Source: Necropsobacter massiliensis (GTDB lineage: Bacteria > Pseudomonadota > Gammaproteobacteria > Enterobacterales > Pasteurellaceae). From it: DNA of 64,000 nt. The notes beneath the pieces were generated by a model. The model was given only the letters and a program-made list of their open reading frames with translations, searched no databases and was not told where the DNA came from. Below are positions 1-64,000 of the stretch, in pieces. The position numbers and the translations under genes are program-made. The stretch is from assembly GCF_000827595.2 (NCBI RefSeq), contig NZ_LN776183.1, forward strand, positions 248,001 to 312,000, given 5' to 3'. How positions within the stretch are numbered: position 1 is the stretch's first letter; every line of letters begins with the position of its first letter.

Positions 1-2043
1 AATGGCAGCGGCAATAGCGGCTTTTTTAGGGTCAAGTGCGGTGCTATTTTCAGGCGTTTTTTCGACCGCACTTGCTGATGTCTCAACCGCCACATTTGCC
101 GTTTGGACAGCCGCATGTTGCGCGGATTGTGCCGAGGTTGTGGTGGCAGAAGATGTCGTCTCTAACGTGCCCTCTGTGTTATCGCCTTGCTGCGCGGCTT
201 TTTTTGCTTTGGCGCGCGCAATGGCAGCGGCAATAGCGGCTTTTTTAGGGTCAAGTGCGGTGCTATTTTCAGGCGTTTTTTCGACCGCACTGGTTGATGT
301 TTCAACCGCCACATTTGCCGTGTGGACAGCCGCATGTTGCGCGGATTGCGCCGGCGAAGTCGCGGCGGTAGCCTGTGTTTGTTGTTCCGCCTGTTGGCGG
401 GCCAAACGGCGGGCCTTACGCTGTGCCATAATGTCGCTGTTATCCGGCATCACTTCACCGTCGGCATTCACCAAGGTTTTGATTTTAATCTGCGCTGTTG
501 CTGGTTCGCCGGCTTGTTTGGCTTTTAAGCGTGCCAATGCGGCTTGAACAGGGTCTTCGCCTTTTTGCTGCGCCAATTCTGCGCGGCGGTTTTCAGCTGC
601 GCGCTGGGTACGGGCCTTACGTGCCTGTTCCTCTTTTTCCAGACGCGCCTGACGGGCTTCAAAACGAATTTTAGCCTCTTCGGCCTTTTGCGCTTTTTCT
701 TTCATTTCCCACAGTTTGGCTTTTTCTTGGCGGAAATATTGAATCAGCGGAATATGACTCGGGCAAACGTAAGCGCATACCCCGCATTCGATGCAGTCTT
801 TTAGGGCGTACTGCTCGGATTTTTCATGATCTTCGCTACGGGCGAACCAGTAAAGCTGCTGCGGCATTAAATGTACCGGGCAGGCGTCCGAACAGGCGGA
901 ACAGCGGATGCAAGATTGTTCCGGTTCAGGCGGTGCGTATTCGAAATGATCCGGCGCCAGCAGACAGTTGGTGATTTTGGTGACCGGCGCGTTTAAATCG
1001 GGCAAAATTACCCCCATCATCGGACCGCCCATAAATACCGGAAAGCGATCATCATATTGGTAGCCCGTCTGTTGCAACAAATCCGCGATCGGCGTACCTA
1101 AACGCACCCATTGATTGCCTTTATGCACGATTTTATCGCCGGTCAGTGTGACGACGCGTTCAATTAACGGTTCGTCGTCTATTACCGCGCGTTTAATCGC
1201 AAAGGCGGTGCCGACATTGTGCATTAATACGCCGATACTGGAAGAACGCTGACCGCTCGGCACTTCCAGCCCGGTCAGCACTTGAATCAGCTGTTTTGAG
1301 GCGCCGGACGGGTATTTGGTCGGAATCACGCGGATTTCAATATCGTTTGCGCCGTGCAGGGCGCGACGAAGAGCGGCGACCGCCTGCGCTTTGTTATCTT
1401 CAATGGCCAACACCACTTTTTCAGGGCGCAGAATATAGCGCAGAATGCGGATGCCCTCGATAATTTCTGCCGGATAATCGCGCATCAGGCGATCATCACA
1501 GCTGATATAAGGTTCGCATTCCGCACCATTGATAATCAGCAGTTTAACCTGTTTTTCCGCCGAATGAATTTTAGCCGCGGTAGGAAATACCGCGCCGCCC
1601 AAACCGGCGATGCCAGCATGATAGATTGTGTCAATCAATTGTTCCGGTGTACGGCTGAGAAAATCTTCAATGGGCTGACGTTCACGCCATTGATCCAGAC
1701 CGTCCGCCTGAATTTCGATGCACAGTTCGCTCAGTCCCGACGGATGGGCGGCAACATGCGGCGCAATTTGAATGACCGTGCCGGAAGTCGGTGCATGTAC
1801 CGGCAGGGCGCGCAATCCTTCGCCCAAGGTGAGCGGCTGACCTTTTAATACTTTTTCACCCGCTTTCACTAGAATATTGCCCGCTTTACCAGCATGTTGC
1901 TTCACCGGTAGATAAAATCTCTCCGTCAGCGGGGCGCGGGTAATCGGCGTCTGATTCGATTGCGACTTCATATCCGGCGGATGAATACCGCCGTCAAAAT
2001 CCCACAACTTACCTGAATTAAAACGGGTTAATACATCATTCAT
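1..2043 (-). CDS. rnfC: RnfC/RsxC, electron-transport complex subunit C (3' end outside window)
   Basis: Peripheral NADH- and ferredoxin-facing subunit of the Rnf/Rsx membrane complex, which couples electron transfer to ion movement or reduces SoxR. The reading frame is open to the left edge, so the C-terminus is missing. The ATG at 2043 lies within the end of rnfB (8-base overlap) and opens [19 protein letters not shown], a typical RnfC start. Two ferredoxin-type clusters are visible: CxxCxxCxxxCP from about residue 378 and again from about residue 417. The tail is Ala/Lys rich, with units containing [13 protein letters not shown] repeated about every 73 residues. Such tails are known in enteric and Haemophilus RnfC and vary in length. 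Last readable gene of an rnfABC... operon. Confidence 0.96.
2..354 (-). repeat. Tandem repeat in rnfC tail, about 219-base period, carrying uptake signals
   Basis: Bases 2-135 recur almost unchanged at 221-354, a spacing of 219 bases or 73 codons in frame. Each copy encodes the Lys/Ala-rich helix ([13 protein letters not shown]) and carries an uptake signal (34-42 and 253-261). A nearby inverted copy at 65-73 is exact, while its partner at 284-292 differs in the last base. More copies may lie beyond the left edge. Confidence 0.85.
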
Positions 2044-2635
2044 CGCTATCTCCCACAACAAGTTTTTTCTGCACGGAAGTGGTGTCCAGCACGGGAATAA
2101 CCAGTTTCGGATCAAATTTCCAGTTCCAGTGATCAATATTCGGTTTCACCTTTATCATGGAAATGCAGTCCGTCGGGCAGGGGGCGACGCACAATTCGCA
2201 GCCGGTGCAAAGATCGGGAATGATGGTATGTACGGCGCGGTTGGTACCGATAATGGCGTCAACTGGGCAGGCTTGAATACATTTGGTGCAGCCGATACAC
2301 ATGTTTTCGTCGATAAAGGCGACTTTGGGGGCGGGCTCTTCCGCCAGCTCTGTGGACGGCACATCGACTCCCAACAGATCCGCCAGTTTAACCACCAGCG
2401 GTTGTCCGCCGGGCACGCATTTGGTAATGACATCGCCGTTGGCAATGGCTTCGGCATAAGGGCGGCAGCCGGGATAGCCACATTGACCGCATTGGCTTTG
2501 CGGTAGCAGAGCGTCAATTTTCTCGACGATAGGATCGGCATCGACTTTCAGTTTTATTGAAGCAAAGCCTAAAATGATGCCGAAAATTAACGCCAATAGC
2601 GCAATGGCGATCAGCACATAATAAAACGTAGTCAT
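2036..2635 (-). CDS. rnfB: RnfB/RsxB, ferredoxin-like electron-transport subunit
   Basis: Iron-sulfur subunit of the Rnf complex, anchored in the inner membrane. The 199-residue protein has one N-terminal membrane helix (about residues 5-25). It then has the RnfB-type cluster CGQCGYPGC followed by a further Cys (about 49-75). Two bacterial ferredoxin motifs follow, [12 protein letters not shown] and [12 protein letters not shown] (about 113-160). Its length is near that of E. coli RsxB. It lies one base after the rnfA stop and overlaps the rnfC start, so the three are translated from one message. Confidence 0.97.
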
Positions 2636-2636
2636 A

Positions 2637-3218
2637 CTAGACTCTCACCAAACCGGTAAAGCCCATAAAGGCAAGAGACATCAGACCGGCGGTAATCAGT
2701 GCAATGGACGCACCGCGAAACGGCAACGGTACGTCAGCGGCCGCCAGTCGTTCACGCAACGCGGCGAACAGCACCAGCACCAGTGCGAAACCCAGCGAGG
2801 CGCCGAAGCCGTAAATCACCGATTGAGTAAGATTATGCGCCAGATTAATATTCAGCAGCGCCACGCCGAGTACGGCGCAGTTGGTGGTAATCAATGGCAG
2901 AAAGATGCCGAGCAGGCGGTATAGCATCGGGCTGGTTTTGTTGATCACCATTTCAGTAAACTGCACCACCACCGCGATAACCAGAATAAAAACTAACGTG
3001 CGTAGAAAATTGCTGTTAAACGGCGTTAATAAGTAGCGATCAACCAAATAGGAACACAATGACGCCACCGTCAGTACGAACATGGTTGCCAATCCCATGC
3101 CGACAGCGGTTTCGATTTTTTTCGACACGCCCATAAACGGACACAGTCCGAGAAATTTCACCAGCACGAAGTTGTTGATAAGTGCAGTGCTGATAATCAA
3201 TAAAATATAATCTGTCAT
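2637..3218 (-). CDS. rnfA: RnfA/RsxA, integral membrane subunit
   Basis: Highly hydrophobic inner-membrane subunit of the Rnf complex. The chosen ATG at 3218 gives 193 residues starting [20 protein letters not shown], the family's standard length and start. An upstream in-frame extension to 3320 has no family resemblance. About six membrane helices are apparent, including the conserved [16 protein letters not shown] stretch. It is the first rnf gene on this strand. About 137 bases separate it from yfcH upstream, and this gap should hold the operon promoter and contains an uptake signal at 3314-3322. Confidence 0.97.
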
Positions 3219-3355
3219 AGTGTTTTCGCTGATTTGATTAAGCCGTATATTATCTCTGTTTCTGCCGCCAAGGACAATAAAAAGTTTAGCGCGCGGAAAT
3301 TTAACATAAAACGACCGCACTTTTTATGCCAAAAACGGGGGATATCTGTCGGCGA

Positions 3356-4240
3356 TTACAAACAGTGCACCAATGCCGATTTGATGTCTGGATATTGAAA
3401 GCGAAAACCGGCTTGCAGCAGTTTGGTCGGGAGGACTTTCTGGCTGTCTAATAACAACTGCGCCCGTTCGCCGAAAGCCCATCGTAGCAGGAACGCCGGA
3501 ACCTGTGCAAAGTGCGGTCGGTTTAACAGTGATCCCAAGGTGTGATTGAATTCGCTGTTGCGCGTCGGATTCGGCGCCGACAGATTGAAGGCGCCGTGGC
3601 ACTGCGGGTGGTGTAACAGAAATAAAATGGCATTGACCATATCCGATAGAGCGATCCAGCCCCAATATTGTCGTCCGCTGCCAAGTTTTCCGCCCAGACC
3701 TAAGCGATACGGCAGCAACATTTGTGCTAACGCACCACCGCTTTGCGCCAGCACGATACCAGTACGCAATAAGCAAACGCGGGTTGCGGCATGCTGCGCA
3801 GCAGCTTCCCATTGCTGACAAAGACGAGCGGGAAATGTGTCGCCTGCGCGGTTGTCTTCGCTGAGCGCCGTTTCTCCTCGATCGCCGTAATAGCCCGCTG
3901 CCGAGCCGGAGATAAAAGTGTGCGGCGGATGACTGCTGCAATTGATAAGTGCGGTCAGTTTTTTGGTTAAATCCACTCGGCTATGGATTAATCGGTTTTT
4001 TTGCTGCGGCGTCCAGCGACGCCGGAAAATCGGTTCTCCCGCCAAATTGATGACCGCATCAAAACCATTCAGGTCGCTGTAATTTTCCAGTGTGTCGGTC
4101 CATTCCACTGCGGCAGGCAGTCGCATTTTTGCCTGCGCCGGGTTTCGGCTTAGTGCGATAACCTGATGATTGTCGCCGATTAAACGGGGGATTAACGTGC
4201 TGCCGATCAGTCCGGTTGCGCCGGTAAATAGAATGTTCAT
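3356..4240 (-). CDS. yfcH: YfcH-type NAD(P)-binding epimerase/oxidoreductase (TIGR01777 family)
   Basis: Extended short-chain dehydrogenase-like protein of 294 residues with unknown physiological substrate. The Rossmann motif TGATGLIGSTLI is at residues 6-17. The family motif NLAGEPI and a YYGDRG stretch in the catalytic-Tyr region are visible, and the C-terminus shows the DUF1731-like end. The ATG at 4240 follows a strong GGGGAGG ribosome site. It lies just downstream of argR on the same strand (23-base gap), so the two may be cotranscribed. The function beyond family level is not assignable. Confidence 0.92.
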   Translation of the reverse strand: MNILFTGATGLIGSTLIPRLIGDNHQVIALSRNPAQAKMRLPAAVEWTDTLENYSDLNGFDAVINLAGEPIFRRRWTPQQKNRLIHSRVDLTKKLTALINCSSHPPHTFISGSAAGYYGDRGETALSEDNRAGDTFPARLCQQWEAAAQHAATRVCLLRTGIVLAQSGGALAQMLLPYRLGLGGKLGSGRQYWGWIALSDMVNAILFLLHHPQCHGAFNLSAPNPTRNSEFNHTLGSLLNRPHFAQVPAFLLRWAFGERAQLLLDSQKVLPTKLLQAGFRFQYPDIKSALVHCL

Positions 4241-4263
4241 TTCGCCTCCCCTGTTGTGACAGG

Positions 4264-4731
4264 TTAAAGTGAGTTTTCAAACAACTGCTGAATATTGCCG
4301 ATTAGACGTTTAATGTCGGTGCCTGCGGTGGGCGTGATAAAAATGGTGTCGTCACCGGCAATCGTACCTAAAATACCTTCCGCTTTTCCTACCGAATCTA
4401 GCAGGCGGGCGATCAGCTGGGCGGCACCGGGGCTGGTTTTTATCACGATCAACGAGGCGTTGGAGTCAATGTCCAGCACCAGATTTTTAAGCGGGCTGCT
4501 GGTATTCGGTACACTGAGTTCGTTCGGCAGGCAATAGACCATTTCCATGCGCGTATTACGGGTGCGTACCGCGCCGAATTTGTTCAGCATGCGTGATATT
4601 TTCGATTGATTAATATTGCTGAACCCCTGTTGTTGCAAAGCGGTGACGATTTCGCTTTGCGAACCGAACTTTTCTTGCGCTAGCAGTGCTTTAAAGGCAG
4701 CGGTTAAGTTATCGCTTTTTTCATTTGTCAT
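4264..4731 (-). CDS. argR: Arginine repressor ArgR
   Basis: Hexameric arginine-responsive DNA-binding repressor of arginine biosynthesis and co-activator in cer-type recombination. The ATG at 4731 gives 155 residues ([19 protein letters not shown]), near the usual 151-156. An upstream extension to 4782 is unlikely because it would run through the operator-like palindrome. The N-terminal winged helix contains the [17 protein letters not shown] stretch. The C-terminal oligomerisation/arginine domain shows [10 protein letters not shown]. It is divergent from mdh, the same arrangement as in E. coli. Confidence 0.97.
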
Positions 4732-4767
4732 CGGAATGCTCCAGATTATGTTTTTGCCATGGATTTT

Positions 4768-4781
4768 TGCATAAAAATGCA
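4768..4781. promoter_or_regulatory. Candidate ARG box upstream of argR
   Basis: A perfect 14-base palindrome, TGCATAAAAATGCA, lies 37 bases before the argR start. It has the geometry of an ArgR half-operator (consensus TGAAT, four A/T bases, ATTCA) with one change per arm. It would fit autoregulation of argR. Natural ArgR operators normally have two such boxes about 3 bases apart, and I see only one clear box. Confidence 0.5.
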
Positions 4782-4883
4782 AAATAAGTAAATAAAATTT
4801 ATTTGTGGTTGAGGTTTTCGGCAGAAAAAGAGGGGAATTGGGGCCAAAACCTTGAGTTAGATCTCACTATTCAATTTATCCGT

Positions 4884-4912
4884 TTGAATTTAGGTATGAA
4901 TAAATTTAGAAT
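4884..4912 (+). promoter_or_regulatory. Candidate sigma-70 promoter for mdh
   Basis: TTGAAT (4884-4889) and TAGAAT (4907-4912) are separated by 17 bases. Transcription would start near 4919, giving a leader of about 39 bases with the ribosome site AAGGAG just ahead of the mdh ATG. Confidence 0.55.
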
Positions 4913-4957
4913 TCAGGAGTTCAATTTGCAAACTTAATCAACTGTAAGGAGTTTTAA

Positions 4958-5893
4958 ATGAAAGTAGCAGTATTAGGCGCCGCAGGCGGTATCGGTCAGG
5001 CATTGGCATTATTGTTGAAATTACAGTTACCGGCAGGTTCCGAATTATCGTTATATGATATTGCGCCGGTAACTCCGGGGGTTGCGGCGGATGTCAGCCA
5101 TATCCCGACCGCGGTTAAAGTGCAGGGATTTGCCGGTGAAGATCCGACACCAGCCTTGCAGGGGGCGAATGTGGTATTGATTTCAGCCGGTGTAGCGCGT
5201 AAACCGGGAATGGATCGTTCCGATTTATTCAATATTAATGCCGGTATTGTGCGCAATTTGATTGAAAAAGTCGCGGTCGTATGTCCGCAAGCCTGTATCG
5301 GCATCATTACCAATCCGGTGAATACGACAGTTGCGATTGCAGCGGAAGTGCTGAAAAAAGCCGGTGTGTACGATAAACGTAAATTATTCGGGGTCACCAC
5401 ACTTGATGTGTTGCGCTCAGAAACCTTTGTTTCCGAATTAAAACAGCTGAATGTTTCGCGTACAGCGGTACCGGTGATCGGCGGTCATTCCGGCGTGACG
5501 ATTCTGCCGTTGCTGTCTCAGGTACAGTTTGCCGAATGGACAGAGGAAGAAATCGCCCCGTTGACCAAGCGTATCCAGAATGCTGGTACGGAAGTGGTTG
5601 AAGCGAAAGCGGGTGGCGGATCGGCGACTCTTTCCATGGCACAGGCGGCGGCCCGTTTTGCCCGAGCGTTGGTGAAAGGTTTGAGCGGTGAAACCGTAGT
5701 GGAATGTACTTATGTGGAAGGCGACGGCAAATATGCCCGCTTCTTCGCACAACCGGTTCGTTTGGGTAAACACGGAGTGGAAGAAATTCTGCCGATCGGT
5801 CCGTTAAGCGCGTTTGAACAGCAGGCGCTGGAGGCGATGTTACCGACATTACGTGCGGACATTGAGCTGGGTGAGAAATTTGTTAATTCGTAA
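4958..5893 (+). CDS. mdh: Malate dehydrogenase (NAD-dependent)
   Basis: Interconverts malate and oxaloacetate with NAD in the cytoplasm, working in the TCA cycle or, in fermenting Pasteurellaceae, the reductive branch to succinate. It has 311 residues, the normal length. The N-terminal NAD motif is [12 protein letters not shown] (7-18), and the substrate-loop arginines lie in [12 protein letters not shown] (about 79-90). The catalytic His lies in GGHSG (about 174-178). The ATG at 4958 has a good AAGGAG site. It has its own promoter and a terminator at 5913-5938. Confidence 0.98.
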
Positions 5894-5912
5894 CGCGAAT
5901 TTATTTGTTCAA

Positions 5913-5938
5913 AAAGGCGGCAATTAAGCCGCTTTTTT
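5913..5938 (+). terminator. Rho-independent terminator of mdh
   Basis: GCGGC (5917-5921) pairs with GCCGC (5928-5932) and is followed by six T (5933-5938), directly after the mdh stop. Confidence 0.85.
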
Positions 5939-5967
5939 GCTTTTTTAGCAAAATATTTAGCTAAAAC

Positions 5968-5983
5968 CGTGAGTTAGTTCACA
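5968..5983. promoter_or_regulatory. Candidate CRP site ahead of the small-RNA promoter
   Basis: CGTGA, six bases, TCACA: nine of ten core bases of the CRP consensus. Its centre (5975.5) lies about 61 bases before the predicted transcription start at 6036-6037, the classic class I activation distance. Confidence 0.6.
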
Positions 5984-6000
5984 AATTTTGTAATAACCAT

Positions 6001-6029
6001 TTGCAGAATGAGGGTTAATTCTGTATTCT
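6001..6029 (+). promoter_or_regulatory. Candidate sigma-70 promoter of an orphan small transcript
   Basis: TTGCAG (6001-6006), exactly 17 bases, TATTCT (6024-6029). No open reading frame follows before the terminator at 6087-6116, so the promoter would drive a short noncoding transcript. Confidence 0.6.
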
Positions 6030-6035
6030 ACGCCC

Positions 6036-6116
6036 ATCAAAAACAAGTGCTATAACAAAATAGCCGACATATTTTGCTTTCCGAGTAGTGCCTCTTTCAA
6101 TGAGGCACTTTTTTTT
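6036..6116 (+). ncRNA. Candidate CRP-regulated small RNA, about 80 nt
   Basis: Predicted transcript between the promoter at 6001-6029 and a strong terminator. It contains a 5' hairpin (GCTAT 6049-6053 with ATAGC 6060-6064), then an unpaired pyrimidine-rich stretch, then the terminator stem. That is the usual architecture of trans-acting sRNAs. The mdh gene already has its own terminator, and the downstream gene is on the other strand, so neither explains this promoter/terminator pair. I do not recognise the sequence as a named sRNA. Inference only, with no expression evidence. Confidence 0.5.
6087..6116 (+). terminator. Strong rho-independent terminator of the candidate sRNA
   Basis: AGTGCCTC (6087-6094) pairs perfectly with GAGGCACT (6102-6109), followed by a run of eight T (6109-6116) on the plus strand. 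The minus strand has no T run after the stem, so the terminator serves a plus-strand transcript. Confidence 0.85.
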
Positions 6117-6119
6117 ATC

Positions 6120-7019
6120 TTATTTATACCAATTATAATCAGGATTAATCAGATTTTCTTCTATCGCGCCCCAAGGCAAAATCAGAGTCACATCGCCGTA
6201 GGCATAAGCGTTTAATGCGTAAGGCGGATAAACGAAATGAATGCCTTCCGGGCTGAAATAAAATTGCGGCGAAATATGGAAATCTTCTTTAGCAATAAAC
6301 GGTGGCTCCCCATTTATTACGTTGTCGATATAGTCTTTCCATAGAAATTCGGTAAGTCTAGGTCGAGCACCTGTCACGACTAAATCATCAAGCCCGATGA
6401 TCGCTTTTTTGTTGATATCAATATTGGTGTAAAACAGATAGTGCATGCCGTGTGCGCCGCCGTTATAGGTGGATAGCGCCTCTTCAAAACTGACCACATT
6501 CTGACGCTGACCGAGATAATTCGCGTTGATACATAAGTCGAATCCCGGCGTCGGTTCCTGCTTGATTTCATTAACGGCACGAGTATGTATACTTTCCAGC
6601 AGTTTGATTAAATCCGCTTTGCCGGGATTATCTGATTCTGGCTGACTTTTTTCATCGAAATTAATAAGGTAGCCATATTGTTTCTTTATCAGTAAATTAT
6701 CCAGCCATTGTACGCCGGTTTCCGGCAGATAATCGCAGGTATTGACTGTCGCCTGTGCAATATCCGGATTATTTTCCGCTTTGGCATTGAATTCAATTTG
6801 TGCTTGTTGGTTAAAAAGCTCGGTGATCTTAACCTGCAAAGCAGGTACATCGGCTTTGAGCTGAGTCAGCTCGGTTTGTGCTTTTTCTGTTGCGGCTTGC
6901 AGCCGGCTGATGGTTTGTTGCGATTGCCGCAATTGCTGTTGTAATCGGCTGGCTTCTTCGTCATGGCAGGCTGAAAGCAGTACCGCAATGATGAGGAGGG
7001 CGGGAACGGATTTTGGCAT
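6120..7019 (-). CDS. Lipoprotein with DUF3298/RsiV-like domain
   Basis: Predicted outer- or inner-membrane lipoprotein of 299 residues with unknown function. The ATG at 7019 is preferred over the GTG at 7028 because AAGGTG sits 6 bases before it. The signal peptide ends in a lipobox LLSAC (about residue 18). A coiled coil follows, rich in Gln and heptad Leu (about 24-75). The C-terminal half resembles DUF3298 domains found in RsiV-type proteins: STYNGGAHGMHY, an FxPEGIHFVYPPY-like segment and a final LPWGAI. It follows argS on the same strand but behind an argS terminator. Confidence 0.8.
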   Translation of the reverse strand: MPKSVPALLIIAVLLSACHDEEASRLQQQLRQSQQTISRLQAATEKAQTELTQLKADVPALQVKITELFNQQAQIEFNAKAENNPDIAQATVNTCDYLPETGVQWLDNLLIKKQYGYLINFDEKSQPESDNPGKADLIKLLESIHTRAVNEIKQEPTPGFDLCINANYLGQRQNVVSFEEALSTYNGGAHGMHYLFYTNIDINKKAIIGLDDLVVTGARPRLTEFLWKDYIDNVINGEPPFIAKEDFHISPQFYFSPEGIHFVYPPYALNAYAYGDVTLILPWGAIEENLINPDYNWYK

Positions 7020-7039
7020 AATTGTCACCTTATCAGATG

Positions 7040-7063
7040 AAAAAAGGGCGACAGCGCCCTTTT
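7040..7063 (-). terminator. Rho-independent terminator of argS
   Basis: On the minus strand GGGCG and CGCCC arms (7055-7059 and 7046-7050), extended by AAA/TTT pairs, are followed by six T. It starts within 15 bases of the argS stop. Confidence 0.8.
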
Positions 7064-7070
7064 GTGCGAA

Positions 7071-8801
7071 TTACATTTTTTCTACGGTTTTGATTCCCAG
7101 TAGATCCAGCCCTTGTTTTAGGGTTTTTTCGGTTAACAGCGCCAGTTTTAAGCGACTGAGCTTAATGTCGTCCGCGGCGTTTAAAATCGGACAGTGTTCA
7201 TAAAATGCCGAGAACAGACCCGCCAGTTCATACAAATACGCGCAGAGAATATGCGGTGTGCCGTCGCGCCCGACCACTTGCACGGCTTCTTCAAATTGCA
7301 GTAATTTAATTGCCAGCAAGCGCTCTTTTTCGTCGGTCAGCCGAATTTGTGCCTTGGATAAATCCGTTGCTTTAATTTCTGCTTTATTAAAGACGGAACG
7401 GATACGGGTGTAAGCATATTGCATATAAGGCGCGGTGTTGCCTTCAAAGCTCAGCATATTATCCCAATCAAACACATAATCGGTCGTACGGTTTTTGGAT
7501 AAATCGGCATATTTTACTGCGCCGATACCCACAGCCTCTACTACCGCCGCTTTTTCTTGGGCAGAAAGTGCGGTGCTTTTTTGCGAAATTAATTTATCGG
7601 CACGTTCAATTGCTTCGTCCAGTAAATCGGCGAGTTTGACGGTGCCGCCGGTACGGGTTTTAAAGGGTTTGCCGTCTTTGCCCAGCATCATACCGAAGTT
7701 TTTGTGTTCCAGTTGGAAACTGTCCGGCACATAGCCAGCTTTGCGGGTAATCAGCCAAGCCTGTTGCATGTGCTGGCTTTGGCGGGTATCGGAAAATACC
7801 ATGGCGCGATCGGCGTGCAAGGTTTCGTAACGGTATTTGGCCGCGGCGATATCCGTGGTGGTATAAAGGTAGCCGCCGTCTTTTTTCTGAATAATCACGC
7901 CCATTGGATCGCCGTCTTTATTTTTGAATTCGTCCAGATAAACTACCCAAGCGCCGTCGTCTTCAACCGCCAGTCCCTGCGCTTTCAGATCCGCCACAAT
8001 ACCGGGCAGCATCGGATTATACAAGCTTTCTCCCATCACATCCTGTTCCGTTAGGGTAACGTTCAGGCGTTCGTAGTTATGCTGATTCTGGCGCATGGTA
8101 ATATCCACCAGCTTTTTCCACATGGTACGGCAATATGCGTCACCGCTTTGAAGTTTGACGACATAGCCGCGGGCTTTTTCCGCAAACGCCGGATCACTGT
8201 CATAATGTTCTTTGGCGGCGCGATAAAAGGCTTCCAAATCGCTTAATTGCATGGCGGTGGCGTGTTCGTTTTCCATTTTTTCCAGATAAGCGATTAACAT
8301 ACCGAACTGGGTACCCCAGTCGCCCACATGGTTGGCACGGATCACTTTATTGCCGAGAAACTCCAGCGTGCGTACTACGGCGTCGCCGATAATGGTGGAA
8401 CGCAGGTGTCCGACGTGCATCTCTTTCGCCACATTCGGTGAGGAATAGTCGGCAACCACGGTTTGTATTTGTTGTGCGCGCACGCCGAGTTTTTCATCCT
8501 CCAGCGCCAGTTGCAGGTTTTCCGCTAACCAGTTTTTATCTAAGAAAATATTGATAAACCCCGGACCTGCGATATCGGTTTTTTCCGCTATGCCTTGCAA
8601 ATCCAGTTGCTGAATCACTTGTTGTGCAAATTCACGCGGATTCAGCCCTAACTTTTTGGCTGCTGCCATAATACCGTTAGCCTGATAATCCCCGAATTGC
8701 GGTTTGCCCGATTGCCGTACCGACGCGTCGCATTGCGCATCCGCGCCCGCATCCATCATCGCCTGTTTGATTTTGTCCGATAGAATCGATTGAATATTCA
8801 C
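7071..8801 (-). CDS. argS: Arginyl-tRNA synthetase
   Basis: Class I aminoacyl-tRNA synthetase that charges tRNA-Arg with arginine. It has 576 residues, the normal length. The N-terminal Arg-tRNA recognition domain is followed by the catalytic signature [17 protein letters not shown] (about 120-136), containing the HIGH-equivalent HVGH. A KMSK-like region [13 protein letters not shown] is at about residue 375. The C-terminal DALR anticodon-binding domain ends in GIKTVEKM. It is divergent from yecM, as in E. coli. Confidence 0.98.
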
Positions 8802-8887
8802 TGTGTTTGTAACCTGATTTTGAATTGTGAAAGTAATCCGCTATGATACCGTTCTTTCGTGATCCAGAAAAGATGAAGTGAGAAAAA

Positions 8888-9475
8888 ATGATCATTCCCA
8901 ACCAAAATCATCCATTGTTTGCCGAAGCGCCGCTGCATTTAGCAGATTTTATTGAATTTGAACGAAAAATCTTCTCATTGGCAGCGGCGATGACATTACC
9001 TTTGGAGGCATATTTAATCGATCATTTGGCGGTGAGAGTAAATCAGCGTAAAGATGCCGAGCAATGGCTGACAGTATTGTTAAAGTGCGGTACAATTTTG
9101 AGCGATAATATTGTTAACGGTCGACCTATTTATTTGATTCAATTGAATAAACCGCTGCGATTTGGTGGTCAGAACGTGGATATTATCGAATTGCCGTTTC
9201 CTAAAAATAAAGTATATCCGCAAAATTCTTGGGAGCATATTGAAGTTGTGATTCCGTTTTTGTACAAAGAATCGACGGAAGAATGGGTTAAGCGCATTAA
9301 TACGCTATTTTTATGGAACAAATTAACCGATTTAAGCGTCAAAGTCAGCGAGCCGAAAGTTGAAGGCGAACGGCTGCCGAATCCTTCTATCGCGGTGAGC
9401 TTTGCGCAGCAATCGGAGAATCATACCTGTATTAAGGTTCATCCGTATAATATTAAAAAAATAATTGAGGTTTAA
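8888..9475 (+). CDS. yecM: YecM, VOC-superfamily protein of unknown function
   Basis: 195-residue cytoplasmic protein of the YecM family, a vicinal-oxygen-chelate fold thought to bind metal. The first third includes the family stretch FIEFERKIFSLA and LIDHLAVRVN. The centre has WEHIEVVIP and the end has IKVHPYNIKKIIEV. It sits opposite argS, the same neighbourhood as in E. coli. The start follows GAAGTGAGAAAA. A DNA uptake signal at 9083-9091 lies within the gene. No substrate is known. Confidence 0.9.
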   Translation: MIIPNQNHPLFAEAPLHLADFIEFERKIFSLAAAMTLPLEAYLIDHLAVRVNQRKDAEQWLTVLLKCGTILSDNIVNGRPIYLIQLNKPLRFGGQNVDIIELPFPKNKVYPQNSWEHIEVVIPFLYKESTEEWVKRINTLFLWNKLTDLSVKVSEPKVEGERLPNPSIAVSFAQQSENHTCIKVHPYNIKKIIEV

Positions 9476-9480
9476 CGCCA

Positions 9481-9804
9481 ATGAAAAAAGCTGCTTTAGC
9501 ATTAACCATTTTATTCAGCCTAGGACTGACTGCATGTTCATCACATTCCGACGCCAACACCTATAAAGGTGAGGTGGTTTTCAGCGCTTATGAAGGAAAT
9601 AATTTAAAACTGACCATTCGCCGAGACAATTGTGAACCTTCGGACGGTAATGCGGAAATGATCGAATTGGTTTATCCTTATGATTCCAATTTGGTTGTCG
9701 GTGCCTGCGTATCGGTTTCCGCGGACGATAACGGTAATCTGAGCATCAAAAATGTGTCGAGATCAAAATCGGCGTCTTGGTTGTCCAGAACCGGCAAGCA
9801 TTAA
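9481..9804 (+). CDS. Small lipoprotein of unknown function
   Basis: 107-residue predicted lipoprotein that I do not recognise. The signal peptide MKKAALALTILFSLGLTAC places the modified Cys at residue 19. The mature part is polar and predicted mostly beta, with two further cysteines (about 48 and 80) that could pair in the periplasm. It starts 5 bases after yecM and ends 19 bases before the SlyB-like gene. The two lipoproteins have similar signal peptides and are probably cotranscribed. Confidence 0.8.
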   Translation: MKKAALALTILFSLGLTACSSHSDANTYKGEVVFSAYEGNNLKLTIRRDNCEPSDGNAEMIELVYPYDSNLVVGACVSVSADDNGNLSIKNVSRSKSASWLSRTGKH

Positions 9805-9823
9805 TATTGGTTAAGGGGTTTTT

Positions 9824-10285
9824 ATGAAAAAAATCAGTTTAGCATTTGCGCTGTTATTAACATTGGGATTAGCCGGTTGCGCCAATCAGGATATTTACAG
9901 TGGTAGCGTTTATTCCGGTGCGCAGGCAAAAGAAGCGCGTTCGATCAGTTACGGTACCATTGTCTCAACCCGACCGGTGAAAATTCAGGCGGATAATCAA
10001 GGCGTGATCGGTACTGTCGGCGGTGGGGTATTAGGCGGTATTGCCGGTTCCGGCGTCGGCGGCGGCACCGGACAGGCAATCGCCACTACGGTGGGTGCGA
10101 TTGCCGGTGCGGTGATTGGCAGCAAAGTGGAAGAAAAAGCCAGCCAGGTGGATTCGCTTGAGTTGGTGATCAAAAAAGATGACGGTAAAGAAATCGTCGT
10201 GGTACAAAAATATGAAGCGAATTTAGTCCCAGGTGCGCGGGTGCGGATTGTCGGCGGTTCCTCGCTGAACGTATCGGCATTATAA
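9824..10285 (+). CDS. slyB: SlyB/Pcp-type outer-membrane lipoprotein (glycine zipper)
   Basis: 153-residue outer-membrane lipoprotein of the 17-kDa surface antigen/SlyB family, called Pcp in Haemophilus. The lipobox LAGC puts the lipid-modified Cys at residue 19. The family start RSISYGTIVSTRPVKIQ is followed by a glycine-zipper hairpin (about 60-105, GGGVLGGIAGSGVGGGTG). The C-terminal beta domain ends VPGARVRIVGG. E. coli SlyB is PhoPQ-regulated and stabilises the envelope. The same role here is inference. A terminator follows at 10307-10341. Confidence 0.9.
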   Translation: MKKISLAFALLLTLGLAGCANQDIYSGSVYSGAQAKEARSISYGTIVSTRPVKIQADNQGVIGTVGGGVLGGIAGSGVGGGTGQAIATTVGAIAGAVIGSKVEEKASQVDSLELVIKKDDGKEIVVVQKYEANLVPGARVRIVGGSSLNVSAL

Positions 10286-10306
10286 ACCCTGTCTTCATCA
10301 CTGACA

Positions 10307-10341
10307 AAAGGCTTTCGGCATTGCCGGAAGCCTTTATTTTT
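10307..10341 (+). terminator. Rho-independent terminator after slyB
   Basis: A long stem, AAAGGCTT (10307-10314) with AAGCCTTT (10328-10335) plus inner CGGC/GCCG pairing, is followed by TATTTTT. Confidence 0.85.
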
Positions 10342-10435
10342 GGTGTGAAATTTTTTCGATCACTACAATTTGGCGGTTAAACCGTGCTAGAATAGCCCGA
10401 TTTTTTTATTTATGTTTTACGATTAAGGTTAGTGA

Positions 10436-11518
10436 ATGAAACCCTCAATTATCAGTAAGTTAGATAGTTTAAACGAACGTCATGAAGAACTGGAAGCGCT
10501 GCTGGGCGACCCGTCTGTTATCAGCGATCAGGATAAATTCCGCGCCTACTCAAAAGAATATGCCCAATTGGAAGATGTGGTGAAATGTTTTGCTCGCTGG
10601 AAACGGCTGCACGGTAATCTGGAAGAGGCGACGCTGCTGCTGGATGACCCGAGTATGCGTGAAATGGCGCAAGAAGAAATTGAAGCATGCAATACGGAGC
10701 TGGAACAAGTCGAAACACAGCTACAGATTTTATTATTGCCGAAAGATCCGAATGACGAATATAACTGTTATCTGGAAATTCGGGCGGGAACCGGCGGTGA
10801 TGAAGCGGGGATCTTTGCCGGAGATTTATTCCGTATGTACAGCCGCTATGCAGAAAGTAAGCGCTGGCGGGTGGAAGTGCTGAGCGAAAATGAAAGCGAG
10901 CAAGGCGGCTACAAAGAAATTATTGTTAAAATCAGCGGCGATAGCGTTTATGGTCAGTTGAAATTCGAATCCGGCGGTCATCGTGTGCAACGCGTACCGA
11001 AAACCGAATCGCAGGGGCGGATTCATACTTCTGCTTGTACTGTCGCGGTGATGCCGGAATTGCCGGAAAGCGAACTGCCGGAAATTAACCCGGCGGATTT
11101 GCGTATCGATACCTACCGCTCTTCGGGTGCCGGCGGTCAGCACGTGAACACCACCGATTCCGCCGTGCGCATTACCCATATTCCGACCGGCATTGTGGTG
11201 GAATGCCAAGATGAACGTTCGCAACATAAAAACAAAGCGAAGGCAATGTCGGTGCTGGCGTCACGTATTGTGCAGGCAGAACAGGAAAAACAGGCTGCCG
11301 AGCAAGCGGACACACGCCGTAACTTACTCGGTTCCGGTGATCGCTCAGATAAGATCCGTACTTACAATTATCCGCAAGGGCGGGTAACCGATCACCGCAT
11401 CAATCTGACCATTTATCGTTTGGATGAAGTGATGAACGGCAAAATTGACGAATTAATTCAGCCGATTATCACCGAATATCAAGCGGATCAATTGGCAGCA
11501 TTATCCGAACAGAATTAA
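10436..11518 (+). CDS. prfA: Peptide chain release factor 1
   Basis: Terminates translation at UAA and UAG. It has 360 residues, the standard length. The N-terminal helical domain is followed by the family segment [18 protein letters not shown]. The codon-recognition region includes a PxT-type site near [17 protein letters not shown], and the peptidyl-hydrolysis motif GGQ lies in [10 protein letters not shown] (about 229-238). The ATG follows AAGGTTAG. The GGQ Gln is the substrate of PrmC, encoded next. First gene of prfA-prmC-sirB1-kdsA. Confidence 0.98.
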
Positions 11519-11571
11519 CGTGTTAGCGGGCGATTCGCCCGGTTATTATCCTATAGACAAAATCGGTTGAG

Positions 11572-12489
11572 GTGAATAAGATTTCTCCGCAAAGCTATCG
11601 GCAATGGCAAAAAGCCGCCGTTGATTATTTACAGCCTTATCAAACCCAGGATCCTTATGCGCATCCTAAAGCGGATGCCAGTTTGTTATTGCAGTTTGTG
11701 ACAGGACGCGATCGCGCAGCGATTCTGGCATTCCCGGAAACCTTGTTGGACGACGGGCAACTTGCCACCCTGTCACAATTATTATCGCGCCGCGCCAAAG
11801 GCGAGCCGATGGCGTATATTCTCGGTGAACAGGCGTTCTGGTCGCTTAATCTTAAGGTGGACAAACATACTCTGATTCCGCGTCCGGACACCGAAGTGTT
11901 GGTTGAGCAGGCGCTGGCAGCGGCAAAACGGCGGTTAAATTCACCGCACTTTGACGGTGAACTGAGCGTGTTGGATCTCGGTACCGGCACCGGCGCTATC
12001 GCGCTGGCACTGGCTGCCGAACTGACGCCGATAGCAGAAAAGTGCGGTGCAAATTTAACCGTTTTAGGCGTGGATGTCATTGCCGAAGCAGTGGCACTGG
12101 CAACTGATAACGCCGAACGCAATCAGGTGAAAAATGTCTGTTTTATGCAAAGCGATTGGTTTGAGGCACTTCGCCGCCGGCGTTTTGATCTTATTGTTGC
12201 CAATCCGCCCTATATTGATGTGCAAGACCCGCATCTGCGCCAAGGCGACGTGCGCTTTGAGCCGTTATCTGCATTGGTTGCCGAGCGTCAGGGATACGGC
12301 GATTTGCAGCATATTATTGAACGGGCGCCGCAATATTTAAAAACCAATGGCTGGTTGTTGTTGGAGCATGGCTGGCGGCAGGGCGAGAAAGTGCGGTCGT
12401 TTTTTGTGCCGGATCAATGGCTTGAGGTTGCAAGCGTGCGAGATTACGGCGACAATGAACGGGTAACCTTAGGGCGCTTAGCCAAGTAG
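11572..12489 (+). CDS. prmC: PrmC/HemK, release-factor glutamine N5-methyltransferase
   Basis: SAM-dependent enzyme that methylates the GGQ glutamine of release factors. It has 305 residues. The AdoMet motif is VLDLGTGTGAIALALA (about 133-148), and the catalytic NPPY lies in DLIVANPPYIDVQD (about 203-216). The start is a GTG at 11572. An in-frame stop lies 18 bases upstream and no nearby ATG fits, so the start is the best available but uncertain, with a weak ribosome site. Two uptake signals lie in the gene. It is directly downstream of its substrate's gene prfA, and its paralogue prmB is at 60210-61199. Confidence 0.95.
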   Translation: MNKISPQSYRQWQKAAVDYLQPYQTQDPYAHPKADASLLLQFVTGRDRAAILAFPETLLDDGQLATLSQLLSRRAKGEPMAYILGEQAFWSLNLKVDKHTLIPRPDTEVLVEQALAAAKRRLNSPHFDGELSVLDLGTGTGAIALALAAELTPIAEKCGANLTVLGVDVIAEAVALATDNAERNQVKNVCFMQSDWFEALRRRRFDLIVANPPYIDVQDPHLRQGDVRFEPLSALVAERQGYGDLQHIIERAPQYLKTNGWLLLEHGWRQGEKVRSFFVPDQWLEVASVRDYGDNERVTLGRLAK

Positions 12490-12499
12490 GATTGAGGCA

Positions 12500-13294
12500 A
12501 TGAAGTATTATCAAAAAGCTTTGTATGACGAAATGACGTCTTTTTATTTAGTCACTTGTGATGATGAGGGGGACGAGCTTGCTCGTATCCGCGCATTAAT
12601 GGGCGGGCTGGTGCGTAAAGCGCGCAAAGCCATCGATGCGACGCTGAGCGAGAAAGACAAGATTCAGCATTTATTGCGGCTGGTTTACCACGATTGGGGA
12701 TTTCACTGCGATCCCGAGCATTATTTTCATTCCGCTAAGCTGTATTTGCCGCAGTTGCTGGCGACGCATAGCGGCATGCCGGTGAGTATCGGCGCCATTG
12801 TACTGTATTTGGCGGAAAGTCTGAATCTTCCGCTGTATCCGGTGAATTTCCCAACCCAGCTTATTTTGCGTGCCGAACTCGACGGCGAAACGTTATTTAT
12901 CGATCCTTGGAACGGTAAAACCGTTTCCCGCCAGCGCTTGGAAACCTTGTATGAAGGTGCCTTCGGTTTCGGCGCAACGCTGACGGCGGAGACACTGGAA
13001 CGGGCGGATTGGCAGACTCTGACCGAACGGTTCAGACAGCTGGCGAAAAATGCCCTGATTCGCGAGGAGCATAATTATGCCGCGCTGCAATATATCGAAA
13101 CGTTATTACGCCACAAGCCGGAGGATCCGTATGAAATTCGTGATCGTGGTATTGTGCTAGCGCAAATGGGCTGCTTTAAAGCGGCGGCGGACGATTTGAC
13201 GTATTTTATCGAAAAATGTCCGCAAGATCCCACCGCACTTTTGCTGGCGGGGCAGTTATCGGAACTTAAAAAAGAAACGGAATCAATTCATTAG
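12500..13294 (+). CDS. sirB1: SirB1/YchA family protein (transglutaminase-like plus TPR)
   Basis: 264-residue cytoplasmic protein of the SirB1 family with uncertain biochemical function. The N-terminal part carries the transglutaminase-like region with LPLYPVNFPTQLILRAE. The C-terminal part (about 185-255) has a tetratricopeptide-like helical repeat, ALIREEHNYAALQYIE and onwards. The start has GAGG 7 bases upstream. In E. coli the order is prfA-prmC-sirB2-sirB1-kdsA; here sirB2 is absent. Operonic, 13 bases before kdsA. Confidence 0.9.
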   Translation: MKYYQKALYDEMTSFYLVTCDDEGDELARIRALMGGLVRKARKAIDATLSEKDKIQHLLRLVYHDWGFHCDPEHYFHSAKLYLPQLLATHSGMPVSIGAIVLYLAESLNLPLYPVNFPTQLILRAELDGETLFIDPWNGKTVSRQRLETLYEGAFGFGATLTAETLERADWQTLTERFRQLAKNALIREEHNYAALQYIETLLRHKPEDPYEIRDRGIVLAQMGCFKAAADDLTYFIEKCPQDPTALLLAGQLSELKKETESIH

Positions 13295-14161
<867 letters not shown>

Positions 14162-14219
14162 TTCTGCTTCAGATTAGCCGAGAAAGTGCGGTCGATTTTT
14201 CATAAGTTTTGTAAAAAGA

Positions 14220-14248
14220 TTGTTAAAGTCGACCGCCTGCGGTATAGT
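14220..14248 (+). promoter_or_regulatory. Candidate sigma-70 promoter for the hydroxyacid dehydrogenase gene
   Basis: TTGTTA (14220-14225), 17 bases, TATAGT (14243-14248). The predicted start near 14255 gives a leader of about 43 bases before the ATG at 14298. Confidence 0.55.
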
Positions 14249-14297
14249 CGAAGACGGTAAACCACAACACAACTTTTTGATAAAAGGAGAGTTATTT

Positions 14298-15239
14298 ATG
14301 AATATTGTTTTTCTTGATAGTACCGCCATACCGAAACATATCCCGATTCCCCGCCCGACTTTTGCGCATCAATGGACTGAATACGAACATACCTCAGCCG
14401 CACAAACCGTAGAACGCGCCAAAGATGCCGATATTGTGATTACCAGCAAAGTTGTGTTTAACCGCGAAATCTTACGTCAGCTGCCGAATTTAAAACTGAT
14501 CGCTTTAACAGCGACCGGCACCAATAATATCGATCTGGTGGCCGCGCAGGAGTTGGGCATTACGGTGAAAAACGTCACCGGTTATTCCTCGGTGACGGTG
14601 CCGGAACATGTGCTGGGTTTGATTTTCGCCCTCAAACACAGCCTGATGAACTGGTATAAAGATCAGCTCAGCGCCAAATGGGCGGATTGCAAGCAGTTTT
14701 GTTATTTTGATTATCCGATTACCGATGTGCGCGGTGCTACTTTAGGTATTGTCGGCAAAGGCAATCTGGGAAACGAAATCGGGCGTCTGGCGACGGCATT
14801 GGGCATGAATGTCATTTATGCGGAACGCAAAGATGCGATCACCATTCGTGACGGTTACTTGCCGTTCGAGGCGGTTTTGCGTGAAGCGGATATTCTGACC
14901 TTACATTGCCCATTGACCGAGACCACCACCAATTTGATCAATGCCGATACCCTCAAGCTGATGAAGCCGAGCGCCTATTTAATTAATACCGGACGTGGAC
15001 CGTTGGTTGATGAAAAGGCGTTGGTGGCAGCGCTGGAAAACGGTACGATTGCGGCAGCGGCGTTGGATGTCTTGGTGAAAGAACCGCCGGAAAAAGACAA
15101 TCCGCTGATTCAGGCGGCAACCCGTTTACCGAATCTGATTATCACGCCGCATATTGCCTGGGCATCAGACAGTGCGGTGACAACATTGGTAAATAAAGTG
15201 ACGCAAAACATTGAAGAGTTTGTCGCGACAGCCAAATAA
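14298..15239 (+). CDS. D-2-hydroxyacid dehydrogenase (glycerate dehydrogenase-like)
   Basis: NAD(P)-dependent reductase of 2-ketoacids, 313 residues. The ATG at 14298 is chosen over 14220 because it follows a strong AAAGGAGAG and begins the family's first strand MNIVFLDSTAIP. The dinucleotide motif is GIVGKGNLGNEIG (about 150-162). Catalytic regions are NTGRGPLVDE (Arg) and TPHIAWAS (His, about 285-292). Related to Haemophilus HprA-like proteins next to kdsA. The exact substrate (hydroxypyruvate or other) cannot be told from sequence. Confidence 0.9.
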   Translation: MNIVFLDSTAIPKHIPIPRPTFAHQWTEYEHTSAAQTVERAKDADIVITSKVVFNREILRQLPNLKLIALTATGTNNIDLVAAQELGITVKNVTGYSSVTVPEHVLGLIFALKHSLMNWYKDQLSAKWADCKQFCYFDYPITDVRGATLGIVGKGNLGNEIGRLATALGMNVIYAERKDAITIRDGYLPFEAVLREADILTLHCPLTETTTNLINADTLKLMKPSAYLINTGRGPLVDEKALVAALENGTIAAAALDVLVKEPPEKDNPLIQAATRLPNLIITPHIAWASDSAVTTLVNKVTQNIEEFVATAK

Positions 15240-15276
15240 ATTATCGCTATAATGGCATCATCCGTTTCTGATACCG

Positions 15277-15305
15277 GCACGGACTATAGTCCGTGCTTTT
15301 ATTTT
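15277..15305 (+). terminator. Rho-independent terminator of the hydroxyacid dehydrogenase gene
   Basis: GCACGGAC (15277-15284) pairs perfectly with GTCCGTGC (15289-15296) around a TATA loop, followed by TTTTATTTT. Confidence 0.88.
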
Positions 15306-15328
15306 GCAGAGATAACCAATAAACCGAT

Positions 15329-16519
15329 ATGACTTTTCCTGTCCCTTTATTTATCGCCCTGCGTTATTGGCGTGCCAAAAGCGCGGATCGTTTCGGGCGG
15401 CTGGTGACGAATCTTGCCGCCAGCGGCATTGTCCTTGGCGTGATGGCGCTAACCATCGTTCTTTCCGTGATGAATGGTTTGGAAAAACATCAAAAACAAC
15501 AGGTGCTTGCCACTATTCCGCATGCCATTGTGATGCCCGTTGAGGGCAATCTGGAGCTTGATGCGCCACCGCCAGCGTTGCCGAATTTTGTGCAAAAAGC
15601 CGTGCCGATCAATACCACCGCCGTGATTTTACAGACTGCAAAAGGCGTCAGCGCCGGACAGGCTATCGGCATTCAAGCCTTTTCCGATGACAGCTTGCTG
15701 GATGAATTGGCGTCACAACCCTTTACGCAAGTCTTGCCTGCCGGCGAGTTTAAGTTGATTATTGGTTCGACACTGGCACACAAACTGCAATTGCAAATCG
15801 GCGATAAAGTACGCGTCATGATTACGGAAAACAGCCGTTATACGCCTTTTGGACGCGTGCCGGTACAGCGTTTGTTTACGGTCTCCGATATTTATTTTTC
15901 CGCTGCGGAAAGCGCTGGTTACGAAGTGTTTGCCAATTTAACCGATATTGGTCGTTTAATGCGGATCCAACCACAGCAAATGCAGGGCTATCGCCTGTTA
16001 CTTGATGATCCTTTCAAAATCACCGAGTTATCGACATATTTTCCTGCACAACAATGGAAAATTGACGATTGGCGTAGCCAGAAAGGCGAGTTTTTTCAGG
16101 CGGTCAGAATGGAAAAAAACATGATGGGCTTATTAATCAGTCTGATTATCGTGGTGGCGGTTTCCAATATTATTACCTCGCTGAGTTTAATGGTGGTGGA
16201 TAAGCAAGGCGAAATTGCGATTTTGCAAACTCAAGGACTGCGCAAAGCACAGGTGCGTCATATTTTTATTGCGCAAGGCTTATTCGTTGGGGTAAGCGGC
16301 ACTTTGTTCGGCACGCTGCTCGGCATTGCGGCAACGTTAAATCTGGATCGCCTGATTCATTTTATCAACCCGCAGGGAATCTTTTTGCCGACCCAAATCG
16401 ACGGTATGCAGCTTGCCTTGGTGGTGAGCTTTTCATTGCTGCTGTCATTGCTTTCCACCGTTTATCCCGCTTACCGAGCGGCGCAGGTGGAACCGGCACA
16501 AGCCCTGCGTTATGAATAG
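15329..16519 (+). CDS. lolC: LolC, lipoprotein-releasing ABC transporter permease
   Basis: Inner-membrane permease of LolCDE, which extracts outer-membrane-destined lipoproteins and passes them to LolA. It has 396 residues. One N-terminal membrane helix (about 22-48, ending in VMNGLEKHQKQQV) is followed by a large periplasmic domain. Three C-terminal helices (about 270-390) end in the FtsX-type PAYRAAQVEPAQALRYE. An uptake signal (16531-16539) lies between lolC and lolD. A lolC-lolD-lolE cluster follows in order, as in E. coli and Haemophilus. Confidence 0.95.
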   Translation: MTFPVPLFIALRYWRAKSADRFGRLVTNLAASGIVLGVMALTIVLSVMNGLEKHQKQQVLATIPHAIVMPVEGNLELDAPPPALPNFVQKAVPINTTAVILQTAKGVSAGQAIGIQAFSDDSLLDELASQPFTQVLPAGEFKLIIGSTLAHKLQLQIGDKVRVMITENSRYTPFGRVPVQRLFTVSDIYFSAAESAGYEVFANLTDIGRLMRIQPQQMQGYRLLLDDPFKITELSTYFPAQQWKIDDWRSQKGEFFQAVRMEKNMMGLLISLIIVVAVSNIITSLSLMVVDKQGEIAILQTQGLRKAQVRHIFIAQGLFVGVSGTLFGTLLGIAATLNLDRLIHFINPQGIFLPTQIDGMQLALVVSFSLLLSLLSTVYPAYRAAQVEPAQALRYE

Positions 16520-16588
16520 CGCAGAGAAAAAAGTGCGGTGGTTTTTTGGTGTGTTTTTTATTTTTACTCAACAGGGTAGTATTACCTC

Positions 16589-17281
16589 ATGACGGATAAC
16601 GAAATTTTATTACATTGTCAAAATGTTACCAAATATTATCAGGAGGGCGCGATCCGCACCCAGGTGCTGAAAGACGTCACATTTTCCATGCAATCTGGCG
16701 AATTGGTCGCGATTGTCGGCAGTTCGGGTTCCGGCAAAAGTACCTTGCTGCATACGCTTGGCGGGTTGGATCAACCAAGTGGCGGTGAAGTGTTTATCCG
16801 TGGTCGTTGTTTACAACAGGCAAATGCCGATGAGCTGGCGCAGTTACGCAATCGTCATCTGGGTTTTGTCTATCAGTTTCATCATCTGATGGCGGATTTT
16901 AACGCGTTGGAAAATGTCATGATGCCGATGCTGATCGGACGGCAGAATAAAACGGAGGCGCGCGATCGGGCGGAGGGCATGTTGACTGCGGTCGGGTTGT
17001 CGCACCGTATCACGCATCGTCCTTCGGCGTTGTCGGGCGGTGAGCGGCAGCGGGTGGCGATTGCGCGGGCGCTGGTTAATCATCCGGCGTTAGTTTTGGC
17101 GGACGAGCCTACCGGTAATCTGGATCGCAAAACCACGGAAAGTATTTTTGAGCTGATTCGACAGTTAAATGCGGAGCAGCATATCGCCTTTTTGCTGGTT
17201 ACCCATGATCTGAATTTAGCACAAAAACTGTCCCGTCGTTTGGTGATGCAAGACGGTGTCTTGAGCGAGGCACAAGCATGA
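16589..17281 (+). CDS. lolD: LolD, lipoprotein-releasing ABC ATPase
   Basis: ATPase that powers LolCE. It has 230 residues. Walker A is GSSGSGKST (about 46-54), the signature is [16 protein letters not shown] (about 145-160) and Walker B is LVLADEPTG. The Q-loop region contains [12 protein letters not shown], typical of LolD. The start codon follows AGGGTAG. Its last four bases (ATGA) overlap the lolE start, indicating translational coupling. Confidence 0.96.
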
Positions 17282-18531
17282 ATACGCCTTTTTTTATCAG
17301 TTGGCGCTATCAGCGGGCGAAGCAGAAAAACCGTTTGGTTTCGCTGATTTCACTGTTTTCCGGTATCGGTATCGCGCTGGGTGTAGCGGTGCTGATTGTC
17401 GGGTTAAGCGCGATGAACGGTTTTGAACGGGAGCTGAATAATCGAATTTTAGCGGTGGTGCCGCATGTGGAAATCAGTGCTTATGCGCAGCAAGGCGATA
17501 GTGAAACCCTTGATCAATGGCAAAATTTGACCGCACTTTTACGCCAAGACCCGCAAATCAGCGGTGTTGCGCCCTTTGTCGGCTTTACCGCGTTGGTGGA
17601 AAACGGCGCCAAGCTGAAAGTGGTGCAGGTTAAAGGCATTGAAAAAGCGGCGCAGGATCAGGTAAGTGCGCTGGGAAAATTTGTGTTGGATAAGGGCTGG
17701 CAGCGTTTTGAACAGCACGGTGGGCTGATTCTCGGCTATGCGATTGCGCGTGAGCTGGACGTTGTTTCCGGGGATTGGGTAACCTTATTGGTGTCGCCGC
17801 GCGGCGACGGTGAAAGTTTCACCCAGCCGGTGCGCCATCGGATTCAGATCAGCGGTATCTTGCGGCTGGACGGACAGCTTGATCACAGCTATGCGTTGAT
17901 GCCGCTGGCAATGGCGCAAGAATTTCTCGCGTATCGTACCGATCAGGTAAGCGGCGTGGAATTGAAGGTGAAAGCCCCTTTTGCGGTGCAGCAAATGGAT
18001 TATACTCGGCTACAGCATTATCCGCAGATGTTGAATGTGCAGAATTGGATTGCCAAATTCGGCTATATGTATCGTGATATCCAACTGATTCGCACGGTGA
18101 TGTACATCGCCATGGTACTGGTGATCGGCGTCGCCTGTTTTAATATTGTGTCCACCCTGATTATGGCGGTGAAGGATAAACAAGGCGATATTGCCATTAT
18201 GCGCACGCTGGGGGCGAATAATGCCTTTATTAAACGGATTTTTATCTGGTACGGTTTACAGGCGGGCATGCAAGGTTGCCTGATCGGTATTCTTTTGGGT
18301 ATAGTACTGGCGCTGAATTTGACCGTTCTAATTGAGGGGATAGAATGGCTGATCGGAAGAAAACTGTTATCGGACGGGGTTTATTTTGTTGATTTTCTAC
18401 CCAGCGAATTGCATTGGCAGGATGTGGTTATCGTGCTGATTGCGGCATTAATCCTCAGTCTGATCGCAAGCCTCTATCCCGCAAGTCGGGCGGCGAAATT
18501 ACAACCTGCGCAAGTTTTGAGCGGTCATTAA
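17278..18531 (+). CDS. lolE: LolE, lipoprotein-releasing ABC transporter permease
   Basis: Second LolCDE permease, which in E. coli binds the incoming lipoprotein. It has 417 residues. The N-terminal helix (about 22-48, ending [13 protein letters not shown]) matches the LolE signature, followed by the periplasmic domain and three C-terminal helices ending [18 protein letters not shown]. Overlaps lolD by four bases. The downstream aroG promoter/operator begins within about 25 bases of its stop. Confidence 0.95.
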
Positions 18532-18553
18532 GCGAAAAGCGCATTATATTTTT

Positions 18554-18571
18554 AAACTAGTTTACTAGTAC
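18554..18571. promoter_or_regulatory. TrpR-type operator upstream of aroG
   Basis: Two ACTAGT hexamers (18556-18561 and 18564-18569) with starts 8 bases apart reproduce the core of the E. coli trp operator, including flanking AA and AC. A promoter fits around it: TTTACT (18561-18566), 17 bases, TACATT (18584-18589), so a bound repressor would cover the -35 element. Confidence 0.75.
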
Positions 18572-18681
18572 AGAAATGCGTGTTACATTGGTACCCATTA
18601 TCCGTGGTTTGATGATTTCTTCAGGAAAGCAAAATAAAGGGGCGGCTGTAAGGTTCGCCGAACATATTGAGAGAGTGATGT

Positions 18682-19770
18682 ATGAGTACAAAAAATAAAA
18701 ACCATATTCGTATCGCCAATGACGATACCCGAATTGCCAAAATAGAGCAGGTGTTACCGCCGATTGCGCTGTTGGAAAAATATCCGGCAAGCGAAATTGC
18801 AGTAAAAACCGTAAAAAATGCACGTAAACAGGCACATAATATCATTCACGGGCAGGATGATCGTCTATTGGTGATTATCGGTCCTTGTTCAATTCATGAT
18901 CCGAAATCCGCGCTAGAATATGCCCGCCGCATTAAAACGATGCGCGAAAAATATCAAGATACGCTGGAAATTATCATGCGTGTTTATTTTGAAAAACCGC
19001 GTACCACCGTGGGCTGGAAAGGGCTGATTAACGATCCTTATTTGGATCACAGTTATGCCCTTAATGACGGATTGCGAATTGCGCGCAAATTGCTTTCCGA
19101 CATTAACGATCTTGAAGTGCCGACTGCCGGTGAGTTTTTGGATATGATTACCCCGCAATATATCGCCGACTTTATGAGCTGGGGCGCAATTGGTGCCAGA
19201 ACCACGGAATCGCAGGTGCATCGTGAGCTGGCGTCCGGATTATCCTGCGCGGTAGGCTTTAAGAATGCGACTAATGGCGGTGTGCGCATTGCACTGGATG
19301 CGATTGGCGCGGCAGAAGCGCAGCATTATTTTCTATCGGTGACTAAATTCGGGCATTCCGCCATTGTGTCCACCAAAGGTAATGAAGACGGGCATATTAT
19401 TTTGCGGGGCGGCGATAAGGGACCGAATTACAGCGCCGAGGATGTGCGTATCGTATGTGACAATATTGCCAAGAGCGGTCGAATTCCGCATGTCATGATT
19501 GATTTCAGTCACGCCAACAGTTATAAACAATTTAAAAAACAATTGGATGTCTGTCAGGATGTTTGCCGTCAGGTTGCCAGCGGCTCGAGCCAAATTTTCG
19601 GCGTAATGGTGGAAAGCCATTTGGTCGAAGGTCGTCAGGATCTGGAAGACGGAAAAGAATTAGTATATGGTCAAAGTGTGACCGACGCTTGTATCGGCTG
19701 GGAAGACAGCGAGCAGGTCTTGCAGGAGTTGTCCGATGCGGTTGTTGCTCGTCGCAAGGTAACCGGCTGA
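18682..19770 (+). CDS. aroG: 3-deoxy-7-phosphoheptulonate (DAHP) synthase
   Basis: First enzyme of the shikimate pathway: condenses phosphoenolpyruvate and erythrose 4-phosphate. It has 362 residues, type I alpha as in E. coli AroG/F/H. Family stretches are LLVIIGPCSIHD (about 56-67), MRVYFEKPRTTVGWKGL, GARTTESQVHRELASG and FSHANSYKQF. The ATG follows GAGAGTGATGT. The upstream TrpR-type operator suggests tryptophan-responsive repression, as for E. coli aroH, although the sequence looks AroG-like. Feedback specificity cannot be read with confidence. Confidence 0.95.
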   Translation: MSTKNKNHIRIANDDTRIAKIEQVLPPIALLEKYPASEIAVKTVKNARKQAHNIIHGQDDRLLVIIGPCSIHDPKSALEYARRIKTMREKYQDTLEIIMRVYFEKPRTTVGWKGLINDPYLDHSYALNDGLRIARKLLSDINDLEVPTAGEFLDMITPQYIADFMSWGAIGARTTESQVHRELASGLSCAVGFKNATNGGVRIALDAIGAAEAQHYFLSVTKFGHSAIVSTKGNEDGHIILRGGDKGPNYSAEDVRIVCDNIAKSGRIPHVMIDFSHANSYKQFKKQLDVCQDVCRQVASGSSQIFGVMVESHLVEGRQDLEDGKELVYGQSVTDACIGWEDSEQVLQELSDAVVARRKVTG

Positions 19771-19875
19771 GCTTAATTGCTGGTGAGCGATTGTGCGGTA
19801 GCAAGATTTTCATAAGATTTATGAAAACCGTTCAAAAAAGCACCGCACTTTTTATTGAATTTTTCTTTAGCGCGG

Positions 19876-19894
19876 GCGGAGATGTCCGCTTTTT
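19876..19894 (+). terminator. Probable rho-independent terminator of aroG
   Basis: GCGGA (19876-19880) pairs with TCCGC (19885-19889), followed by five T. A second small hairpin with a CTTTT tail follows at 19907-19924. The rest of the 270-base aroG-dnaB gap holds an uptake signal (19842-19850) and an AT-rich dnaB promoter region. Confidence 0.6.
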
Positions 19895-19994
19895 CGTCCG
19901 TTTCGACCGATGAAAATCGGCTTTTCCTCTTATTTTTCCATTAATTTTTATCCGTCTTTTTATTTGCTTTTTTCTTAAATCGTCGCCGGATTTG

Positions 19995-20022
19995 GTATAT
20001 CATATACGACAATTTTTCGTAT
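19995..20022. promoter_or_regulatory. Overlapping palindromes upstream of dnaB
   Basis: GTATAT-C-ATATAC (19995-20007) overlaps ATACGA/TCGTAT arms (20004-20009 and 20017-20022), 20-45 bases before the dnaB ATG. Possible protein-binding site or leader hairpin. I do not recognise a matching regulator. Confidence 0.35.
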
Positions 20023-20040
20023 CGGATAACATTAATTTAT

Positions 20041-21459
20041 ATGGCACAGCAAAACTCTCAGCCTCAACGTACTCAACCGAGAGACCATAAAGTGGAGCAG
20101 GTCGGTATTCCGCCGCATTCCATTGAAGCGGAACAGGCCGTTTTAGGCGGTATTTTATTGAGCAACAGCCATTGGGATGCCGTTGCCGAGCGGATTATCG
20201 CGGAGGATTTTTATACTTTTCAGCATCGGTTGATCTTTCAGGAAATGACCGATCTGGTACGTCGTAATCAACCGGTGGATCTGCTGACGATTGATGAAGC
20301 GTTGAAAAATAAAGGGGTAACCGATGAAGTCGGCGGTTTCGCTTATTTGGCGGAACTGTCCAATAATACCCCGAGTGCGGCGAATATTATCGCCTATGCC
20401 GATATTGTGCGCGAAAAGGCGATTTTACGTGAACTTATTGCTGCCGGTAATAAGATTGCCAAAATCAGCTACACGCCGAAAGGGCAAGATGTCAAAGCGA
20501 TTTTAGACGAAGCGGAACGCGAAGTGTTCGCCATTGCAGAAAAACGCACCACCTCCAGTGAAGGGCCGCAGAATATCATTGATATTCTGGAGGCGACGGT
20601 GGATAAAATCGAAACCATGAGCCTGAATAAAAATCATAACGGGATCACGGGCGTAACGACCGGCTTTATTGATCTGGATAAAAAAACCGCAGGCTTGCAG
20701 CCTTCCGATCTGATTATTGTGGCGGCGCGTCCGTCCATGGGGAAAACCACTTTTGCCATGAACTTATGTGAAAACGCCGCATTGGCAAGCGAAAAGCCGG
20801 TGTTGGTGTTCAGCCTTGAGATGCCCGCCGAGCAGATTATGATGCGTACTATCGCTTCGCTTTCCCGTGTGGATCAGACCAAAATCCGTACCGGACAAGG
20901 GCTAGATGAAAGCGATTGGTCAAAAATCGGCAGCACGCTCGGTATTTTTAAACAGAAACCGAATTTATTTATTGACGATTCTTCCGGCTTGACACCGACG
21001 GAACTGCGTTCCCGTGCCAGACGGGTATACCGTGAAAATAAAGGGCTGAGCCTGATTATGGTGGATTATTTACAGTTAATGCGCGCGCCGGGTTTTGCCG
21101 ATAACCGTACGCTGGAAATTGCAGAAATTTCGCGCTCGCTGAAAGCCTTGGCGAAAGAACTGGAAGTGCCGGTCATCGCGCTGTCACAGCTGAACCGAAC
21201 ACTGGAAAATCGCGCGGATAAGCGCCCGGTGAACTCGGATTTACGCGAATCTGGTTCCATTGAACAGGATGCGGATTTGATTATGTTTATTTACCGCGAT
21301 GAAGTGTATAACGACAATTCCGATGACAAAGGCATTGCCGAAATCATCATCGGTAAACAACGTAACGGTCCGATCGGTAGAGTGCGGTTAAAATTTCAAG
21401 GGCAATATTCGCGCTTTGACAATCTAAAAGAACAACCGGAATATATGGACGAGTATTAA
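20041..21459 (+). CDS. dnaB: Replicative DNA helicase DnaB
   Basis: Hexameric 5'-3' helicase at the replication fork. It has 472 residues, the normal length, with no intein. The N-terminal primase-interacting domain begins IPPHSIEAEQAVLGGILL (about 23-40). The RecA-like domain has Walker A ARPSMGKTTFAMNL (about 228-241) and Walker B LIMVDYLQLM (about 338-347), and GSIEQDADLIMFIYRDE precedes the C-terminus. It ends two bases before alr, the same dnaB-alr linkage as in enterics and Haemophilus. Confidence 0.98.
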   Translation: MAQQNSQPQRTQPRDHKVEQVGIPPHSIEAEQAVLGGILLSNSHWDAVAERIIAEDFYTFQHRLIFQEMTDLVRRNQPVDLLTIDEALKNKGVTDEVGGFAYLAELSNNTPSAANIIAYADIVREKAILRELIAAGNKIAKISYTPKGQDVKAILDEAEREVFAIAEKRTTSSEGPQNIIDILEATVDKIETMSLNKNHNGITGVTTGFIDLDKKTAGLQPSDLIIVAARPSMGKTTFAMNLCENAALASEKPVLVFSLEMPAEQIMMRTIASLSRVDQTKIRTGQGLDESDWSKIGSTLGIFKQKPNLFIDDSSGLTPTELRSRARRVYRENKGLSLIMVDYLQLMRAPGFADNRTLEIAEISRSLKALAKELEVPVIALSQLNRTLENRADKRPVNSDLRESGSIEQDADLIMFIYRDEVYNDNSDDKGIAEIIIGKQRNGPIGRVRLKFQGQYSRFDNLKEQPEYMDEY

Positions 21460-21461
21460 GC

Positions 21462-22547
21462 ATGATGCACATGAAACCCGCGACGGCAAAAATCAGTTCC
21501 GTCGCATTAAAACATAATATCCAGACCATTAAACGAAAAGCGCCGCACAGTAAAATTATCGCTGTGGTGAAAGCCAATGCCTATGGACACGGCGTGGTGT
21601 TTGTGTCTTCCGCATTGGAGGCGATGGTGGACTGTTTCGGTGTGGCGCGTCTGGAAGAAGCGTTAAGTTTGCGTTCTAACGGCATCACCAAACCGATTTT
21701 GCTGCTGGAAGGCTTTTTTTCAGAAAAAGATCTGCCGATTATTGCGGTGAACAATATTCAAACCATTGTGCATAATCAGGAACAGCTCAGTGCGCTACAA
21801 CAGGCACAGGTACCGAATAAAATCAAAGTGTGGCTGAAGGTTGACACCGGTATGCACCGTTTGGGCGTGCGTTTGGATCAGGTGGACGAATTTTACCGCC
21901 AACTGCAACATTGTGATGCGGTGGATAATAATATCGGTTTTGTCAGTCATTTCAGCCGTGCCGATGAGCTGCAATGCGGTTATACCCGCAAGCAATTGAC
22001 GGATTTTTTACAGGTAACACAGGATAAAAACGGCGAACGCAGTATTGCCGCCTCCGGCGGTGTGTTATTTTGGCCGGATTCGCATTTGGACTGGATTCGT
22101 CCGGGCATTATTATGTACGGCATTTCGCCGAATAATACACCGAGCAGTGAGTACGGGCTGATCCCGGTGATGACGCTGACCTCGTCGCTGATTGCCGTAC
22201 GCGATCATAAACAGGGCGAACCGGTGGGCTACGGCGGAAAATGGGTTAGCCAACGGGATACTAAAATCGGCGTGATTGCGATCGGTTACGGCGATGGCTA
22301 TCCGCGCGATATGCCGATGGGAACGCCAGTTTATATTAACGGGCGTCGCGTGCCGATTGTGGGTAAAGTTTCTATGGATATGTTGACCGTGGATCTTGGC
22401 GTCGACAGCCGGGATCAGGTGGGCGATGAGGTTATTTTATGGGGCAAGGAATTGCCTATTGAAGAAATTGCGGAAATTGGTGGCGTTTTGAGTTATGAAT
22501 TAATTACAAAACTTACGCCGCGAGTTTTGACCGAATATATTGATTAA
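21462..22547 (+). CDS. alr: Alanine racemase
   Basis: PLP-dependent racemase supplying D-alanine for peptidoglycan. It has 361 residues. The PLP-lysine motif is AVVKANAYGHG (about 34-44), and the second catalytic residue lies near GKVSMDMLTVDLG (about 302-314, with the Tyr in IGYGDGYPR). The ATG at 21462 is close to the dnaB stop. A start at 21471 (MKPATAKISS) is equally plausible, since family members begin there. Probably cotranscribed with dnaB. Confidence 0.96.
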   Translation: MMHMKPATAKISSVALKHNIQTIKRKAPHSKIIAVVKANAYGHGVVFVSSALEAMVDCFGVARLEEALSLRSNGITKPILLLEGFFSEKDLPIIAVNNIQTIVHNQEQLSALQQAQVPNKIKVWLKVDTGMHRLGVRLDQVDEFYRQLQHCDAVDNNIGFVSHFSRADELQCGYTRKQLTDFLQVTQDKNGERSIAASGGVLFWPDSHLDWIRPGIIMYGISPNNTPSSEYGLIPVMTLTSSLIAVRDHKQGEPVGYGGKWVSQRDTKIGVIAIGYGDGYPRDMPMGTPVYINGRRVPIVGKVSMDMLTVDLGVDSRDQVGDEVILWGKELPIEEIAEIGGVLSYELITKLTPRVLTEYID

Positions 22548-22585
22548 GCGCGCCGGCAAAGGGCGGCGAATGTAACATAAACGTT

Positions 22586-22628
22586 CCTCCTGTGGCGTCC
22601 TCCTCCAGTTTACTATTGACAGAGGAGG
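22586..22628 (+). promoter_or_regulatory. Competing CCTCCT/AGGAGG elements in the alr-pgi gap
   Basis: Two CCTCCT copies (22586-22591 and 22599-22604) can each pair with a single AGGAGG (22623-22628), 60 bases before pgi. Could form alternative hairpins in a leader or read-through RNA. Function unknown. Confidence 0.3.
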
Positions 22629-22675
22629 CATCGCGCTGACTAATTGATTATAGTATTTTTAATAATTCACCTTAA

Positions 22676-24334
<1,659 letters not shown>

Positions 24335-24385
24335 AAGTGCGGTAGGTTTTCACCGAGTTTCGGTGAAACTTCCAGCGGCGATATT

Positions 24386-24421
24386 AACGGACATCCGCTT
24401 ATGTGGCATGTCCGTTTTTTA
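24386..24421 (+). terminator. Rho-independent terminator of pgi
   Basis: ACGGACAT (24387-24394) pairs with ATGTCCGT (24408-24415), followed by a T run. Just upstream is another perfect hairpin with 9-base arms (TTTCACCGA and TCGGTGAAA, about 24349-24369) and an uptake signal at 24335-24343. Confidence 0.85.
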
Positions 24422-24496
24422 TGGGGGCAGCACCCAAAGTGCGGTGGATTTTTATGGCGTTTTGGCTTAACATTTCACCGCAAGTCCCGCATGCAG

Positions 24497-25672
24497 TTAG
24501 ACGGATTTTACTTTGCGCATGCAAAAGCCACTTATCAGCAACAGCAGTACGGCAAGGTAAAAGACTGTATTATAATGCCAGATTTGTGCGATCAATCCGG
24601 CGATCGGACCGCCAATTATCCAACTGCTTTTCGCCGCGTTGCTGAACAAGGTCGTTGCTGCACCCATTTGAGCGGGCATTAAATCTTGAAAATACACCAT
24701 GCCGATGGTCGCAATGATGCCGATAAACACGGCATTCAGTCCTTGCAAGGCGATAAACTGCCAAGTCTGTAGCGCGAATAATAACCCCAGATAAAACAAC
24801 ATGCCCGCCGTTAGTGCGGTGAACATCAGCTGTTTTTTACTGAAAAATTTAGTTAAATAACCGGCTATCAACATCACTGGAATTTCCAGCCCCGCCGCAG
24901 TGCCCATTAAGATCCCCGCCAGTTCCTGCGCTAGTTGTAACTGATGGATCAAATACAGCGGCATATTGATAAAGTACATACTGTTGCACATCCACATCAG
25001 CAGACAGGCGACGAATAACAGTGCGGTGCTTTTACGATTCGAACGTGGCGCATCAGTGATTTCTCGGCTGGTGCGCGGAAGGGTACGGCTGATTTTTGGC
25101 AGTAAGGTAATGGCAGCCGTAGCACACAGCAAAAATGCCAGTCCGGCCAGCAAATACATGTAGCTGAAGCCCCAATGCAGCGCAATAGCAAAAGACAGCG
25201 GCGGACCGATAATCCATGCAAGCGAAATTTGGGTACGCATCACGGTGGTAAACATCACGCTTTCGCGTTTGAGGCTTTCGGTGTATTCGCGCGCAAACGC
25301 GAAAGACTGCGGATTGGCGGCGGAACCCAGCCCCAAAAGCGTCGTGCCGGCTAAGATTAACACATAATAATTGCGACAATAGGCAAAAATCAGGCAACCG
25401 AAAACCGCAATCAGGCAGCAGAGCATGATCACTTTGCGCCGATCTTGTCGGGTGTCTGAATATTTTGCTACCAGCTGACTTAGTACAATACCGATAACGG
25501 CGTTGACGGAATAAAAAACACCGACCAGCAGCGGCGGGACTTTAATTTCCTGAGATAAAAACAGACTGAGTGTCGGCTGTTGAAACGCCGAAGCGATGCC
25601 GGTTAGAAAAGCGATTAATAAAAACGTAAAAGCGACCGTATTAGCCGGTTTGTGAGGTTCGGGTGTCAGCAT
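24497..25672 (-). CDS. SET-family sugar efflux transporter (MFS)
   Basis: 391-residue inner-membrane protein with 12 predicted helices, major facilitator superfamily. The central loop (about 195-215) is short and basic. Segments such as SLFLSQEIKVPPLLVGVFYSVNAVIG, AREYTESLKRESVMFTTVMRTQISLAWIIGPPLSF and IGMVYFQDLMPAQMGAATTLF (split for length) resemble SetA/SetB exporters of sugars and sugar analogues. Which sugar is exported is unknown. It starts 137 bases after tyrP's end, beyond a terminator. Confidence 0.88.
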   Translation of the reverse strand: MLTPEPHKPANTVAFTFLLIAFLTGIASAFQQPTLSLFLSQEIKVPPLLVGVFYSVNAVIGIVLSQLVAKYSDTRQDRRKVIMLCCLIAVFGCLIFAYCRNYYVLILAGTTLLGLGSAANPQSFAFAREYTESLKRESVMFTTVMRTQISLAWIIGPPLSFAIALHWGFSYMYLLAGLAFLLCATAAITLLPKISRTLPRTSREITDAPRSNRKSTALLFVACLLMWMCNSMYFINMPLYLIHQLQLAQELAGILMGTAAGLEIPVMLIAGYLTKFFSKKQLMFTALTAGMLFYLGLLFALQTWQFIALQGLNAVFIGIIATIGMVYFQDLMPAQMGAATTLFSNAAKSSWIIGGPIAGLIAQIWHYNTVFYLAVLLLLISGFCMRKVKSV

Positions 25673-25758
25673 AACGAAAAATGTCGGAATAAAATTAGAC
25701 CTATTTTACACCTTTACGGTCAAAAGTGCGGTCGGAAATCGCAAAGTTTTTTGCCAGC

Positions 25759-25784
25759 AAACAAAAAGGCGACCGCAGTCGCCC
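25759..25784 (-). terminator. Rho-independent terminator of tyrP
   Basis: GGCGAC (25768-25773) pairs with GTCGCC (25778-25783). On the minus strand the stem is followed by TTTTTGTTT. It lies about 27 bases after the tyrP stop. Confidence 0.85.
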
Positions 25785-25809
25785 ATATGAAGCATGAAAC
25801 TGATTTCGC

Positions 25810-27021
25810 TTAACCGATTACCGGCGGCAGGTAGCCTGCTTGAATCAAAAACGGCACATTCATAATCAGCAGTCCCAGCAATAGAGCAATAATCAGGCTG
25901 AGATTGCCGCCGATGACGCGGTATTGCAGATTCGGATATAGCTTGCGGATGCGCCATGCCAGACCGACCGGCAGCACTAAACCGTAGAAAGTGAACATTT
26001 GACCGGCATACCCCAGCGCAGCGACGAAACCATCCGGATAGAACAGCGCAAATGCCAGCGGCGGAATAAAGGTTAACACGCCCAAACCAAGACGTCCTGC
26101 GCGGATGTTTACCCGTTTTAACAGATCATCCAGACAGTCGAATAATGACAGCGCGACGCCGAGGAATGAGGTAATCAGCGCTAAGGTGGAGAAGGTGCGC
26201 ACAGCGCCGCTGATAAGCGGGCTTTGGGTGACGTGATAGGTGGCGTTAACCAGTCCGTTTAAGGTCGGATCCGTATTAATGATTTGCACGAACTGGGATT
26301 GCGGAAATACCCCATGGGTTGCCATTTGCCATAAAATATAGGCGACAAGCGGAATGGCCGTTCCGCCGATGATGGCTATGCGTAAACGACGGATGTCGCC
26401 GTCTAGATAACTGTTGATACTCGGAATGATCACATGGAAGCCGAAAGAGGTAAAAAATACCGGGCTGGCGGAAATAATCAGGAAATCTTTTAACGGCATT
26501 GCCATCAGGTGCTCGGCGCTGACCTGCGGCAGCATCATGCTTAATACCAAGACAAATGCCACCAGTTTGATAATAAACAGCAAACGCGTCAGCGCATCCA
26601 CCGCCCCGGTGCTGATAATGATGAAAATTCCTAAAATGACGGTAAACAGCACGATTGAGATCGGCGTAGCATAGTCGCCCAAAAACGGCAGAATGCCTGC
26701 CAGCAGAGAACCGCCGCCGGTGACGTAGGCAGATAAGATCGCATACATAAAAATCACCAGTGACAGCGTGGCGAGAATGCGTCCCGGCATACCGAAATAT
26801 TGCTCCGCCAGTGTGGCGATACCGGCATCTTTGCGTTCGGCTTTCTGATATACCTCAACAAATAACAGCGCGCTGTAAGACAGTAAAATCCAAAGTGCAA
26901 ACAGCAGCAGTAAGGTATAAGTAAACCCCATTTCCGCCGAAGTCAGCGGCATTGCCAGCATACCCGCACCGATGGTAGTGCCCGCCACGAGCAATGCACT
27001 TCCGAAAGTTTTATTTCGCAT
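25810..27021 (-). CDS. tyrP: Tyrosine/aromatic amino acid permease (HAAAP family)
   Basis: 403-residue inner-membrane proton symporter with 11 predicted helices. The family start GSALLVAGTTIGAGMLAMP (about 7-25) matches TyrP/Mtr/TnaB. TyrP is favoured over Mtr by overall sequence feel and by two TyrR-like boxes in the promoter. Tyrosine as substrate is inference. It is divergent from ribH. The promoter TAGAAT (-10, 27065 to 27060) with a -35 at 27088-27083 overlaps the first TyrR-like box. Confidence 0.9.
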   Translation of the reverse strand: MRNKTFGSALLVAGTTIGAGMLAMPLTSAEMGFTYTLLLLFALWILLSYSALLFVEVYQKAERKDAGIATLAEQYFGMPGRILATLSLVIFMYAILSAYVTGGGSLLAGILPFLGDYATPISIVLFTVILGIFIIISTGAVDALTRLLFIIKLVAFVLVLSMMLPQVSAEHLMAMPLKDFLIISASPVFFTSFGFHVIIPSINSYLDGDIRRLRIAIIGGTAIPLVAYILWQMATHGVFPQSQFVQIINTDPTLNGLVNATYHVTQSPLISGAVRTFSTLALITSFLGVALSLFDCLDDLLKRVNIRAGRLGLGVLTFIPPLAFALFYPDGFVAALGYAGQMFTFYGLVLPVGLAWRIRKLYPNLQYRVIGGNLSLIIALLLGLLIMNVPFLIQAGYLPPVIG

Positions 27022-27082
27022 AAACCGATTATCCTTATTAAATATAAAAAAGTGCGGTCATTCTAGCGTAAATTTCAGTGCT

Positions 27083-27121
27083 TGTAATTATATTTTTACG
27101 GAGCGTTTTAATTTATTTACA
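27083..27121. promoter_or_regulatory. Tandem TyrR-like boxes upstream of tyrP
   Basis: TGTAAT-6-TTTACG (27083-27100) matches 10 of 12 fixed bases of the TyrR box (TGTAAA-6-TTTACA). A second, weaker box (27104-27121) has a perfect TGTAAA arm on the minus strand. Centres are 21 bases apart, at about -39 and -60 from the predicted tyrP start: the paired strong/weak layout known at E. coli tyrP. Confidence 0.65.
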
Positions 27122-27256
27122 ATTTATCCTATCTCATTGTATTTATTATTGTTATCTCAAAAACAGTATCATCATGATAAAGTGAAAAGTGCCGATATTA
27201 GCGCGGTTTTGAGTGCGTTGCTGATGCGAGGTGGCGGGCAATAGGGAATTTCAGGA

Positions 27257-27285
27257 TTGTGTTACTCTGCCCCTATTTTTATGAT
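27257..27285 (+). promoter_or_regulatory. Candidate sigma-70 promoter for ribH-nusB
   Basis: TTGTGT (27257-27262), 17 bases, TATGAT (27280-27285). Transcription would begin near 27292, with a 40-base leader to ribH. Confidence 0.55.
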
Positions 27286-27332
27286 AAAATCCCCAACCGA
27301 TTTATTATGCATCATTAATGTTAGGAAAGACT

Positions 27333-27806
27333 ATGAAAGTATTGGAAGGCGTAATTGCGGCGCCGAACGCAAAAATCGCGGTGGTGATCGCCCGGTTTAA
27401 CAGTTTTATTAATGAAAGCCTGCTGGAAGGTGCGTTGGATGCGCTGAAACGTGTCGGTCAGGTTAAAGACGAAAATATTACTTTAGTCCGTGCGCCGGGC
27501 GCATATGAATTGCCGTTGGTGGCGCGCCGTTTGGCGGAAACTAAAAAATATGATGCGATTGTGGCGTTAGGTACGGTGATTCGTGGCGGTACCGCACATT
27601 TTGAATATGTGGCGGGCGAGGCGAGCAGCGGTTTAGGTCAGGTGGCTATGCAGGCGGAAATTCCGGTCGCATTCGGTGTGCTGACCACAGAAAATATTGA
27701 ACAAGCGATTGAACGCGCCGGTACCAAAGCGGGCAATAAAGGGGCGGAGGCCGCACTGGTTGCGCTGGAAATGGTGAATTTATTGGCACAGATCGAAGCG
27801 GCGTAA
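27333..27806 (+). CDS. ribH: 6,7-dimethyl-8-ribityllumazine synthase
   Basis: Penultimate riboflavin enzyme, forming lumazine from the butanone phosphate and the ribitylamino pyrimidine. The ATG at 27333 ([11 protein letters not shown]) gives 157 residues and follows AGGAAAG at good spacing. An ATG at 27318 lacks this. Visible family motifs are [29 protein letters not shown], the catalytic-His region [11 protein letters not shown] (about 82-92) and PVAFGVLTT. Also called ribE in some genomes. Linked to nusB three bases later, as is common in proteobacteria. Confidence 0.97.
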
Positions 27807-27809
27807 TCT

Positions 27810-28238
27810 ATGAGTGAACAAGTAAAAAAAGTTTCTCCGCGCCGCAGAGCAAGAGAATGCGCGGTTCAGGCGCTGTATTCTTGGTATGTTTCGCAGAATC
27901 CAGCGGAAACTGTTGAGTTGGCGTTTGTTACCGATCAGGATATGAAGGGCGTGGATCTGCCTTATTTTCGTAAGCTGTTCCGTCAAACCGTGGAAAATAT
28001 TGATGCGGTTGAAACGACCTTGCGTCCATATTTGGATCGGGATATTAGCGAGTTAGATCCGATCGAAAGGGCGATTTTGCGTCTGGCGGTTTACGAATTA
28101 CAGTTTGAACCGGAAGTGCCGTATAAAGTTGCGATCAATGAAGCAATTGAAGTGGCGAAAGTGTTCGGTGCGGACGACAGTCATAAATATGTGAACGGCG
28201 TATTGGATAAAGTTGCGCCGGCGTTAGCGCGTAAATAA
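27810..28238 (+). CDS. nusB: Transcription antitermination factor NusB
   Basis: RNA-binding all-helical protein that, with NusE (S10), binds boxA in rRNA leaders for antitermination. It has 142 residues. The N-terminal Arg-rich [17 protein letters not shown] (about 9-25) and the C-terminal [24 protein letters not shown] are family hallmarks. It lies between ribH and thiL in a tightly packed operon. Confidence 0.97.
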
Positions 28239-28259
28239 TTGATGTCAAGGGGAAGTAGT

Positions 28260-29267
28260 ATGAGCGATAGTGAGTTTGATATTATTCAACGGTATTTCAC
28301 TGCGTCGAAAAGGCTTCCCCGTAAAGATGTGATTGTGTCGGTGGGGGATGATTGTGCGATTACCGAACACCGTCAGAATCAACGTATTGCCGTTACCACC
28401 GATACCATGGTGGAAAACACCCATTTCCTGCCGAATATTAGTGCGGCGGATCTTGCCTATAAAGCCGCCGCGACCAATTTAAGCGATTTGGCCGCGATGG
28501 GTGCCGAGCCGGCGTGGTTTTCGTTGGCACTGACCTTGCCGAAGGTTGATCACCAGTGGCTGAGCGAATTTAGCCAAAGCTTTTTTGCCGTGTTGGATCA
28601 CTATAATGTGGATTTGATTGGCGGCGATACCACACAAGGCGCTTTGCATGTGATTACGATCACTGCTCAAGGCATTGTGCCGAAAGGTAAAGCGCTATGC
28701 CGTCACAGTGCCAGACCGGGCGATTGGATTTATGTTTCCGGCTCGCTCGGCGACAGTGCGGGTGGATTATCTTTATTGCTACAGGGAAAAGGTGCGGCGC
28801 AGAATGCGCTTAACGCCGATCAGCACTATTTGATTCAGCGTCATTTACGCCCGACGCCCCGCGTACTGCTGGGGTTTGAGCTGGCGGTCTCTTCCTTGGC
28901 AAATGCCGCAATTGATATTTCCGACGGCTTTATTGCTGATCTGGGGCATATTTTGCAGCGCAGTCATTGTGGTGCGGTCATTCATTTGGATAAACTGCCG
29001 TTATCTGCGCCGTTACGCCATGAATTCGGTCAGCAGCAGGCGGAACAATTTGCCCTGACCGGTGGTGAAGATTACGAATTGTGCTTTACCGTCTCTGATC
29101 TTAACCGGGCAAAACTAGAACGTGCGCTCACCCATATCGGAGTGGCTTATACCTGTGTCGGTCAGATCCGCTCGCTCGGCACACATAATAAAAACCGCAT
29201 TTATTTTCAGCGCTACGGCAAGCCAGTGGAGGCGGTGAATACCGCAGGCTTCGAACATTTTCGTTAG
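28260..29267 (+). CDS. thiL: Thiamine-monophosphate kinase
   Basis: ATP-dependent phosphorylation of thiamine monophosphate to the diphosphate cofactor. The ATG at 28260 gives 335 residues (MSDSEFDIIQRYF) behind GGGGAAG. Family motifs are VSVGDDCAI (about 26-34), TDTMVENTHF (about 49-58), a metal/ATP region NLSDLAAMGAEPAW and IDISDGFIADLGHI. Part of ribH-nusB-thiL-pgpA, the enteric order. Confidence 0.96.
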   Translation: MSDSEFDIIQRYFTASKRLPRKDVIVSVGDDCAITEHRQNQRIAVTTDTMVENTHFLPNISAADLAYKAAATNLSDLAAMGAEPAWFSLALTLPKVDHQWLSEFSQSFFAVLDHYNVDLIGGDTTQGALHVITITAQGIVPKGKALCRHSARPGDWIYVSGSLGDSAGGLSLLLQGKGAAQNALNADQHYLIQRHLRPTPRVLLGFELAVSSLANAAIDISDGFIADLGHILQRSHCGAVIHLDKLPLSAPLRHEFGQQQAEQFALTGGEDYELCFTVSDLNRAKLERALTHIGVAYTCVGQIRSLGTHNKNRIYFQRYGKPVEAVNTAGFEHFR

Positions 29268-29276
29268 GAGATGATG

Positions 29277-29768
29277 ATGCAGTCCGACCATGATCCGTTG
29301 CAACGGATAACCTTACGTAATCCCGTTCATTTATTCGCGCTGGGGTTCGGTGCCGGCTTGATTCGTCCTGCGCCGGGAACCTGGGGCTCGCTTGCCGGCA
29401 CGCTTATCGGTTGGTTATTATTGCAATATTTAACGCCGAATTCTTTTCTGATTTTGACCGCACTTTGTTTTCTGCTGGGCTGTTATTTATGCCGCAAAAC
29501 CTCACAGGATATGGGCGTGCATGATCATGGCGCGATTGTATGGGATGAATTTGTCGGCATTTTTATCGTATTGCTTGCCGTGCCACAACTTTCATTTTTC
29601 TGGTGCGCCACCGCCTTTGTGCTGTTTCGCTTGTTTGATATTTGGAAGCCTTTTCCGATTAAATATTTCGATCAAAAGGTCGAAAATGGCTTTGGCATTA
29701 TGCTAGATGATGTGCTGGCGGCGATTTATGCAGCGATTGTTATTTTGATTGCTCGGATTTTTTTATAG
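29277..29768 (+). CDS. pgpA: Phosphatidylglycerophosphatase A
   Basis: Inner-membrane phosphatase forming phosphatidylglycerol from its phosphate. It has about 163 residues. Three successive in-frame ATGs lie at 29271, 29274 and 29277, and the last is best spaced from AGGAG (29266-29270). The family motif GFGAGLIRPAPGTWGSLAGT (about 24-43) and the metal-binding DEFVGI (about 86-91) are clear, with three or four helices. Follows thiL closely. Confidence 0.93.
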   Translation: MQSDHDPLQRITLRNPVHLFALGFGAGLIRPAPGTWGSLAGTLIGWLLLQYLTPNSFLILTALCFLLGCYLCRKTSQDMGVHDHGAIVWDEFVGIFIVLLAVPQLSFFWCATAFVLFRLFDIWKPFPIKYFDQKVENGFGIMLDDVLAAIYAAIVILIARIFL

Positions 29769-29776
29769 GAAACAAA

Positions 29777-30403
29777 ATGTTAAATCTTATGTTTGTTCAT
29801 TTAATCGGCTTGCTTAGTCCAGGCCCTGATTTTTTCTACGTTAGCCGCACCGCAGCTAGTAGCTCGCGTCGTAATGCCCTGTGTGCTATTTCAGGCATTA
29901 CCTTGGGTGTTACCATTTGGGCATTGGCAGCCATGTTGGGCTTGGCGATTTTATTCCATAATTTTCCTGCCTTGCACGGCGTGATTATTTTACTCGGTGG
30001 TAGCTATTTATGCTATTTAGGCGTATTAATGGCAAAAGTACGCACCAATGCGGTATTTACCGAGGCAAGGGAACAAGAATTAAACAAGCAAACGACCATA
30101 GGCAAAGAGATTTTAAAAGGACTTTGGATCAATCTGTCCAATGCCAAAGTAGTGGTCTATTTCAGTAGCGTTATGTCCCTTGTGTTGGTCAATATGACAA
30201 AAACGTGGGAAATTTTGACCGCACTTTTGCTGATTATTGTGGAAACTTTTTTGTATTTTTACGTCGTTTCCATTTTGTTTTCACGCCCAACAGCAAAACG
30301 TTTTTATAGCCAATACAGTCGTTATATTGATAATATGGCGGGTGTGATTTTTATTTTATTCGGCTTGTATTTAATTTACAGTGGCGTACAAGAAATTTTA
30401 TAA
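29777..30403 (+). CDS. LysE/RhtB-family amino acid exporter
   Basis: 208-residue inner-membrane protein with six predicted helices. The family opening VHLIGLLSPGPDFFYVSRTA (about 7-26) is unmistakable. The central stretch KGLWINLSNAKVVVYF and the C-terminal helices fit RhtB-type exporters of homoserine, threonine or related amino acids. The substrate is unknown. It sits between pgpA and dapB with 8 and 15 base gaps, probably in the same transcript. An uptake signal lies at about 30219. Confidence 0.88.
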   Translation: MLNLMFVHLIGLLSPGPDFFYVSRTAASSSRRNALCAISGITLGVTIWALAAMLGLAILFHNFPALHGVIILLGGSYLCYLGVLMAKVRTNAVFTEAREQELNKQTTIGKEILKGLWINLSNAKVVVYFSSVMSLVLVNMTKTWEILTALLLIIVETFLYFYVVSILFSRPTAKRFYSQYSRYIDNMAGVIFILFGLYLIYSGVQEIL

Positions 30404-30409
30404 ACATAA

Positions 30410-31231
<822 letters not shown>

Positions 31232-31335
31232 GAAAATCGATAATTACCGTACAACACTGTTATTTGCCGTATTAGCTAGAGACATTCAATTTAATCTGAA
31301 ATATGCGGTCAAAGTGCGGTAGTTTTTTATCAGTT

Positions 31336-31593
31336 TTATAACTCAAGTTCTAAATCCTCTTCCACCTGACAGCAGCAGAGTAGGATTTCATCCGGATTCA
31401 AAAAGGCAAGGGGCTTGTCGTGATAAGAAACCTTGCCTTTTTTCATTTTCACCCGACAAGCACCACAATACCCGCTGCGGCATTGGAATTCGTGATGAAT
31501 GCCGTGAATTTCCAAATTATCCAGCAAAGACAGATCATTGCGATGTTGAATGCTCAGGTTAGTACGGAGCAGGTGAATGTTATAACTTTTCAT
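31336..31593 (-). CDS. yfaE: YfaE-type 2Fe-2S ferredoxin
   Basis: 85-residue plant-type ferredoxin that maintains the diiron/tyrosyl-radical cofactor of ribonucleotide reductase NrdB. The ATG at 31593 (MKSYNIHLL) is preferred over a TTG at 31620 and matches the length of E. coli YfaE (84). The cluster ligands lie in CRSGYCGACRV (about 38-48) and a final Cys in the CCCQ segment. It lies downstream of nrdB on the same strand, separated by about 117 bases that contain an inverted pair of uptake signals. Confidence 0.92.
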   Translation of the reverse strand: MKSYNIHLLRTNLSIQHRNDLSLLDNLEIHGIHHEFQCRSGYCGACRVKMKKGKVSYHDKPLAFLNPDEILLCCCQVEEDLELEL

Positions 31594-31641
31594 GCCTATG
31601 AATTGTTTTGCTTGCGGCAATAGTTTTATTGATTAGGTCAA

Positions 31642-31696
31642 AAGTGCGGTCGGATTTTCAAAAGTTTTTAAAACACATAAAAAAAACACCGCACTT
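31642..31696. repeat. Inverted pair of uptake signals between nrdB and yfaE
   Basis: AAGTGCGGT (31642-31650) and its complement ACCGCACTT (31688-31696), 37 bases apart, with AT-rich flanks. Can fold into a hairpin and may act as a partial terminator after nrdB. Confidence 0.7.
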
Positions 31697-31710
31697 TTTA
31701 TCGGTTGAAA

Positions 31711-32841
31711 TTACAGATCAAAATCGCCGAAATCGCTGGTATCGACTTTGGAATCGATTTGACCGACAAGATAGGAACTGACTTCCACTTCTTGCGGTGC
31801 AACCTGTACGTTGTCGGAAACCAGCCACGCATTGATCCACGGAATCGGGTTGGAGCGCGCCTGAAACGGTAGCGGAAGTCCCACTGCTTGCATGCGAATA
31901 TTAGTGATATATTCCACATATTGCACCAGAATATCTTTATTCAAACCGATCATCGAACCGTCTTTAAACAGATAATCCGCCCATGCTTTTTCCTGCTCGG
32001 CTGCGGCAACGAATAAATCGTAGGCTTCCTGTTTGCATTCTTCGGCGATTTCCGCCATTTCCGGATCATCCTGACCGGCCGCCATAATGTTCAGAATATG
32101 CTGGGTGCCGGTTAAGTGTAGGGCTTCATCACGGGCGATAAATTTAATGATTTTCGCATTGCCTTCCATGAGTTGACGTTCGGCAAATGCGAAGGAACAG
32201 GCGAAAGACACATAGAAACGAATGGCTTCCAGCGCATTGACGCTCATTAAGCAAAGATAAAGCTGCTTTTTCAGATTGCGCAAAGTCACCACACATTCCT
32301 GACCGTCTACGTTGTAAGTGCCTTCTCCGTACAGACCGTACAACTGACTGTCGCGGATTAAATCGTCATAATAGGCGGAAATATCTTTTGCCCGCTTGAT
32401 GATTTCTTCATTGGTGACGATGTCGTCAAACACCACTGATGGATCATTAACGATATTGCGAATAATATGGGTGTAGGAACGGGAATGAATGGTTTCCGAA
32501 AACGTCCAAGTCTCGATCCAAGTTTCCAGTTCTGGAATGGAAACTAACGGCAGCAGCGCAACATTCGGACTGCGCCCTTGAATGGAATCAAGCAGTGTTT
32601 GATATTTTAAATTACTGATAAAGATATGTTTTTCATGCTCAGGCAAGGCGGCGTAATCAATGCGATCTTGCGATACGTCCACCTCTTCTGGTCGCCAGAA
32701 GAAAGAAAGTTGTTTTTCAATGAGCTTCTCAAAGGTTTCGTATTTCTGTTGATCGTAACGCGCCACGTTAACATTCTGACCGAAAAACATCGGTTCTTTG
32801 AGCTGATCGTTTTTGTGTTGGGAAAAGGTGGTATATGCCAT
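31711..32841 (-). CDS. nrdB: Ribonucleotide reductase class Ia, beta subunit
   Basis: Diiron/tyrosyl-radical subunit that, with NrdA, reduces ribonucleoside diphosphates. The ATG at 32841 gives 376 residues starting [19 protein letters not shown], the E. coli length and start. An upstream extension to 32928 is not family sequence. Diiron-site regions are visible: [24 protein letters not shown] (His ligand), [13 protein letters not shown] and [13 protein letters not shown]. The acidic C-terminus ([11 protein letters not shown]) is the NrdA-docking tail. No nrdA lies upstream; the next gene in that direction is hemH. Confidence 0.97.
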
Positions 32842-33025
32842 AAAAATACCTTCAGTTGCAGTTAAGAATGGTTTGTATTCTATCATGAAAACGGCGATAT
32901 GTGATAAGCCGAAAGAGGTAGTACTCATCTTAAGTAAAATTACACCTCGCTATCCGGCTATGTATGTAGCCGGTAATTTTGGGGGCTGAGCACTGCAAGC
33001 CGTTTTTATTTAACCATAAAAGACA

Positions 33026-33991
33026 TCACAGGCGGGCGCGGATTAGCTCGGACATCATGTTTATATGTGCAGGCATCGCGTTTAATGCCGGAATGTAGTG
33101 AAACGAAATGCCGCCGTTATGGAGAAAAAGCGCGCGGTTTTCCACCTCGATTTCTTCCAGCGTTTCCAAACAATCGCTGGCAAAACCCGGGCAGATGACG
33201 GCGATTTTTTGTACGCCCTGTTGGGCTGCGATATGCTCTAATAGCTGGTCCGTATAAGGCTGTAGCCATTCTTCCCGTCCGAAACGGGATTGAAAGGATA
33301 ATCCCCATTGATTTTCCGTCAGTCCCAAACGATCCACGATTTGCAGTGCGGTTTGTCGGCAATATTGGCGATAATTATCCCCTTGACTTTCATAACGCAG
33401 CGGAATGCCGTGAAAGGAAAAAAGCAAAAACTCATCGGATTTGAACCGCACTTTTATGGATTCGACCAACGCGTTGATATAGTGCTCGTTCAGGTGGTAA
33501 GAATGAATAAACTCAAAAGGCAGGATACGACGCTGTTTTTGCAGGGCGGCGGCAAATGCGTCGAACACCGCCGCGGTGGTCGTGCTGCTGTATTGCGGAT
33601 ACAGTGGCAGCACGATGATTTTTTCCACTTGCTGTTCGGTGAGATTTTGCAGCGCCTTTTCCATGGACGGATTGCCGTAAGTCATGCCGATTTCCACCAC
33701 CGCATCGATCCGTCGGGCGGTTAAATCTTGTTGCAACGCGTGTTTTTGGGTTTCGCTGATGGCTGATAGCGGCGAGCCTTGTGCAGTCCATATCGATTGA
33801 TAGGTTTTGGCTATTCGAGCGGCGCGGCGCGGCAAAATGATCCATTTTAATAATGGCAGCCAACGCCAGCGGGGCAGATCGACTACGCGCGGATCGGTTA
33901 AAAATTGCCAGAGATATTGAGAAATTGCGTGCGGTGTTGGGGCGTCAGGTGTCCCTAAATTGGAAAGAATAATGCCGATTTTTTTATTCAT
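33026..33991 (-). CDS. hemH: Ferrochelatase
   Basis: Inserts Fe(II) into protoporphyrin IX, the final haem step. It has 321 residues. Family stretches are [13 protein letters not shown] (about 8-20), the catalytic-His motif [12 protein letters not shown] (about 189-200) and a later acidic site around [11 protein letters not shown]. The start overlaps the stop of ydiI by four bases, so ydiJ-ydiI-hemH form an operon. A nearby hairpin (32954-32973) may help end transcription. Confidence 0.96.
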
Positions 33992-34407
33992 TGATTAACC
34001 ACGGAAACTGTTAAACGGGAACTGCAACATAGTTTATCTGTTTGATCTTTAATGTCAATTTGCCAGAATTGGGTAGATTTCCCCAACCGAATCGGAGTCG
34101 CGCGAGCGGTAACGCTGCCGGTTTTGACCGGGCGCAGATGACTGGCGTTAATTTCTAAACCGACCACGCCGTAAGGCTCGTCAACGCAGCAAAAAGCGGC
34201 CATTGAAGCCACTGTTTCAGCGAGGGCGGCGGAAATGCCACCATGCAAGAATCCCATCGGTTGAGTGGTGCGCCGATCCACCGGCATGGTCGCTTCCAGC
34301 CAGTTATCGCCCTGCGCACTGAATAGGATACCGAGATGAGCGACAGCGCAATGCGCGTTCATTTGATTAAGTTGTTGTAATGTCAGTGCTTTTTTCCAAA
34401 TTGTCAT
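33988..34407 (-). CDS. ydiI: Hotdog-fold acyl-CoA thioesterase (YdiI/MenI-like)
   Basis: 139-residue thioesterase. The ATG at 34407 ([16 protein letters not shown]) overlaps the ydiJ stop by four bases and is much better than the 34509 start, which lies inside ydiJ. The hotdog/PaaI signature [20 protein letters not shown] (about 48-67) contains the catalytic Glu. E. coli YdiI hydrolyses DHNA-CoA in menaquinone synthesis and other acyl-CoAs. The same substrate here is inference. Confidence 0.92.
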
Positions 34408-37400
34408 ACTGATTTCAATATCCCTAATAATGCTTGTAGCGGATGTTTCGGCTGCCAGTGCTGCATACGTTTGACCTGGCTGCGACAGGAATAGCCAGTA
34501 ACCAGACAACGTTCGGGGGCTTTACCTTCCAGTTTTTTCGCCCATGACACGGCATAAATGGTTTTGGACATTTCAAGATGCTGGGTTTCGTGTCCGAAAG
34601 TCCCCGCCATACCGCAGCAGCCGACAGTTTCGGTGTGCAGCTGTTGCCCGAAGGCGGAAAAAATTTGCTGCCATTCCTGCGGGCTGTTCGGCATTGCGGT
34701 GGTTTCCGTGCAGTGTGGAAACAGATACCACGGCTGTGAGAAAGTGCGGTCATGTTTAGTTAAATTTTTGACCGCACTTTGTAATTTCTCGCTGTGCAAT
34801 TGAGTGTACAGCCATTCATGCGCGGTCATTACCTGAAAATCGCCCCGTTCGCGTCCGAGCACCTCGTGATATTCATCACGATAGGAAAGCACAATGGCAG
34901 GATCGACACCGATTAGCGGCAGACCGGTTGTTGCCATGCGGTTTAAAAATTCCGCCTGATTTTTAGCGGTTTTGGCAAAACGTGCCAGAAAACCTTTAAT
35001 ATGCTGCGCTTTACCGTTCGGTTTAAATGGCAGCAGAATCGGTTTATAACCTAATTGACGACAAAGCTCGACAAAATCAGCCACCACTTTCGCATCATAA
35101 AAAGAGGTGAATGGATCCTGTACTATCAGCAATACATCCTGTTTTTCTGACGCACTCAACGCCTCAAGCTGTTCCAGCGAGTAGCCCTGATAACCGATTT
35201 CTACCAATTGTTGCTGTAGTGTCGGCGTGCTGAGCAATGGTAAATCCGTCATGCCCAGTAACTTTTCGGCAAGCGGTCGGCTGATATCGGCAGCGGTAAA
35301 AAAGTTGAAAAACTTCGGCGCTTTTGACATCCAAGGCGCGACGAATTCTACATTGGAGACTACATAATCTTTCAGCGGGCGCAAATAGCGCTGATGATAA
35401 AAATACAGAAATTTAGTCCGGAATGTCGGTACGTCGATTTTTATCGGGCATTGGCTGGCACAGGCTTTACATGCCAGACAGGTGTCCATCGCCGCTTTGA
35501 CTTCATGAGAAAAATCATATTCGCCGCGGCGTTTTTGCAGGCTGTTACGTACTCGTTGTACCAGATCCGTGAGTTTTACTTCACTGCGGCGGAAGTCCAG
35601 CTGCTCCGGATGCACGTTCGCATTTGCCATTAGTCGTAGCCATTCGCGCACCATCGCCGCCCGCCCTTTTGGCGAATAAACCCGGTTTTTACTCACTTTC
35701 ATCGACGGGCACATGATGCTGTGTTCATCAAAGTTAAAACACAATCCGTTGCCGTTGCAATTCATCGCGCCGGAAAAGGCGTCCCGCATTTGAATCGGAA
35801 TTTGACGATCCTGATCGGCGCGCATGGGCGAAAGGATTGTGTAAAGCTGCTGTTCGTTTTCCAGTGGGGTACAGATTTTGCCCGGATTTAAACGGTTATG
35901 TGGGTCAAACAGGAATTTAATGTAGCGCAGTTCCCGCCATAATTCCGGCGTAAAGAAAGTTTCGCCGTACTGAGAACGCATGCCTTTGCCATGTTCGCCC
36001 CAGATTAAGCCGCCATATTTATGTGTCAGCGCCGCCACTTGGTCGGAGATTTGTTTAAATAACACAACCTGCTGTTTATCGCAGAGATCCAGTGCTGGGC
36101 GGACATGCAGTACGCCGGCGTCCACATGCCCGAACATGCCGTATTGCAGTTGATGACTATCCAGCAAGGCACGGAATTCACTGATATAGTCTGCTAGATG
36201 CTGCGGCGGTACGCAGGTATCTTCTACAAAAGGAATTGGTTTGGCGGCACCTTGTGTATTACCCAATAGCCCCACCGCCTTTTTGCGCATGGCGTAAATA
36301 CGCTCAATTGAGGCTAAATCGTCACAGATCTGATAGCCGATAATGCCGTCTTGCCCGGCGGCGATTTTTTCATCCAGACGAGTGCATAATTGCGCGACCT
36401 GCGCGTCGATAAGATGTTTATGATTTCCGGCATATTCCACAATATTTAAGCCGAGAATTGGCTTATGCTGATCTTCATGGAGCAATTCACGCACAGAATG
36501 CCAGATAATATCCTGTTTCGCCAGATTCAGCACCTTGCTGTCCACGGTTTCCACCGATAACGCGTCGGCTTTCAGCATCAAAGGCGCATTACGCAGCGCG
36601 GCATCAAAGGAATCGTATTTAATATTAATCAGGGTACGACATTGCGGAATCGGGGTCAGATCTAATGTAGCTTCGCAAATAAATGCCAGCGATCCTTCGG
36701 AACCAGTAAGAATCCGGCTGAGATTGAATTCAGATTGATCGGCGTTAAACACGTTTTTTAAATCGTAACCGGTCAAAAAGCGATTTAACTGGGGTAAATC
36801 GTTTAGAATCGTTTGGCGTTTTTCTGTACAACGTTGAAATATTTCCCGATGCAATGTTTTGCTTAGGGCGCTTTGCGGCTGTTGGGCAAGATTGTCTAAG
36901 AATGCCTCACTTTTGATCGCAGCGGTATCTAAGATTTCGCCGTTAATCAGCACGCTACGCAAAGCTAAAACATGATCGGAGGTCTTACCATATTTTAACG
37001 ATCCCTGCCCGGAGGCATCGGTATTAATCATTCCACCTAAAGTTGCGCGGTTGCTGGTGGACAGTTCCGGCGCAAAAAACAAGCCGTAAGGTTTTAAAAA
37101 ACGATTAAGCTGATCTTTTACCACACCTGCCTGCACTTTTACCCAGCGTTGTTCTACATTCAGTTCCAGAATTCGAGTCATATGGCGGGAAAGATCAACA
37201 ATAATGTTGTGATTAATCGCCTGCCCGTTGGTGCCTGTGCCGCCACCGCGCGGTGTGAATGTCAACGACAGGTATTTTTCCTGCTGTGCCAGCTTGGTAA
37301 TCCGCACCACATCCGCGGTGCTTTTGGGAAACACAATGGCTTGCGGCAGTTGCTGATACACGCTGTTATCCGTCGCCAGACTGAGGCGGTCGGCATAATT

Positions 37401-37499
37401 TTCGGCAATATCACCTTCAAAATGTTGGTTTTTCAGATCTTGCAGATAATCGGAAATCAGAGGATTCTGTTGAGGAATGTCTTTTAAGCGAGGTAGCAT
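34404..37499 (-). CDS. ydiJ: YdiJ-type FAD/Fe-S oxidoreductase (probable D-2-hydroxyglutarate dehydrogenase)
   Basis: 1031-residue cytoplasmic or membrane-associated flavoprotein. The N-terminal FAD-binding domain has FTPRGGGTGTNGQA (about 82-95) and a TSNRATLGGMINTDASGQG stretch. The FAD-oxidase C-terminal domain follows (about 300-550). A 4Fe-4S motif CLACKACASQCPI is at about 675, and a C-terminal CCG-type domain ends with VGCCGMAGTFGHE (about 965). E. coli YdiJ has been reported as a D-2-hydroxyglutarate dehydrogenase. Substrate here is by homology. First gene of ydiJ-ydiI-hemH. Confidence 0.93.
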   Translation of the reverse strand: MLPRLKDIPQQNPLISDYLQDLKNQHFEGDIAENYADRLSLATDNSVYQQLPQAIVFPKSTADVVRITKLAQQEKYLSLTFTPRGGGTGTNGQAINHNIIVDLSRHMTRILELNVEQRWVKVQAGVVKDQLNRFLKPYGLFFAPELSTSNRATLGGMINTDASGQGSLKYGKTSDHVLALRSVLINGEILDTAAIKSEAFLDNLAQQPQSALSKTLHREIFQRCTEKRQTILNDLPQLNRFLTGYDLKNVFNADQSEFNLSRILTGSEGSLAFICEATLDLTPIPQCRTLINIKYDSFDAALRNAPLMLKADALSVETVDSKVLNLAKQDIIWHSVRELLHEDQHKPILGLNIVEYAGNHKHLIDAQVAQLCTRLDEKIAAGQDGIIGYQICDDLASIERIYAMRKKAVGLLGNTQGAAKPIPFVEDTCVPPQHLADYISEFRALLDSHQLQYGMFGHVDAGVLHVRPALDLCDKQQVVLFKQISDQVAALTHKYGGLIWGEHGKGMRSQYGETFFTPELWRELRYIKFLFDPHNRLNPGKICTPLENEQQLYTILSPMRADQDRQIPIQMRDAFSGAMNCNGNGLCFNFDEHSIMCPSMKVSKNRVYSPKGRAAMVREWLRLMANANVHPEQLDFRRSEVKLTDLVQRVRNSLQKRRGEYDFSHEVKAAMDTCLACKACASQCPIKIDVPTFRTKFLYFYHQRYLRPLKDYVVSNVEFVAPWMSKAPKFFNFFTAADISRPLAEKLLGMTDLPLLSTPTLQQQLVEIGYQGYSLEQLEALSASEKQDVLLIVQDPFTSFYDAKVVADFVELCRQLGYKPILLPFKPNGKAQHIKGFLARFAKTAKNQAEFLNRMATTGLPLIGVDPAIVLSYRDEYHEVLGRERGDFQVMTAHEWLYTQLHSEKLQSAVKNLTKHDRTFSQPWYLFPHCTETTAMPNSPQEWQQIFSAFGQQLHTETVGCCGMAGTFGHETQHLEMSKTIYAVSWAKKLEGKAPERCLVTGYSCRSQVKRMQHWQPKHPLQALLGILKSV
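34741..34780. repeat. Inverted uptake-signal pair inside ydiJ
   Basis: A 12-base perfect inverted repeat, AAAGTGCGGTCA (34741-34752) and TGACCGCACTTT (34769-34780), lies within the coding sequence, encoding part of a linker near SAVKNLTKHDRTF. Confidence 0.9.
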
Positions 37500-37880
37500 T
37501 TTATTACTCTTGAATATCGTAAAGCAGAAAGTCGGGTCGTTGAAAACGACCAGATTTTAGCATAGATAACCGGTTAAGTTAGAAAATTTTTGCCCTTTCG
37601 TATAAATGGATAAAAGTGCGGTCTAATTTTGTCTCAGACTTCGTATGAAGTTTGCAGTAATAACGGAAAAAGTTCAAAAAATAATCTATTTTACGGTTTG
37701 ATTGTTTGTTTTTTGAGCTAAAAGAGGAAAAAGGGTTTGATTTTATGTTTTTTCGGAACGATAATGTATCCACTTTTGAGCGATTCTTCGAGTAAGTCGT
37801 AAGAAAAATCGGTTAATCAAAAGGAAGAGGAGTGGTTTTCTGCCCCTTAGGTTGATACAAACCTTAGACCGTATAAACTA

Positions 37881-37931
37881 AAAAAAGTTTATTCTTTTAT
37901 AAAAAAGTTTGTTTTTTTATAAAAAGGGTTT
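37881..37931 (+). repeat. 20-base A/T-rich tandem repeat, 2.5 copies, at the ompA promoter
   Basis: Units begin at 37881, 37901 and 37921 and share AAAAAAGTTT...TTTTAT. The 20-base period is about two helical turns, so the A-tracts are in phase, suggesting bent DNA or UP elements. Confidence 0.7.
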
Positions 37932-37936
37932 AAGAT
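37909..37936 (+). promoter_or_regulatory. Candidate ompA promoter
   Basis: TTGTTT (37909-37914), 16 bases, TAAGAT (37931-37936). A start near 37943 gives a leader of about 85 bases, similar in style to the long stable leader of enteric ompA. Confidence 0.45.
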
Positions 37937-38028
37937 CAAATAACACTAAATCGTGTTTAGGTTTCAGCTAGATTTAGATGGAACTTTAATTTTTAATATT
38001 ATTGATGACTAAATAGAGGATCATCCAA

Positions 38029-39096
38029 ATGAAAAAAACTGCAATCGCATTAGCAATCGCTGGCTTAGCAGCAGCTTCGGTAGCACAAGCAGCTCCACAA
38101 GCAAATACTTTCTACGCTGGTGCAAAAGCTGGTTGGGCATCTTTCCACGATGGTTATACACAAGTCGAAGAAGCAGGTTACGGTTATTTACGTAACTCAG
38201 TAACTTACGGTGTATTCGGTGGTTACCAAATTCTTAACCAAGACAACTTAGGTTTAGCGGTTGAATTAGGCTACGATGATTTCGGTCGTGCTAAATTACG
38301 TAAAGAAGGTGTTACTATTGCTAAACATACTAACCATGGTGCACACTTGAGCTTAAAAGGTAGCTACGAAGTGTTAGAAGGTTTAGATGTTTACGGTCGT
38401 GTTGGCGCAGCTTTAGTTCGTTCTGACTATAAATTCAAAAAAGGTGAAGAAGTCAGCTCTATCGGTGACAGCGACAACTTAGTTCGTAACCACAGCTTGA
38501 AAGTTTCTCCTGTATTCGCAGCCGGTGTTGAGTACAGTCTACCATCATTACCAGAATTAGCATTACGTCTTGAATATCAATGGGTTAACAGCGTTGGTAA
38601 ATTAGAAGACGCTAATGGTAACCGTGTTGACTATACACCTTGGATCGGTTCTGTAACCGCTGGCTTATCTTACCGTTTCGGTCAGGGTGCTGCACCGATT
38701 GCTGCGCCTGAAATCGTAAGCAAAACATTCTCTTTGAATTCAGACGTTACTTTCGGCTTCAACAAAGCGAACTTAAAACCTGAAGCACAGGGCGTGTTAG
38801 ACGGTATCTACGGTGAAATCGCTCAATTGAACGCACCGCAGGTTGCAGTTGCAGGTTATACTGACCGTATCGGTTCCGAAGCTTACAACTTAAAATTATC
38901 CCAACGTCGTGCTGATACTGTAGCTAACTACTTAGTATCTAAAGGCGTTGCTCAGAATGCAATTTCTGCAACAGGTTACGGTAAAGCTAACCCTGTAACA
39001 GGCAACAAATGTGATTCCGTTAAAGCGCGTAAAGCGTTAATCGCATGTTTAGCTGACGACCGTCGTGTAGAAATCGCTGTTAAAGGTAACAAATAA
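38029..39096 (+). CDS. ompA: OmpA-family outer-membrane protein (P5-like)
   Basis: Major outer-membrane protein of 355 residues linking the outer membrane to peptidoglycan. The signal peptide (1-21, ending AQA) is followed by an 8-stranded barrel (about 22-205, starting ANTFYAGAKAGWASFHDG). A short Ala/Pro hinge (about 220-230) leads to the OmpA C-terminal domain, with NKANLKPEAQGVLDG and the peptidoglycan-binding stretch GYTDRIGSEAYNLKLSQRRAD. Codon use is strongly biased (TTA for Leu, CGT for Arg, GGT for Gly) compared with its neighbours, indicating very high expression. Haemophilus calls this P5. Confidence 0.97.
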   Translation: MKKTAIALAIAGLAAASVAQAAPQANTFYAGAKAGWASFHDGYTQVEEAGYGYLRNSVTYGVFGGYQILNQDNLGLAVELGYDDFGRAKLRKEGVTIAKHTNHGAHLSLKGSYEVLEGLDVYGRVGAALVRSDYKFKKGEEVSSIGDSDNLVRNHSLKVSPVFAAGVEYSLPSLPELALRLEYQWVNSVGKLEDANGNRVDYTPWIGSVTAGLSYRFGQGAAPIAAPEIVSKTFSLNSDVTFGFNKANLKPEAQGVLDGIYGEIAQLNAPQVAVAGYTDRIGSEAYNLKLSQRRADTVANYLVSKGVAQNAISATGYGKANPVTGNKCDSVKARKALIACLADDRRVEIAVKGNK

Positions 39097-39126
39097 TTCT
39101 TTGTTAATACTTTAATGAACTGATTA

Positions 39127-39156
39127 AAAAGACCTAAACGTAAGTTTAGGTCTTTT
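39127..39156 (+). terminator. Rho-independent terminator of ompA
   Basis: A 13-base perfect stem, AAAAGACCTAAAC (39127-39139) with GTTTAGGTCTTTT (39144-39156), GTAA loop. Confidence 0.9.
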
Positions 39157-39236
39157 GTCGTCTAATAAGGGAGCGGATTAATGCTCCCGAAGATGAAAAT
39201 TAACACATGCCTCTAATTGGTATAAGGAACTATAAA

Positions 39237-39818
39237 ATGAAAAAATGGTTAGTCGTGATTCTTGTTGTCATTGTTGCGGGTTTTACTTTAATGAGCAGCT
39301 ATAACGGTCTGGTTCAGGCGGAAGAAAAAATCGACTCGGTTTGGGCGAACGTGGAATCGCAATATCAGCGTCGCGCGGATTTAATCCCGAATTTAGTCAA
39401 TACGGTGAAAGGTCAGGCAAATTTTGAGCAGGAAACCTTAACTAAAGTGATTGAAGCGCGGGCGAAAGCGAGCCAGACCAAAATCGATCCGAGCAATATG
39501 ACAGAAGAACAGCTGGCACAATTCCAGCAGGAACAAAATAATGTCGGTTCCGCGCTGTCACGTTTACTGGTTACAGTAGAAAAATATCCGGAGTTAAAAG
39601 CACATGACGGCTTTATGAATTTACAGTCTCAGTTGGAAGGAACCGAGAACCGCATTAATGTCGCTCGAAATGCGTTCAATAGCGCCGCACGTGAATATAA
39701 TCAAAAAGTGCGTCAGTTCCCGACTAAATTGGCCGCAATGATTTTGGGCTTTAAAGAAAAACCTTACTTTAAGTCCGCCGCCGGTTCGGAAAATGCGCCG
39801 GTAGTCAGTTTTAACTAA
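39237..39818 (+). CDS. lemA: LemA family protein
   Basis: 193-residue membrane-anchored protein with the N-terminus outside and one helix (about 3-20, LVVILVVIVAGFTLM). The LemA signature EEKIDSVWANVESQYQRRADLIPNLVNTVKG (two parts, about 30-60) and the tail RQFPTKLAAMILGFKEKPYF are clear. The ATG at 39237 follows AAGGAAC; an in-frame start at 39207 lacks one. LemA is often encoded with TPM-domain proteins, as here. Molecular role unknown. Confidence 0.94.
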   Translation: MKKWLVVILVVIVAGFTLMSSYNGLVQAEEKIDSVWANVESQYQRRADLIPNLVNTVKGQANFEQETLTKVIEARAKASQTKIDPSNMTEEQLAQFQQEQNNVGSALSRLLVTVEKYPELKAHDGFMNLQSQLEGTENRINVARNAFNSAAREYNQKVRQFPTKLAAMILGFKEKPYFKSAAGSENAPVVSFN

Positions 39819-39821
39819 AAT

Positions 39822-40283
39822 ATGGTTGACATTATGCCGTTATTTTCAAGAATTCCCTTTGCTAAACAGCAGATTGAGGATGCGATAGCACACCTTGAAT
39901 CACAAACGTCGGCGGAATTACGGGTTTATATCGAACGTTATATGAGCGATTGCGACGAGGGTTGTTCGGTTGTCGAACGGGCGTTGCGGGTTTTTGAGCA
40001 GCTGGAAATGCACGCCACACAAGCGCGCAACGGCGTATTGATTTATATTGCGTATAAGGATCATCGGTGTGCGGTGATTGGTGATTCAGGAATTCATCAG
40101 TATGTTGGCGAAGATTTCTGGCAACAACAATGTACTTTGATGACGGCGGATTTCAAGCAGCATCGTTATACCGACGGCGTAGTTCACTGTATTCGGCGTA
40201 TCGCCGAGAAACTGGCGGCGCATTTTCCGATTCAGCCGGACGATAGCAATGAATTGGATAATGAGGTGATCATTCATGATTAA
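39822..40283 (+). CDS. TPM-domain protein without signal peptide
   Basis: 153-residue protein with a TPM (TLP18.3/Psb32/MOLO-1) domain: SAELRVYIERYM, GVLIYIAYKDHRCAVIGDSGIHQYVG and a C-terminal helix. Unlike its neighbour at 40276 it has no signal peptide or membrane helix, so it is predicted cytoplasmic. Starts at 39822 or 39834 are both possible; neither has a clear ribosome site, consistent with coupling to lemA (3 bases upstream). The end overlaps the next gene by 8 bases. Function unknown. Confidence 0.85.
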   Translation: MVDIMPLFSRIPFAKQQIEDAIAHLESQTSAELRVYIERYMSDCDEGCSVVERALRVFEQLEMHATQARNGVLIYIAYKDHRCAVIGDSGIHQYVGEDFWQQQCTLMTADFKQHRYTDGVVHCIRRIAEKLAAHFPIQPDDSNELDNEVIIHD

Positions 40284-41061
40284 ACTGATGCAAAGTGCGG
40301 TGGTTTTTTTCTGTGTTTTACTAAGCTTTGCAGCTTCGGCTGTAAACTTTCCCGCCGCACCGAACCCGTTTCGCTATGTGAATGATTATACCAATCGTTT
40401 AAGCGCGAGTGAAAAGCAGCAACTGGAAAACAAACTGATTGCCTATTCGCAGGAAACCAGCTCGCAAATCGCCGTAGTGCTGATTCCCACCACTGGTGAC
40501 TATGATATCGCGCAGTATGCCTTTGAGCTGGGGGATAAATGGGGCATCGGGCGCAAACAGCTGAATAACGGCGTATTAATGCTGATTGCAGTTAATGATC
40601 GTAAAATTTTTATTGCTACCGGGCAAGGGTTGGAAGGTGTATTGCCGGATGCCTTTTTGTCGCAGACTATCCGCAGTGTTATCACACCGCAGTTTAAGCA
40701 GGGCAATTATGCCCGCGGAATCAGCAACGGTCTGGATAACATTATCGCCGCCAGCAAGGGTGAATTTGCCCCCGAGTCGCAGCAGCAAAATGATATGGGC
40801 GAATATATTCCTTTTATTATGATTACGATCTTTGTGCTGATTGTTATTTTCGGTGAAATACAGTGGCGCAAAACCCCTTATATCAGCCCAACCAATAACC
40901 ATGGCGGGCAGATACTGCGTCGGCAGTCCACTATTGGGCGGCGTCATAACCGCAGTATCGGTGGTGGATTCGGCAGCGGCGGTGGCGGATTTGGCGGAAG
41001 TTCCGGAGGCGGCTTCGGCGGTGGTGGATTTGGCGGCGGCGGTGCTGGCGGCAGCTGGTAA
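40276..41061 (+). CDS. TPM-domain membrane protein, YgcG-like
   Basis: 261 residues: signal peptide (about 1-23, ending ASA), an extracytoplasmic TPM domain (about 30-160, with VNDYTNRLSASEKQQLE, SSQIAVVLIPTTGDYDIAQYA and RKIFIATGQGLEGVLPD), one membrane helix (about 176-192), then a basic tail. It ends in a Gly/Phe-rich low-complexity segment (about 225-261) with repeated GGGGFGG-like units ending GGSW. Last gene of lemA-TPM-TPM. A role with LemA in envelope quality control is conjecture. Confidence 0.88.
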   Translation: MIKLMQSAVVFFCVLLSFAASAVNFPAAPNPFRYVNDYTNRLSASEKQQLENKLIAYSQETSSQIAVVLIPTTGDYDIAQYAFELGDKWGIGRKQLNNGVLMLIAVNDRKIFIATGQGLEGVLPDAFLSQTIRSVITPQFKQGNYARGISNGLDNIIAASKGEFAPESQQQNDMGEYIPFIMITIFVLIVIFGEIQWRKTPYISPTNNHGGQILRRQSTIGRRHNRSIGGGFGSGGGGFGGSSGGGFGGGGFGGGGAGGSW

Positions 41062-41144
41062 TAGTTGATTATGCCGGTCGGATTATTGGTATCTGGCGGA
41101 GCTTATGTTACAATCAGCGCACTTCATTATATACGAGGACGATT

Positions 41145-41474
41145 ATGGAAACCCTAGATAAAATCAAAAAACAAATCAGTGAAAACCCAATTCTTATTTA
41201 TATGAAAGGCTCGCCGAAATTTCCGTCTTGCGGTTTTTCCGCTCGTGCGGTAGAAGCGCTGATCAACTGCAAAGTGCCTTTCGGTTATGTGGATATTCTG
41301 CAGCATCCGGATATTCGTGCCGAACTGCCGGTTTACGCCAATTGGCCGACTTTCCCGCAATTATGGGTTGAGGGAGAGTTAATCGGCGGCTGTGATATTA
41401 TCTTGGAAATGTTCCAGCAAGGCGAGTTGCAACCCCTGTTGACCGAGGTGGCGGAAAGACATCCGCAGGCATAA
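41145..41474 (+). CDS. grxD: Monothiol glutaredoxin 4
   Basis: CGFS-type glutaredoxin binding a glutathione-ligated 2Fe-2S cluster, for cluster transfer and iron homeostasis. It has 109 residues. The active site FPSCGFSARAVEAL (about 25-38) and the WPTFPQLWVEGELIGGCDI segment (about 66-84) are standard. It is monocistronic with a good terminator at 41490-41516. Confidence 0.97.
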   Translation: METLDKIKKQISENPILIYMKGSPKFPSCGFSARAVEALINCKVPFGYVDILQHPDIRAELPVYANWPTFPQLWVEGELIGGCDIILEMFQQGELQPLLTEVAERHPQA

Positions 41475-41489
41475 TGCGTTACCGATAAC

Positions 41490-41516
41490 ATCCGCTGATA
41501 ATAAGGCGGATTTTTT
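41490..41516 (+). terminator. Rho-independent terminator of grxD
   Basis: ATCCGC (41490-41495) pairs with GCGGAT (41506-41511), followed by six T. Confidence 0.8.
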
Positions 41517-41550
41517 ATTCCGCGAGCTTACCCGAAACGCAATGATTATT

Positions 41551-41582
41551 GACCGCACTTTTAAAGTGCGGTCTGTTTTTTT
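41551..41582. terminator. Double uptake-signal terminator between grxD and fhuA
   Basis: GACCGCACTT (41551-41560) and AAGTGCGGTC (41564-41573) form a near-perfect palindrome, with GTTTTTTT on the plus strand. Head-to-head uptake signals used as terminators are well known in Pasteurellaceae. It lies between convergent genes. Confidence 0.85.
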
Positions 41583-43596
41583 ACCATTTATAACTGATTT
41601 CTGCGCTGATTTTGCGCCCTTCACCGTAATAGCAGGAATAATAACAGCCTGACAGGTATGTTTTATTCGTCAGATTGGAAATGTTGGCTTGTAGCTCCCA
41701 GTGTTTAGCCAGCGGATATTTCAGCATGACATCCCACAGCGTAACCGCCGGCAGCTTATATCCCGGGTTACCTATTTCATCGCTGGAGGTGCCGATATAG
41801 CGGAATCCCGCGCCTAACAGCAATCTGTCCAGTAGATTATCTTTGAAAGTATAGGTTGCACGCACCGACGCCGTATGGCGCGGAATCAACGGTTTGCGCA
41901 CTTCGGTACCATCAGTTTTATCTTGCTTGGCTTGGGTGTAAGTATAAGCCAAAGCTGCGGTAATAGTATCGGTCAGATTGAAATCCGCATTGACCTCAAC
42001 ACCGCGGCTGCGTTGTTTGCCCGCTTGTGTAGTAATTGCGCCGGTCTGCACGAAACTGTTTTCTTCCTTAAGATGAAAATAGGCAACGGAGAATTTTCCG
42101 TCGATAAAGTGCGGTAAATATTTAATCCCGGTTTCATATTGCTTGCCTTTTAACGGCTCATAACGTTTGCCCTGACCGTCGTTTCCGGCAACCGGTTCAA
42201 ATGATTCGGAATAACTGAAATAAGGCGATAATCCGTTTTCGGCAACATACATCATACCGCCGGAATAAGTGGTTTGATTATGGCGATAACTCTCTTTTAC
42301 ACCGAATGTATCGGAATCGCCACGCGCCCGATCATGCCGCAAGCCGGCGGAAAAGCGCCAATTGGCAATGCTCAGTTGATCTTGCAGATAAAAACCCAGC
42401 TGACGTTGTTTTATCGCGTAAGGATTAACGCTCGGCTCACGGATTCCTGCATAAATCGGGGCAAGCGTATTTAATGTGTTACCTGACCCATAGCCGTATT
42501 TTCCGCTTGCGCTGTTATGCTTATATTCAATACCGCCGAGCAAGGTGTTTTCCCCGCTGTCAAAGCGCCATGTTTTGGCTAATCGATTATCCAAAGTATG
42601 ATTGCGGGTGAGTACATCAACAAACAGCGAACCTTGTTGAATCGTTGGAAAGGCAAGTATGTAACTGTAATAGCCGGATAATTGCTTACGGTCGTCCGCG
42701 TTAAAGCGATAAGTTTGGGTATAAATTAAATCGTTGCCGAAATCATGTTTAAATTCATATCCGACGGAATAGGATTTACGATCCAGATAATCCGTTGTCG
42801 GATCACCGAGATTGGTACGGCGGGAAATGGTGCCGGCAGAAGTATCAAGCGTGCCGATAAGCGGATAAAATGAGGTGGTTGGAACGCCTGCATCTTTTTG
42901 TACACTGGCAAGCAGGGTTAACGATGAGCGTTCGGAAATATCCCAAGTCAGGCTCGGTGCGAAATAATAACGCTCCAGCCACGTTCCATTGGTTTCACCG
43001 TGTTTTTTATTATAATTGCCCACCAAACGATAGCGCAGATTGTCCGCGGCGCTGTCACTGATATCCAGACTTAAACCGCGTTCGCTACGATTACCGATTT
43101 TAGCTTTAAATTCGCCCTGCGGCGTTTGAGTTGGTCGTTTGCTGACGAGATTGATCACGCCGCCCGTTTTGGCTGAACCATAAGTTAAGGAGTCGGCGCC
43201 TTTGATCATTTCGATGGTTTCTACACCGTATAGATCCGGGTTCCAGCCGGAATAACCGCCTTTATAAAAGGAAGAACCGTCAAGTGTAACGGTGGCATCA
43301 AAACCACGGATTTTTAACCAATCGCTGTCGTCTAAATCCGCACCGTAGGTTTGTGATAAAGCACCGGATTCATAGCGTAATGCGGCATCCAGTTGAGCGA
43401 CGCCCATATCGGCGATTTGCCGGCTGTCTATGGTATTGACGGATTTCGGCGACAGGTATTCCACTTTGCCACTTTTGACTACGGAACCGACGACTTCAAT
43501 TGCGTCCAGTGCTTCTTTTTTATCTTCCGCATAGGCGGAATTAAGGGCAAGTAGTACGGCGCTTGCGACACCGGTATAAATAAATGTTTTGTTCAT
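41581..43596 (-). CDS. fhuA: TonB-dependent ferric hydroxamate receptor FhuA-like
   Basis: 671-residue outer-membrane siderophore receptor. The signal peptide (1-23, ending AYA) is followed by a TonB-box-like DAIEVVGSV (about 31-39). The plug domain (about 45-155) has LKIRGFDATVTLDG and VETIEMIKGADSLTYG, and the 22-strand barrel ends in Trp (ISYKW). The extracellular segment SGCYYSCYYGEGR near the C-terminus resembles FhuA. Last gene of fhuC-D-B-A, 51 bases after fhuB. Ferrichrome-type substrate is by homology and context. Confidence 0.93.
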   Translation of the reverse strand: MNKTFIYTGVASAVLLALNSAYAEDKKEALDAIEVVGSVVKSGKVEYLSPKSVNTIDSRQIADMGVAQLDAALRYESGALSQTYGADLDDSDWLKIRGFDATVTLDGSSFYKGGYSGWNPDLYGVETIEMIKGADSLTYGSAKTGGVINLVSKRPTQTPQGEFKAKIGNRSERGLSLDISDSAADNLRYRLVGNYNKKHGETNGTWLERYYFAPSLTWDISERSSLTLLASVQKDAGVPTTSFYPLIGTLDTSAGTISRRTNLGDPTTDYLDRKSYSVGYEFKHDFGNDLIYTQTYRFNADDRKQLSGYYSYILAFPTIQQGSLFVDVLTRNHTLDNRLAKTWRFDSGENTLLGGIEYKHNSASGKYGYGSGNTLNTLAPIYAGIREPSVNPYAIKQRQLGFYLQDQLSIANWRFSAGLRHDRARGDSDTFGVKESYRHNQTTYSGGMMYVAENGLSPYFSYSESFEPVAGNDGQGKRYEPLKGKQYETGIKYLPHFIDGKFSVAYFHLKEENSFVQTGAITTQAGKQRSRGVEVNADFNLTDTITAALAYTYTQAKQDKTDGTEVRKPLIPRHTASVRATYTFKDNLLDRLLLGAGFRYIGTSSDEIGNPGYKLPAVTLWDVMLKYPLAKHWELQANISNLTNKTYLSGCYYSCYYGEGRKISAEISYKW

Positions 43597-43647
43597 TTTA
43601 GCCTTCCTATAACGAGTAATGTCAATTACGGCATTTGCCGTGGAGAA

Positions 43648-45603
43648 TTAAATTTTTCGCATTGCAAGTAAGAAATAAGATCCGCCGACTAAGGTGACGA
43701 CCAAACCGGCGGGGATTTCATAAGGGAATAAGAGTTGTCGCCCGCACCAGTCGGCGATAATCATAATCAGGCAACCTAATAACGCGGAAAACAGAATTTG
43801 TCGCGACGCCTTGGTTACGCCGAAGAATCGGGTTAAGTGCGGTACCAATAAACCGATAAAACTTAACGGACCGATAATCAATGTTGCAAGTGCGGTTAAC
43901 AGCGCACTGAATAAAATCAGAATCCATCGCGTTTGCAGCAGGTTTAATCCCAGTGATTGTGCGATCGGTGCCTGTAATGCCAGTAATTCCAGCCAGCGAG
44001 AGAAGAGCAGACTCAACGCCAATAGTCCGAGACTGAACAGCAAAAACGGTAACGCAAAGCGCATATCTGCCTGTTGAGTAGAGCCTGATGTCCACGCGAT
44101 CAACTGACTGACGCGCGGATCACCGCTGGCGATAACAAGGCTTTGCATCGTACTGAACAGCGCCGATAAACTTATTCCGGTCAGCAGCACTTTTTCCGGC
44201 AGCATGCCGTTGCGTTGATTTATCGCGCTTAATATAAACAATGCAATGATTGCACCGATGATCCCGGCAGCCCAGAAAAAGGCGGGGCGGGTGGCGGAAA
44301 AGAGAAATAATGCGACCAAAACACCCATACCGGTACCGGAAGATACCCCCAAAAGCTCGGGACTTGCCATTGGATTTAAGGTCAAACGCTGCATGAACAC
44401 ACCGGCAGTGGCTAACAATACTCCCACTGCGGCGGCGGTCAGTATACGCGGATAACGCAGTGTCAACAGGGGATCGGAAAATGCCGACCAATGCCATTGA
44501 TTACCACTTTTACCGAGGCTCAGCGCGATGACGACAGCGGCGAATAATGCCACGCTTAGCATAATCGGATAGTGCGGTTTAAATATTTGTTGGATTTGGT
44601 AGGGCGTTTGTGGTATTCGTCCGTTGTCAGGTAACGCCCGGAACATCAGCCATAACAGCAACGGTGTGCCTAGTAATGAAGTGACCGCGCCGGTCGGTAA
44701 ATTAATGTGTTTGAATAATGCGAGTAACTGTAGAGATAAATCGGTGATACTTAATAATAAGGCACCGGTTGAAAATGCGCCGATAAGCCGATACTGAAAG
44801 GTACGGATGCCCAACTGACGCACCAGTGTTGCCGCCGCTAATCCGATAAATCCCAACATACCTACTGCACTGACCACTGCCGCGATTAGATAGGCGCCGA
44901 TAAGGATACCGATAAAACGCAGGCGACCTACCGGCAAGCCCAAACTGCGAGCATTGTCTTCGTTCAGCGATAGCATTGCCAACGGACGGCGCAACAAGGC
45001 GATTAACCCTAATAAAGGCAGGGCCTGCATGAACAGCCATTGACTATTACGCCAGCTTTCCTGTGCCAGTGAGCCAGCCCCCCATTGCGCTAAACCGCGG
45101 CTTTCTTCGGGATAAAACAACATCATTATGGCACTGAAAGAACCAAGGTAAAGATTTACCACTAAACCGGCAAGAATCAGTAATAAGGGCGACATGGTTT
45201 TGCGCCATGCCAACGCCAGCACTAAAGCTAAACTCAGCCCGGCGCCGAGCAAGGCAATAAGCGTTGCGCCGTTTTCCAGTAGCCCCGGCATGAAAATCGC
45301 GCAGACAAACAGGCTGAATTGCGCACCGGCGCTGATACCAATGGTGTTATCGGAAGCAAGCGGATTTGCTATTACCTGTTGCAATAAAAGGCTGGCAATG
45401 CCCAATATGCCACCGGCGATAAGTGCGATACAAATACGCGGCAGAGTATAGCTTTGCAGCAATAATAGCGCCAGCGATTCGCTCGGCAGAAAAAGCGCGA
45501 TCAGCGATTGATTGTCCGGTAATTGCCATGCTAGCAGGCTGATTAACAGCGTCACGAAAATCAGACTTAACGCGATAAAAAATAAACGCTGATTTTTTAC
45601 CAT
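43648..45603 (-). CDS. fhuB: FhuB, ferric hydroxamate ABC permease (fused double unit)
   Basis: 651-residue inner-membrane permease made of two FecCD-type halves in tandem (about 1-325 and 335-651), as in E. coli FhuB (660). Each half has about 10 helices and the family pattern: GAQFSLFVCAIF with LGLPVGRLRFIGI in the first, SSGTGMGVLVALFLF with LLVPHLTRFFG in the second. The ATG at 45603 overlaps the end of fhuD by 7 bases. A start at 45729 would run 130 bases into fhuD. Confidence 0.95.
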   Translation of the reverse strand: MVKNQRLFFIALSLIFVTLLISLLAWQLPDNQSLIALFLPSESLALLLLQSYTLPRICIALIAGGILGIASLLLQQVIANPLASDNTIGISAGAQFSLFVCAIFMPGLLENGATLIALLGAGLSLALVLALAWRKTMSPLLLILAGLVVNLYLGSFSAIMMLFYPEESRGLAQWGAGSLAQESWRNSQWLFMQALPLLGLIALLRRPLAMLSLNEDNARSLGLPVGRLRFIGILIGAYLIAAVVSAVGMLGFIGLAAATLVRQLGIRTFQYRLIGAFSTGALLLSITDLSLQLLALFKHINLPTGAVTSLLGTPLLLWLMFRALPDNGRIPQTPYQIQQIFKPHYPIMLSVALFAAVVIALSLGKSGNQWHWSAFSDPLLTLRYPRILTAAAVGVLLATAGVFMQRLTLNPMASPELLGVSSGTGMGVLVALFLFSATRPAFFWAAGIIGAIIALFILSAINQRNGMLPEKVLLTGISLSALFSTMQSLVIASGDPRVSQLIAWTSGSTQQADMRFALPFLLFSLGLLALSLLFSRWLELLALQAPIAQSLGLNLLQTRWILILFSALLTALATLIIGPLSFIGLLVPHLTRFFGVTKASRQILFSALLGCLIMIIADWCGRQLLFPYEIPAGLVVTLVGGSYFLLAMRKI

Positions 45604-46478
45604 GATTCGCCCCCGTGCAATAAGCCGTGCGCTAATAGTTCGGCAAAACGCTGTGCCGACGGAATCGCACCGAACGTCCAGACTGCGGGGAGAATCAGCG
45701 GATCCTGCGCCATGCCGAGATGTTGCCACAAGGTATTATGCCGCAGCGCGGCGGCAATATCGGCGGGATAAGGCTGCACAACGACAAAACGACTATTGGC
45801 GGGCAGTGCCGTTAGTTGTGTCACTTCAATAGTTTGAAAGCCCCAATCGTTATGTTCGCCTTGCCAAGCATTATGTAAACCGAGTTGCTGCAACACCGCG
45901 CCGAAAGGACTGTTTTCGGCATAAATGCGCAAATGACGGGTATCGATAAACTGCACCAGAATTATCGGGCGGTCAGCAAAGGGTTGTAAGAGCGGTCGAA
46001 TTTCCGCAATTTTTTGCTGAAATTGATTCAACAAACGATCCGCATTTTCCGTTTTGCCGATTAAGCGTGCGACTTGATAGGTGGCATGGATGATATTGCG
46101 CCATGCATTGCCCGGTCGATAAAAATCGACAATTTCCACCGTGCCGAATTGCTCCAGTAACGGCGTCGCAGACGCATAAAAACTACTGTTAATAAAAGAG
46201 AGTGGCTTATCTTGTAAGCTCTGTGACAATGTCAGTATTTGTTCGGGGTTCGGCTGCAGGCGAATACCGAGATCGACTATATTGTCCGGCAATTGCGGCT
46301 GCATCACCCAACGTCGATAACTCTTTACTTCTCCCAGCGCCAACGGAGGCTGATCCAACGCAATCAGCGTTTCCGCCACTGTCCAATCAAGGGTGGCATA
46401 AGCGCTATGTGATTGTGCCAGCATTCCTTGCGTCCAAAGAGGCAAGCAGCCGAAAATAAAAAGCAGAATATAACGCAT
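45597..46478 (-). CDS. fhuD: FhuD, periplasmic ferric hydroxamate-binding protein
   Basis: 293-residue periplasmic binding protein. The signal peptide (about 1-21) is not a lipoprotein one. The mature start TLDWTVAETLIALDQPPLALGEVKSYRRWV resembles the FhuD family. LPDNIVDLGIRLQPNPEQIL (about 79-98) is the conserved class III binding-protein segment. It is one base after fhuC and overlaps fhuB by 7. Delivers ferric hydroxamates to FhuB. Confidence 0.93.
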   Translation of the reverse strand: MRYILLFIFGCLPLWTQGMLAQSHSAYATLDWTVAETLIALDQPPLALGEVKSYRRWVMQPQLPDNIVDLGIRLQPNPEQILTLSQSLQDKPLSFINSSFYASATPLLEQFGTVEIVDFYRPGNAWRNIIHATYQVARLIGKTENADRLLNQFQQKIAEIRPLLQPFADRPIILVQFIDTRHLRIYAENSPFGAVLQQLGLHNAWQGEHNDWGFQTIEVTQLTALPANSRFVVVQPYPADIAAALRHNTLWQHLGMAQDPLILPAVWTFGAIPSAQRFAELLAHGLLHGGESW

Positions 46479-46479
46479 A

Positions 46480-47244
46480 TCAATAAAAACTCACCGGACG
46501 ATCACAATGAGGATGATCGATAACATTCAGCCGAATTCCGTAAATAGCCTGTAACGATTCGGTATTGACGATTTGACGGGCATTACCTTGCGCCAGTATG
46601 CGACCGCTGTGCAACGCAATAAGCCGGTCGCAAAAGCGCGCTGCCAGATTAATATCGTGAATTACGATCACCACCCCGAGATTTAACTCCCGGCTCAGGT
46701 GAGACAACAACTGCATAACTTCTACCTGATGAGCGATATCCAACGGCGCGAGGGGTTCGTCCAGCAATAAAAAACGGCTTTGCTGTGCCAATAGCATCGC
46801 CAGCCAGACACGCAGGCGTTCACCGCCGGATAATATATCAACCAATTGCGCAGCGAATTTTTCCGTTTGGGTCAGCTTCATGGCGCGCAGTATTGCCTGC
46901 TGATCCGTTTCAGTTTTGCGTCCGAATAAACCGTTCCAAGCATACCGCCCCATATTCACTAATTCGCCGCCGGTCAGATTGATGCCCAAAGGTAAGTGTT
47001 GCGGTAAATAGGCGACCTGTTTTGCAAAATCGCGATGATTCCAATGGTTAATCGGTTTATCGTTAAGCAGAATGTCTCCGCCGCTTGCCGTTTGTTGGCG
47101 TGCCATCAGTTTAAGTAGCGTGGATTTGCCCGAGCCGTTATGCCCGATAAGCCCGTAAACTTTGCCGGCTTGCACAGACAATGTAGTTGGCGCCAACAAA
47201 GTGCGGTCGGAAATCGAAAAGAAAACGCGGTTGAGTTGAAACAC
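46480..47244 (-). CDS. fhuC: FhuC, ferric hydroxamate ABC ATPase
   Basis: 254-residue ATPase. Walker A is GHNGSGKST (about 34-42), the signature is DILSGGERLRVWLAMLLAQ (about 137-155), and Walker B FLLLDEPLAPLD is followed by the H-loop VIVIHDINLAARF. First gene of fhuCDBA. The AT-rich promoter upstream has a weak Fur-like site at 47294-47308. Confidence 0.95.
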   Translation of the reverse strand: MFQLNRVFFSISDRTLLAPTTLSVQAGKVYGLIGHNGSGKSTLLKLMARQQTASGGDILLNDKPINHWNHRDFAKQVAYLPQHLPLGINLTGGELVNMGRYAWNGLFGRKTETDQQAILRAMKLTQTEKFAAQLVDILSGGERLRVWLAMLLAQQSRFLLLDEPLAPLDIAHQVEVMQLLSHLSRELNLGVVIVIHDINLAARFCDRLIALHSGRILAQGNARQIVNTESLQAIYGIRLNVIDHPHCDRPVSFY

Positions 47245-47293
47245 TGCTATTCACCGTTGACAGTTGCTTGATTTTGAATCGCTGAATTATAGA

Positions 47294-47308
47294 TGAAAAT
47301 TATTTTTG
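47294..47308. promoter_or_regulatory. Possible Fur site upstream of fhuC
   Basis: TGAAAAT-T-ATTTTTG resembles the 7-1-7 Fur pattern (TGATAAT-N-ATTATCA); the left arm is 6/7, the right 4/7. Fits an iron-regulated operon, but the match is modest. Confidence 0.35.
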
Positions 47309-47343
47309 TTTCAATTTGTGTATAGAGAAGAGAATGTGCGGAG

Positions 47344-47366
47344 AAGAAAAAGGGCGCAAAGCGCCC
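47344..47366 (-). terminator. Rho-independent terminator of the P19/FTR1 operon
   Basis: GGGCGC/GCGCCC arms (47352-47357, 47361-47366) are followed on the minus strand by TTTTT and more T. It is directly after the cytochrome c gene stop. Confidence 0.85.
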
Positions 47367-47378
47367 GCTGGATTTGAG

Positions 47379-47690
47379 TTATTTCAAATTCTGAATATAC
47401 TCAGCGACCGCCTGCATATCCTCCTTGCCGAGGCGGGATTTTGCGCTGTTGCCGGCGCCGACAATTTCGCCGGCTTTACGTTTTTCAAGTGCGGTCACAA
47501 TTTCATCAGTTTTAAGCGTATTAATCATAATAGATTGATTTAAAGCCGATTTTTCGCCTTGTTTGCCATGGCAGATGGCGCAACTTTGATTAAACAGGCG
47601 TTTGCCGCGTTCGGGATTGGTGTCCGCCTGAACAGTGGCAACGAAACATGATGCCAGTAATAAGGTTAGGGTAGAGTAGATTTTGTTCAT
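47379..47690 (-). CDS. Small periplasmic c-type cytochrome
   Basis: 103 residues: signal peptide (about 1-22, ending VQA), one haem-binding CAICH (37-41) and a short class I-like helical body ending MQAVAEYIQNLK. The likely role is single-electron transfer in the periplasm. It is the last gene of the P19/FTR1 operon, 2 bases after the TlpA-like gene, so it probably feeds or drains electrons for iron uptake. That role is inference. Campylobacter p19 loci I recall end with thioredoxin-like genes instead. Confidence 0.88.
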   Translation of the reverse strand: MNKIYSTLTLLLASCFVATVQADTNPERGKRLFNQSCAICHGKQGEKSALNQSIMINTLKTDEIVTALEKRKAGEIVGAGNSAKSRLGKEDMQAVAEYIQNLK

Positions 47691-47692
47691 TA

Positions 47693-48181
47693 TCAGCCTT
47701 TAAACAGTTGTTGTAGCATATCCTCAGGAATTAATCCCTCGAATTTATAAAGGATTTTACCGTTCGGGTCAATGATAAAAGAGGTCGGCGTACCGATTAA
47801 ACCGTAGCGTTCGGCGGTGATATGCAGCTGATCTTTGACAATCGGCAGACGAAGTCGATTTTTTTCCGCCACTGCCGCCGTATCGCTTCGTTCTCCGTCG
47901 ATATTGACGGCAAGTACCTGTATTTGTGCGGAAGATTGCTGTAGGCGTTGCTGTAAAGCGTTCAGTTCAAAAAGACAGATTCCACAGCTTTCCGACCAGA
48001 AATTCAGCAGCACGGGCTTGCCTTGCAGATCGTTCAGATGCACTGCGTTGCCCTGTAGATCGAATACCGCAATTTCCGGCGCCTGAGCGCCGATTTCGGC
48101 GATTTCGTCTTTACAAGAAACTGTGCCGAAAACTACCGCACTTATCAGTAACACTTTGATAAATCGATTAATTTGTATCAT
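47693..48181 (-). CDS. TlpA/ResA-like thioredoxin-fold protein
   Basis: 162-residue exported thiol oxidoreductase. The N-terminus fits a lipoprotein signal (Cys23 in GTVSC) and the active site is SESCGICLFEL with Cys66 and Cys69. GTPTSFIIDPNGKILYKFEG (about 135-154) carries the cis-Pro region. It overlaps the ABC ATPase gene by four bases. Thioredoxin-like genes are a standard part of P19/FTR1 loci and may keep cysteines of the Fe-S membrane protein or the cytochrome's haem site reduced. Confidence 0.9.
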   Translation of the reverse strand: MIQINRFIKVLLISAVVFGTVSCKDEIAEIGAQAPEIAVFDLQGNAVHLNDLQGKPVLLNFWSESCGICLFELNALQQRLQQSSAQIQVLAVNIDGERSDTAAVAEKNRLRLPIVKDQLHITAERYGLIGTPTSFIIDPNGKILYKFEGLIPEDMLQQLFKG

Positions 48182-48849
48182 TGATGATTATGCTCTTCAC
48201 GTAAGAATTTGCCGTGTTGCAGGAAAATGGTGCGATCGGTCAATTTTCCCAGCTCCGGGTTATGCGTGACCATCACCACCGTGCGCCCCTGTTTATTCAG
48301 CGCGGTGAGCAGATCCAACACCAGTTTTTCGTTTTTTTCATCCAGATTGCCGGTTGGTTCGTCGGCAAAAATGACTGGCGGTTGATTAACCAACGCGCGG
48401 GCAATGCACACCCGCTGCTGTTCGCCGCCGGAAAGTTGGCTCGGGCGGTGATCGATACGATGCCCCAGTCCCACTTGCTCCAATACAGCTTTCGCGGCGG
48501 GTTCGTCCACTACGCTGTGATAATGCTGCGCCAGCATCACGTTTTCCAGCGCAGTCAGATAAGGAATTAAGTGAAACTGCTGAAAGACTAGACCGATTTT
48601 TTCCGCCCGAAAGCGCTGCCGCCCGGTGTCGTCAAGCTGTGCTGCATCGATGCCGTCCAGTATCACTTTACCTTCGCTTGCCGTATCCAGACCGGTCAGA
48701 ATATTCATCAATGTGGTTTTTCCCGAACCGGAGGCACCCATAATGGCGACAAACTCGCCCTCGGCAATTTTAATATTAATGTCTTCAAGTGCGGTCACTT
48801 GACCGAATCGTTTATACAGATGCTGAGTTTCAATTACATAGTTGGTCAT
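48178..48849 (-). CDS. ABC ATPase of the P19/FTR1 locus (MacB/LolD-like)
   Basis: 223-residue ATPase. Walker A is MGASGSGKTTLMN (about 35-47), with LVFQQFHLIPYLTALENV, the signature SQLSGGEQQRVCIARAL (about 138-154) and Walker [14 protein letters not shown]. It partners the two FtsX-type permeases upstream (2-base gap). This family usually drives periplasmic conformational work rather than classical import. It is distinct from lolD at 16589. Confidence 0.93.
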   Translation of the reverse strand: MTNYVIETQHLYKRFGQVTALEDINIKIAEGEFVAIMGASGSGKTTLMNILTGLDTASEGKVILDGIDAAQLDDTGRQRFRAEKIGLVFQQFHLIPYLTALENVMLAQHYHSVVDEPAAKAVLEQVGLGHRIDHRPSQLSGGEQQRVCIARALVNQPPVIFADEPTGNLDEKNEKLVLDLLTALNKQGRTVVMVTHNPELGKLTDRTIFLQHGKFLREEHNHQ

Positions 48850-48851
48850 AA

Positions 48852-49991
48852 TTATTCGCCTTTTAATACATTCGCCATTTGGATTTGCAACGCCCGACGG
48901 GTCGGCACGATAACGGCGATAAACGCCACGATTAATGAAAGCAGGACGGTAATCGGAATTACCGGTAAACGCATATCGATGTAGGCTTTAAATACCGTGA
49001 TGCCGAGAATCTGAGCCAGCAAATAGCCGATAATCAGACCGGCAACAATTGCACATATTGCAATGAGTAAAATTTCGGTACCGATTTGGAGGATAATATC
49101 CCGCGGTCTGGCGCCAAGCGCTTTTTGCAGCGCGAATTCTTTCGCCCGTTCTCCGACAATGGCAATCAGCGTGGTGTTGACACAAAGGGTCGCCAGCACC
49201 AGAATGACCAACGAAATCAGCCCCATCAATCCTTTAATTTTATCTAAAATCTGTCCTTCTGACGCTGATACTTTGCGGATCGGACGAATTTCCAGATCAG
49301 GATAACGTTGTTGTAGTTGGCTGGCGAATTGCTCCACCTGCCCTTGATCGTTTTTCACATTCAACAGTGCGTTGGTTACCAGTCCGTCTTTTTCCAGCCA
49401 ATCCTGTGCGAACTCAAGGCTGACAATCAGCATATTATCGGTAGCATCGCCGCTTTCTACAATCGCTTTAATGTTGAAGGTGTGTTTTTCTACCGCATTT
49501 TTGCTGAGTGTAATTTTACTGCCGACTTTCACATTCAACCGTTCGGCCAGGGTTTTGCCGATCATCGCGTTGCGCTGGTCGAAATTCACTCCGATAGCGG
49601 AACCGTTAATTTGCCAGTAGGGCGCTAATGTTCGCATATCTTCAAACCAGACGCCCATCAGCACGATTTTTTCCAGATCAGAACGGGCGACGCCGTACAG
49701 ATAAGGGCTGGCCGCCGTCACCAGATTATCCGGCGCGTGGTGCAAAATTCGTTTGATGTCGCGTTCTTGGATCAAACCGCTACTGTTGGAACCGATATAG
49801 AAATTTGCGCCGAAAGTGCGCAATTCCTGACTCATTTTGGTATTAATATCAAAATAAACCGCCGCCATTGCCGTCACGATACTGGCACCCACGGTGAGTG
49901 CAGCAAAAATAATCAATACGCGTTGCAGGCGTTGACGCAGTGCACTGAAGATCAAGCGGCGGAACATAGCATATGAACTATTGACGGCCAT
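48852..49991 (-). CDS. FtsX/MacB-type permease of the P19/FTR1 locus
   Basis: 379 residues: N-terminal helix (about 20-45), a large periplasmic domain (about 50-255, with a MacB-type core such as GVARSDLEKIVLMGVWFEDM) and three C-terminal helices. The FtsX signature is GERAKEFALQKALGARPRDI (about 280-299) and the end is PTRRALQIQMANVLKGE. It overlaps the preceding paralogous permease gene by 14 bases. Corresponds in position to the second permease of Campylobacter p19 loci. Confidence 0.92.
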   Translation of the reverse strand: MAVNSSYAMFRRLIFSALRQRLQRVLIIFAALTVGASIVTAMAAVYFDINTKMSQELRTFGANFYIGSNSSGLIQERDIKRILHHAPDNLVTAASPYLYGVARSDLEKIVLMGVWFEDMRTLAPYWQINGSAIGVNFDQRNAMIGKTLAERLNVKVGSKITLSKNAVEKHTFNIKAIVESGDATDNMLIVSLEFAQDWLEKDGLVTNALLNVKNDQGQVEQFASQLQQRYPDLEIRPIRKVSASEGQILDKIKGLMGLISLVILVLATLCVNTTLIAIVGERAKEFALQKALGARPRDIILQIGTEILLIAICAIVAGLIIGYLLAQILGITVFKAYIDMRLPVIPITVLLSLIVAFIAVIVPTRRALQIQMANVLKGE

Positions 49992-51297
49992 ATAGCACCT
50001 CCACCGGATATAAGCGCGCGATACGGTGCGCCGGGAACCAGGTTCCGACTAATGCGATGATAACCGATAACACCAATACGCAAGGAATTACGATCCAGGC
50101 AAAACTGAGCGGTGCGCCGAATAACGTTATTCCGATAAATTTCGCTAGCCCCCAGCCGGCAATACAACCCAACACGCCGCCGATAAGGGCGCTGATCACC
50201 GCTTCGCAATAAAAAAGCAGCACGATTTGCCATTGATAAGCGCCCAGCGCCTTCATCAGACCGATTTCTTTGCCGCGTTCAATAATGGTGGTGGTCATCA
50301 GCGAGGCGATCCCCATCGCCGCCGCAATCAGCGCGGCAACGGTGACCACAGCCAGTAATAGCTGAATTTTTTCAATCACTACGCCCTCGGAAGCGGCGAC
50401 CTGCCAGATCGGGCGCACGATAGCACCGGAAACGGCTTCTTCCAGCTGGTGAGAAATTGAGGAAACATAAGCGGTACAATACCAACGGTCGTATTCTTCC
50501 GCCGCCAGCGCGTCGGCATTGGCGCGCGCTTTTCGCGATAGTTCGTTTTCCGGCACGGTGAGTGCGGAAACCTTAATAGCCTGAATTTTACCTGCTAAAT
50601 CAAGTAGATTTTGCACCGCACTAAGCGGCAGCACTAATTGCTGATCTTCACTGCCGCCGGTGGATAGCACGCCGTGCAATTGAATGCGAATACTGTGCTG
50701 AATATCGCCTTCGTGATAATGTAGTGCAATTCGATCACCGATTTTCCAGCCGCTAGCTTTTGCCAGTTGCTCGCCGATTAGTGCTGGGATAAATTCTCCG
50801 AACTGATCATTGCTGTCGTCCACCCAGTTGCCTTCCACTTTCCAATACGGGCTGATAATGCGTTGCCCGGTGTGGTAGTCTTCTTCGTCGGGAATCGCGA
50901 TGCGATGGTCAAAAAATGTACCTAGAATGGCGACATTGCGCTGATTATGTTGCGACAGATTGTCGGCTTCCACTTCGGCGGACAACAGCGGTGCGAAACC
51001 AACGATATTATTGCGCCAGAAAATATCTTTTACATTCGGCAGTTCTTTTTGATCGAGAAAATCCTGGGTGGAAAGAGTACCGCCGTTGACATCTTCGGGC
51101 AACACCGCGCTGCTGGCGGGTTCAACCAAAATATTGGCACCGTAAGATTTTAACTCGCGCGCCATTTTATCGCCGATGTCAATGGAAACAGCAAGTAGCG
51201 CGGAAACCAGTCCCGCCGCCAGAAAAATTGTGATAATCGCCAGCAGTTTGCGTTTTAAGCCATGTCGCCAAGATTGAAATAACATACGTGTCAGCAT
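49978..51297 (-). CDS. FtsX/MacB-type permease of the P19/FTR1 locus (paralogue)
   Basis: 439 residues. The ATG at 51297 lies just past the stop of the DUF2318 gene and follows GGAGG. The 51345 start would lie inside that gene. N-terminal helix (about 15-40, LLAIITIFLAAGLVSALLAV), periplasmic domain with GAPVxxxx-like FtsX features, and the signature ERGKEIGLMKALGAYQWQI (about 345-363). Two FtsX permeases with one ATPase resemble LolCDE in layout, but context ties them to iron uptake. Confidence 0.92.
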   Translation of the reverse strand: MLTRMLFQSWRHGLKRKLLAIITIFLAAGLVSALLAVSIDIGDKMARELKSYGANILVEPASSAVLPEDVNGGTLSTQDFLDQKELPNVKDIFWRNNIVGFAPLLSAEVEADNLSQHNQRNVAILGTFFDHRIAIPDEEDYHTGQRIISPYWKVEGNWVDDSNDQFGEFIPALIGEQLAKASGWKIGDRIALHYHEGDIQHSIRIQLHGVLSTGGSEDQQLVLPLSAVQNLLDLAGKIQAIKVSALTVPENELSRKARANADALAAEEYDRWYCTAYVSSISHQLEEAVSGAIVRPIWQVAASEGVVIEKIQLLLAVVTVAALIAAAMGIASLMTTTIIERGKEIGLMKALGAYQWQIVLLFYCEAVISALIGGVLGCIAGWGLAKFIGITLFGAPLSFAWIVIPCVLVLSVIIALVGTWFPAHRIARLYPVEVLYGRQ

Positions 51298-51298
51298 A

Positions 51299-52699
51299 TC
51301 AGTTATTTCCTCCTTTATCGGACAAATAACTTTCCGGCTCATCACGGAAGCGATTCAAATTTTGCTCGGTGGCAAAGAAATAGGTTTTGCCTTCGTAGGT
51401 ATATTTATATTCAGTGGCGGTATTTTTCAGTTTGCTGCCATCTACCGGATCAATAACTTCCAATTCAACGATAGTGGAAAAATAATTTAAACCGTCTTCC
51501 AGACTTTTTCGGCTGATGACAACCTGACCGTCCGTTTGCTGCCAGTTTTCGATCGGTACCGGGTTACAACCGCCCGGTTTGCCGATAGACGGAATAAACA
51601 TGCGCACGCCGCAGCCGACGCATACCACCTGATCGCCTTCCATCACATAGCCTTGATCGCCGCATAAGATACAAGCGTCAAACACTGCGGCAAGATTGAC
51701 GGTTTTGTTTGAACGATTAATGATAAAAAAGCGCACCGCTTTACCGTCGCTCGCGATCCAGACGAAACGGTGCAGTTTGCCGTCTTTAACTTGTTCGACC
51801 GGGATGCGCACATTATTGTCTTGATCCAACGAGACCGGTGTCGCTTCCGACAACCGCGGTGGCTGAGATGCGACTTTATCCCAGTAAAGCTGGGCTCCCA
51901 GCATAATTAGAACGGCGCTTAGCCCCCAAATAATAGTGCGTTTGGAATTGCGCATCAGCGCCATTTTTTTCCGCTTTTCGATGGGATTGGATTCTTGCCG
52001 TGCGGCGGATTTACGCGGTGAATGTACGCTGAACGCAAACCGTAAGAGAATAAAGAATAAAATCAACCCATTGATATAATTAAAAAAGGTTGTCACATTG
52101 CCAGCTTTGGCAACAAAACTCAAGCGCATTTTGGTCAATTCAATTACTTGCAGCTTCATCAGGGTTAATAAGATGTCGCCAATCAACGGCGTGATTAAAA
52201 GCAGCGTTATCAAACTGATCACAGCCAGACGAAGTGCGGTCAGTTTTTGCTGCGTTTTGCTTTGTTTAAACAGAATATTCAGCCACGCTAGTATAAAAAT
52301 GCAGAAAAACAATCCTAAAATGACCGCACTTACATGCAAAATAAAATCGGTATTGATCACATCAGTATTGGTAATGGCTTCGATATTCGGATCTTTTGCC
52401 CACAGAACGCCGGCAATCAGGCAGAAGATAAACTGCCAGCCGTAGGCAAGCGGTGCCGAACGGAAAAATTGGCTGAAATAAAACAGTAAAAATGCGGCGA
52501 GCAGCACAAGATTTAGCGCTAGATTTGCTTGCTGACCGGCGGGGTAGTGCAGGCAAATGACAATCCCCAGCGCCAAGCCGGACAGACTGAGCCAGAGGAT
52601 ACTTTTCAGTTTAATGTTGGCGTAGTTCGCCCAGTTGCAGCCGAGCAGGATAGCAAGCGGCAGAATAGCTTGTAAGAGAAAAACAAAATAATAATTCAT
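51299..52699 (-). CDS. Fe-S-containing membrane protein, DUF2318, with C-terminal YHS-like domain
   Basis: 466 residues. The ATG at 52699 (MNYYFVFLLQAILPLA) is preferred over 52756. Several membrane helices fill the first half (about 5-220) and another follows near 252-268. A periplasmic DUF2318 domain carries cysteines in ACILCGDQGYVMEGDQVVCV and GCGVRMF / GGCNP (about 345-385). The C-terminus (about 435-460, TYEGKTYFFATEQNLNRF) looks like a YHS domain but lacks its usual cysteines. Conserved in P19/FTR1 loci; proposed to move electrons to ferric iron. Confidence 0.9.
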   Translation of the reverse strand: MNYYFVFLLQAILPLAILLGCNWANYANIKLKSILWLSLSGLALGIVICLHYPAGQQANLALNLVLLAAFLLFYFSQFFRSAPLAYGWQFIFCLIAGVLWAKDPNIEAITNTDVINTDFILHVSAVILGLFFCIFILAWLNILFKQSKTQQKLTALRLAVISLITLLLITPLIGDILLTLMKLQVIELTKMRLSFVAKAGNVTTFFNYINGLILFFILLRFAFSVHSPRKSAARQESNPIEKRKKMALMRNSKRTIIWGLSAVLIMLGAQLYWDKVASQPPRLSEATPVSLDQDNNVRIPVEQVKDGKLHRFVWIASDGKAVRFFIINRSNKTVNLAAVFDACILCGDQGYVMEGDQVVCVGCGVRMFIPSIGKPGGCNPVPIENWQQTDGQVVISRKSLEDGLNYFSTIVELEVIDPVDGSKLKNTATEYKYTYEGKTYFFATEQNLNRFRDEPESYLSDKGGNN

Positions 52700-52737
52700 A
52701 ATCGTTCCGTTACAGCCGAGAAATAAAAATTCGTTTT

Positions 52738-52771
52738 TGTAAAAACAACAAAACACCTTGGGTCACAGGTG
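52738..52771 (-). terminator. Possible attenuator between p19 and the DUF2318 gene
   Basis: On the minus strand ACACCT and AGGTGT (arms 52766-52771 and 52752-52757) enclose 8 bases and are followed by TTTTGTTGTTTTT. It lies in the only large gap (138 bases) within the operon. Confidence 0.45.
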
Positions 52772-52837
52772 TCGGAGTTTAGGGGCAGAGGCGGGCGCGA
52801 ACGGTGGTCCGCACCCGTCTTTAGGATAAATTTAGGA

Positions 52838-53359
52838 TCAATTCAGACCAGTAAATTTAAATTCATAATTAACGTCGAACGGTTTCCACCAACGACCCAC
52901 ACCGGTTTCTTCGTCAGTATGACGGTGCATGCCCGCTTTCGGTGGCGGATCGATGTGATATGTCAGTTTGTAGTTACCGACCCCCATCATTTTGATATTG
53001 GCACCGTAGTGCGGACCGTCACCGGCAACCATCGGCATAAAGGTACCTTCCTGTTTTTCGCCGGTATCGGTGTTCACCAGCGTGTAGGCAATTGTCAGAT
53101 ACGGCATCCATTCGCCTTCGCCGAAGCCGTTTTTGTTGCCTTTGGTGGCATGAATATCGGCTTCAAGGTGAATATCGGAATCTTTCGCTGATAATCCCAT
53201 GCCGCGCGGTTCCATATCTACCGGTTGTAAATATACCGCGGCGATTTCCATTTCGTTCATGGTGATCGTTTCGCCAATTGGGTATTCTTTAAACGCCAAT
53301 GCGGACGGGGCGGTTAAAATGCTAGCCAGTAAGGTCGCTGCTAACAAAGTTTTTTTCAT
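52838..53359 (-). CDS. P19/Tp34-type periplasmic iron-transport protein
   Basis: 173 residues: signal peptide (1-22, ending ALA) and an immunoglobulin-like P19 domain. His/Met-rich metal-site regions are visible: VYLQPVDMEPRGMGLS, DSDIHLEADIHAT, EGTFMPMVAGDGPHYG and KAGMHRHTDEETG. Known relatives (Campylobacter P19, E. coli FetP, Treponema Tp34) bind Cu and Fe and work with an FTR1 permease. It lies 40 bases after the FTR1 gene, as in those loci. A possible attenuator downstream may raise its expression over later genes. Confidence 0.94.
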   Translation of the reverse strand: MKKTLLAATLLASILTAPSALAFKEYPIGETITMNEMEIAAVYLQPVDMEPRGMGLSAKDSDIHLEADIHATKGNKNGFGEGEWMPYLTIAYTLVNTDTGEKQEGTFMPMVAGDGPHYGANIKMMGVGNYKLTYHIDPPPKAGMHRHTDEETGVGRWWKPFDVNYEFKFTGLN

Positions 53360-53399
53360 AGGTTATTTCTCCTGTAAGTATAGGGTGTGGTGAAACGAA

Positions 53400-55316
53400 T
53401 TACGCCGATTTGTTGCTTTGATATTTCATATAGAACAGCGCAAATACGGCGGCAATCAGTAAAACTGCTTGTGGCACTAGGGTTTCCATATAAGGATAAA
53501 TGCCCAGCCAAGAGATTTCAGGCACGCCTGCAACCAGCGTCGGTTGGAATAGCTTGCCCTCAATCAGTTCCAATACGGACTTGCCGGCAAACACAAACGC
53601 CATTAAATACATAAAAGTGCCGGTGAACATAAAAAACGGTTTTAACGGTAACTTCACTACAGTGTAGCGCATAATAAAATAGCAGATTGCCAGAAGCACC
53701 GCGCCGACCATAAAGCCGCCGAAAAGATACAAATAACTGACCGCACTTGAGGCATCACCTGCTAAGGCGTAATAAAACAGCACGGTTTCCGCTCCCTCGC
53801 GATAGACTGCCAGAAAACTGGTCAACCATAAACCGATCAATGAACCGGTGGTTAAGGCGGCGGACAGCTTGCCTTCCAGATAACGTTTCCAGTTTTGCGC
53901 TTCCACCTTGGACAACAGCCAATAACTCATCATAAACAGCATCACTACGGCAATCATCATGGTAAATCCTTCCAGCAGTTCGCGGCTAGCACCCGAGTTG
54001 GAAAAGACCAGCTGGAATATCGCCGCAGTAATTACGCTGGCGATTAATGCCACATAAACGGATTGTTTGATGACCGGCAGTTTGTCCTGATGATTGTTTT
54101 TTACCAGATAAGCCACAATAGCCGCCACGATAAGCAACGCCTCCAATCCTTCGCGCAGGATAATCAGCAAACTGTAGATAAACATCGACCAGTCGCTTTG
54201 CTCGCCACCCTGTAACATTTCTACCGCTTTGCTTAATCCTTGGGCTAATCCCTCGGCTTGTTGATGTAACTTGTCGCTGCTTTCATTGGCTTTCATTAAG
54301 CTGACCAAGCGGGTGAAATAGCCTTCCAGTTCCGCTTTGAAGTTACTGTCGCGCGAACCGATTTTGTTTTCCATGCCGCTGTTTTCAAATACATCAAAAT
54401 AGGTGTCTTGTACCGCCAGCATGGCTTTTTTCGTTTCGCCTTGATCAAATAATGCGATGGCTTGCTGAATTTGCTGATTGACTTCGGCGGCTACATTTGC
54501 CCAATCCTGTTCCGGCACATTATCCACCGCAGCGTTTTCCTGCGTGCTTTGTGCGCTCACGGCTTGCGTTTCGCGGGTTGTCGGCAGGTTCGGCAATTGT
54601 TCTTCGATATCTTGCAGCAGCACGGTGGTTTGATAGCCGAAATCGTTGATTCGTTCCGGCTGCTCGCTGAGTTTGATTAAATCGTAAAATTGCTGATTGA
54701 TAGCCGAAGAGACGGCGGCGGAACGATTCTGACGGATAGACATTTCCATTTCGGAATTTTTATAGCCGTCATATTGCGCCTGCTGTACTTGTTTTTTCGC
54801 CGTGGCGTAATCGCCTTGCTGATAAGCAGTGATGGCTTGTGCCAGAAGATCATCAATCGTTTTAAAACTTTGCTGCCAATGCTGGGCAATATCTGGATGA
54901 TCATAGACTTCATGTTGGGCGGAGGCATTTAGTTGGTGCCCCTCGGCCAGTGACGGCAACACTTCCTGCAATTCGGCTTTCAGCCCGTCGATTTTCGCTT
55001 TTACCTCGGCAAAGGGTTTTTCTGCACCGATCATTTTGCGAATTTCGCCGAAAGTCGCTTCCATTTGATAGCTTTTTTGTGCTGAAAAGTTAATGCGGAT
55101 AGGTCCTTCCAGATTTTCGAACACCTCAAAATACGCCATTTGCACTTCAGTACGGGCATCGTCGATATTATTTTGTTGATAGAGTTCTGCGGTTTTATCC
55201 AAACGATTTTCAATATCCGCAACCCATTGCTGATAATTATCAGTCGCATGGGCGGAGTAAATGAAGAAGAAACTGAACAGGCAGAGAATGTAGCGATAAC
55301 ACTGAGACACAGACAT
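53400..55316 (-). CDS. FTR1-family iron permease with long periplasmic N-terminal domain
   Basis: 638 residues. Signal peptide (about 1-24), then about 350 periplasmic residues with three similar helical repeats (about 27-97, 146-216, 271-343; each with AYxxGDxxxA and EN-like positions). The FTR1 permease domain (about 377-635, seven helices) has both RExxE iron motifs, REGLE (388-392) and REGAE (506-510). First gene of the operon. Known relatives import iron with P19/FetP. Ferric versus ferrous substrate here is not decidable from sequence. Confidence 0.94.
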   Translation of the reverse strand: MSVSQCYRYILCLFSFFFIYSAHATDNYQQWVADIENRLDKTAELYQQNNIDDARTEVQMAYFEVFENLEGPIRINFSAQKSYQMEATFGEIRKMIGAEKPFAEVKAKIDGLKAELQEVLPSLAEGHQLNASAQHEVYDHPDIAQHWQQSFKTIDDLLAQAITAYQQGDYATAKKQVQQAQYDGYKNSEMEMSIRQNRSAAVSSAINQQFYDLIKLSEQPERINDFGYQTTVLLQDIEEQLPNLPTTRETQAVSAQSTQENAAVDNVPEQDWANVAAEVNQQIQQAIALFDQGETKKAMLAVQDTYFDVFENSGMENKIGSRDSNFKAELEGYFTRLVSLMKANESSDKLHQQAEGLAQGLSKAVEMLQGGEQSDWSMFIYSLLIILREGLEALLIVAAIVAYLVKNNHQDKLPVIKQSVYVALIASVITAAIFQLVFSNSGASRELLEGFTMMIAVVMLFMMSYWLLSKVEAQNWKRYLEGKLSAALTTGSLIGLWLTSFLAVYREGAETVLFYYALAGDASSAVSYLYLFGGFMVGAVLLAICYFIMRYTVVKLPLKPFFMFTGTFMYLMAFVFAGKSVLELIEGKLFQPTLVAGVPEISWLGIYPYMETLVPQAVLLIAAVFALFYMKYQSNKSA

Positions 55317-55657
55317 ACGACTTCCAATCTAAATAAAAGTAATTCTTATCTTCATTGCGATTATCCTCTGATTATTTTATTTGGCAAGAAAAATATCGGC
55401 ATTGTTAGTGATTTGTGATAGTCGCCACATTTTTTGTTATTAAATATTAATTAAGTTGTTAATTTTTAGTGATCGCGCATAACGGTATTATTTTAACCAT
55501 AAAACCACGAAAAAAACGACCGCACTTTTTAGCGTGAAAAATCATTCTTAGCAACCAATAAAGTGTGTCAGTGCGTAACGGGGCTTTTTTACTTAAAGTG
55601 CGGTGATTTTTTCGCTATAATTCCGTTCATCTTTTGTTAATTCTCTGAATTATTTTA
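55317..55657. other. FTR1-metR divergent intergenic region
   Basis: 341 bases without a gene. AT-rich, with a possible Fur site near the FTR1 gene (55339-55365) and two oppositely oriented uptake signals (55519-55527 and 55596-55604). No clear MetR box was found. Confidence 0.6.
55339..55365. promoter_or_regulatory. Possible Fur-binding region upstream of the FTR1 operon
   Basis: GTAATTCTTATC (55339-55350) and ATTGCGATTATC (55354-55365) contain Fur-type ATTATC/TTATC hexamers 15 bases apart, just ahead of the operon. Suggestive only. Confidence 0.35.
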
Positions 55658-56584
55658 ATGAAACCGATCTTTCTTGAATTACGTCACTTAAAAACCTTGT
55701 TAGCCCTTAAGGAAACCGGCAGCGTATCGTTGGCGGCGAAACGGGTTTATCTGACTCAATCAGCGCTTTCTCATCAAATTAAACTGCTTGAAGATCAATA
55801 CGGTCTGCCGTTATTTGAGCGCAAAACTCAGCCGCTGCATTTTACCTCGGCAGGCGAACGGCTGATTAAATTAGCTAATGATATTTTGCCCAAAGTTGTG
55901 GAAGCCGAGCGTGATCTTGCGCGAGTAAAACAGGGCGAGGCAGGTGAGCTGCGTATTGCGGTAGAATGCCACACCTGTTTCGATTGGCTGATGCCAGCAA
56001 TGGATAATTTTCGCCGTGATTGGCCGCTGGTGGAGCTGGATATTGTGTCCGGCTTTCATACCGATACGGTTGGTTTGTTGCTCACACACCGCGCCGACTG
56101 GGCAGTGGTGTCGGAAATTGAAGAAACGGCGGGCATTATTCATAAGCCGTTGTTTTCTTATGAAATGGTCGGGCTTTGCGCGAAAGATCATCCGTTGGCG
56201 GCAAAGACGGTGTGGCAGGCGGAAGATTTTATTGAGCAAACGCTGATTACCTATCCGGTTCCGGACGATATGTTGGATTTATTGCGTAAAGTGCTACAAC
56301 CGAAAGGCATTAATCCGATACGCCGCACCAGTGAACTGACAATTGCGATTATTCAGCTGGTGGCAAGTAAACGTGGGGTCGCCGCGTTGCCGTTCTGGGC
56401 AGCTAAACCCTATTTGGATCGCGGTTATGTGGTGGCGCGGCAAATTACCGACGACGGCTTGTACAGTAATCTGTATGCCGCATTTCGGGAGGCGGATGCC
56501 GGTGTGGCATTTGTCGATGATTTTTATCAAACGGTGAAAACGCAAAGTTTTTCCACCTTGCCGGGGTTATCGGTTTTAGAGTAG
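55658..56584 (+). CDS. metR: LysR-type regulator, MetR-like
   Basis: 308 residues. An N-terminal winged helix-turn-helix (about 8-66, with GSVSLAAKRVYLTQSALSHQ) is followed by a substrate-binding domain with the MetR-like stretch IAVECHTCFDWLMPAMDNF (about 101-119). In E. coli MetR responds to homocysteine and activates met genes. Here the neighbours are azlCD on the same strand (8-base gap), so it may control that exporter as well. The symbol is assigned on sequence resemblance. Confidence 0.85.
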   Translation: MKPIFLELRHLKTLLALKETGSVSLAAKRVYLTQSALSHQIKLLEDQYGLPLFERKTQPLHFTSAGERLIKLANDILPKVVEAERDLARVKQGEAGELRIAVECHTCFDWLMPAMDNFRRDWPLVELDIVSGFHTDTVGLLLTHRADWAVVSEIEETAGIIHKPLFSYEMVGLCAKDHPLAAKTVWQAEDFIEQTLITYPVPDDMLDLLRKVLQPKGINPIRRTSELTIAIIQLVASKRGVAALPFWAAKPYLDRGYVVARQITDDGLYSNLYAAFREADAGVAFVDDFYQTVKTQSFSTLPGLSVLE

Positions 56585-56592
56585 TTGGTTGT

Positions 56593-57321
56593 ATGTCAGA
56601 GGTAAAACATGCCGGTTCGATCCGGGCGGCGGCAAAAGCGGCGTTTCCTTATTCCGCGCCGATGATGATCGGTTTTCTGTTTTTGGGGATCGCTTACGGA
56701 TTATACATGAAAGCGCTGGGCTTCGGCGTGTGGTATCCGCTGTTAATGGCGGCGTTAATTTATGCCGGTTCCGTGGAGTTTATTGTGGCGGGGGCGCTGG
56801 TGGTGCCGTTTGCACCGCTGCATATTTTTTTGATTACCTTAATGGTCAGCGGGCGACAAATTTTCTACGGCATTTCCATGTTGGAAAAATATGGTGCGCA
56901 TCTTGGTAAAAAGCGTTGGTATTTAATCAGCGCCTTGGTAGATGAAAGTTTTTCGTTGAATTATATGGCGAAAATTCCACCGTCGCTGGACAAAGGGTGG
57001 TATATGTTTTTCGTCACCTTGTATCTGCAATGTTATTGGATTCTCGGCGCTGGTTTAGGCAATATATTCGGTGAAATTTTACCGCTTGATTTGAAAGGAG
57101 TAGAGTTTGCCATGACTGCGTTATTTCTGATTATTTTTGCCGAAAACTGGATGAAAGAAAAAAATCACGAAAGTTCGCTGCTTGGACTGGGGCTTGCACT
57201 GATTTGTTTGATTGTGGTTGGCAAAGAACATTTTTTAATTCCGACCTTAGTTGGGATTTGGGGCATTTTGACGCTGCGCCGCCCTAAATTGGCAACGAAA
57301 CTGACAAAAGCGGAGGATTAA
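56593..57321 (+). CDS. azlC: AzlC, branched-chain amino acid exporter large subunit
   Basis: 242-residue inner-membrane protein. Family features: N-terminal GSIRAAAKAAFPYSAPMMIGF (split for length), GIAYGLYMKALGF, AGSVEFIVAGALVVPF and SGRQIFYGISMLEK. With AzlD it forms an exporter (LIV-E family) for branched-chain amino acids and, in some species, methionine analogues. Cotranscribed with metR upstream and azlD immediately downstream. Confidence 0.93.
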   Translation: MSEVKHAGSIRAAAKAAFPYSAPMMIGFLFLGIAYGLYMKALGFGVWYPLLMAALIYAGSVEFIVAGALVVPFAPLHIFLITLMVSGRQIFYGISMLEKYGAHLGKKRWYLISALVDESFSLNYMAKIPPSLDKGWYMFFVTLYLQCYWILGAGLGNIFGEILPLDLKGVEFAMTALFLIIFAENWMKEKNHESSLLGLGLALICLIVVGKEHFLIPTLVGIWGILTLRRPKLATKLTKAED

Positions 57322-57651
57322 ATGAGCTTAACCGAACAGATTATGACCATTGGTGTGGCGGTTTTGGCAGTGCAGTTATCCCGTTTGCTACCGTTTTGGG
57401 TTTTTCCGGCGAACCGTCCGATTCCGGAATATATTCGTTATTTAGGCAAAGTATTGCCCGCCGCAATGTTCGGTATGCTGGTGATATATTGTTATAAAAA
57501 TATCGACCTTGCCTCGGATTATCACGGCGCACCGGATTTTATCGCTGGCATTGTGGTGCTGTTGCTGCATTTTTGGAAAAAGAACATGTTTCTTTCCATG
57601 CTAGTCGGCACCGGATTGTATATGTTTTTAGTCCAGCAAGTGTTTGTTTAA
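57322..57651 (+). CDS. azlD: AzlD, branched-chain amino acid exporter small subunit
   Basis: 109 residues with four predicted helices, including the family segment QLSRLLPFWVFPANRPIPEYIRYLG (about 19-43, quoted in part) and KVLPAAMFGMLVIY. The ATG follows the azlC stop directly (TAA ATG), so it is translationally coupled. Convergent with the M20 peptidase gene. A palindrome (GCCCGG/CCGGGC, 57721-57745) and an uptake signal (57709-57717) lie in the gap. Confidence 0.92.
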   Translation: MSLTEQIMTIGVAVLAVQLSRLLPFWVFPANRPIPEYIRYLGKVLPAAMFGMLVIYCYKNIDLASDYHGAPDFIAGIVVLLLHFWKKNMFLSMLVGTGLYMFLVQQVFV

Positions 57652-57720
57652 CGGGCATTTGGTACTGCGCCCGGCCGTGTGGCGGCTCAAAAAACACTGC
57701 GAAAAAACACCGCACTTTTT

Positions 57721-57755
57721 GCCCGGCGCGTTGCAACGTCCGGGCATTATTTTAG
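57721..57755 (+). terminator. Probable terminator after azlD
   Basis: GCCCGG (57721-57726) pairs with CCGGGC (57740-57745) around a further palindromic core, followed by ATTATTTT on the plus strand. Confidence 0.5.
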
Positions 57756-57759
57756 GGTA

Positions 57760-58884
57760 TTATGCGGCAAACAGTTTGTTGATAACGTTTAGTAACAGAT
57801 TGCATTTCGGTACCACGGAAGCTATTTCCAGATATTCTGTTTTAGCATGCATATTGCCGCCGGTCGGTCCGAGCCCGTCAATAGTCGGGCAACCGGCCGA
57901 GGCTGCGATATTACCGTCGCTGAGCCCGCCGGCATCCACCCAGCGGATCGGCATGTGTAATTCGCTTCCCGCCTGAGCAAAAATCGCTTTTATATTCGGC
58001 AGATTCACCTCATCAATCATAGGCGATTCGTCGTTGATTAAGGTTTTTTTCGCACTGACGCCACGGACAAACGGGTTTTCCAGCACGCGGTTTAAATGCT
58101 GATGGAAATAATCGATTGAGCTTTGCTGTTTGTAGCGCATTTCGATGGTCAGTGCTGCAAAATCCGCAATGACGTTATGCGCGCTGCCGCCGTTTGTGAT
58201 AACGCAATTAAATGTATGTCCGGCGTCAAAGTCATTGAGCTTGGCGAATTCGACAACAAAGTTTGCCGCCTCAACTAGTGCCGAGCGCCCTTTTTCCGGG
58301 CTGTTTCCGGCGTGTGCCGCCACACCGTGAAATTCGATGTCATAGGTCATCACGCCTTTTCTGGTTGCCACCATGGAACCATCTTCGCGCGCCGGTTCCA
58401 TGACGAAACAATAGCGGGATTTACGCGCATATTGACGAATACTTTCTTTTGCATACAAGGAACCGATTTCTTCGTGGGAATTAAGATAAACGGCGATATT
58501 ATATCGGCTTAAATCCAGTTCCTGTAAAATATAGAAGGTCAGTAATGCGCCGGATTTATCATCGATTGCGCCTAACGCGTTAATCCGTTCGCCCTGTCGT
58601 TTGAACGGCACGTCTTGTTGCGTGCCGACGGGGAAAACCGTATCCATATGGGCGATAAACAAAATATCGAATTGTGCCGCATCCGGATTATTGCTGATCA
58701 GCAAGCTGTCCGCTACTTTACCGGGATTTAGTGGGATTTTTCGATGTGCTAATCCCAGTTTGTCGGCTTTGCGGATGAACCAGTCGGCAACCCGATTTAC
58801 GCCTTCAATGGAGGCTGTCGGGCTTTCGATGTCGGTTAATTCTTTTAATTCTGCGAGAAAGGTGTCCAGTTGTGCATTTTGCAT
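57760..58884 (-). CDS. M20-family metallopeptidase (carboxypeptidase G2-like)
   Basis: 374-residue cytoplasmic zinc peptidase. The metal site is visible: IAHMDTVFPVG (about 77-87), GAIDDKSG (about 103-110), NSHEEIGS (about 135-142) and GGNMHAKTEY near the C-terminus (about 343-352). The substrate could be a small peptide or acyl-amino acid. It lies 16 bases after yjiG. E. coli yjiH-yjiG is followed by the isoaspartyl dipeptidase gene iadA, so a peptidase-transport link is conserved although the peptidase family differs. Confidence 0.9.
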   Translation of the reverse strand: MQNAQLDTFLAELKELTDIESPTASIEGVNRVADWFIRKADKLGLAHRKIPLNPGKVADSLLISNNPDAAQFDILFIAHMDTVFPVGTQQDVPFKRQGERINALGAIDDKSGALLTFYILQELDLSRYNIAVYLNSHEEIGSLYAKESIRQYARKSRYCFVMEPAREDGSMVATRKGVMTYDIEFHGVAAHAGNSPEKGRSALVEAANFVVEFAKLNDFDAGHTFNCVITNGGSAHNVIADFAALTIEMRYKQQSSIDYFHQHLNRVLENPFVRGVSAKKTLINDESPMIDEVNLPNIKAIFAQAGSELHMPIRWVDAGGLSDGNIAASAGCPTIDGLGPTGGNMHAKTEYLEIASVVPKCNLLLNVINKLFAA

Positions 58885-58900
58885 AATATCTTCTCCCGAT

Positions 58901-59362
58901 TTAAACTAAAAAGCGCATTAATAACATCGCCAGATAAGCGTTTATCAGGCAAATACCGAATAGTGCGGGATAATGTTTTCCCGCAACGCCTAAAACGCCC
59001 AGCACGCGCCCCATATATTGTACAGTGGATCCGACCAGCGCCATTCCCGGCAACAGAATGGCGATGTGCTGTGCATTTAAAGTGCCTTCCTGCACCAACG
59101 CGACCAGTACGCCGGCCGCACCGCCCCAGCTTAAAAAGGCGGCGAGAAATACTGCGATGGATTCGCCTGGCAGCCCTAGCGGCGCCATAATAAAGCCGAT
59201 ATATTCGCCGATAAATTTTAATAATCCCGAGGTGTTGAGAATATAAATGATCACAAATGCCATTAATACGTTCGGAATCGTGCTGTGAATGGCAATATTC
59301 CAGCCTTTTCTGGCGCCTTCGACGAAGATGTCGGTGACTAATTTGGTTTCGTTGCCGCTCAT
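58901..59362 (-). CDS. yjiG: YjiG family membrane protein (nucleoside-recognition/Gate domain)
   Basis: 153 residues with about four helices and a Gate-domain pattern: RKGWNIAIHSTIPNVLMAFV, EYIGFIMAPLGLPGESIAVFLAAF (in part) and GMALVGSTVQYMGRVLG. Overlaps the yjiH stop by four bases. Probably forms a transporter with YjiH. Substrate unknown; a peptide degradation product fits the neighbouring peptidase. Confidence 0.9.
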   Translation of the reverse strand: MSGNETKLVTDIFVEGARKGWNIAIHSTIPNVLMAFVIIYILNTSGLLKFIGEYIGFIMAPLGLPGESIAVFLAAFLSWGGAAGVLVALVQEGTLNAQHIAILLPGMALVGSTVQYMGRVLGVLGVAGKHYPALFGICLINAYLAMLLMRFLV

Positions 59363-59997
59363 AGGGTTTCCTCGTTCTCTTTAACAAATTTTTTCACATA
59401 TAAACGCATCAGGTTGGCACCGAAAATTTTGAAAACAAAAATAATACCTAAACACATTGCGATAGATACCGGTGCGATCTGTCCAAATTGATCGCTGACT
59501 TGCAATAATGGCGCGAAAGAAGCCAGAAAGTTGGTTAATAATGCACCGGCACTAAATTGAAAGGCGGAAAAAATCAACAATTCTTTATGGCTGATTTTTC
59601 TTTCGTCGTATAACAATTTGGTGGTTGAACTTCCAGCATCGGTACTTTGTGTACTGGCAATTAATGAAATGGAACAAATTCCCGGAATACCCATCAGCGG
59701 TTTTAAAATCGGGCTTAACCATTTTGAGGCGGCAATCAGCGCGCCATAATGTTCAAAAATTGCAACGAAGCCGAGCGCCAGCATCACACTGGGGATCAGC
59801 GTGACGGCAAATAAGAAACCACCTTTTGCACTGGAACCGCCCGCTGTTTTTAACCATTCCGGAAATTGCCCGCTCAGCTTGCCGAAATCGAAAATACCGC
59901 CCCACCAATCTTTGGCAAAACCGCCGAAAAAGATAATGGCGCATAGCAGGGAAATGGTGCCTGCGATCAACATTTTAGGATTGATATCTTGTTTCAT
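59359..59997 (-). CDS. yjiH: YjiH family membrane protein (nucleoside-recognition/Gate domain)
   Basis: 212 residues. The ATG at 59997 follows GAAGGAGAAAC and is better than the in-frame start at 60024. Several helices and the Gate-domain segment EHYGALIAASKWLSPILKPLMG, then STQSTDAGSSTTKLLY, are typical of YjiH. First gene of yjiH-yjiG-peptidase. The promoter has TATATT at 60044-60039 and a class II CRP site at 60066-60081. Confidence 0.9.
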   Translation of the reverse strand: MKQDINPKMLIAGTISLLCAIIFFGGFAKDWWGGIFDFGKLSGQFPEWLKTAGGSSAKGGFLFAVTLIPSVMLALGFVAIFEHYGALIAASKWLSPILKPLMGIPGICSISLIASTQSTDAGSSTTKLLYDERKISHKELLIFSAFQFSAGALLTNFLASFAPLLQVSDQFGQIAPVSIAMCLGIIFVFKIFGANLMRLYVKKFVKENEETL

Positions 59998-60038
59998 TGT
60001 TTCTCCTTCTATCGGTAACGTCATAAATCTTGAACCTC

Positions 60039-60081
60039 AATATACGCTAAAATAAGGTAAGAAAATGTGATTTATTTCACG
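60039..60081 (-). promoter_or_regulatory. CRP-dependent promoter of yjiH-yjiG-peptidase
   Basis: CRP site TGTGA-6-TCACG (60066-60081, centre 60073.5) and -10 TATATT read on the minus strand (60044 to 60039). Transcription from about 60032 puts the CRP centre at -41.5, the exact class II spacing; no good -35 is needed at such promoters. Confidence 0.7.
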
Positions 60082-60166
60082 AAACGGAACGAATAAAAAA
60101 TGAAAGAAATGAACAGATTAGAAAAAAACTGTGTGGATGAACGCCGACATATATCAGCATAACAAA

Positions 60167-60185
60167 GCTCTGCTCGCGGCAGAGC
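60167..60185. other. Hairpin between prmB and yjiH
   Basis: Perfect 7-base arms GCTCTGC (60167-60173) and GCAGAGC (60179-60185) around a 5-base loop, downstream of prmB. No T run, so weak as an intrinsic terminator. Confidence 0.5.
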
Positions 60186-60209
60186 CGAATGGTGTTTTAA
60201 GTTTATAAC

Positions 60210-61199
60210 TCAGCCTGATGTTGATAGATTACGATACTTGCAAACAGCCTGTTTAAATGCGGCTTGATGAGCCGACAGCATTTCTCGGCTTATCGCGAAA
60301 ACGCCAAGTCCGCCGTTTTTCAGTTCAAGCCACTGAAAGGGAACTTGCGGGAATTGTTCAATCAGATGAATCATGCTGTTGCCGACTTCGCAGATGAGGA
60401 TACCGTCATCGGTCAAATAATCCGCGGCGGAGGCTAAAATTTGTCTGGTGATATGCAGCCCATCACTGCCGGAGCCTAGCGCCATTTCAGGTTCGTAGTG
60501 AAATTCCTGCGGCATGTCGGCGATGTCTTGTGCATCCACATAAGGCGGATTGGTGACAATTAAATCGTATTTATCCGCGGCTAAATCGGCAAACAGATCC
60601 GATTGAATCGGATATACGCGGTGACTGAGCTGATGCTGTTCGATATTGATTTCCGCCACATTCAACGCGTCCACAGACAGATCCACCGCATCCACTTCCG
60701 CTTGTGGAAACTGATACGCACAGGCAATGGCAATACATCCGCTACCGGTACATAGATCAAGAATACGGCTCGGGGCTTGATTCAGTAATCCGTCAAAGCG
60801 TTCTTGTATCAGTGAGCCAATTGGCGAACGCGGGATAATAACGCGCTCGTCAACATAAAACTCCAGACCGCAGAACCACGCGCTATTGGTCAGATATGCT
60901 ACGGGCACGCGTTTTTGCAGGCGAGCGATCACTAAATCGATCAGCTGTGTTTTTTCCGCGCGAGTAAGGCGGGCGTCATATAATGCCAGCGGCATATCAG
61001 GTGCTACCTGCAATGCTGCGAAGATCAGCTGTTGCGCTTCGTCCCATGCGTTGTCGTAACCATGACCGTAATAAATATCGGCACGGTTAAATGTGCTGTA
61101 TGTCCAGCGTAAAAAGTCTTTGATGGTGTGCAGATCCTGTTGCGGTTGGTCTGTGTTGATCGTTTCGATAAGCTGTTGGTTAAATGTTGCCGTATTCAA
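60210..61199 (-). CDS. prmB: PrmB, ribosomal protein L3 glutamine methyltransferase
   Basis: SAM-dependent N5-glutamine methyltransferase of ribosomal protein L3, a paralogue of PrmC. It has 329 residues. The N-terminal helical domain is followed by the AdoMet motif [16 protein letters not shown] (about 144-159) and the catalytic NPPY in [14 protein letters not shown] (about 212-225). [16 protein letters not shown] is characteristic of PrmB. Divergent from smrB, as in E. coli. Confidence 0.95.
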
Positions 61200-61289
61200 T
61201 GGATATTCCCACTTGTTGATGTGTTATTCAGGCGCTATTTATATCATATAACTGTGATATGATTAAGCCCGATTTAAACGAGAACAGAG

Positions 61290-61802
61290 ATGACTATGCT
61301 GAAAGATGAAGATATCGCCTTATTTCGTGAGGCGGTAAAGGGGGCAAAGCCATTGGTACAGAATCGTGTCGTTGTACCTAAGGTGCGCAATTTGAAGCAA
61401 AAAACTGAAATTCGCACCATGCGTGAAACGCAGGACACCTTATTCTTTTTTTCCGATGAATACGAACCTTTGCTAAACGAAGAAAGTGCGGTGAAATATT
61501 TGCGAGAAGGTGAAGATACGTATTTGCTGAAGCAATTGCGCCGCGGTGATTTCTCGCCGCAGATATTTCTTGATTTGCACGGGCTGACGAAAGAACAAGC
61601 CAAAATCGAATTGGCCGGTCTGATTCAGGCTTGCGAGAAGGAACATATTTATTGTGCAAGCGTCATGACCGGCTATGGCACTTATACTCTGAAACGCCAG
61701 ATTCCGCGCTGGTTGGTGCAGCATCCACGGGTGCGTGCGCTGCATCAGGCGCCGAAAATCTGGGGCGGCGATGCCGCAATTTTGATATTACTGGATGTCT
61801 GA
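61290..61802 (+). CDS. smrB: SmrB/YfcN, Smr-domain ribosome-rescue endonuclease
   Basis: 170 residues. The N-terminal helical part leads to a C-terminal Smr domain (about 90-170). DLHGLTKEQAKIELAGLI (about 94-111) holds the catalytic DLH, and the TGYGTYTLKR segment (about 127-136) sits where E. coli SmrB, as I recall it, has HGHGK. In E. coli SmrB cuts mRNA between collided ribosomes. The C-terminal HQAPKIWGGDAAILILL is conserved. It overlaps the convergent yccS-like gene by 15 bases. Confidence 0.92.
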   Translation: MTMLKDEDIALFREAVKGAKPLVQNRVVVPKVRNLKQKTEIRTMRETQDTLFFFSDEYEPLLNEESAVKYLREGEDTYLLKQLRRGDFSPQIFLDLHGLTKEQAKIELAGLIQACEKEHIYCASVMTGYGTYTLKRQIPRWLVQHPRVRALHQAPKIWGGDAAILILLDV

Positions 61803-63965
61803 GCGATGCGGTTTGGCATTGTGGCTGTGCGAATTGCGCTGAAATGCGGCATACAGCGGCGGCAGAATCCCACTGATCATGTTCAGTTGCTGAATCGGAA
61901 TGCTTAATTCCGACTGGCTGACATTGTCGCTTTGATCGGCATTAAATTGGGTGAGAGCAGAGGTAATATTGTCGTGTAATTTATGGAATATTTCCGGTGT
62001 CATTTCTTCAATATGTTCCAGCGCATAAATTAATTTTTTAGCGATAGGATAAAATTCGGCCAGAAAACGAACATCCTGCTGCATGTGCTGCATGTTATTG
62101 CGGTAGGCGCCCAGTGCGGAAATATAGCTGAGCAGCGAATAGTTCAGTTTCAGCAGTTCAAATCCTTCCTGTAGGTAATCCCGATAGCGTTTCGGCTCAT
62201 TATTCATATTGGATAAGGTCGCACTCAAGGCAGTGGCGTATTCGTGAGCTTTGCGCCGCGCAATACGGTATTTCAGATTATCGCTTTTGCCAAACTGTAA
62301 TTGGCTGATGATATACAACAAATAGCGCGCGTCGCTTTTAATTGCTTGACGAATCACTTTATTGAGCTGGAGATATTTCCAGTCCGGCCATAAATAAGAA
62401 ACACCGAGCCAAGCGATAAAGGCACCGATTAAGGTGTCCAGCAGACGGGAATACAGTGCGCTGTGAATGTCGAAACCAATCACATCAAAGCTAATCAGCA
62501 CTTGCAAGGTAATAAAAAAGGTGGAGAAGCTGTAATTGTTGGTTCGGAAAAAGAAAAATAGGGCGCTGGTGGCGACGATTAGCCCGAGCTGCAATTCAAT
62601 CGTCGGTTGGGTATAAGGCAGGAGAGAACCGACGATTACACCTAAAATAGTGCCGACGATTCGCTGTTTCAGGCGCAGTTTGGTGGCGGAATAATTCGGT
62701 TGACAGACAAACACCGCGGTAAGTAAAATCCAATATCCGCGATCGAGTCGAAAAAATTCCACAATCGCGCAGGAAATAAACACGACGATCGATAATCTGA
62801 CGGCGTGGCGGAATAACTGTGAATCAAAACTGAGATGACTGCGGATAGCAAGCCAGATATTTTTTAATCCGGTAATCTGTTCCGTATGAATCTGTGCATT
62901 TTCCGACCGCACTTTATCGGCGCTTTGTTCCTGTTCCAGATGTTTTAACTGCCAATCAACGCCTTGTAGATTATTGATTAGATGCTTAATGGCGATTAGC
63001 TGACGCGGTTCGACGGTTTTAAATTGCGCGTAATGTTCTAACGATTGATGAATGCCGGAAATGGCTTTTTCCAGCCGCGGATCATAACGATAAGCTCGAG
63101 TTTGTTGTAATCCGGTGGCAATATCGCGACAAGCCTGTGCCTGTAATTCAAGCAGGCGCTGAATGCGGAATATCAGATCGGTGTTTTTTAATTGTTCGGC
63201 AAGAATTTGATAATCAAAATGACTTGAATTGACGCGTTCATGAATTTCCTGTGCGGCAAAATAATATTTAATCATTTTACTGGTACGGCTGTGCCGATAT
63301 TGCCCCCGAATCCGGTAAAACAATGCCGTGCGGCAGGCATTAAACGCATTGATTAAATTACTGTTTTTCATTGCCAGCCGGATTTGTTTATTTTCCAGCT
63401 GTTCAATATCGTCCGGATCAAAAAACTGGGATTTGGTTTCTAGATATTCGGCTAGGGCGGTAAAAGAATGCGCCACATTTTCCTGTACCGGACGATTGGG
63501 AAAAAACAGATAAACTACGATAGTCACTGCGCTATAAAGCAAGGTGCCGCATAAAATAAGCAGCGGGTTGAGATACCACAGGGTGCCGGGAAAATAAGTC
63601 AGGGTGGTATAAAGCGCGATGACTAATGTGCCGAACGCGATGGTGCTGTAACGCTGACCGAGCGCGCCGAGCATGGTGACAATAAAGGTCAACATTGTCA
63701 TCAATAGCGTGAATTCAACACTTTTGCCCAGCGTGAGCTGTACGCTGAGCGAAGAAATGGAAAACGCAATTACGGTGAAAAAAATATTTTTCAGCCGCCC
63801 GGTCAGCCGGTTGTCCAAATCCACCAAGCCGCCGGCAATAATCCCCAGTACCAAGGGCATGCTCTGTTGGGAAATATCAAACCACCAGACTGTTACCGCC
63901 GCGATATTCACGGCGATAAAAATAGGGATCGTTGCAATGACTTTTGCGTTCAGCCAGTTATTCAT
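61788..63965 (-). CDS. yccS: YccS/YhfK family inner-membrane protein (FUSC type)
   Basis: 725 residues, near the size of E. coli YccS. The N-terminal half-domain has about six helices (about 1-150, including WWFDISQQSMPLVLGIIAGGL in part). A cytoplasmic helical linker (about 150-380) is followed by a second membrane block (about 385-530, with FRLDRGYWILLTAVFVCQPNYS in part) and a cytoplasmic tail. Related to FUSC/aromatic-acid exporter proteins. Substrate unknown. The upstream region is cut by the window edge. Confidence 0.9.
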   Translation of the reverse strand: MNNWLNAKVIATIPIFIAVNIAAVTVWWFDISQQSMPLVLGIIAGGLVDLDNRLTGRLKNIFFTVIAFSISSLSVQLTLGKSVEFTLLMTMLTFIVTMLGALGQRYSTIAFGTLVIALYTTLTYFPGTLWYLNPLLILCGTLLYSAVTIVVYLFFPNRPVQENVAHSFTALAEYLETKSQFFDPDDIEQLENKQIRLAMKNSNLINAFNACRTALFYRIRGQYRHSRTSKMIKYYFAAQEIHERVNSSHFDYQILAEQLKNTDLIFRIQRLLELQAQACRDIATGLQQTRAYRYDPRLEKAISGIHQSLEHYAQFKTVEPRQLIAIKHLINNLQGVDWQLKHLEQEQSADKVRSENAQIHTEQITGLKNIWLAIRSHLSFDSQLFRHAVRLSIVVFISCAIVEFFRLDRGYWILLTAVFVCQPNYSATKLRLKQRIVGTILGVIVGSLLPYTQPTIELQLGLIVATSALFFFFRTNNYSFSTFFITLQVLISFDVIGFDIHSALYSRLLDTLIGAFIAWLGVSYLWPDWKYLQLNKVIRQAIKSDARYLLYIISQLQFGKSDNLKYRIARRKAHEYATALSATLSNMNNEPKRYRDYLQEGFELLKLNYSLLSYISALGAYRNNMQHMQQDVRFLAEFYPIAKKLIYALEHIEEMTPEIFHKLHDNITSALTQFNADQSDNVSQSELSIPIQQLNMISGILPPLYAAFQRNSHSHNAKPHRSDIQ

Positions 63966-64000
63966 GTGTTTCCTTGCGATTATTGATTGCCAAGCCGTCG

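Follow-up and report, generated by a model that had tools for sequence, protein, structure and literature searches.

An RF02898 small RNA gene downstream of mdh and its predicted control by CRP in the Pasteurellaceae

Introduction

The 64-kb window that we analyzed (the whole stretch of DNA, from Necropsobacter massiliensis) contains a CRP-like site, a promoter with a 17-bp spacer, and a terminator with a T run in the space between mdh and the next gene. What do these elements serve? A first-pass annotation, made from the sequence alone, pointed out that mdh has its own terminator, that the next gene runs the other way, and that the space between them lacks coding capacity; it predicted an sRNA of about 80 nt that is activated by CRP and responds to carbon status. 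We find the CRP-like site, the promoter, and the terminator at the places where the annotation put them, all on the plus strand; the mdh terminator and the convergent neighbor are as described, and the ORF list contains no ORF of at least 50 aa between the two genes. On the plus strand, about 50 nt of noncoding sequence lies between the promoter and the terminator (within 5965-6116). The features of the locus, in window coordinates, are as follows.

4958-5893, plus strand: mdh, malate dehydrogenase, the upstream neighbor (TIGR01772)
5910-5939, plus strand: the separate terminator of mdh (terminator prediction)
5965-5986, plus strand: CRP-like site AACCGTGAGTTAGTTCACAAAT, centered at 5975.5, the best in the 180 bp upstream of the RNA (0/100 shuffles reach its score)
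6001-6006, plus strand: -35 element TTGCAG, with 25.5 bp between the CRP center and its first base
6024-6029, plus strand: -10 element TATTCT, separated from the -35 element by 17 bp
6036-6116, plus strand: predicted sRNA transcript, a member of RF02898 (start placed from the -10 element; model match at 6040-6120)
6049-6064, plus strand: 5' hairpin GCUAU...AUAGC (covariation: 4/5 pairs changed on both sides, 99.3% of cells paired)
6073-6086, plus strand: invariant core UUUGCUUUCCGAGU, a proposed anti-Shine-Dalgarno-like seed (the same in 125/126 homologues)
6087-6116, plus strand: intrinsic terminator, an 8-bp stem (6087-6109, covarying) followed by the T run
6120-7028, minus strand: DUF3298 lipoprotein gene, the convergent neighbor (PF11738)

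Results

Identity and distribution of the RNA

In an Rfam covariance-model search, RF02898 (AaHKsRNA20) matched the locus over its full length (75.1 bits, cut-off 43, E-value 6.1e-12, untruncated, model positions 1 through 77 of 77); this is the single gathering-level Rfam match in the whole window. An Rfam/Infernal search had been proposed as a check by the first-pass annotation, which was unaware that the RNA is a named family. The second-best match at the locus, ctRNA_pT181, scores 34 bits, below its cut-off of 56, and was taken as chance; CyaR (RF00112) is absent from the 12 Rfam matches at the locus with E-values up to 5.

A homologue has been detected experimentally. Published passages on Actinobacillus pleuropneumoniae describe Rna02, an 81-nt RNA that was found by Hfq co-immunoprecipitation, was seen on a Northern blot, and is one of four sRNAs that are undetected or lower without hfq; its authors place it in RF02898, a family that they call poorly characterized (PMC9577009). 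In the same passages, expression of Rna02 is mostly or only aerobic by Northern blot (PMC9577009); in a second report, RT-PCR was positive in aerobic cells, with anaerobic cells and vesicles negative (PMC10708910). The window RNA belongs to the same family over the full model and shares with Rna02 its core, its length, and the place of its terminator; the window copy differs in that it sits after mdh, in the Necropsobacter group, and CRP is unmentioned in the published Rna02 passages. Both the Rfam match and the homologue thus bear out an sRNA gene of about 80 nt; the transcript that the annotation expected at 6036-6116 is on record in a relative only, that is, in A. pleuropneumoniae.

RF02898 is matched in 126/140 Pasteurellaceae species (125 over the cut-off), representing 37/43 genus-level groups and including A. 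actinomycetemcomitans, H. influenzae, Histophilus somni, and [H.] ducreyi, among others. None of 14 control genomes has a match, and all 20 matches in an order-wide sample of 295 genomes are inside the Pasteurellaceae. The remaining 14/140 family genomes have no match in a search run with Infernal's stricter filters, which lose weak matches, and one of these genomes (G005) is 81% complete; the 14 genomes do have mdh, and TTTGCTTTCC was not found in the 900 nt after it. Loss of CRP as the cause of the absence was rejected, because all 13 of the sRNA-less genomes searched (G005 was left out) encode Crp-type (PF00325) proteins, with CRP and FNR not sorted from each other in all of them.

The gene mdh is the upstream neighbor in only 36/126 homologue loci; some of the remaining loci have argS, DUF3298, or mdh downstream, and many have none of these four tested genes in the fetched flanks (up to 2 kb). 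Thus, the RNA gene is free-standing and not simply part of an mdh transcript. As judged from sequence, 6036-6116 is a free-standing sRNA gene of RF02898; the RNA itself is an already named family, and the proposed control by CRP is the new part.

The CRP-like site and its promoter

The CRP-like core GTGAGTTAGTTCAC occupies 5969-5982 and is one letter off the lac CRP site. With transcription starting at approximately 6036 as placed from the -10 element (+1 being the seventh base after the hexamer), we count the center of the site at -60.5 (the first-pass annotation gave approximately 61 bases). The promoter is weak by consensus (7/12 hexamer letters) and is not listed by a sigma-70 scan of the window; it is credible because it is conserved, not because of its consensus match. 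Exact GTGAN6TCAC occurs five times in the window (0.64 expected), so one such site alone is modest evidence. Among the other occurrences, those at 14565, 28650, and 34866 are all inside ORFs, and a perfect one at 60067-60080 is intergenic and immediately precedes an ORF on the minus strand (59359-60024). The genome itself encodes CRP (NF008732, 386.9 bits) with a recognition-helix stretch, RETVGRILKMLEDQ, that is the same as in E. coli.

For each homologue we scored CRP-like 22-mers over the 180 bp upstream and kept the best one, whatever its position; the promoter was picked separately. A score of at least 0.72 is reached by 119/126 species, and in 106/126 the independently chosen promoter is also in phase with the site; both together occur in 0.13% of 6300 dinucleotide shuffles of the upstream parts. 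The -35 element contains TTG in 121/126 species and the spacer is 17 bp in 119/126. In a direct test, we asked for TTG at exactly 25.5, 35.5, or 45.5 bp from the CRP center and TANNNT 16-18 bp further on; 114/126 species pass (80 at 25.5, 3 at 35.5, and 31 at 45.5 bp), although related species are not independent, so these counts make the events look more numerous than they were. Conservation across the family extends to the promoter, the CRP-like site, the hairpin, and the terminator; the first-pass annotation had named a lack of conservation of promoter, hairpins, and terminator in close relatives as a result that would speak against it, and this is not what we find.

The spacings of 25.5, 35.5, and 45.5 bp correspond to the activating class I positions -61.5, -71.5, and -81.5 of the E. 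coli lac promoter, for which published passages give CRP cooperativities of 763, 105, and 11.9, respectively, with 0.99 at -66.5 and 1.27 at -76.5 (PMC6301791). According to the same source, shortening the promoter by 1 bp makes -60.5 equivalent to -61.5 at lac (PMC6301791); the window promoter, with -60.5 and a 17-bp spacer, therefore has the CRP-to-(-35) spacing of lac -61.5. At 25.5 bp, the window site lies upstream of the -35 element on the activating face of the helix, as in class I promoters. The lac and window promoters have this distance in common; the lac promoter has an 18-bp spacer, whereas the window promoter has a 17-bp spacer and would drive a noncoding RNA. Within genus-level groups the spacings are mixed (25.5/45.5 in g20, 25.5/35.5 in g36, and 34.5/45.5 in g18), which indicates that the site has moved by approximately whole helical turns more than once.

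Twelve species fail the direct test. Four of these are off by 1 bp (G002, G047, G048, and G055), and in G046 a second site that is in phase can be seen by eye. Another two are A. actinomycetemcomitans genomes (G014 and G015), where the site is degenerate. Four g11 genomes (L082, L083, L104, and L106; Testudinibacter, Chelonobacter, and Pasteurella testudinis) have a half site or a misplaced best match, and no CRP-like site was found upstream of the RNA in [H.] ducreyi (G071, L095), though the sRNA is kept; in [H.] ducreyi and g11, loss or change of control is possible.

In G085 (L101, about 1450-1578), an insertion of approximately 30 nt seems to lie in the first hairpin loop of the sRNA 5' end; AAATAAGTGCTAT occurs earlier, right after a -10, and the CRP-promoter spacing is kept.

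RNA structure and the invariant core

The single-strand fold of the window RNA has z = -3.34 (1/200 shuffles equally good). For covariation, we used 58 distinct homologues out of the 126, with at most two per genus-level group. In the hairpin and terminator together, 96.9% of cells are paired and 9/13 pairs changed on both sides; e.g., the first hairpin switches between lineages from GCUAU/AUAGC to GUUGU/ACAAC. The covariation score is 0.500, as compared with 0.231 in shuffles (0/500 as high) and at most 0.110 in slid controls; by further pair types, one of five covariation measures, 100/500 shuffles do as well.

The 14-nt core is constant across 37 genus-level groups and its flanks are variable; the sole exception is G026 of group g6. 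The centroid fold leaves the core unpaired; the minimum-energy fold pairs its first letters with 5' CAAAA. RNAalifold draws a small helix inside the core, the pairs of which hardly vary, so it is without covariation support. We propose UUUGCUUUCCGAGU, which looks like an anti-Shine-Dalgarno sequence, as the seed.

Searches for targets

No convincing mRNA target emerged from own-genome, family-wide, doxX, and ndh searches. In its own genome, CGGAAAGCAAA has five exact occurrences, one being the RNA itself and the other four within ORFs, and occurs with one mismatch in 124 places, of which the loci of 30 were inspected; one of the latter, AGGAAAGCAAAATG, starts a 235-aa ORF that we take to be a glutamine amidotransferase. 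The second exact GGAAAGCAAAATG in this genome (L264) precedes only a 20-codon frame. Across the family, GGAAAGCAAAATG is found in 100/140 genomes, far above the reversed control; at the inspected loci the genes mostly differ between genera, so we regard most of these sites as the usual context of a Shine-Dalgarno sequence and ATG. The sRNA-less genomes seem poor in such sites (two in 13 genomes, with G005, which has three, left out), but they are also poor in the composition-matched GGAAASSAAAATG (five sites in the same 13). In 12 genomes, TCGGAAAG near ATG is no more frequent than the reversed control.

The doxX gene (PF07681), found in 118/140 genomes, was picked because it recurred. We fetched the 5' regions of 90 orthologues, of which 84 were readable; six of g6 were dropped because the start was not found by the pattern. 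GGAAAGC precedes the doxX start in 8/32 sRNA-bearing genera, as compared with 0/387 background starts (65 loci). The site is absent in the window's own genus and present in two of six sRNA-less genomes (in G005 and G008, not in G051, G053, G104, and G132), and mdh and ndh likewise have Shine-Dalgarno regions preserved through common descent; doxX may be a target, as a weak lead. Before the doxX start in several loci (L432-L439, L456, L507, L509, and others) we also observed GGAAAGCAAA, which is complementary to the sRNA core. For ndh, AGGAAAGC occurs in g3 and g10, not in the other sRNA-bearing groups examined (30/107 genomes); it is also absent in G102, which is without the RNA.

Discussion

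The Rfam match and the family-wide CRP geometry are far beyond chance. Overall, the RNA is very probably a CRP-cAMP-activated, Hfq-dependent, base-pairing sRNA of RF02898. CRP-cAMP would bind 5965-5986 and recruit RNA polymerase (class I, via alpha-CTD) to the weak sigma-70 promoter at 6001-6029; at high cAMP, an RNA of approximately 80 nt would be made, the poly-U terminator end of which would load on Hfq. The invariant UUUGCUUUCCGAGU would then pair with ribosome-binding sites of the purine-rich GGAAAG type on trans-encoded mRNAs, and the outcome would mostly be repression. The comparative evidence strongly suggests CRP dependence, from which a response to carbon status would follow; the role of Hfq would carry over from published work in one species, A. 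pleuropneumoniae; the invariance of the core points to its function as a seed; and targets and their repression are predicted. The points that run counter to the CRP model are the aerobic pattern, the exceptions among the CRP sites, the one covariation measure that 100/500 shuffles reach, the minimum-energy pairing of the core, the lack of a standout target, and the 14/140 genomes without a match. The first-pass annotation was right on the observation, and the evidence supports its interpretation as largely right; the dependence on oxygen, the only published condition effect, was not foreseen in it.

CRP alone does not obviously explain the published difference between aerobic and anaerobic cells; this is the main loose end, and to account for it, cAMP levels would have to depend on oxygen or a second regulator would have to act. 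The mostly or only aerobic expression of Rna02 by Northern blot (PMC9577009), together with the lack of confirmation by RT-PCR in anaerobic cells (PMC10708910), raises the alternative that oxygen, not carbon, sets the RNA level, either because another protein of the CRP/FNR family mainly uses the site or through a second, oxygen-linked regulator (repression by ArcA/FNR). The consensus for CRP is TGTGA-N6-TCACA and that for FNR is TTGAT-N4-ATCAA; the sites fit the former rather than the latter, and the class I CRP geometry is exact in 114/126 species, so we regard an oxygen-set level as unlikely.

Because no convincing target was found, the locus could also be a mere remnant of a promoter and a terminator, or yield a decoy or a stable 3' fragment that does not act by base pairing. 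We consider this improbable: the 14 nt are the same in 125/126 homologues across 37 genus-level groups while the flanks vary, the hairpin covaries, mdh is upstream in only 36/126 loci, and the homologue Rna02 binds Hfq according to the published passages.

In the Pasteurellaceae, CRP-S sites, with the core TGCGA-N6-TCGCA, serve competence genes. Assignment of the promoter to this Sxy-dependent regulon instead of the ordinary CRP-N would account for the TGCGA left halves in G099 and G103; however, the window halves are CGTGA and TCACA, and the full TGCGA...TCGCA is in no best site of the family, which makes the assignment very improbable. Finally, a tiny peptide, as suggested by a TTG-CTT-TCC-GAG-TAG reading inside the core, can be dismissed, because the reading has four codons only, its stop is lost in the 20/126 homologues that read GAGTGN and in the one core exception, and the locus has no ORF of at least 50 aa.

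For the CRP-activated base-pairing sRNA, the closest comparison in working is CyaR, an enterobacterial CRP-activated, Hfq-dependent sRNA. The likeness, by analogy, would be in CRP activation, Hfq dependence, and an anti-Shine-Dalgarno-type seed; sequence and taxa differ from those of RF02898, and we do not claim homology. We give even chances to a broader reading in which RF02898 is the core post-transcriptional arm of CRP in the Pasteurellaceae, a functional counterpart of the enterobacterial CRP sRNAs with a separate origin, a family-wide frozen 14-nt seed, and a CRP site that has hopped repeatedly by whole helical turns of 10 and 20 bp (within g20, within g36, and between groups). If true, this would be nature's own version of the classic helical-phasing experiments. 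The promoter offers comparative evidence that CRP stays on the activating side of the helix during evolution even as its distance changes. A conserved, uncharacterized sRNA of animal and human pathogens and commensals gains a likely regulator and a testable seed, and the CRP regulon of these bacteria (Haemophilus, Pasteurella, Actinobacillus, and relatives) would acquire a post-transcriptional layer.

We found no link between the RF02898 RNA and CRP in the literature searched (titles, starts of abstracts, and passages, with subscription papers mostly outside the search), so both the CRP control and the helical-turn conservation of the promoter appear to be unreported in the searchable literature. 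In two genomes of A. actinomycetemcomitans, the species that gives the family its name (G014 and G015; L002 and L003), the CRP site has a degenerate left half (GTAGG), 26.5 bp away; this degenerate site may be why control by CRP went unnoticed.
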